A stretch of 64,000 nucleotides of DNA from Thunnus maccoyii (lineage: Eukaryota > Chordata > Actinopteri > Scombriformes > Scombridae): contig NC_056538.1 of NCBI RefSeq assembly GCF_910596095.1, forward strand, positions 11,774,001 through 11,838,000, written 5' to 3'. Each line of letters starts with the position of its first letter. Position 1 is the first letter of the stretch. Of this stretch, positions 1 through 64,000 are shown piece after piece. A model generated the notes under the pieces. The model did not search any database. It was not told the origin of the DNA and worked only from the letters and a program-made list of their open reading frames with translations. The position numbers and the translations under genes were made by a program.

Positions 1-830
1 GTTGAAATCAGACTTCACCATCAAGAATCCATCACTAGAATCAGCCTCCTGCTGGCCTGATTTAAAATATGTGCTCCTGTCAAACCACATGATTGAAAAC
101 ACAATTTAAACACATAAATCATTCACACAAGCAGAGGACACACAGTCTGTGTTTGATCCAGTGAAACAGCTGAACATCTTACCTGCTGTATCCAATGTGC
201 TGGCAGCTTGCTTTCCCCTTCTGGTCCGTCCAGCTGTGAGAACAAACATTCCTCCAGGTTTTAGTCTGAGACGTGTAAATCTGGAGCAGGAAACTGGAAC
301 CATGAAGCCTCACTGACAAAGCAAACGCAGACGATCACTTGACATTTTGCTACATGTGGAAAGTAGGTGAAGTCGGTGGGCAACTGGTGCAAAGACATGT
401 CAAGTAACACAAATAACTGACAACACATCTTTTTTCACAAACTCCAACCATTTTTTATAACAAACATGAAACTAACACTTCACATTTACATTATGTGGAA
501 CTACAAGGTAGCCATGAACAGCTGTGTGTGTAATGATTGAACAGAACAATGTTTATGTAATATCCTTCAATTTTAGATTTCTGAGAGTAAAGTCATATTA
601 TATCAATGTGTTACATTTAGCTGTAAAAGACTGTGCTTCATGAAAGTGGATGATGAGACTTCAGGATTTTCAGATGTGTTTTGTCATGTACTTTGGCCCT
701 GAATGAGGCTGTTTACCACAGTTAGCTTCATCCTGGCCTGCTGGACAATCCGTCACCCCGTCACACCACTGGGACTCCCACACACAGCCCCCATCGCCAC
801 ACTGCAGCCCGTGTATACAGGACGAGGAAA
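1..830 (-). CDS. Second copy of LDLRa and SRCR exons of the TMPRSS2-like gene
   Basis: Copies of the upstream exons lie at 717-830 (LDLRa), 183-312 (first SRCR exon) and 1-76 (second SRCR exon, cut by the window edge). They are identical to 2257-2370, 1723-1852 and 1541-1616. Splice sites are preserved, so a transcript reading through both copies would carry LDLRa-SRCR twice, separated by the chimeric exon with a second membrane helix. Confidence 0.8.
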
Positions 831-3443
831 CTGAGAGATAAGAGAGGACCTGGGTGTAAATATATATATATAGTTAAGTCTATATGTTTGTGTTCGAGGT
901 TCAGTAGGAATAAATCCTGCGCTCACAGTAATAACCGAGGAGGATTCCAGCCAGCAGCAAGAGGAGCAGCAGGCAGATCACAGCGGCCACAGTGAACTTC
1001 ACACACCTCTGTTTTACACCTGAGAGGACAACACACACACACACACTGTGACTGTAGGCCAGCTGGCCCCTGGAGGCCCTGCTGGAGTTCACCCCACTTC
1101 CACAATCTGTGAAGAAGATTGCTGTTAGAGATTTCACAGCTAGTGAGTTTTCACAAGCAGATGTCAAAGTGTTGCCGTGTTGAAATGGCATCTGTACACT
1201 AATGTGACCTTTTTGTTCTTGACAGACAACAAAATGATACATTGTGAATAACACAATGTGTCCATTTATACTAATATCTGATTTGTTTGGGGGGGGGGGG
1301 AACAGCTAAAATACATAAAATAAAACATAAACGTATTATTTTCAGATTACATAATGACATACCAGTACATCGCAATGTCACCACTCTGTTGTTGGGGCAG
1401 GTTTTACTGCAGACAGCGAAAAGAAGACATTTGAGATGGGATTAGGTTCATATTCATTTAATATTAGAGTCATTTCTGCTGGCTCAGTATTACCAGTTCA
1501 CTAACCTGAGGATCACTTGTTGCAATATGGGAGCCTCAGGGTTGAAATCAGACTTCACCATCAAGAATCCATCACTAGAATCAGCCTCCTGCTGGCCTGA
1601 TTTAAAATATGTGCTCCTGTCAAACCACATGATTGAAAACACAATTTAAACACATAAATCATTCACACAAGCAGAGGACACACAGTCTGTGTTTGATCCA
1701 GTGAAACAGCTGAACATCTTACCTGCTGTATCCAATGTGCTGGCAGCTTGCTTTCCCCTTCTGGTCCGTCCAGCTGTGAGAACAAACATTCCTCCAGGTT
1801 TTAGTCTGAGACGTGTAAATCTGGAGCAGGAAACTGGAACCATGAAGCCTCACTGACAAAGCAAACGCAGACGATCACTTGACATTTTGCTACATGTGGA
1901 AAGTAGGTGAAGTCGGTGGGCAACTGGTGCAAAGACATGTCAAGTAACACAAATAACTGACAACACATCTTTTTTCACAAACTCCAACCATTTTTTATAA
2001 CAAACATGAAACTAACACTTCACATTTACATTATGTGGAACTACAAGGTAGCCATGAACAGCTGTGTGTGTAATGATTGAACAGAACAATGTTTATGTAA
2101 TATCCTTCAATTTTAGATTTCTGAGAGTAAAGTCATATTATATCAATGTGTTACATTTAGCTGTAAAAGACTGTGCTTCATGAAAGTGGATGATGAGACT
2201 TCAGGATTTTCAGATGTGTTTTGTCATGTACTTTGGCCCTGAATGAGGCTGTTTACCACAGTTAGCTTCATCCTGGCCTGCTGGACAATCCGTCACCCCG
2301 TCACACCACTGGGACTCCCACACACAGCCCCCATCGCCACACTGCAGCCCGTGTATACAGGACGAGGAAACTGAGAGATAAGAGAGGACCTGGGTGTAAA
2401 TATATATATATAGTTAAGTCTATATGTTTGTGTTCGAGGTTCAGTAGGAATAAATCCTGCGCTCACAGTAATAACCGAGGAGGATTCCAGCCAGCAGCAA
2501 GAGGAGCAGCAGGCAGATCACAGCGGCCACAGTGAACTTCACACACCTCTGTTTTACACCTGAGAGGACAACACACACACACACACTGTGACTGTAGACC
2601 TGATTAGACTCAGCTTACACACTTTTAAAATGTGTTTAAATTGCACCGTTTAAATCTTATTCTAATTATATAAAAACATCTGTATTTTTGGCTTTTATTG
2701 TATACTGCAGTATTACACTAACAATTACATTAAAATACATACAATACTATGGATATATAATCATACAGTATATAGAACAATGGCCGTCCTTAATATGGAA
2801 AGTTTATCCACATTTTTACTGTATATTTGATTATATTTGGATTATCTGTTGTTAATTTATCTAAAAAGTTCTATACCTACCGACATTTAGTTATGAGTTT
2901 GTTGTTTTTTTTAACCCAAACAAAATGGTCAATTTTCATCTGGTACATCTATATAAACATAAAAATATACTGTATAATCTTACTATAACTGTAATTAATT
3001 AAACCTCTTGGTTTGTTAGTATTTTGCTATGATAATAAAAAGGAGACTGGGGTACCTTTGTGTTTGGGTATGGAGTGTGTGATCTCAGGTGGAGGCTTCG
3101 GGGCCTGATGGTGAACATACTGAGGCTTGACATCTGGTCTGCTGAGTGGAGGAAGTTTCCTCCTCTCACCGTCCTCATGAATGAAAGAAACACCTGAATC
3201 CAGATACTGAAGGTAAAGTGTATAAAGTCAGAATAAAACTTAATGATTGATGATTGAAATGAGATTGTCCTGCATTTCAAATACAAAATATTACACATTT
3301 TATTCACTTACATTTCTAAACTCTATTATTGGTACAATATTGATAGGAATTACTCTAATTATATGTATATTATTACTTTAAGAAGTTCTCTAAGAAAACA
3401 CAAAGATCATTTTAAAAGCAAAACTTACCGGATTGGTGGTCAT
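1..3443 (-). CDS. TMPRSS2-like type II transmembrane serine protease, 5-prime part (cut by window edge, internal duplication)
   Basis: This encodes the N-terminal, non-catalytic part of a membrane-anchored trypsin-type protease; the catalytic exons lie beyond base 1. Exons read on the minus strand: 3429-3443 (start, MTTNP), 3056-3206, 2467-2559 (membrane segment), 2257-2370 (LDL-receptor class A module), 1723-1852, 1506-1616 and 1363-1406 (SRCR module), then 1106 downward (zymogen linker, CGSGVNSSRASR). The order cytoplasmic tail of about 60 residues, leucine-rich membrane helix, LDLRa (WCDGVTDCPAGQDEANC), SRCR and linker is that of TMPRSS2, and the SRCR start (VRLHGSSFLLQIYTSQ) resembles TMPRSS2 more than TMPRSS3, 4 or 13. 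Splice phases agree across all joins. The gene is odd because the block holding the membrane, LDLRa and SRCR exons occurs twice. Family call is firm; the exact paralogue is likely but unproven. Confidence 0.8.
927..1106 (-). CDS. Chimeric exon at the duplication junction: zymogen linker fused in frame to membrane segment
   Basis: The acceptor before 1106 opens the linker exon (DCGSGVNSSRASR). Instead of continuing into the expected IVGG activation site, the frame runs GQLAYSHSVCVCVVLS straight into GVKQRCVKF and the leucine-rich membrane helix of the second copy, ending at the normal donor at 926. The fused segment is 180 nt, enters and leaves in phase 1 and has no stop. It is therefore splice-compatible with its neighbours on both sides. 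Whether it is transcribed, or is an artefact of assembly, cannot be told from sequence. Confidence 0.65.
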
Positions 3444-4858
3444 TATTAATGGATGCAGTGGGAAAAAATGCCTTTTAATGTTTTTACCGCTCTACTCTCT
3501 CAAAAGATAAAATTCAGCCCCTCTGGCGTCTCCTCTCACATCTGCCTTGTTCTGCTTTCACTGAATCCTCACATCACAGTGACCAGGTGGAGTTTGTGTG
3601 ATCGTGTGGTCCCTCCTCTTCATCGGTTTGAAGTTTCACTCCTGAGCTCACAACAAGCACAATAGAGACTGACAAGTGTTATCTGCTGAACTGTCAGTGT
3701 GGTGATTGAGTACTGCTACACTGAGTACACAATGGAAAGGTACTACACACTAACGCTGTATAGACAGGCAAACACATAAAGCTTCAAAACTTGAGTCAAT
3801 GAGCAACAGAAAATGCACACAACACATACTAAACACTACTAATTCAGCCAAAGTACAACTCTGAGGAAAACCACAAAACAATTTTCAACAAATTGACTTC
3901 ATTCTTTACTGGTGTTTATTTTATTTATTTATTTAATGACACAGGAATCATGTTCAAGAGCAGCATGTTTTCTTTTTACAGAACAAGGAAGCAATACAAA
4001 GAAGTATAAAGCTGAACAGGTAAAAACTTTGTATATAATATAAAAAGCATAGAAGTTTTAATAAGCAGCTGCTGATAAGGAGTTAGTCAATGACATTTCA
4101 AGTACAGTTTATTTATTTCAAATGTGTGTTGCTCATTCATAAGGATTGTATTGTATTGTGTATCTATGTAAAAGTCTTCTTGGGTATTCATTAATGATAA
4201 CTGATCATGAGATGATAATTGGTATGAAAATGTTCACAACTGTTACAGCAAACATGTCGTTGCCTAAACCGAACTCATCACAGCCACACACAGTTCATTG
4301 CTCTCTTTAAATACACTTCAGGATTTTGCAATTTTCAGCTTACTGCTACAAAACAACAGTTGACTGCATGTAATTTCTAAAATGGACTTCATATTCTGTT
4401 TGAGTGCAAAGGGTGTCAGAAAATGATCAAAATGACAATATGGTGTTTATCTGATGTTTTTTTGCTATTAACATACAAGTTTATAAAAACTGTGGCCTTA
4501 ATCTATTAAAAGCTACATAACTTTCATTTATTCACAGAATTAAAAGAGGAATAAATAACTAATTCGGGAACATGTTTTAAGTTTGACCCACTGAAGCTCA
4601 TTTGCATAGTGTCTCTCCACTTTTTTCTCTCTATGTGGTGATACAGTATCATGCCTTCAATGATTCAGAAAAGCAGCATTATTTTTGGGGCGGTGACATC
4701 TGTGGCAATTTTGAAAATGACTTGACTGGTACAAGCAAAGACTGACAAGCTGTCTCTATCTATAATATAAAGGAGGAAATGAAAACATCACTTATACACT
4801 TGTTGCTTGAAGGAGGAACTTCACCAGACCAAGTGTACTCTTCCTCAGTTTTCCTCCT
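3444..4858. other. Intergenic: upstream of the protease gene and 3-prime UTR of ATM
   Basis: No coding exon was recognised. ATM is transcribed leftward into this stretch, so its 3-prime UTR must lie here. On the minus strand the AT-rich block near 3914-3936 contains several overlapping AATAAA signals and TAAAT repeats, the best candidate ATM cleavage region; another candidate is near 4108-4118. The right-hand side of the block close to 3444 must hold the 5-prime UTR and promoter of the protease gene, but I see no clear TATA box. Confidence 0.5.
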
Positions 4859-29426
<24,568 letters not shown>

Positions 29427-30393
29427 GGTGCCACACAGTGGATACAGACCCAGCTTTCATCCAAGTAGAGCAGATTATTCTACCTGCCAGGACAGGATGT
29501 TGACAAAAGAGGTTGTTGTGTATTGTTCCAAATATTGCCTACACTGCAGCTAGTCAGTATCACCTCTTTCCTCCAAAGCACTAACGTTACTGTCAAACTA
29601 TTATTATTGCTATTACATAAAATGACAGCTTAATTAGCTACCAGTCAAATAACTACTGCACACCACTTTATATTTAGCTTAGCCTTAACGACGAGCTACT
29701 TTAGCAACATAACATTGCTTGAACTTGATGCACGGACTTCCATTCATTAATACAAACGACCACTGCTTGTTCACCGACCTCTGATGACTGTGTTGACTGT
29801 AGTTAGAGGTGACACACATGCAGGTGTTACAGTGCTGAGAGAGCCTGCTGTACTCCTCATGACAACTTTGCAATTTTGACGTGTTGTGAACAGAGACACA
29901 CGCACGCACTCCCACTCACGCAGACCACGCAGGAAATTCCCGCCCCGGCAGCGTCGCCATAAGGCACATCACTTCCGGGTCGTCGCTGGAGCCGAGTGTG
30001 TCCGTTAACTTTAGTGACAACACGAAAATAAATTTAATCTTTTATTTGATGCGATGTTATGAAAGTTTGAGATTCCCTGTAGATCCGTATTCGATAAATT
30101 ATACCTGTTATATTCGTATATAGTAGCTTTTAAGCTATATTGTAGTTAGACATTTCGGACAGGACTACAACTACCAGAACTCCAAACGGCACAGTTGTTT
30201 GTAACTTCCGTGTTATACGTGCTTGAGTTCCCCGCCTTTTGAGTATGCAGCAGTGTCCTCGGGACGTCGCCTTAACAACAATATCACTGACGTTTGTTAA
30301 TTTGACGCTGTATAACGGTTTTCTGAGAGACTTTATCTGAACATGTAGCTAACTACTCACTAATATACCCTTCAAATTAACCGACAGGCCGTC
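29427..30393. promoter_or_regulatory. ATM-NPAT bidirectional promoter region
   Basis: The two start codons are 967 bp apart on opposite strands, so this stretch holds both promoters and both 5-prime UTRs. Seen directly: an E2F-type TTCCCGCC at 29937-29944, an ETS/GABP-type ACTTCCGGG at 29971-29979, a second ACTTCCG at 30204-30210, a GC-rich CCCGCC near 30231, and no TATA box. A likely ATM noncoding first exon ends near 29920 at a strong GTGAGT donor on the minus strand, with an acceptor just right of 29483 for the exon carrying the start codon. In mammals the same gene pair shares a bidirectional promoter; site function here is inferred. Confidence 0.75.
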
Positions 30394-32692
30394 ATGTTGC
30401 TGCCGTCCGACGTCGCTCGGCTTGTTTTGGGTAAGTCAGGTCGGTCGTGGCAAAGCTGTGAGTTAGCTGTAGCATTAGCCAACAATAAACTGTAAACACG
30501 GCGGCTTAAAGCTTACAGTCCTTAACTGTTAGATAGACATCAGTCTGCGATAAACCTTTTCCAGCTAACAGTATAGATTCACAATTTTTCAAGTCTGTCT
30601 TAATACAACAGTCAGGAGCCCAAATGAAAACTGAAAGAGATTTTCTTTTTTTGCTGTAATCATTCCTGCTGTTCATACTGACCATAAGAGGATCCCTTCT
30701 TAATGCACTTATAATGCAAGTGATGGGGGACAAAATCCACAGCTTGCTTATGTGCAAAGATGTATACAAGTTTACCTGAGGCTAATATGAAGCTTGAGCC
30801 CAAATGAGTCAAATCAAGTAGATAATCGTTCAATTTTACAGTCTTTTTAGCGCCAAAGTTCCTCTTTTTGTCACTATTTTTCCACCACAGCTCAGCAGGG
30901 AAACACAAAGTGGGATTTTGATGATACAAAGGCTGTAAACGTGGCAGAACTTGATATGACTTACTCAGACTGCTGAAGCCTCATATAAGCTTCAGATCAA
31001 CTTTTAAATGCATTTTTGCACAAAATGACTGCGTGGACACACTGTTGATTTTGTCCCCCATCATTTATATTGAAAGCACATTTGAAGGGGATCTTTTAAC
31101 AGCCAGTATGAGCAGGAGGAATGATTACATCAAAGAAAACCTCATTCAGTGGATACTTGATTGTTGCTTTAAGACAACAGACTATCATTTAATGTCCTTC
31201 ACCAGGGTATCTCCAAGAAGAGGGACTGTCTGACACAAGCCAAGCATTCATTCATGAGAGCCCAAACCTGAAAGAGTATGCTGAGCACACCACAGGAGAT
31301 GGGACGATTCCTGCTTGTGTTTTTGTAAGTTCCTGTGAGAAGCCCTATTAAACACTGTTCAGTGAATGTTATGTGCTTAAAGGTACACATTGCATGTATG
31401 ATTTATTGTTTTTTTCTCCCCACACTGTTGCAGTCTGTCTTTGGGAAGGGCCTAACAACTATCTTAAATGAGTATGTGGCTGCCAAAACAAAAGGTGAGA
31501 TAACCTGACATCGTCCTCATCACTAAATTTACCATTTATAATATACACATGTTCATGTGTCATGTTTGCGTTGTTGATATTTTCTCATTATTTTCAACAG
31601 AGTCTTGTCATGAAGTACCCGCCATGATGACCTCGCTGTGGAAAAAGCTGGATTTTACACTCAACCAAATCAAGTAATTAGCTTCATATTTAATTAAAAT
31701 TACTCAAACTGGTTTAAATTAAACCTGACAGTGACTGCTTTTTTATGCAAAGCTAGCTTTCAGTCAACTCTTCATCACAGATCACTGTTACATTACTTTT
31801 TATGTTTTGTATCTCTCATCAGGTCATTGCAGAATTCGCCAGCTATATCAGCATGTCAAAGTAGTAAGTCTGTTACAAGTTTATTCAGTTAGAAAAGGGG
31901 TTTTCAAGTATAAATATTTTATTGCTTCCATGCACTCAAATCCTTTGTCTTTTAACTGCCAAATGCTGAAAGATTTGCCCCCACCCATGAATATTTTGTA
32001 CTTTTGAATAATATTTTTTTTCTTACAACTGTTTGTATGGCAATGCAGCTGAAAGTATCAAGTACTTGTAGAGTCTGTTAGGATGATGTATTGATGTTCA
32101 GCTGTACATATTGGAAAAAAATCAGACTAGCTGAAAAATGGCTTCCCTCTTCAGAAGCTTATAGTGATTATGGGGCTGTTGAATAAAGCATTGAATATTG
32201 TGGCATTTAGCATCAGCATATAAACTCCAACCAACACAAGTAAATTCTCAATATGTGGTTAATACATTTAGCTTCATCCATTCTTGACACAGTAGTCAAA
32301 AAATGATTGTAGATATAACCAGAAATATAAGTTTGAAATATCACTTGGATTGTCTGATTTCTGTGTTTGCTGAGGGTTTATATATTTAGGCTGTCTTTAA
32401 TTTACCAACTTATGTCCTTTACAGCTCGTTCACGCATTGGAGTGGCAAACATGGCTAGACAACGGATCTTGACCCTGCCTTCATCTGGCAGTGTCGTCTG
32501 CTCCACAGTCTCTGAAACAGGCTCCATCATCAGCCCTGTGCACACCTCACACAGCATGCTTGGCCACTCTACTCCTGTGAGCTTCACTGGTCCGCACACC
32601 AGAGTACTTCTTGGCAGTGGCACACACCCGCAGATCCATGATGGCAGCCGAATACTAAATTCGCCCAGTCAGTATCATAAAACATACTGTAG

Positions 32693-32723
<31 letters not shown>

Positions 32724-35700
32724 TTTATAATGTAGTTGAGGTGGCAGTTTTGTAGGTTGTGGTGATTGTCCTTAGTTTTTAGTTGCTCTTCTATAAAGGG
32801 TTAAATTATTTCTCTAAATAAATATTCACTTTTGTTTGATGTTCTTAGCAGTAGTCATTTCCCTACTGTGATGATGTAACATTGCTGATTTAACACAGTA
32901 GAAATATTGATATTTTCTTTGACTAAAGGTCTGTTTTATGAACACAGATTAACAATCCAAGCAGCTAATCATTTATAGGTTGATGACTTGAGAGATTTTC
33001 CTTGTATCAGTTTATTGTATTTTTGCATCACAAGAGGTCATGAACCAAAACAAAAGCTTTTGTATAATGTGTGAAATAATGTGTCCTTTACAGGGGATTC
33101 ACCCATGCAGATAATAGTTTCAGAACATCGGATAAATCCAGGCCCGATGTCTCCTGGACGACGGAAATGGTAAGGATGACTGTTGTTACAGTTACAGTCA
33201 TTGATACCTGCACATTATTCAGACAGCACTGAAGAATGTCCTAGTAACCCACAACATTGGAAAAATAACTTTTTTGGGTCACTAGCTAAGAAGTGCAAAG
33301 CTATGGGTAGTGTTGTATGTTGGAATATCATAAAACACAAAAATAATACACAAAAAAATGGTAAATTCACATGATTAGAGATGTTGTTGCTATTCAGCTT
33401 TCGACCATGATGCACATTTTGAAACACAGGTGTAACCAAAAACAATTACAATTTCTGGATGTCATTTAAGTGTAGTCCTTTTTCAGGACAGACATTTTGA
33501 TGTGTAATTGCAGGAAAAGCACATAAATAATATTAATGATGACTGTTTAATTCAGGTGTGCCAATGCCATGACAGTTAGTCAGCATGCATAATAAGAGAT
33601 TTGTGGAAATGGCACACCTAAATGAAAAGGAGTCATAATTGTTGTATTTAGTTGCACCTGTGATTTTACTGCAATCACTGTTTAACCTGGCCTGGTTTAA
33701 AAAATCCAGATAAAAGCAGACATTTTGACTTGTTACAAGCACAGGTGTTACTAATAATCTTAAAGTAAAGATGGCTCAGTTTTATTTACGTGTCCCAGTA
33801 AGTTGTGACAGTGTGACTGCATGCACAAAAAGCAGCAACAGAATTCAGCCATTAAGTTTATTCTTTTCATACTGTGACATGTCAAAATATCTTCTGTGAA
33901 AAAGACTTATGTTATTATCACCTTACAGTTTGTAAATTAATAAAAAATAAACTTGTGAATCTTAATGTTTTGTTTTGTTTCACGTTATGAGAGGTGTTTT
34001 TATTGCTGTGTCCAACTTAATAATCTTTTCTGCTGCCTTTGGGGACACTACCAGGAAGAGGACTGGTGCTCCGAGTGGGTCCAGTGGACCTGGCAGATCC
34101 TCCGTGACTGTCAGTAACCTCGGCGCAGAACCGCAGCCTGAAGAGGTCATTGATGAGAACTTCCCTGTAAATAAATCTCAAATTAAGTGATTAAGTAATC
34201 ATTAATGTCTCTTTGTTTGGTTCTCCTTAACATTGGTAACTTTTGTAACATTTGTTGGGCATCTTAAGTAGATGTTTTAGTTTGAGTTCAGAATGTTATA
34301 ATGCTACACACAAAGAGCAATAAAGCTGTTAGACAGGACTTTAAAAGTATTTAAACTTGTTTTCAGCTCTGATTTTGGAGGGGTAAAAGAAATTAGTATT
34401 CATCTTTTTTAGATTCATGAGTTGTATATTTTTTTCACATTAAATGTGTGTCTTCACAGCAACTTGTTATACAAAATGCACGTGACAAGATTTTGGGAGA
34501 CAGATCATTACAAGAGAAGCTTGCTGAAAACATAAACAAAATCCTTGCCAAGTAAGTGTTGCATTGAAACTCCCTCATTGCTTTTATGTTAGGTTTGTTG
34601 AGATTGGTGACTTCTGATTTTGTCAGTGGTATTAAAAGTTGCAGCATTATAACATAGCTGGACTTCTTCCCTGTTTCATCTTTAATCTCAGTGAGCCAAC
34701 CCCCCAAACATCAAAGGCCCCGTCAAGCACAGTGGAAGCAGACCAGTCTATAGATGAAATCCTAGGATTACAGGTGCTGATATACTTAACTACTGAATAT
34801 CTATAAATTTATAGTCTTTCTTTAAAAATATTTGTCATTAACATTTGTCATAAGCACTTTTTCACACTTAACCTATTTTCCTGTGTGTTATATGTTTTCC
34901 TGACCCATGTCCTCTTACACAGGGGGAAATACATATGAGTGACGATGCCATCCATGACATTTTGGAGCAAACAGAGTCTGACCCAGCTTTCCAGGCCCTC
35001 TTTGACCTCTTCGATTACAGTAACTATTACTTACAGTGTTTTTAAAAAGCAGTCACTGTTGTGCAGAATTCTTCTTAATCTATCACAGTTCTTTTCGGTC
35101 TACCATGTGTGATGGCATAGTTGAACAGTTTTTTTATGTGTGTTTGCAGATAAAACCAAATTCACTGATGGAGAACCAGGAGATGGAGATATTAGCAGTA
35201 GCCCAGAGGAGAGTGATACTGCTGGACCGTCATCTACAGTCATACCCCTTCAGAGTGATCCAGGTATTTATTCAATTTAAAGTGGGCTCTCCTTTAAATA
35301 CATTGACAATAGTTTGGGTACACTTAGAGTTAGATTTAGATTGTTCATTGTGTGGATTTGTGACAAAGTCAAAATTGTTACACCCTCACTGAAGACAGAG
35401 CTTTCTGAAATACACAAGTAGAGACAGAGAAATCATCGAATCTTTAATGTTATTTTGCAGGTACTACACACAGAGATGCTAATGCTTCAGATACGACACC
35501 CATCACAGCGAAGACGAGAGGTGTACAAGAGCGCAAGACCAGAAAATCAACCGCGCCCATCTTGTTAAAGAAAACAGTTCTTGGCCCCAGCGGTAGAGCA
35601 TCCAGAATCGAGAAAAGTTCGGCCAAATTATTAGTGAGTCATGCAGAGCACCGAGGTGTCTTATCTGGTGCAGCGGGCTTGAACAGAAAAGAAAAAGGCT

Positions 35701-38700
35701 CACTCTTCGATAGCAGTGTTGGAGTAACACCAATGGATATCGATGAACCGTTGAATACGCCGCCCCCTCCGTCAGACAGCATGGCCCCTCAGGAGGTACT
35801 CGAGCCTGCCACAAAAGACAGTTTCCCCACCTCAACAGCACTCAGTGTATCAACCACAGATCCCTCATCGAGAGCTACTGCTGCAACAGATACAGCATCA
35901 ACCTCTAATGGAAACAAAAGACAGGACAGTAAACAAGCACAAGGATCGAAAGAGGGACCTGCTACAGCCCTGTCTTCAGTTCTGAGTAGTCAGCCTACTT
36001 TTGTGTCTTCTGTACAAGTTGAACCAAACAACACTCCAACAATGACTGCTGACCTGCCTCATATGTCTGTTTCAAGCAGTGGAGGAGAAACTCAACCAGT
36101 ATCTATTCTCTCTTTAACACCTGAATTTGCCTCCTCCACATTTACAGGTGCCACAGTTACAGCTGCATTTAACTTGCCCTCATCAGCTTCCACTGCTGCA
36201 CCTTTTGCAGCAACACTTGGTATACCCACATCTGCTTGTACCTCTACAACTCTTACAGCAACACCTGCCTCATCCACACATACTTCACCTCCATCCTCCT
36301 CCTCCTGTGCCCCAGTCACTGCAGCATCTGATCCAGTGATCACCAACCATAGTGCTCCAAGCAAGGCTGCAGGTGATTCCAGTAATATAGTTTCTTTAAA
36401 GATCATCATTAGTGATAACCAGGATGAAAATTCTGCCACTGACACAGCCTTGAATCAGGCAGTTTCTAGTATTTCTGGGGACAAGATACCTACGATCTAC
36501 CTTTCCTCTCCAGCTAAATCCCCCAGATGCCCTGGCACACCAAAAGCCAACTTGGACGAGACTGCACAGGCAGTTAGTGGCTTACAAAGCTCTGAGGCAC
36601 AGGCTAATCCTCTCAGCAGCAGTAAGGCTGGGGCAGTAGTTGCGTCTCCATTGACAGGGACTTCACAAGCCCAGCAAAGCTACATAATTCAACTACCCCT
36701 GGACGCCACTAACCCTACCCTCCAAGGAGCCACTGCCAGCTATTTCCTTGTGACTGAACCCCCGACTAATGATGCTCAAGCCAGACAGGTGCTAGTGCCT
36801 GCTGGTGTCTCAAAGGGACAGCCTTTTCACACAAGCAGCCAGTATGGTGTGACCACACCGAATCGCTCTAAAGGCTACCCCACTGGTAAGAGACAACAGG
36901 CGACAACAGTGGGTCATTGTAATAGACATTGATCTCACTCTAGTATCACTGGCTGTGCTATTGTAACTGTGACTGTTGATGTAAATTTTGTTATTTTTGT
37001 ATGGGTTTGTGGTGTTCTTAAGCTCACTTTGCTCTAAACTCACTGTCGAGGGGCCGTTTTTCCCCTTCATGCAATATAGGCTTGATAAAATACAAAGTGC
37101 TGCTTTTGCCCCAATTGTAAACAGGTGATAATCCGAAGTACTCTACCTTGAAGTTGTCCACCATGTGTGTTGACATGAACATGTAGTTTTGCGGTTTGCA
37201 GTGGGGAAAAAAATCTAAATATTGAAACCTTTTAGTCATTATTGCCTGACATTGACCAGTCAGGTCAGGTTATATCGATAGACAAAATGAATAATTCTTT
37301 ATGGTTTATCTCTTGCAACTGGTACAATACAATGTATTGAGGTAAATGAAAATTTCATTCGACCTCCCCAAACTAACATTTCAAGGACATTTTTATTGCA
37401 TCTCCATTGTTGCATTTCTGTTGACAAATTACAGAAACACTAAATCTATTTATTTTGTATTTGCAAGACTGAACAATGACATTTTCAAGAGTGGAAGTAG
37501 TGCATGTATTTCCCTTTACTTACAGACAGTGCTACTTTATCAATTCTAAATAAATAAATGTAAAATGTTGAAGGCAATAACATTCAAACACATTTTAACA
37601 TTAGCAAAAAACATTACCTTTGGGCAACAGATGCCCACCAGGTTTATACGTGATGCACTTTGGAGCTGCGTACTTCCCCTATCGTGTGTTGTCCCTGTCT
37701 TTCTTGTCCGTTGCCTACAATCTGTCAAGCCTATTACTTCTATCTTTAATAATATTGGTATTATTACAAAAACAAATGTGGTGTTCTTTACTTGCAGGGT
37801 CACCACTCATCTTACCATCACCCATTAAGCCCATGATGCTTCCTGTGTCTGTTATGGGGCAGAACACTCTGTCGAAGGTCCAAATGGTGTCCAATCAGGT
37901 AACATAACTTAATCTGCAGTTCGTAAATTGGGAGTCAAAAGGTATCGCCATTGTCAGCAGGAGAATAGAACAATCATCCCTAATCATTCTGGTGACCCTC
38001 CAACCTTTTATCCACCATTCTGCCCCTTGGAGGAAATATCTCTTTGACCAACATTTTTTTTTTTTTGTATTTTTGTATCTTGGAGTCTAACAGGCTGCTT
38101 TCAATTAATTTTACTCACGTTCATGCTCTCTTAAGGATAACCCAATTTCTGTTTTTGGACTACTTTGTGAGCTTGCTTCTATGGCCACCCTCAGTTCAAA
38201 TTGTCACCTTTATGAATTTTGGTTCCCAAAGCACTAATAAATATTGTTGTATTTACAGCTTGTTGCAATACCAAAACCAGTGTCGGTACAGCAGCCTGAA
38301 ACTGTCAAGCCCAAACCTTCCACAGTGGCGGTCAAACAGTCTACAGCTGGTGGTAAGTTAACTTTGAGCAATGCTCCCTGCCTGCTAGAGGTATTTGATG
38401 CTTAAAATGGCTGAAACCTCCTCAAACGTATCCTTGACTTATGTTACCAAATGGTTTCTAAGTGTTACTCTATTTAATAGTTATTTCTCTGACTTAATTT
38501 CTCTTAATTCCAGGTGCTGAGCAAAATCTTGTTGGTAAGGTGATTCAACCCTTGTCGGCAGAAAACACAGGCCAGCAGACTTTGCTAAGGGGCGCCAGTC
38601 CTAGTCATAGGAGAATTTTATGTTTTGAGTCTTCTGCAGAAGTTCAACTACAGGCTGCTAAAACAACAAGGAACACCACACCCCCAGCTGTAAATACATC

Positions 38701-40844
38701 CACATCACAATCTGTCACACAGACTGAAAAAGATACTTCAGAGACGGGCCCTAGAACAAAGCCTACTATCCTGGGTGGTAACAAGCCCAAAAGGAGGGTC
38801 CAGACTGTCCGATGCTCAGCAGATCCTCAGACTGGAGTAGGGTTGGTAAAAGAGACAGAAAAGTCCATGCTTCCACAACAGCAACACAAAGATCCTACGA
38901 AAAAGAACTCTTGCAAACAAGATCATAACATCCATAACCAAGAACCTGATACTGCAACAACCAGCAGGGTTGATGCCTCAAAGCCTGAGTCTTTGAAAAA
39001 GTCAGAATCAGGAAGGAGATCAAAATCTATCGACAGGAAACACAATCATGATAAGAATAATGATGAAGCAAAATCTAAGGATTCTCATAGCTCTAGGTCA
39101 TCGTCCTCTGATTCTGCACTGAAATCAGGAAGTAGTAAAGACAAAGATGAGAGCAGCAGGAAAGAACCTGCAGAAAAAGGTCCTGCTAAATCACGTGAGG
39201 GGCGTACAGAGAAGAGGACTCCCTCTCAGGAGATGCCAAATGTGATGGCTAACAAGGAAAATGAAATGAAGGGTAGCTTACAAGAGCAACAACAGTCAAC
39301 ACCTTCCTCCTCAGCACCAAGAGACTTTAGCCCTTCAGCTGTCACCCAGACTGCATCCAATCCCCAGTCTAAGGCTGCAAAAGCTCCCTCAAAGACCAGC
39401 TCTCTGGCCAAACAGGCAGCCGAGATGCTGCAGGGCATTCAGGGGCTCAACTCTCCTTCAACCCCAGTTAAGAGACCAGGAGTCAGTGGTACAGACCTTA
39501 CTCTTCCTCGGACCCCGGCGACAGGCCGGAACCAGGAGGAGTCCATTGACTGTTCCAGGACTCCTTCCCGACAGAAAATGGGTAAAGATGGAGAGGGAAC
39601 ACCCAAGAATACCATGCCTCCCAACACCCCAGATGTCCCCAGCTGCAGCCCTGCCAGTGAGGCTGGCAGTGAAAACTGCATTAATATGGCTGCTCACACA
39701 CTAATGATCCTCTCACGTGCTGCCATTGCCAGGACAGGCACTCCACTAAAGGACAGTTTGCGTCAGGAGGGAGTAGGTGAAAAGTCTCCCACAAGCTTAA
39801 AGAACTCTAAGAAGCGCAAGCAGTCTTCTCCCACAGCCAGCCCTCCTTCAAAGAAGGACTCAAAACAGTCCCCTGGCAAGAAGAAAGACCGGGTGAGTCA
39901 GGTATTTGCTATTCATTAGATGTGTTTAAAATGCTTTAAAGGTTTCTTAAAAGGTCCCTGTTTTGAATGGCACTGCTTCAACTGCAGGCTTTTTTCAGAT
40001 GCACTTCGTCTCTAAGATTACTTGCCGGTCTAGCTGACATCATCAGCAAACATTACTAACTCCCACAACTCTACAAAGACTACCAACATGCTCTAACTCT
40101 TGATGTCTTTAGTACTTTAGTTTGATATCATGGCATGTGAACATGGTAATGTTCTAAGGCTAAAGCACAGCCATTGCTTAGCTGATATAGCAGCTAAAGC
40201 CTACAAAGGACAGCTGAACCTGGCTAAGTTTAACTGAATTTCATCTATGTTGTAACCTGACAAATGCAGCTCAGACGGAACATTGAGCTGAGTCAGTGAT
40301 TGGAAAGACTAAATTGCCTGTAGGTGTGTCTGTGTGCCTGTGTTAGCCAATAGACAACCTAACAGCCCAGTCCCCCCCTCAATAGAGAATCAGCAGTTTA
40401 GAGAATGAATGATTTAGGTCACATTGCTTTTCTTTTGGCGCCACCCTCAGGCCAAACCTCACACTTGTCTAATTATAGTAAGGAACTCGGAATAGTGGCG
40501 GTGACCTCTAATTTACATCCATTCAGTTTTGTGTTCTGTTGAACAATTAGCATTATAACCAGATGGGGGCGCTAGAATAGCTGTATAGTTTGTCATGTAT
40601 GTGGGAATTTGATCAGCCTTTTGCTATCAGTCCAATTCATTCAACTTGTTAATGAAGTTGTTATGCATGTCTAATGAACAATTCAATTAAATGAAAAGGA
40701 AAATTTGATGTCTTTTTGCTTTTTTTCTGCATGTAATTCTGATTCTTTGTTTAAATTCTGCAGGAAAAGAAGAAACTTATAGATTGCTTTCCCCATGACT
40801 TGGACGTGGATAAGTTCCTCTCTTCACTTCACTACGATGAGTAA
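30394..40844 (+). CDS. npat: NPAT, histone locus coactivator (17 coding exons, complete)
   Basis: NPAT is the cyclin E-CDK2 substrate that nucleates histone locus bodies and activates replication-dependent histone genes in S phase. Exons: 30394-30430, 31206-31324, 31434-31494, 31601-31673, 31823-31863, 32425-32667, 33094-33169, 34055-34166, 34460-34551, 34692-34773, 34923-35019, 35150-35263, 35461-36885, 37798-37898, 38259-38352, 38514-39892, 40764-40844. The frame is open for 4,227 nt (1,408 aa; human 1,427). The N-terminus carries a LisH motif (VARLVLGYLQEEGLSDTSQ), needed for self-association. Other matches to human NPAT: EIHMSDDAIHDILEQTES, NIVSLKIIISD, SHRRILCF, NMAAHTLMILSRAAIAR, and the end DVDKFLSSLHYDE. 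The donor of exon 5 is a tandem GTAGTAAGT, allowing one extra residue either way. Confidence 0.97.
30515..31190. mobile_element. Palindromic fold-back element in NPAT intron 1
   Basis: The left arm (about 30585-30745: TAATCATTCCTGCTGTTCAT, GATGGGGGACAAAATCCAC) is inverted in the right arm (about 31045-31190: GATTTTGTCCCCCATCA, GAGCAGGAGGAATGATTAC). The arms match imperfectly over roughly 150 bp and the element spans most of the intron. There is no coding capacity. It resembles a long palindromic repeat common in teleosts. Confidence 0.65.
32690..32722. repeat. (TA)n(CA)n microsatellite in an NPAT intron
   Basis: A short compound tract of TA repeats changes into CA repeats, 23 bp after the NPAT exon ending at 32667. 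Confidence 0.85.
35461..36885 (+). CDS. npat: NPAT large exon 13 (Ser/Thr/Pro/Ala-rich activation region)
   Basis: This 1,425-nt exon encodes a low-complexity, Ser/Thr/Ala-rich segment of about 475 residues, typical of the poorly conserved middle of NPAT that is involved in transactivation. A single conserved island stands out near 36,380-36,540: NIVSLKIIISDNQDE followed by IPTIYLSSPAKSP, matching the human VSLKVIISDD and ILSSPTKSP segments. The acceptor is the CAG ending at 35460, and the donor is the GTAAGA at 36886. Confidence 0.92.
36886..37797 (+). other. NPAT intron 13, no feature recognised
   Basis: These 912 bp lie between the two NPAT exons ending at 36885 and starting at 37798. The sequence is AT-rich and I see no exon, RNA or repeat in it. 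Confidence 0.6.
38514..39892 (+). CDS. npat: NPAT large exon 16 (basic, CDK-site-bearing C-terminal region)
   Basis: This 1,379-nt exon encodes SHRRILCFESS near its start, a long Lys/Ser-rich stretch, and a strongly conserved block near the end: PRTPATGR, NTPDVPSCSPASEAGSEN, NMAAHTLMILSRAAIAR and TGTPLKDS. In human NPAT the equivalent TP sites are cyclin E-CDK2 targets, so the cell-cycle switch is likely kept. The basic tail KKRKQSSPTASPPSKK resembles a nuclear localisation signal. Confidence 0.92.
39893..40763 (+). other. NPAT last intron, no feature recognised
   Basis: These 871 bp lie between the CDK-site exon and the final exon. No repeat or RNA gene is apparent. Confidence 0.6.
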
Positions 40845-42931
40845 AACCGGACACACCAACAGGAAAGGATTACCATATCACTACCTGCTTAAGTTACTAT
40901 CCAGGAATAAAAACAAGCCATCTGCTAAACCGGTGCCTATGATTCCTATTAGTAACCTAGTCTGAGCCCTTATAAGCTCTAATATCTCCTTCAGCCAATG
41001 AGGGACTTTGATTCGTCTGACTAGTTTACAGTGTGGGTGATACGGATAAAATCCTGTTGGATGCAGCAGCAGTAGGACAACCATGGCAATTTCTTCCTTT
41101 TTCATCCTCATGCTCACTTCTGTTTTAATCATTGTTTTGTACTACAACAAATTTAGTACAGATTTGTATTTGAGCACTTTGACATAACGGGTGGATGTTG
41201 ATAAAATGGGTGACTCAAAGCATTTCCTTGGTCAATATTTGACTCCACTTTGATGAATCCAGCTAACTGTAATTTTAGTAACTGAATTAAGAGCTCTCAA
41301 TATTGTATTTTAGGCAGAAACGTGTATAGTTTCACTTCTTGTTGTTTTGTTTTGGTAGAATCAGACATACTCAGCGTGAAAATGGCTGTAACTGTTCAAA
41401 TTTGCCTACACAGGCTTCATTCAATGTTGTAATAAAACAAAGAAACAGTCTTGAGTGTTTTTTTCCTCAGTTTACACACATTGGCCCAGTTCCAGTGTAA
41501 AAATCTGAACCTACAGAGGCTTTATTTAGCATCACATGCGCTCTCCAAAAATGTGTGAATGGTGGAGGATGTTTGAGCCCAATATGTTGTATATGGAGTG
41601 AGACAACACTTGGAGGTAGAGTGATTTCTGAGGCCAGGAAAATGAAAGGCTTTTATTTCATATGTAGCTCAATTAAATTAGTGTCCATTGCTCACTGTCT
41701 GAATATAGTATATGGCCTATATACAGTCTGCCACAATGCAGACGTGTGAGAAATCCATCAAGCACTTGCCTTTTACACAGTCTAGAGCACAAATGGAGAC
41801 AGATAGACTGAGCAACAATCCTTTGTTTAGCAAATTTTGGGAATTTACATGTAAGATTTAACATTCATATCTAGTTTTAGGCTATACATTACTTAAGCTC
41901 ATTGCCTTTTTACCTTTAAACATCCTGTTTTCTCCTCCTTCAGTATTTTAATGGAAAGTGGAATCTGAAATGTATTATTTCATTACTATCTGATAAATTA
42001 CATTTGTATTTTAAGTATGTGGTTTTTGTTTCAACTGTCATACTTTGTTGGAAAATTTGGCAACCTCTGATTGGACCACAGCTCACGGAACTACGTCTTC
42101 ACATCACTTCCACAATAAAAGTGTCTCCTTAATGAGCTGAAGGTTATGGGTTCAGTTTGAAGGCGAGGGGAAAATGTCATTTGTGTAATTCACTTGTACA
42201 TTTATACACTTCTTTAATTCACCACATCAAATTAACTGCAAACTCGTTAGGGTAATTGTTGACGGCTGAACAGCAGCGCAGTTTTAATTTTGAAGCGTCA
42301 GACGTTTGTTTCCGGGTCAAAAGGACAGGAAAGAGGAACGGCTGTCATTCAACTTTTAACAAACACCGCTCTATTTTCCTGTTAAACAGCGTATGTTTTT
42401 GTATAATTGTAAAATCTCGGGAGCGAGGAACGGTTTTTCCATATCTCCCCACAAGTAAGACGATTTGTAATCGATTTTAAAATCTTTATTTTGATGTAGC
42501 TACTGCCAACGTCCCTAGCTGAGCCATTAGCATGTCGGCTAACCGGTTAGCGTGTGGATGATGATTTACTTGTAATTAGCATCACATTTTAACTTCACAC
42601 TGACCTACAGAACAGCGGTTATTTCCGTTAACTGTACACGGTACTGTCGGTAACACGTCACCTCGCCTCATTGCTTTGTCTGTCAGTCTCTCCTTATAAT
42701 CACGATGTTATTTGAATGTCAGCCGGCGTGTTGGCGAAATGTTCGCATTGGCAGATTGATATTGAGATCGATATTTTATTGCACTGGTCTGACTATAACA
42801 GAGTATGTCATGTTATCTTTCTCAGCAGGCAAAGAAACAACAGTGGGAGGACTCTGTTGAACGAAACACCAACTTGTCGTTTCCCCCCTCTTTCGTCCCC
42901 AGACTACCTGAGCTGCTAAACGTTGATTGAC
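40845..42931 (+). other. NPAT 3-prime UTR, intergenic gap and VMP1 5-prime region
   Basis: After the NPAT stop, AATAAA signals stand at 40905-40910 and 41431-41436; the second is followed by a GT-rich stretch and is the better end. A further AATAAA is at 42114. The VMP1 promoter is probably near 42060-42330: an inverted CCAAT box (ATTGG) at 42070-42074 and a TTCCGGG element near 42310. A noncoding first exon of VMP1 may end at the GTAAGA donor at 42455, with the start-codon exon opening after the CAG near 42902. No other gene is visible. Confidence 0.5.
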
Positions 42932-56924
<13,993 letters not shown>

Positions 56925-58162
56925 TGACTAGACAAAGCGGTACAAACATCCAAGTGACTGAGTCTCCGCTGCCGCTGAGAGCCCTCCACTCAGCACCAGC
57001 CACTCACAACTTAACAACAAACCTCACCCTCATCCATTCTCAACGAGGCTGAACGCTCAAAAAAAAAAAAAAAAGAAAAAAAGCAGGCACTACTTGTTGG
57101 TGTGTGTGCTTTTTGAGGATGTATGTGCTGTTTACTGTTTGTCCCTCCTTCAGGTTTTGTAGTTCTTCCTCTCATCTCACTCTCTTAGGTGTGTGTAGTG
57201 CGACTGCTGATCTTTACTTTGTTAAATTAACCCATTCATTGACCTCAGAAGTAAAGCTGCGGTTTGGTGGTGACTGCTATGTGCGGGCAGGGCCCATCAG
57301 ATGCTATGCCTTATGCAAGATGGGAAGGCCTGACTTCCCTTGAATATAGTTCTTGACTAATAGACTTGATTTTTATTTAATTTTGTAACATTAATGTATG
57401 AATGGATTTGGGTTTGTTTGTACAGCGTGCTGCCAAGATAACTGCTACGGATGGTCTTTCTTTTCAGGGTTTGATTTTTTTTTCCCTCATGTTTTCGTCC
57501 TGTTAGACAATAAGACCAATTAGTCTTTTTTTTGTTTCTGGAATTGTGAACTTAAAAGATGGAGAGAAAAAAAAGCAATATCAACTTAAAACATGTGGTA
57601 TTGATGGTTTGCACATTGTGTAAATATCTTAATATCTTTTTGACAGTATGCTCAGATGTATTTCTATTCTAATGGTCTGTGTGGACATGAGTCAACTTGA
57701 ACCAAAACAAAAAAAAGAAAAAGTGATATCATTTGTAAAGTGACATTGTACTCTCAGCTAAATAGTCCCCATTTCTATTCTGTACATTTAGGTTGGACCT
57801 TGGAATCGGATCATATATAAAACATGTCAATCGTGGCACTTTTCCAAGTCTGAGTCTGTCATTTTTTTGTATTCTCTTATAGGACGAGACCAACTTCTAT
57901 GTGTTGATTCTGCTAAACCTTGTTGTGATCATGTGATGTTTAAAAACTGTTGTACGAAATGTTTAACCATCATGACAAAGCTAATGTATAACTTCCTCTT
58001 AGAAATGATCATCTTTAAGGTAAGTGAACAGTTTGGCTCTCAAGGTAAAGTTTCAGTTTGCTAAAAGCTAAAAAAATTAACTGACTCCAAGATCCTCCCT
58101 GTTTTTTTGGGGATTAGTCCTGCCTGAAATGTCATGTCACACCTGGACACTGCTTTCCCACC
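56925..58162 (+). other. VMP1 3-prime UTR / pri-miR-21 upstream sequence
   Basis: This stretch follows the VMP1 stop and precedes the mir-21 hairpin. It has an A-rich tract at 57059-57082 and an AP-1 consensus TGAGTCA at 57688-57694. A TATA-like ATATATAAAA near 57813-57822 could act as a second start but is unsupported. I see no canonical AATAAA between the VMP1 stop and the hairpin, so VMP1 either uses a variant signal or shares the signal at 58385 with pri-miR-21. Confidence 0.5.
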
Positions 58163-58240
58163 CCATCAGCTAGCTTATCAGACTGGTGTTGGCTGTTAAA
58201 AGTATTACGGCGACAACAGTCTGTAAGCTGGCTGAAGTTG
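58163..58240 (+). ncRNA. mir21: mir-21 microRNA hairpin
   Basis: The 5-prime arm at 58171-58193 reads TAGCTTATCAGACTGGTGTT followed by GGC, the fish form of miR-21-5p (mammals have GATGTTGA after the shared start). The 3-prime arm at 58211-58232 (CGACAACAGTCTGTAAGCTG and two more bases) pairs with it across a loop of about 17 nt, and pairing extends into CAGC/GCTG at the base. miR-21 is an abundant microRNA tied to growth, stress and regeneration. The position just downstream of VMP1 on the same strand is the conserved vertebrate location, so identification rests on sequence, fold and synteny. Confidence 0.97.
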
Positions 58241-58384
58241 TGGGCTTACAGCAATCATTCTGGAGCTGCTCGGCTGAGGCTGCACTTCAACCGGTCCATT
58301 TGTGGATACAACGGTCTGTCTTTAGTGCTGCTCTGATTTAATGCTGATCAATACTGGAAATACCACTATGTAAAATTAGTGAAC

Positions 58385-58390
58385 AATAAA
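58385..58390 (+). terminator. Polyadenylation signal for pri-miR-21 (and possibly VMP1)
   Basis: This is an AATAAA about 150 bp after the mir-21 hairpin, followed by T-rich sequence. It is the first canonical signal after the VMP1 stop on this strand. Further AATAAA-type signals occur near 58641 and 58674. Confidence 0.6.
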
Positions 58391-58753
58391 GTGATGAAAG
58401 TATGCAACTTTTCTTTTTTGCAGTGCTGTTATTCCTAATAATTACTGAATATCCTTTTGATATTAATTATAATTGCTGCAGGCTTCATTGTGATGATGCA
58501 GTGAATGGGTGTCCCACCAGTGGTTTGTGCAAAGGCAAATATACTCTTTTATTAAACAAGTGTCGTCATGCAGTTTTGCAGTAAAGAAAGTGCCTCAGTC
58601 AAGAAATTTGCTTTCAGTAAACCAAACAATACTGTTAAAATAAACCATTTGTTTTATTTACATATTCCATTTTAATAAATCATCAGCAATGTCCCACATG
58701 ATGTTATTGTCCACTTCAAGTCCAAAGGGACAGTCAAAGGTAAGGAGGTGCTC

Positions 58754-58759
58754 TTTATT
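58754..58759 (-). terminator. Candidate TUBD1 polyadenylation signal
   Basis: On the minus strand this reads AATAAA, only 11 bases beyond the stop codon. Another AATAAA on that strand lies near 58653-58658. With the signal at 58385 on the other strand, the two convergent genes end within about 400 bp or overlap at their tails. Confidence 0.45.
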
Positions 58760-58770
58760 TTTCTTCACTA

Positions 58771-60923
58771 CTAGCACAGTTGACTGTAGCTGGAGATAAC
58801 TTGCTCTAGAGATGTAAAGTTGTCAAGGAAATCCTCCTCTGAGATCCCAAACTTAGTGTACTGATGGATATAAGCCCTGTAACGTTGGGGAAAACAGAGG
58901 AGAGTCAATTAAAACATGTTTTCAGCTTACTATTCTCATAAAGTTAAATTTGAACGTTCATATTCACTGACTGCTATATTTTGCATTATATTTTGCATAC
59001 TGAGTCAAAAGTGATCACTTATTTCTCCCTTTAACTTGAATGTCATCTATTAGTGCACTACACAAACTTCAGAATCTGCTTTTTACACAAATACGCTATT
59101 AAAAGGGTAATTTTCTTCTCATCTTTACAAAACACAGCTTTGTATACAGTAGACATTCTTATCTTAAAAGTAACATTTCATTGTCTTCTGACTGACTCAC
59201 CTGGAGGCAAACATATTCCAGGCTTTTCCCACCATGTTATCCAGCGGTTTGAGCAGAGCCTGACTGTTGCTGACCAGCGTAGCAGATTTTTCGTACTTAT
59301 TAAAAGGCACCGGGGATTTCCACAAGTTGAAAGCTTCTCCTGACGAGAGCCAGGAGGTGTAGAGGGCTGGGTCCTCAAAGCCGCCTGTAAGCAGAACACA
59401 ATTCACATCCTTTGATCTGCACAGTCTGAAAGCATTAAAATACATAAAATGGAAAAGTTGATACTTCTTTAAACCTTTTTCTGTGTTCCCTCAACTCAAC
59501 ATTTATCAGGTGAAATCAATAAAAGAATCAAAGCATGACTTCACCTAGTCAGTCCATTGATTCTTTTTATAAAATCAATACATTTCTGCCATCTGTCTGA
59601 CCTGTCTCTGCACTGTAGACGTCTTTGCCTCTCAGTATGAGCAGGTTGGCCAGAGAGGTGTTAAAACTGGGACCTGTGAGACTCCTGGTCCTCTCAGAGC
59701 CGGCAAGTGGACGCACCTGCCAGTCTATACCTGACAACAAACAACAATGATCCTCTAAAGCGTATCCAACAACTTAATAATTAACTTGCAATAGTATCCA
59801 GTTGAACGCATTGAAGTGAAACTGAACAGCAAATGAAAAACTTGCCTTCCTCCATCTTGGCGTTGGAGATGAGCATCTGTCGCAGGTGTTTGAGCAGACC
59901 TGGCCAGCTGAACGTGCTGTACGCTATGGAGGAACTGGGCATCTGAGGGATGGTACACACACTGAGCAGCTTGTACTCTGGGTGGCATACAAGAGCGCTC
60001 ACCAGCTCACCTGAGAGAAATCAAAAATGTCATCATAAAGGATAAGAAGTGCTGGCTTGTGATAGTGGTTTACAGTAAGCAATCGGAAATCATCTAATAA
60101 AATGTTCAACCGGACAGAACGTGGTAATTAAAACTGAAATATCTTAAAATGAATTTCCTTATTGTTATATTTTATCTAAGTAGCTTTTCCTTTATCTAGT
60201 TATTAGTTTTTTTTCCATAGTGTTTTTTAAATTTCATAATTTTGTCAGGATGATCTCAAAATAGATTATCATTCACAATAACAACAATAAACAATGAATG
60301 TGTCAAATTTAATTTCCTTTTTCACTTGAGATCTACAATTTTTGTTATTAAATGTATTTGTAAGGGACTGTGTAAAAAAAACACTGTAAAACATCACAAA
60401 TTACAATAACTACTAATTGAAAACAGAATAGATACTAACTGCTATGTACGATGAGTCTCATGGTCATATTTGTACAGTTAACATCATTTTTCTGATTAAT
60501 TGAACCATCTGGGTTCCAGATGTGTTAATGTGTGACACAAGCTACAAAATGCATTCTGCTTTTTTGCTGTCAAACAAACTATTTAAGAATTTACTATTTA
60601 CTTTGTTTAGGGAATGGCTGTTATTATCCCATAATATTCCAGGAAATCCAGCCCTGTGGGAAGCTGCCGTGTGTGTATGTGTAGTCCGTCATAGGCTACT
60701 TTTGGAGACAAATTTCAGACTTAGGACCAGTTAATTGGAGATGGTTTGTGCAACTGGTGACAAAAGCCATGTCCCCCATTTGGAAAAAGCTGATCTTTGG
60801 GTCAGTGGTTATTGTTTGAGTTTGGCAAGTAGTGATTATGGTTAGGGTTAGGGTTAGGTTAAGTCTCCAGGAAATGAATTCAAGTCTATGTAATGTCCCC
60901 AAAAGTGACCATGGCCTGATATA

Positions 60924-60966
<43 letters not shown>

Positions 60967-63900
60967 TGCCCTTTCTCACCCAGAGGATTTCTGCTGTAGA
61001 CTCCATGGGAGTCGGCAGTGAGTGCGGGCTGCAGGATGCCGCCCAGCTGCTGAGCGATAACCCTGTTGACGTCGCTGAAGGAGATTTGTTTGATGTTGAG
61101 CAGCTGACTGCAGATCCTGTGCACCGTGTCGTTCTCGTGCACCAGGATGGCGTCTGACAGCTGGTAGAGGTGTGCCAGCGTCAGCACAGAGTTGTAGTTC
61201 TGGACAATCACCTGAAAGCATGCAATTACATATAGACATTTCATTCATTACTGTATATTTGAGCAGGCTGCATATACTGCACATGACCACATCACTTTTT
61301 TTTAGCACTCCTTGCACTCTTAACACCTTTACGCTATTTGTATCCTGTTTATAGTTTCACATGTACATAGACGCTGTATGTTGTTGTCCACTTCTTCTTT
61401 TTATATTTATGTATCTATTTTTACACCCACTTGTTTGTACATAATAGTGATATGTTTATCATGTGGACAAAATCAAATATCACAATATATTTGACCAAAT
61501 ACCATTGCGACAATATGGTAGGGATGACTATTGGTGCTTTCACAAAACATTTACACAATGAGATTCTTGATAAATAATCTAGAACAGTCTTCACTTTACT
61601 ATAATGCAGCCTTTAAAACAGGAAAAGACAACACTTACACCATATCACAATATTATGATATCCAAAATCTAAGATGATATCTAGTCTCATATCACAATAT
61701 CGATATATTGCCCTGCCCCAATGTCTATGTTTAATTATTATATGTTGGGCTTGTTGTCCTTGTGTATCTCTCTGATGATTGTTGTGTGTAAGTAGATTGA
61801 GAGCCACTAAACCAGAGTCAAATTCCTTGTATGCATACACGTACTTGGCCAATAATGATGATTCTGATTCTGAAAGAACAGAATAAGAGAAAAAGCTAAT
61901 AGCAATGCTAACAAATAAGACAATAAGTCAATAGTTGAGCACACTGACAGCCGTCTCCATACCTCCCCAGTCCCGTACGGCCAGGTGAGGTGGTTGAGGA
62001 TGAAGGATTTGGGGTAAATGTCTCGGAGACACTGAGTAACATAGGTGCCAACTCCAGACCCCGTCCCCCCTGCTACACTCATCATGGCCATGAGCCCAGC
62101 CAGTCTGTCACAGCGCTCCACCTCTCGCCTCACCAACTCCTCCACCGCTTCCCTGTGACAAGGACCGTGGACGCAAAACCTAATGTGAGACAAGAAGCAC
62201 ATCACCAGATTAGTTTTTCACCCTTGACATTCATTTCTACACACAGGGTGATTGTTTTCTCGCATTTGTGTTGATGATCACATCTGTAAAAATATACACA
62301 AGGCTAACAATGTGATTACAAGTTACTTTTGACTTGATTTGAGCAGCTCATTCTTCAGATCGGAAATAGAAGTTTGACAAAATAATCCCAACTCAAGATC
62401 CACTTACTACTAAATACTAAATGTGATGCTGATCTTAAAGGCCAACACATACGATAAGTCCTAAAAGTGTCACTGATGAAATCATCTAACAGCTACTGAG
62501 CTCACATATCAACAGATTCATCTCCATGACAACTCAACAAATCCCACCTGCACATGAAGACGGTGTGATACAGCTGAAAGCTCCAGAAAAAACCTTGAGT
62601 TGGGATTGATTTGACGTGATGATTACAAAATGACATGATAGGGTTTGATTGACAATGTTTATCATTACTATAACAACAGCAGTCTGATCAGTAAACAGTG
62701 GATAAAGAGCCAGTAGTGGAGGAAACTGGGTCTGCACCTAACAAATATTTCATTATTAATTAATCTATTGATTATTTTCTAATCTATTAGTTGTTTGATC
62801 CATAAAATGTCATAACATGGTGACATTTTACAAATTTGAGAAGCTGGAATCAGAGAATTTTGCCTTTTTTTTTTCTTTTTTTTTTTTTTTTTACAAAATC
62901 AGAATTATTAATCAATTACCAAAATAGTCGTCAATCAATTTAATTGTTGGAAACGAAACAATTAATCAACTAATCATTGCAGCTCTAGAGGAAATAGTAA
63001 GGAAATATTTCCACTATTCTACAGAAACAGAGGAAGGAATGAAAGGTTTCCTTACCCATTAGCCCAGTTGTTTCCAGAGCCCTGCTTCTGGCTGAAGTAT
63101 GAAGTGTCTCCATACTTCCACCTGCCAGACTTTGCAGCCTTGGTTAAACTCTGGTTGATGACTTTGGGCTCCATGTCTATCAGCACTGCCCTCGCCACAA
63201 GCTCTGGTTAAAAGAGAAAAATATATGACAGTAGAATGTAAGAGATGACTTTCGAGCTAAACATCAGTCTGGTACACTAAACTGGACAAACTCCACAGTC
63301 TTTATGTGTGGCTGGATGTGTGATATTGATGCACAGTTTGTTAAATGCTTTCATCATGGTGGTACTATCCCATCTAATTGTCCAGACCATGTCTGTACAT
63401 GTTGTGTTCGGTGTTATTCCTCTTGGGTGGGAGAGAAAACTTGATAAATTTAATTTTTTTTAAAAAGATGACTTTCATTATCAATTATTTATTAGATAAT
63501 TTGAATAGCTGTTCAGTCTATAAAAAAACAAGCGAATACTGAGAAATGCACATTGTGATTTTCATTGCTTGTTTTGTCCAACTTATAATTATATTAAACA
63601 GAGAAAAGCAGCACATGCTCACATTTGAACAGCTGGAAACTTATGAACCAGTGTCATTTTGCTTGAGAAATGGCTTTAACAATTAATTATCAAAAACCAA
63701 TTGATCCTCTATCAATCAACTAATCGTTTAGACTCCTAATAATTGACACATAAACACATGCACAGTATAGAAAGTCACAACACAATCCAGAGAGGGGAGT
63801 AGAGAAGAGGATCTCACCTCCCTGTGTAGTTTGATGGAAGAACCTCTCACAGCTGGCTGTACTGTACGTTTTCCTCTGCGGCTCCTGAGCATCACTGCAG

Positions 63901-63968
63901 ATGATGTCAAACAGCTCCTGACCCACCTGGTTACCGCACTGACCGAGCTGAACTGTTACTACTGACAT
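58771..63968 (-). CDS. tubd1: TUBD1, delta-tubulin (8 coding exons, complete)
   Basis: Delta-tubulin is needed for triplet microtubules of centrioles and basal bodies. Exons: 63818-63968, 63056-63203, 61963-62179, 60980-61211, 59846-60010, 59602-59730, 59201-59384, 58771-58876. They give 1,332 nt (443 aa; human 453) in one frame. Landmarks: N-terminal [33 protein letters not shown], the tubulin GTP-binding loop [69 protein letters not shown], and the end [10 protein letters not shown] then [23 protein letters not shown]. The intron after the exon at 59846-60010 uses a GC donor. The gene runs convergent to VMP1 and mir-21, a neighbourhood kept from mammals. Introns hold many mobile-element remnants. 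Confidence 0.97.
60740..60968 (+). repeat. Dispersed repeat with telomere-like hexamers and (TG)n tail in a TUBD1 intron
   Basis: GGTTAGGGTTAGGGTTAGG stands at about 60838-60858, within a context (CATTTGGAAAAAGCTGATCT, GTAGTGATTATGG, AATGTCCCCAAAAGTGACC) that recurs in teleost genomes as a dispersed repeat ending in (TG)n. The (TG)n tract runs 60923-60966 with a TATA interruption. It is not a true telomere relic, because the hexamers are part of the repeat. Confidence 0.6.
61447..61718. mobile_element. Miniature element with ATATCGATATTG-type end, in a TUBD1 intron
   Basis: The right end reads CAATATCGATATATTGCCCTGCCCC, and the left part holds CAAATATCACAATATATTTGACC; both are the motifs of a common teleost non-autonomous hAT-type element. 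It has no coding capacity. It appears to sit within a retroposon tail (see next entry). Confidence 0.6.
61719..61876 (+). mobile_element. LINE 3-prime tail with GATTCT end
   Basis: The stretch CAAATTCCTTGTATGCATACACGTACTTGGCCAATAATGATGATTCTGATTCTGA is the tail of a common teleost non-LTR retroposon, ending in short GATTCT repeats. Similar sequence at about 61290-61446 (GCACTCCTTGCAC, ATTTATGTATCTATTTTTAC) may be the same copy split by the element between them. It is only a 5-prime-truncated remnant. Confidence 0.55.
62728..62986. mobile_element. hAT-like miniature element, copy 2, in a TUBD1 intron
   Basis: It lies opposite in orientation to copy 1: it ends TCATTGCAGCTCTA, which is the inverse of TAGAGCTGCAATGA. 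It shares AATTCTCTGATTCC (inverted) with copy 1. It contains a T-rich run at about 62862-62892. Confidence 0.7.
63460..63738. mobile_element. hAT-like miniature element, copy 3 (degenerate), in TUBD1 intron 1
   Basis: This is a diverged copy of the same family: TATCAATTATTTATTAGATAAT on the left and ATCAATCAACTAATCGTTTA on the right match the AT-rich ends of copies 1 and 2. The terminal GCTGCAACGA is not preserved. Borders are approximate. Confidence 0.5.
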
Positions 63969-64000
63969 GTTTACACCCAGGTGAAGAACAAGACTCCAGT

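Follow-up and report, generated by a model that had tools for sequence, protein, structure and literature searches.

The window analysed here is a 64,000-bp stretch of the Thunnus maccoyii genome (G000:C6:11774001-11838000, from an assembly of 782 Mb in 54 contigs), and its left end, together with the DNA adjoining it on the left, holds a TMPRSS2-like gene on the minus strand in which a block of exons stands twice. With the block taken as a single copy, the gene is predicted from the DNA to be a chain of 12 minus-strand exons with GT/AG at the inner borders and an open frame of 474 residues. Pfam finds Trypsin, SRCR_2 and Ldl_recept_a domains on this chain (the last at 24.4 bits, its cut-off being 24.1), TMPRSS2 aligns over residues 87-465 (E 1e-105), and hydropathy gives one hydrophobic helix, encoded in exon 3. 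This is the layout of a type II transmembrane serine protease, i.e., a cytoplasmic tail, one helix, LDLRa, SRCR and a trypsin domain, and the order LDLRa, SRCR, trypsin is common to the tuna gene and human TMPRSS2, for which structures have been solved (e.g., 8s0n, 7meq). The tuna gene differs from the human one in that exons 3-7 are doubled in the assembly, the IVG of the activation site is missing, and TDSGSP stands in place of GDSGGP.

Upstream of this gene, on the same strand, lies an ATM-like gene, the last exon of which occupies window positions 4859-5040 (minus strand) and carries a FATC domain at 4862-5038 (Pfam E 5.7e-14); by its tail sequence, we take this exon to be that of ATM and not of another FATC kinase. 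An NPAT C-terminal domain (Pfam E 3.3e-38) is encoded at 38498-39919 on the plus strand, and with the ATM-like gene on the opposite strand this presumably represents the head-to-head ATM-NPAT pair. An open reading frame at 60696-61244 on the minus strand matches tubulin weakly (E 0.00049; 20.9 bits, the cut-off being 33) and may be a delta-tubulin exon. The features of the duplicated region are given below in window coordinates, with negative positions lying to the left of the window.

-2492 to -2307, minus strand: exon 12 (in the left-hand DNA)
-595 to -433, minus strand: exon 8A (in the left-hand DNA)
1 to 1057, minus strand: copy A, the part within the window, with the end of exon 6A, exons 5A, 4A and 3A and the tail of intron 2; beyond the window it reaches about -483
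1 to 76, minus strand: exon 6A, SRCR part 2, as far as it lies in the window (whole exon -34 to 76)
183 to 312, minus strand: exon 5A, SRCR part 1 (domain called on the spliced chain)
717 to 830, minus strand: exon 4A, LDLRa (domain called on the spliced chain)
927 to 1019, minus strand: exon 3A, membrane helix
927 to 1106, minus strand: possible fusion exon behind the exon 8 acceptor, running through 49 bp of exon 8 and then 38 bp of intron 2 into exon 3A, the frame open throughout
1056 to 1058, no strand: junction between the copies, from exon 8 to the tail of intron 2, with AG microhomology (from the copy alignment)
1058 to 1106, minus strand: exon 8B, a truncated protease exon without a donor of its own
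1058 to 2597, minus strand: copy B, complete, 1,540 bp, with partial exon 8, exons 7, 6, 5, 4 and 3 and the tail of intron 2
1289 to 1300, plus strand: poly-G of 12, which is 11 in the other copy (from the copy alignment)
1363 to 1406, minus strand: exon 7B, SRCR part 3
1506 to 1616, minus strand: exon 6B, SRCR part 2
1723 to 1852, minus strand: exon 5B, SRCR part 1 (domain called on the spliced chain)
2257 to 2370, minus strand: exon 4B, LDLRa (domain called on the spliced chain)
2467 to 2559, minus strand: exon 3B, membrane helix
3056 to 3206, minus strand: exon 2, cytoplasmic tail
3429 to 3443, minus strand: exon 1, with MTTNP as the start suggested by the open frame and the donor

The original prediction was of a perfect tandem duplication of 1,540 bp inside a TMPRSS2-like gene, with the two copies abutting at 1057/1058. 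Bases 1-1057 are indeed equal to bases 1541-2597 at all 1,057 positions when compared by script at an offset of 1540, and, as a control, 1,092 of 1,200 positions were equal at this offset against 288-357 of 1,200 at offsets 1530-1539 and 1541-1549. This is the sole direct-repeat family listed in the window (seed 20, minimum length 40, simple runs left out). A comparison with 10 kb of left-hand DNA extended the match leftward past the window start to position -483, which bears out the predicted unit length and abutment: the whole unit is present as two abutting, head-to-tail copies on the same strand, copy A of 1,539 bp and copy B of 1,540 bp, where the shared AG is counted once and its assignment to the start of copy B or the end of copy A is arbitrary. 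The word “perfect” holds for 1-1057 against 1541-2597 and fails for the whole unit, in which one poly-G tract is 11 long in copy A (-250 to -240) and 12 long in copy B. This is the only inner difference in a MAFFT alignment of the two copies, the other gap columns being the two end bases AG that reflect where the copies were cut, and no substitution was found in the 1,539 aligned bp. Introns and microsatellites share in the identity, as had been proposed, and it extends to either edge of the unit. When the whole assembly was searched with bases 1-1057, a part of the unit, at least two matches were obtained, both at this locus; the 274 kb around it, including the 10 kb left of the window, contain no N bases, and in a 40-mer scan of these 274 kb at distances of 100-20,000 bp no second pair of repeats 200 bp or longer was found.

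The exon chain, Pfam and hydropathy agree with the earlier assignment of membrane-helix, LDLRa and SRCR exons to the unit, and they add to it, in that the unit comprises the whole of exons 3-7 and the first 49 bp of exon 8, the protease exon. The unit ends on one side in exon 8, after the GQLA codons and within or beside the Ala codon, given the shared bases, and on the other in intron 2, where a (CA)8 tract stands 11 bp away. At the junction, the cut end of exon 8 of copy B runs directly into the tail of intron 2, the two sides sharing a 2-bp microhomology (AG, 1056-1057). Chance alone would produce microhomology of at least 2 bp in 0.156 of blunt joins, and for this reason it was not used as proof. 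The three 100-nt plus-strand stretches at the breakpoints fold no better than shuffled sequences (z of -0.20, -0.44 and 0.02), so a structure-driven break is not claimed. A 12-bp palindrome at the junction, GGCCAGCTGGCC, was considered as filler and rejected, since the same letters are present in exon 8 of copy A and it is thus ordinary exon sequence.

The duplication keeps the reading frame. The 492 bp of exons 3-7 divide evenly by three, phase 1 is found in the introns that follow exons 2, 3, 4 and 7, and the frame computed from the DNA is open to the end in all four splice outcomes examined. Splicing of exon 2 to exon 3A would give the normal protein of 474 residues, whereas joining exon 7B to exon 3A would give 638 residues with two helices, joining exon 7B to exon 4A, with exon 3A skipped, 607 residues with one helix and a doubled LDLRa-SRCR unit, and joining exon 7B to the fusion exon, which reads exon 8B, the 38 bp of intron and exon 3A, 667 residues with two helices. 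Because the frame is kept, the expected gain of a second helix and a second LDLRa-SRCR unit is a possible product, and it proves to be one predicted outcome of several. When a window of this kind is placed in the single-copy gene, 849 of 2,857 placements keep the frame under a rule that counts complete internal exons only, which makes frame conservation weak evidence that the duplication is real. Proteins of type II have a cytoplasmic N-terminus, so a second helix would be expected to reverse the side of the membrane on which all that follows is found and, as a stop-transfer sequence, to leave the second LDLRa-SRCR unit and the protease in the cytosol. By this predicted topology, a two-helix product would probably be useless, its protease having ended up on the wrong side of the membrane; skipping of exon 3A would avoid this, and the 607- and 474-residue outcomes would keep the right topology.

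The protease domain itself appears to be impaired. In the alignment to TMPRSS2, the activation site reads R-GQLA where TMPRSS2 has R-IVGG and is three residues short, GDSGGP has become TDSGSP, with Thr for the Gly before DS, and SGWG has become SRFG. The catalytic triad of His, Asp and Ser is kept, with TAAHC, NDIAL and DSG aligned, the top aligned chain being itself a Ser-to-Ala form. The host gene is thus likely, judging by these motifs, to be a pseudoprotease with an open frame, and because of this impairment a disruption of it may, we infer, be more easily tolerated. Among the paralogues, one on contig C13 keeps RIVGG and GDSGGP, and IVGG was also seen on C2, on C6 near 19.1 Mb and in three exons on C20, where a fourth exon reads REVGDSG; these counts cover the activation sites seen, most of the loci scanned having given no motif line. 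The C20 locus (G000:C20:15935610-15952735) carries 12 trypsin-like exon matches, all at E 3.7e-9, that recur every 1,542-1,544 bp, and its units are 98.9-99.6% alike in the 6 kb read, as in a polyserase-like multi-protease gene or a gene array. On C18 (G000:C18:27536220-27569323), seven trypsin-like exon matches stand 5.4-5.8 kb apart, and five of these share one E-value.

From the assembly sequence, the reading that we favor, by some distance short of certainty, is that the sequenced fish carries a real and very young tandem duplication within this gene, which may still be heterozygous. Its origin would require one break in exon 8 and another in intron 2, 11 bp from the (CA)8 tract, with the ends joined through the 2 bp of shared sequence by a slip in repair or replication, resulting in the exon order 1-2-3-4-5-6-7-(8 cut)-3-4-5-6-7-8-...-12; if exon 7B were joined to exon 3A or to the fusion exon, the product would be the two-helix protein of 638 or 667 residues. 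Counted in support are the exact abutment of the copies, the absence of any SNP between them, the lack of N and of a second repeat pair of 200 bp or more in the 274 kb, the make-up of the assembly (782 Mb in 54 contigs) and, weakly, the frame kept in the four isoforms. Kelley and Salzberg (2010, PMC2864568) are cited here for their statement that duplications within a contig are rarely errors, and Ko (2022, PMC9516828) names gaps between copies as one mark of false duplications. Further support comes from the 1.54-kb tandem array on C20, the units of which differ by scattered mismatches (12 in 3,814 bp, 8 in 2,270 and 8 in 726 in the 6 kb read); this suggests, without proving it, that repeats of this size are kept apart by the assembly, the array being, like the duplication, itself read from the assembly. 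If the duplication is real and was not homogenised, the absence of substitutions in 1,539 sites places it at less than about 195,000 generations (95% upper bound) at an assumed 5e-9 per site and generation, or 97,000 to 975,000 for 1e-8 to 1e-9, all rates being our assumption and gene conversion voiding the bound.

Several points count against this reading. A second helix would be expected to damage the protein, a homopolymer read error and slippage explain the poly-G difference equally well, gap closing can remove a run of N, and the 54 “contigs” may be scaffolds. Near-perfect identity is what an unmerged overlap gives, and the strongest competitor, which we regard as a serious but lesser prospect, is a homotype assembly error in which a failure to merge overlapping contig or read ends put the stretch in twice and any gap was closed, so that the gene would be single-copy with 12 exons and 474 residues. 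It would account for an identity that is complete except for one homopolymer base, and for a single-copy exon chain that is complete and open. The absence of N speaks against it, though a closed gap leaves none. Rhie and others (PMC8081667) count false duplication among the most common assembly errors and describe homotype errors as being about a read in length, by which measure 1.54 kb is short if long reads were used.

According to Ko (PMC9516828), the heterotype form of false duplication, in which two alleles of one locus are laid side by side, predominates in older assemblies. Here it is an unlikely cause: the one-base poly-G difference could be allelic, but the 1,539 aligned bp hold no SNP by which two alleles could be told apart, and the chance of finding none is 0.0005 at an assumed heterozygosity of 0.5%, 0.01 at 0.3%, 0.21 at 0.1% and 0.46 at 0.05%. 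Least probable of all is an older duplication kept identical by gene conversion, which is common between adjacent copies in tandem repeats and would be expected to leave diverged edges, whereas the identity here reaches both edges of the unit with introns and microsatellites included. The standing given to these four readings is a matter of judgement, not of calculation.

The observation is of a kind already known, whether it is taken for an intragenic tandem duplication of exons or for a false exon gain, and none of the open-licence papers listed in the literature searches was seen to report this TMPRSS2-like duplication. For the first kind, the closest likeness is dmrt1 of Solea senegalensis (PMC7605655), in which exons II-III occur in a second block, part of exon I stands at the join, and cDNA isoforms have differing exon combinations with and without the extra block. 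Both cases concern a fish gene with a duplicated exon block and a partial exon at the join. In dmrt1, however, divergence is seen in the introns (Pi of 0.019, 0.187 and 0.082) but not between exons II and II', whereas the tuna copies differ by one base, and the dmrt1 duplication is backed by BAC and cDNA, whereas that in tuna is known from assembly sequence and includes a membrane helix. The tuna case would thus be of the same kind as dmrt1 and, if real, far younger. For the second kind, a false block of four exons is described for GABRG2 in connection with the earlier zebra finch reference (PMC8081667), and such false gains can, as here, be a tandem block of some of the exons of one gene (PMC8081667; PMC9516828). 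As these papers present them, false exon gains were judged with reads, and gaps were among the marks, whereas the tuna locus was read from the assembly, in which no gap is seen.

Whichever reading holds, the gene model warrants a flag. A false duplication would be an error that shows no gap and would lead an annotation to a wrong model of this gene. If it is real, an exon-block duplication has been seen before any substitution separates its copies and with an in-frame junction, so that the first step of a domain gain could be watched. One further and improbable extension of this, drawn from the predicted exons, is a segregating allele in which exon 3A is skipped, which would place one helix and a doubled LDLRa-SRCR stem before an inactive protease domain, a new architecture caught at birth in a gene that had already turned from protease to binding protein.
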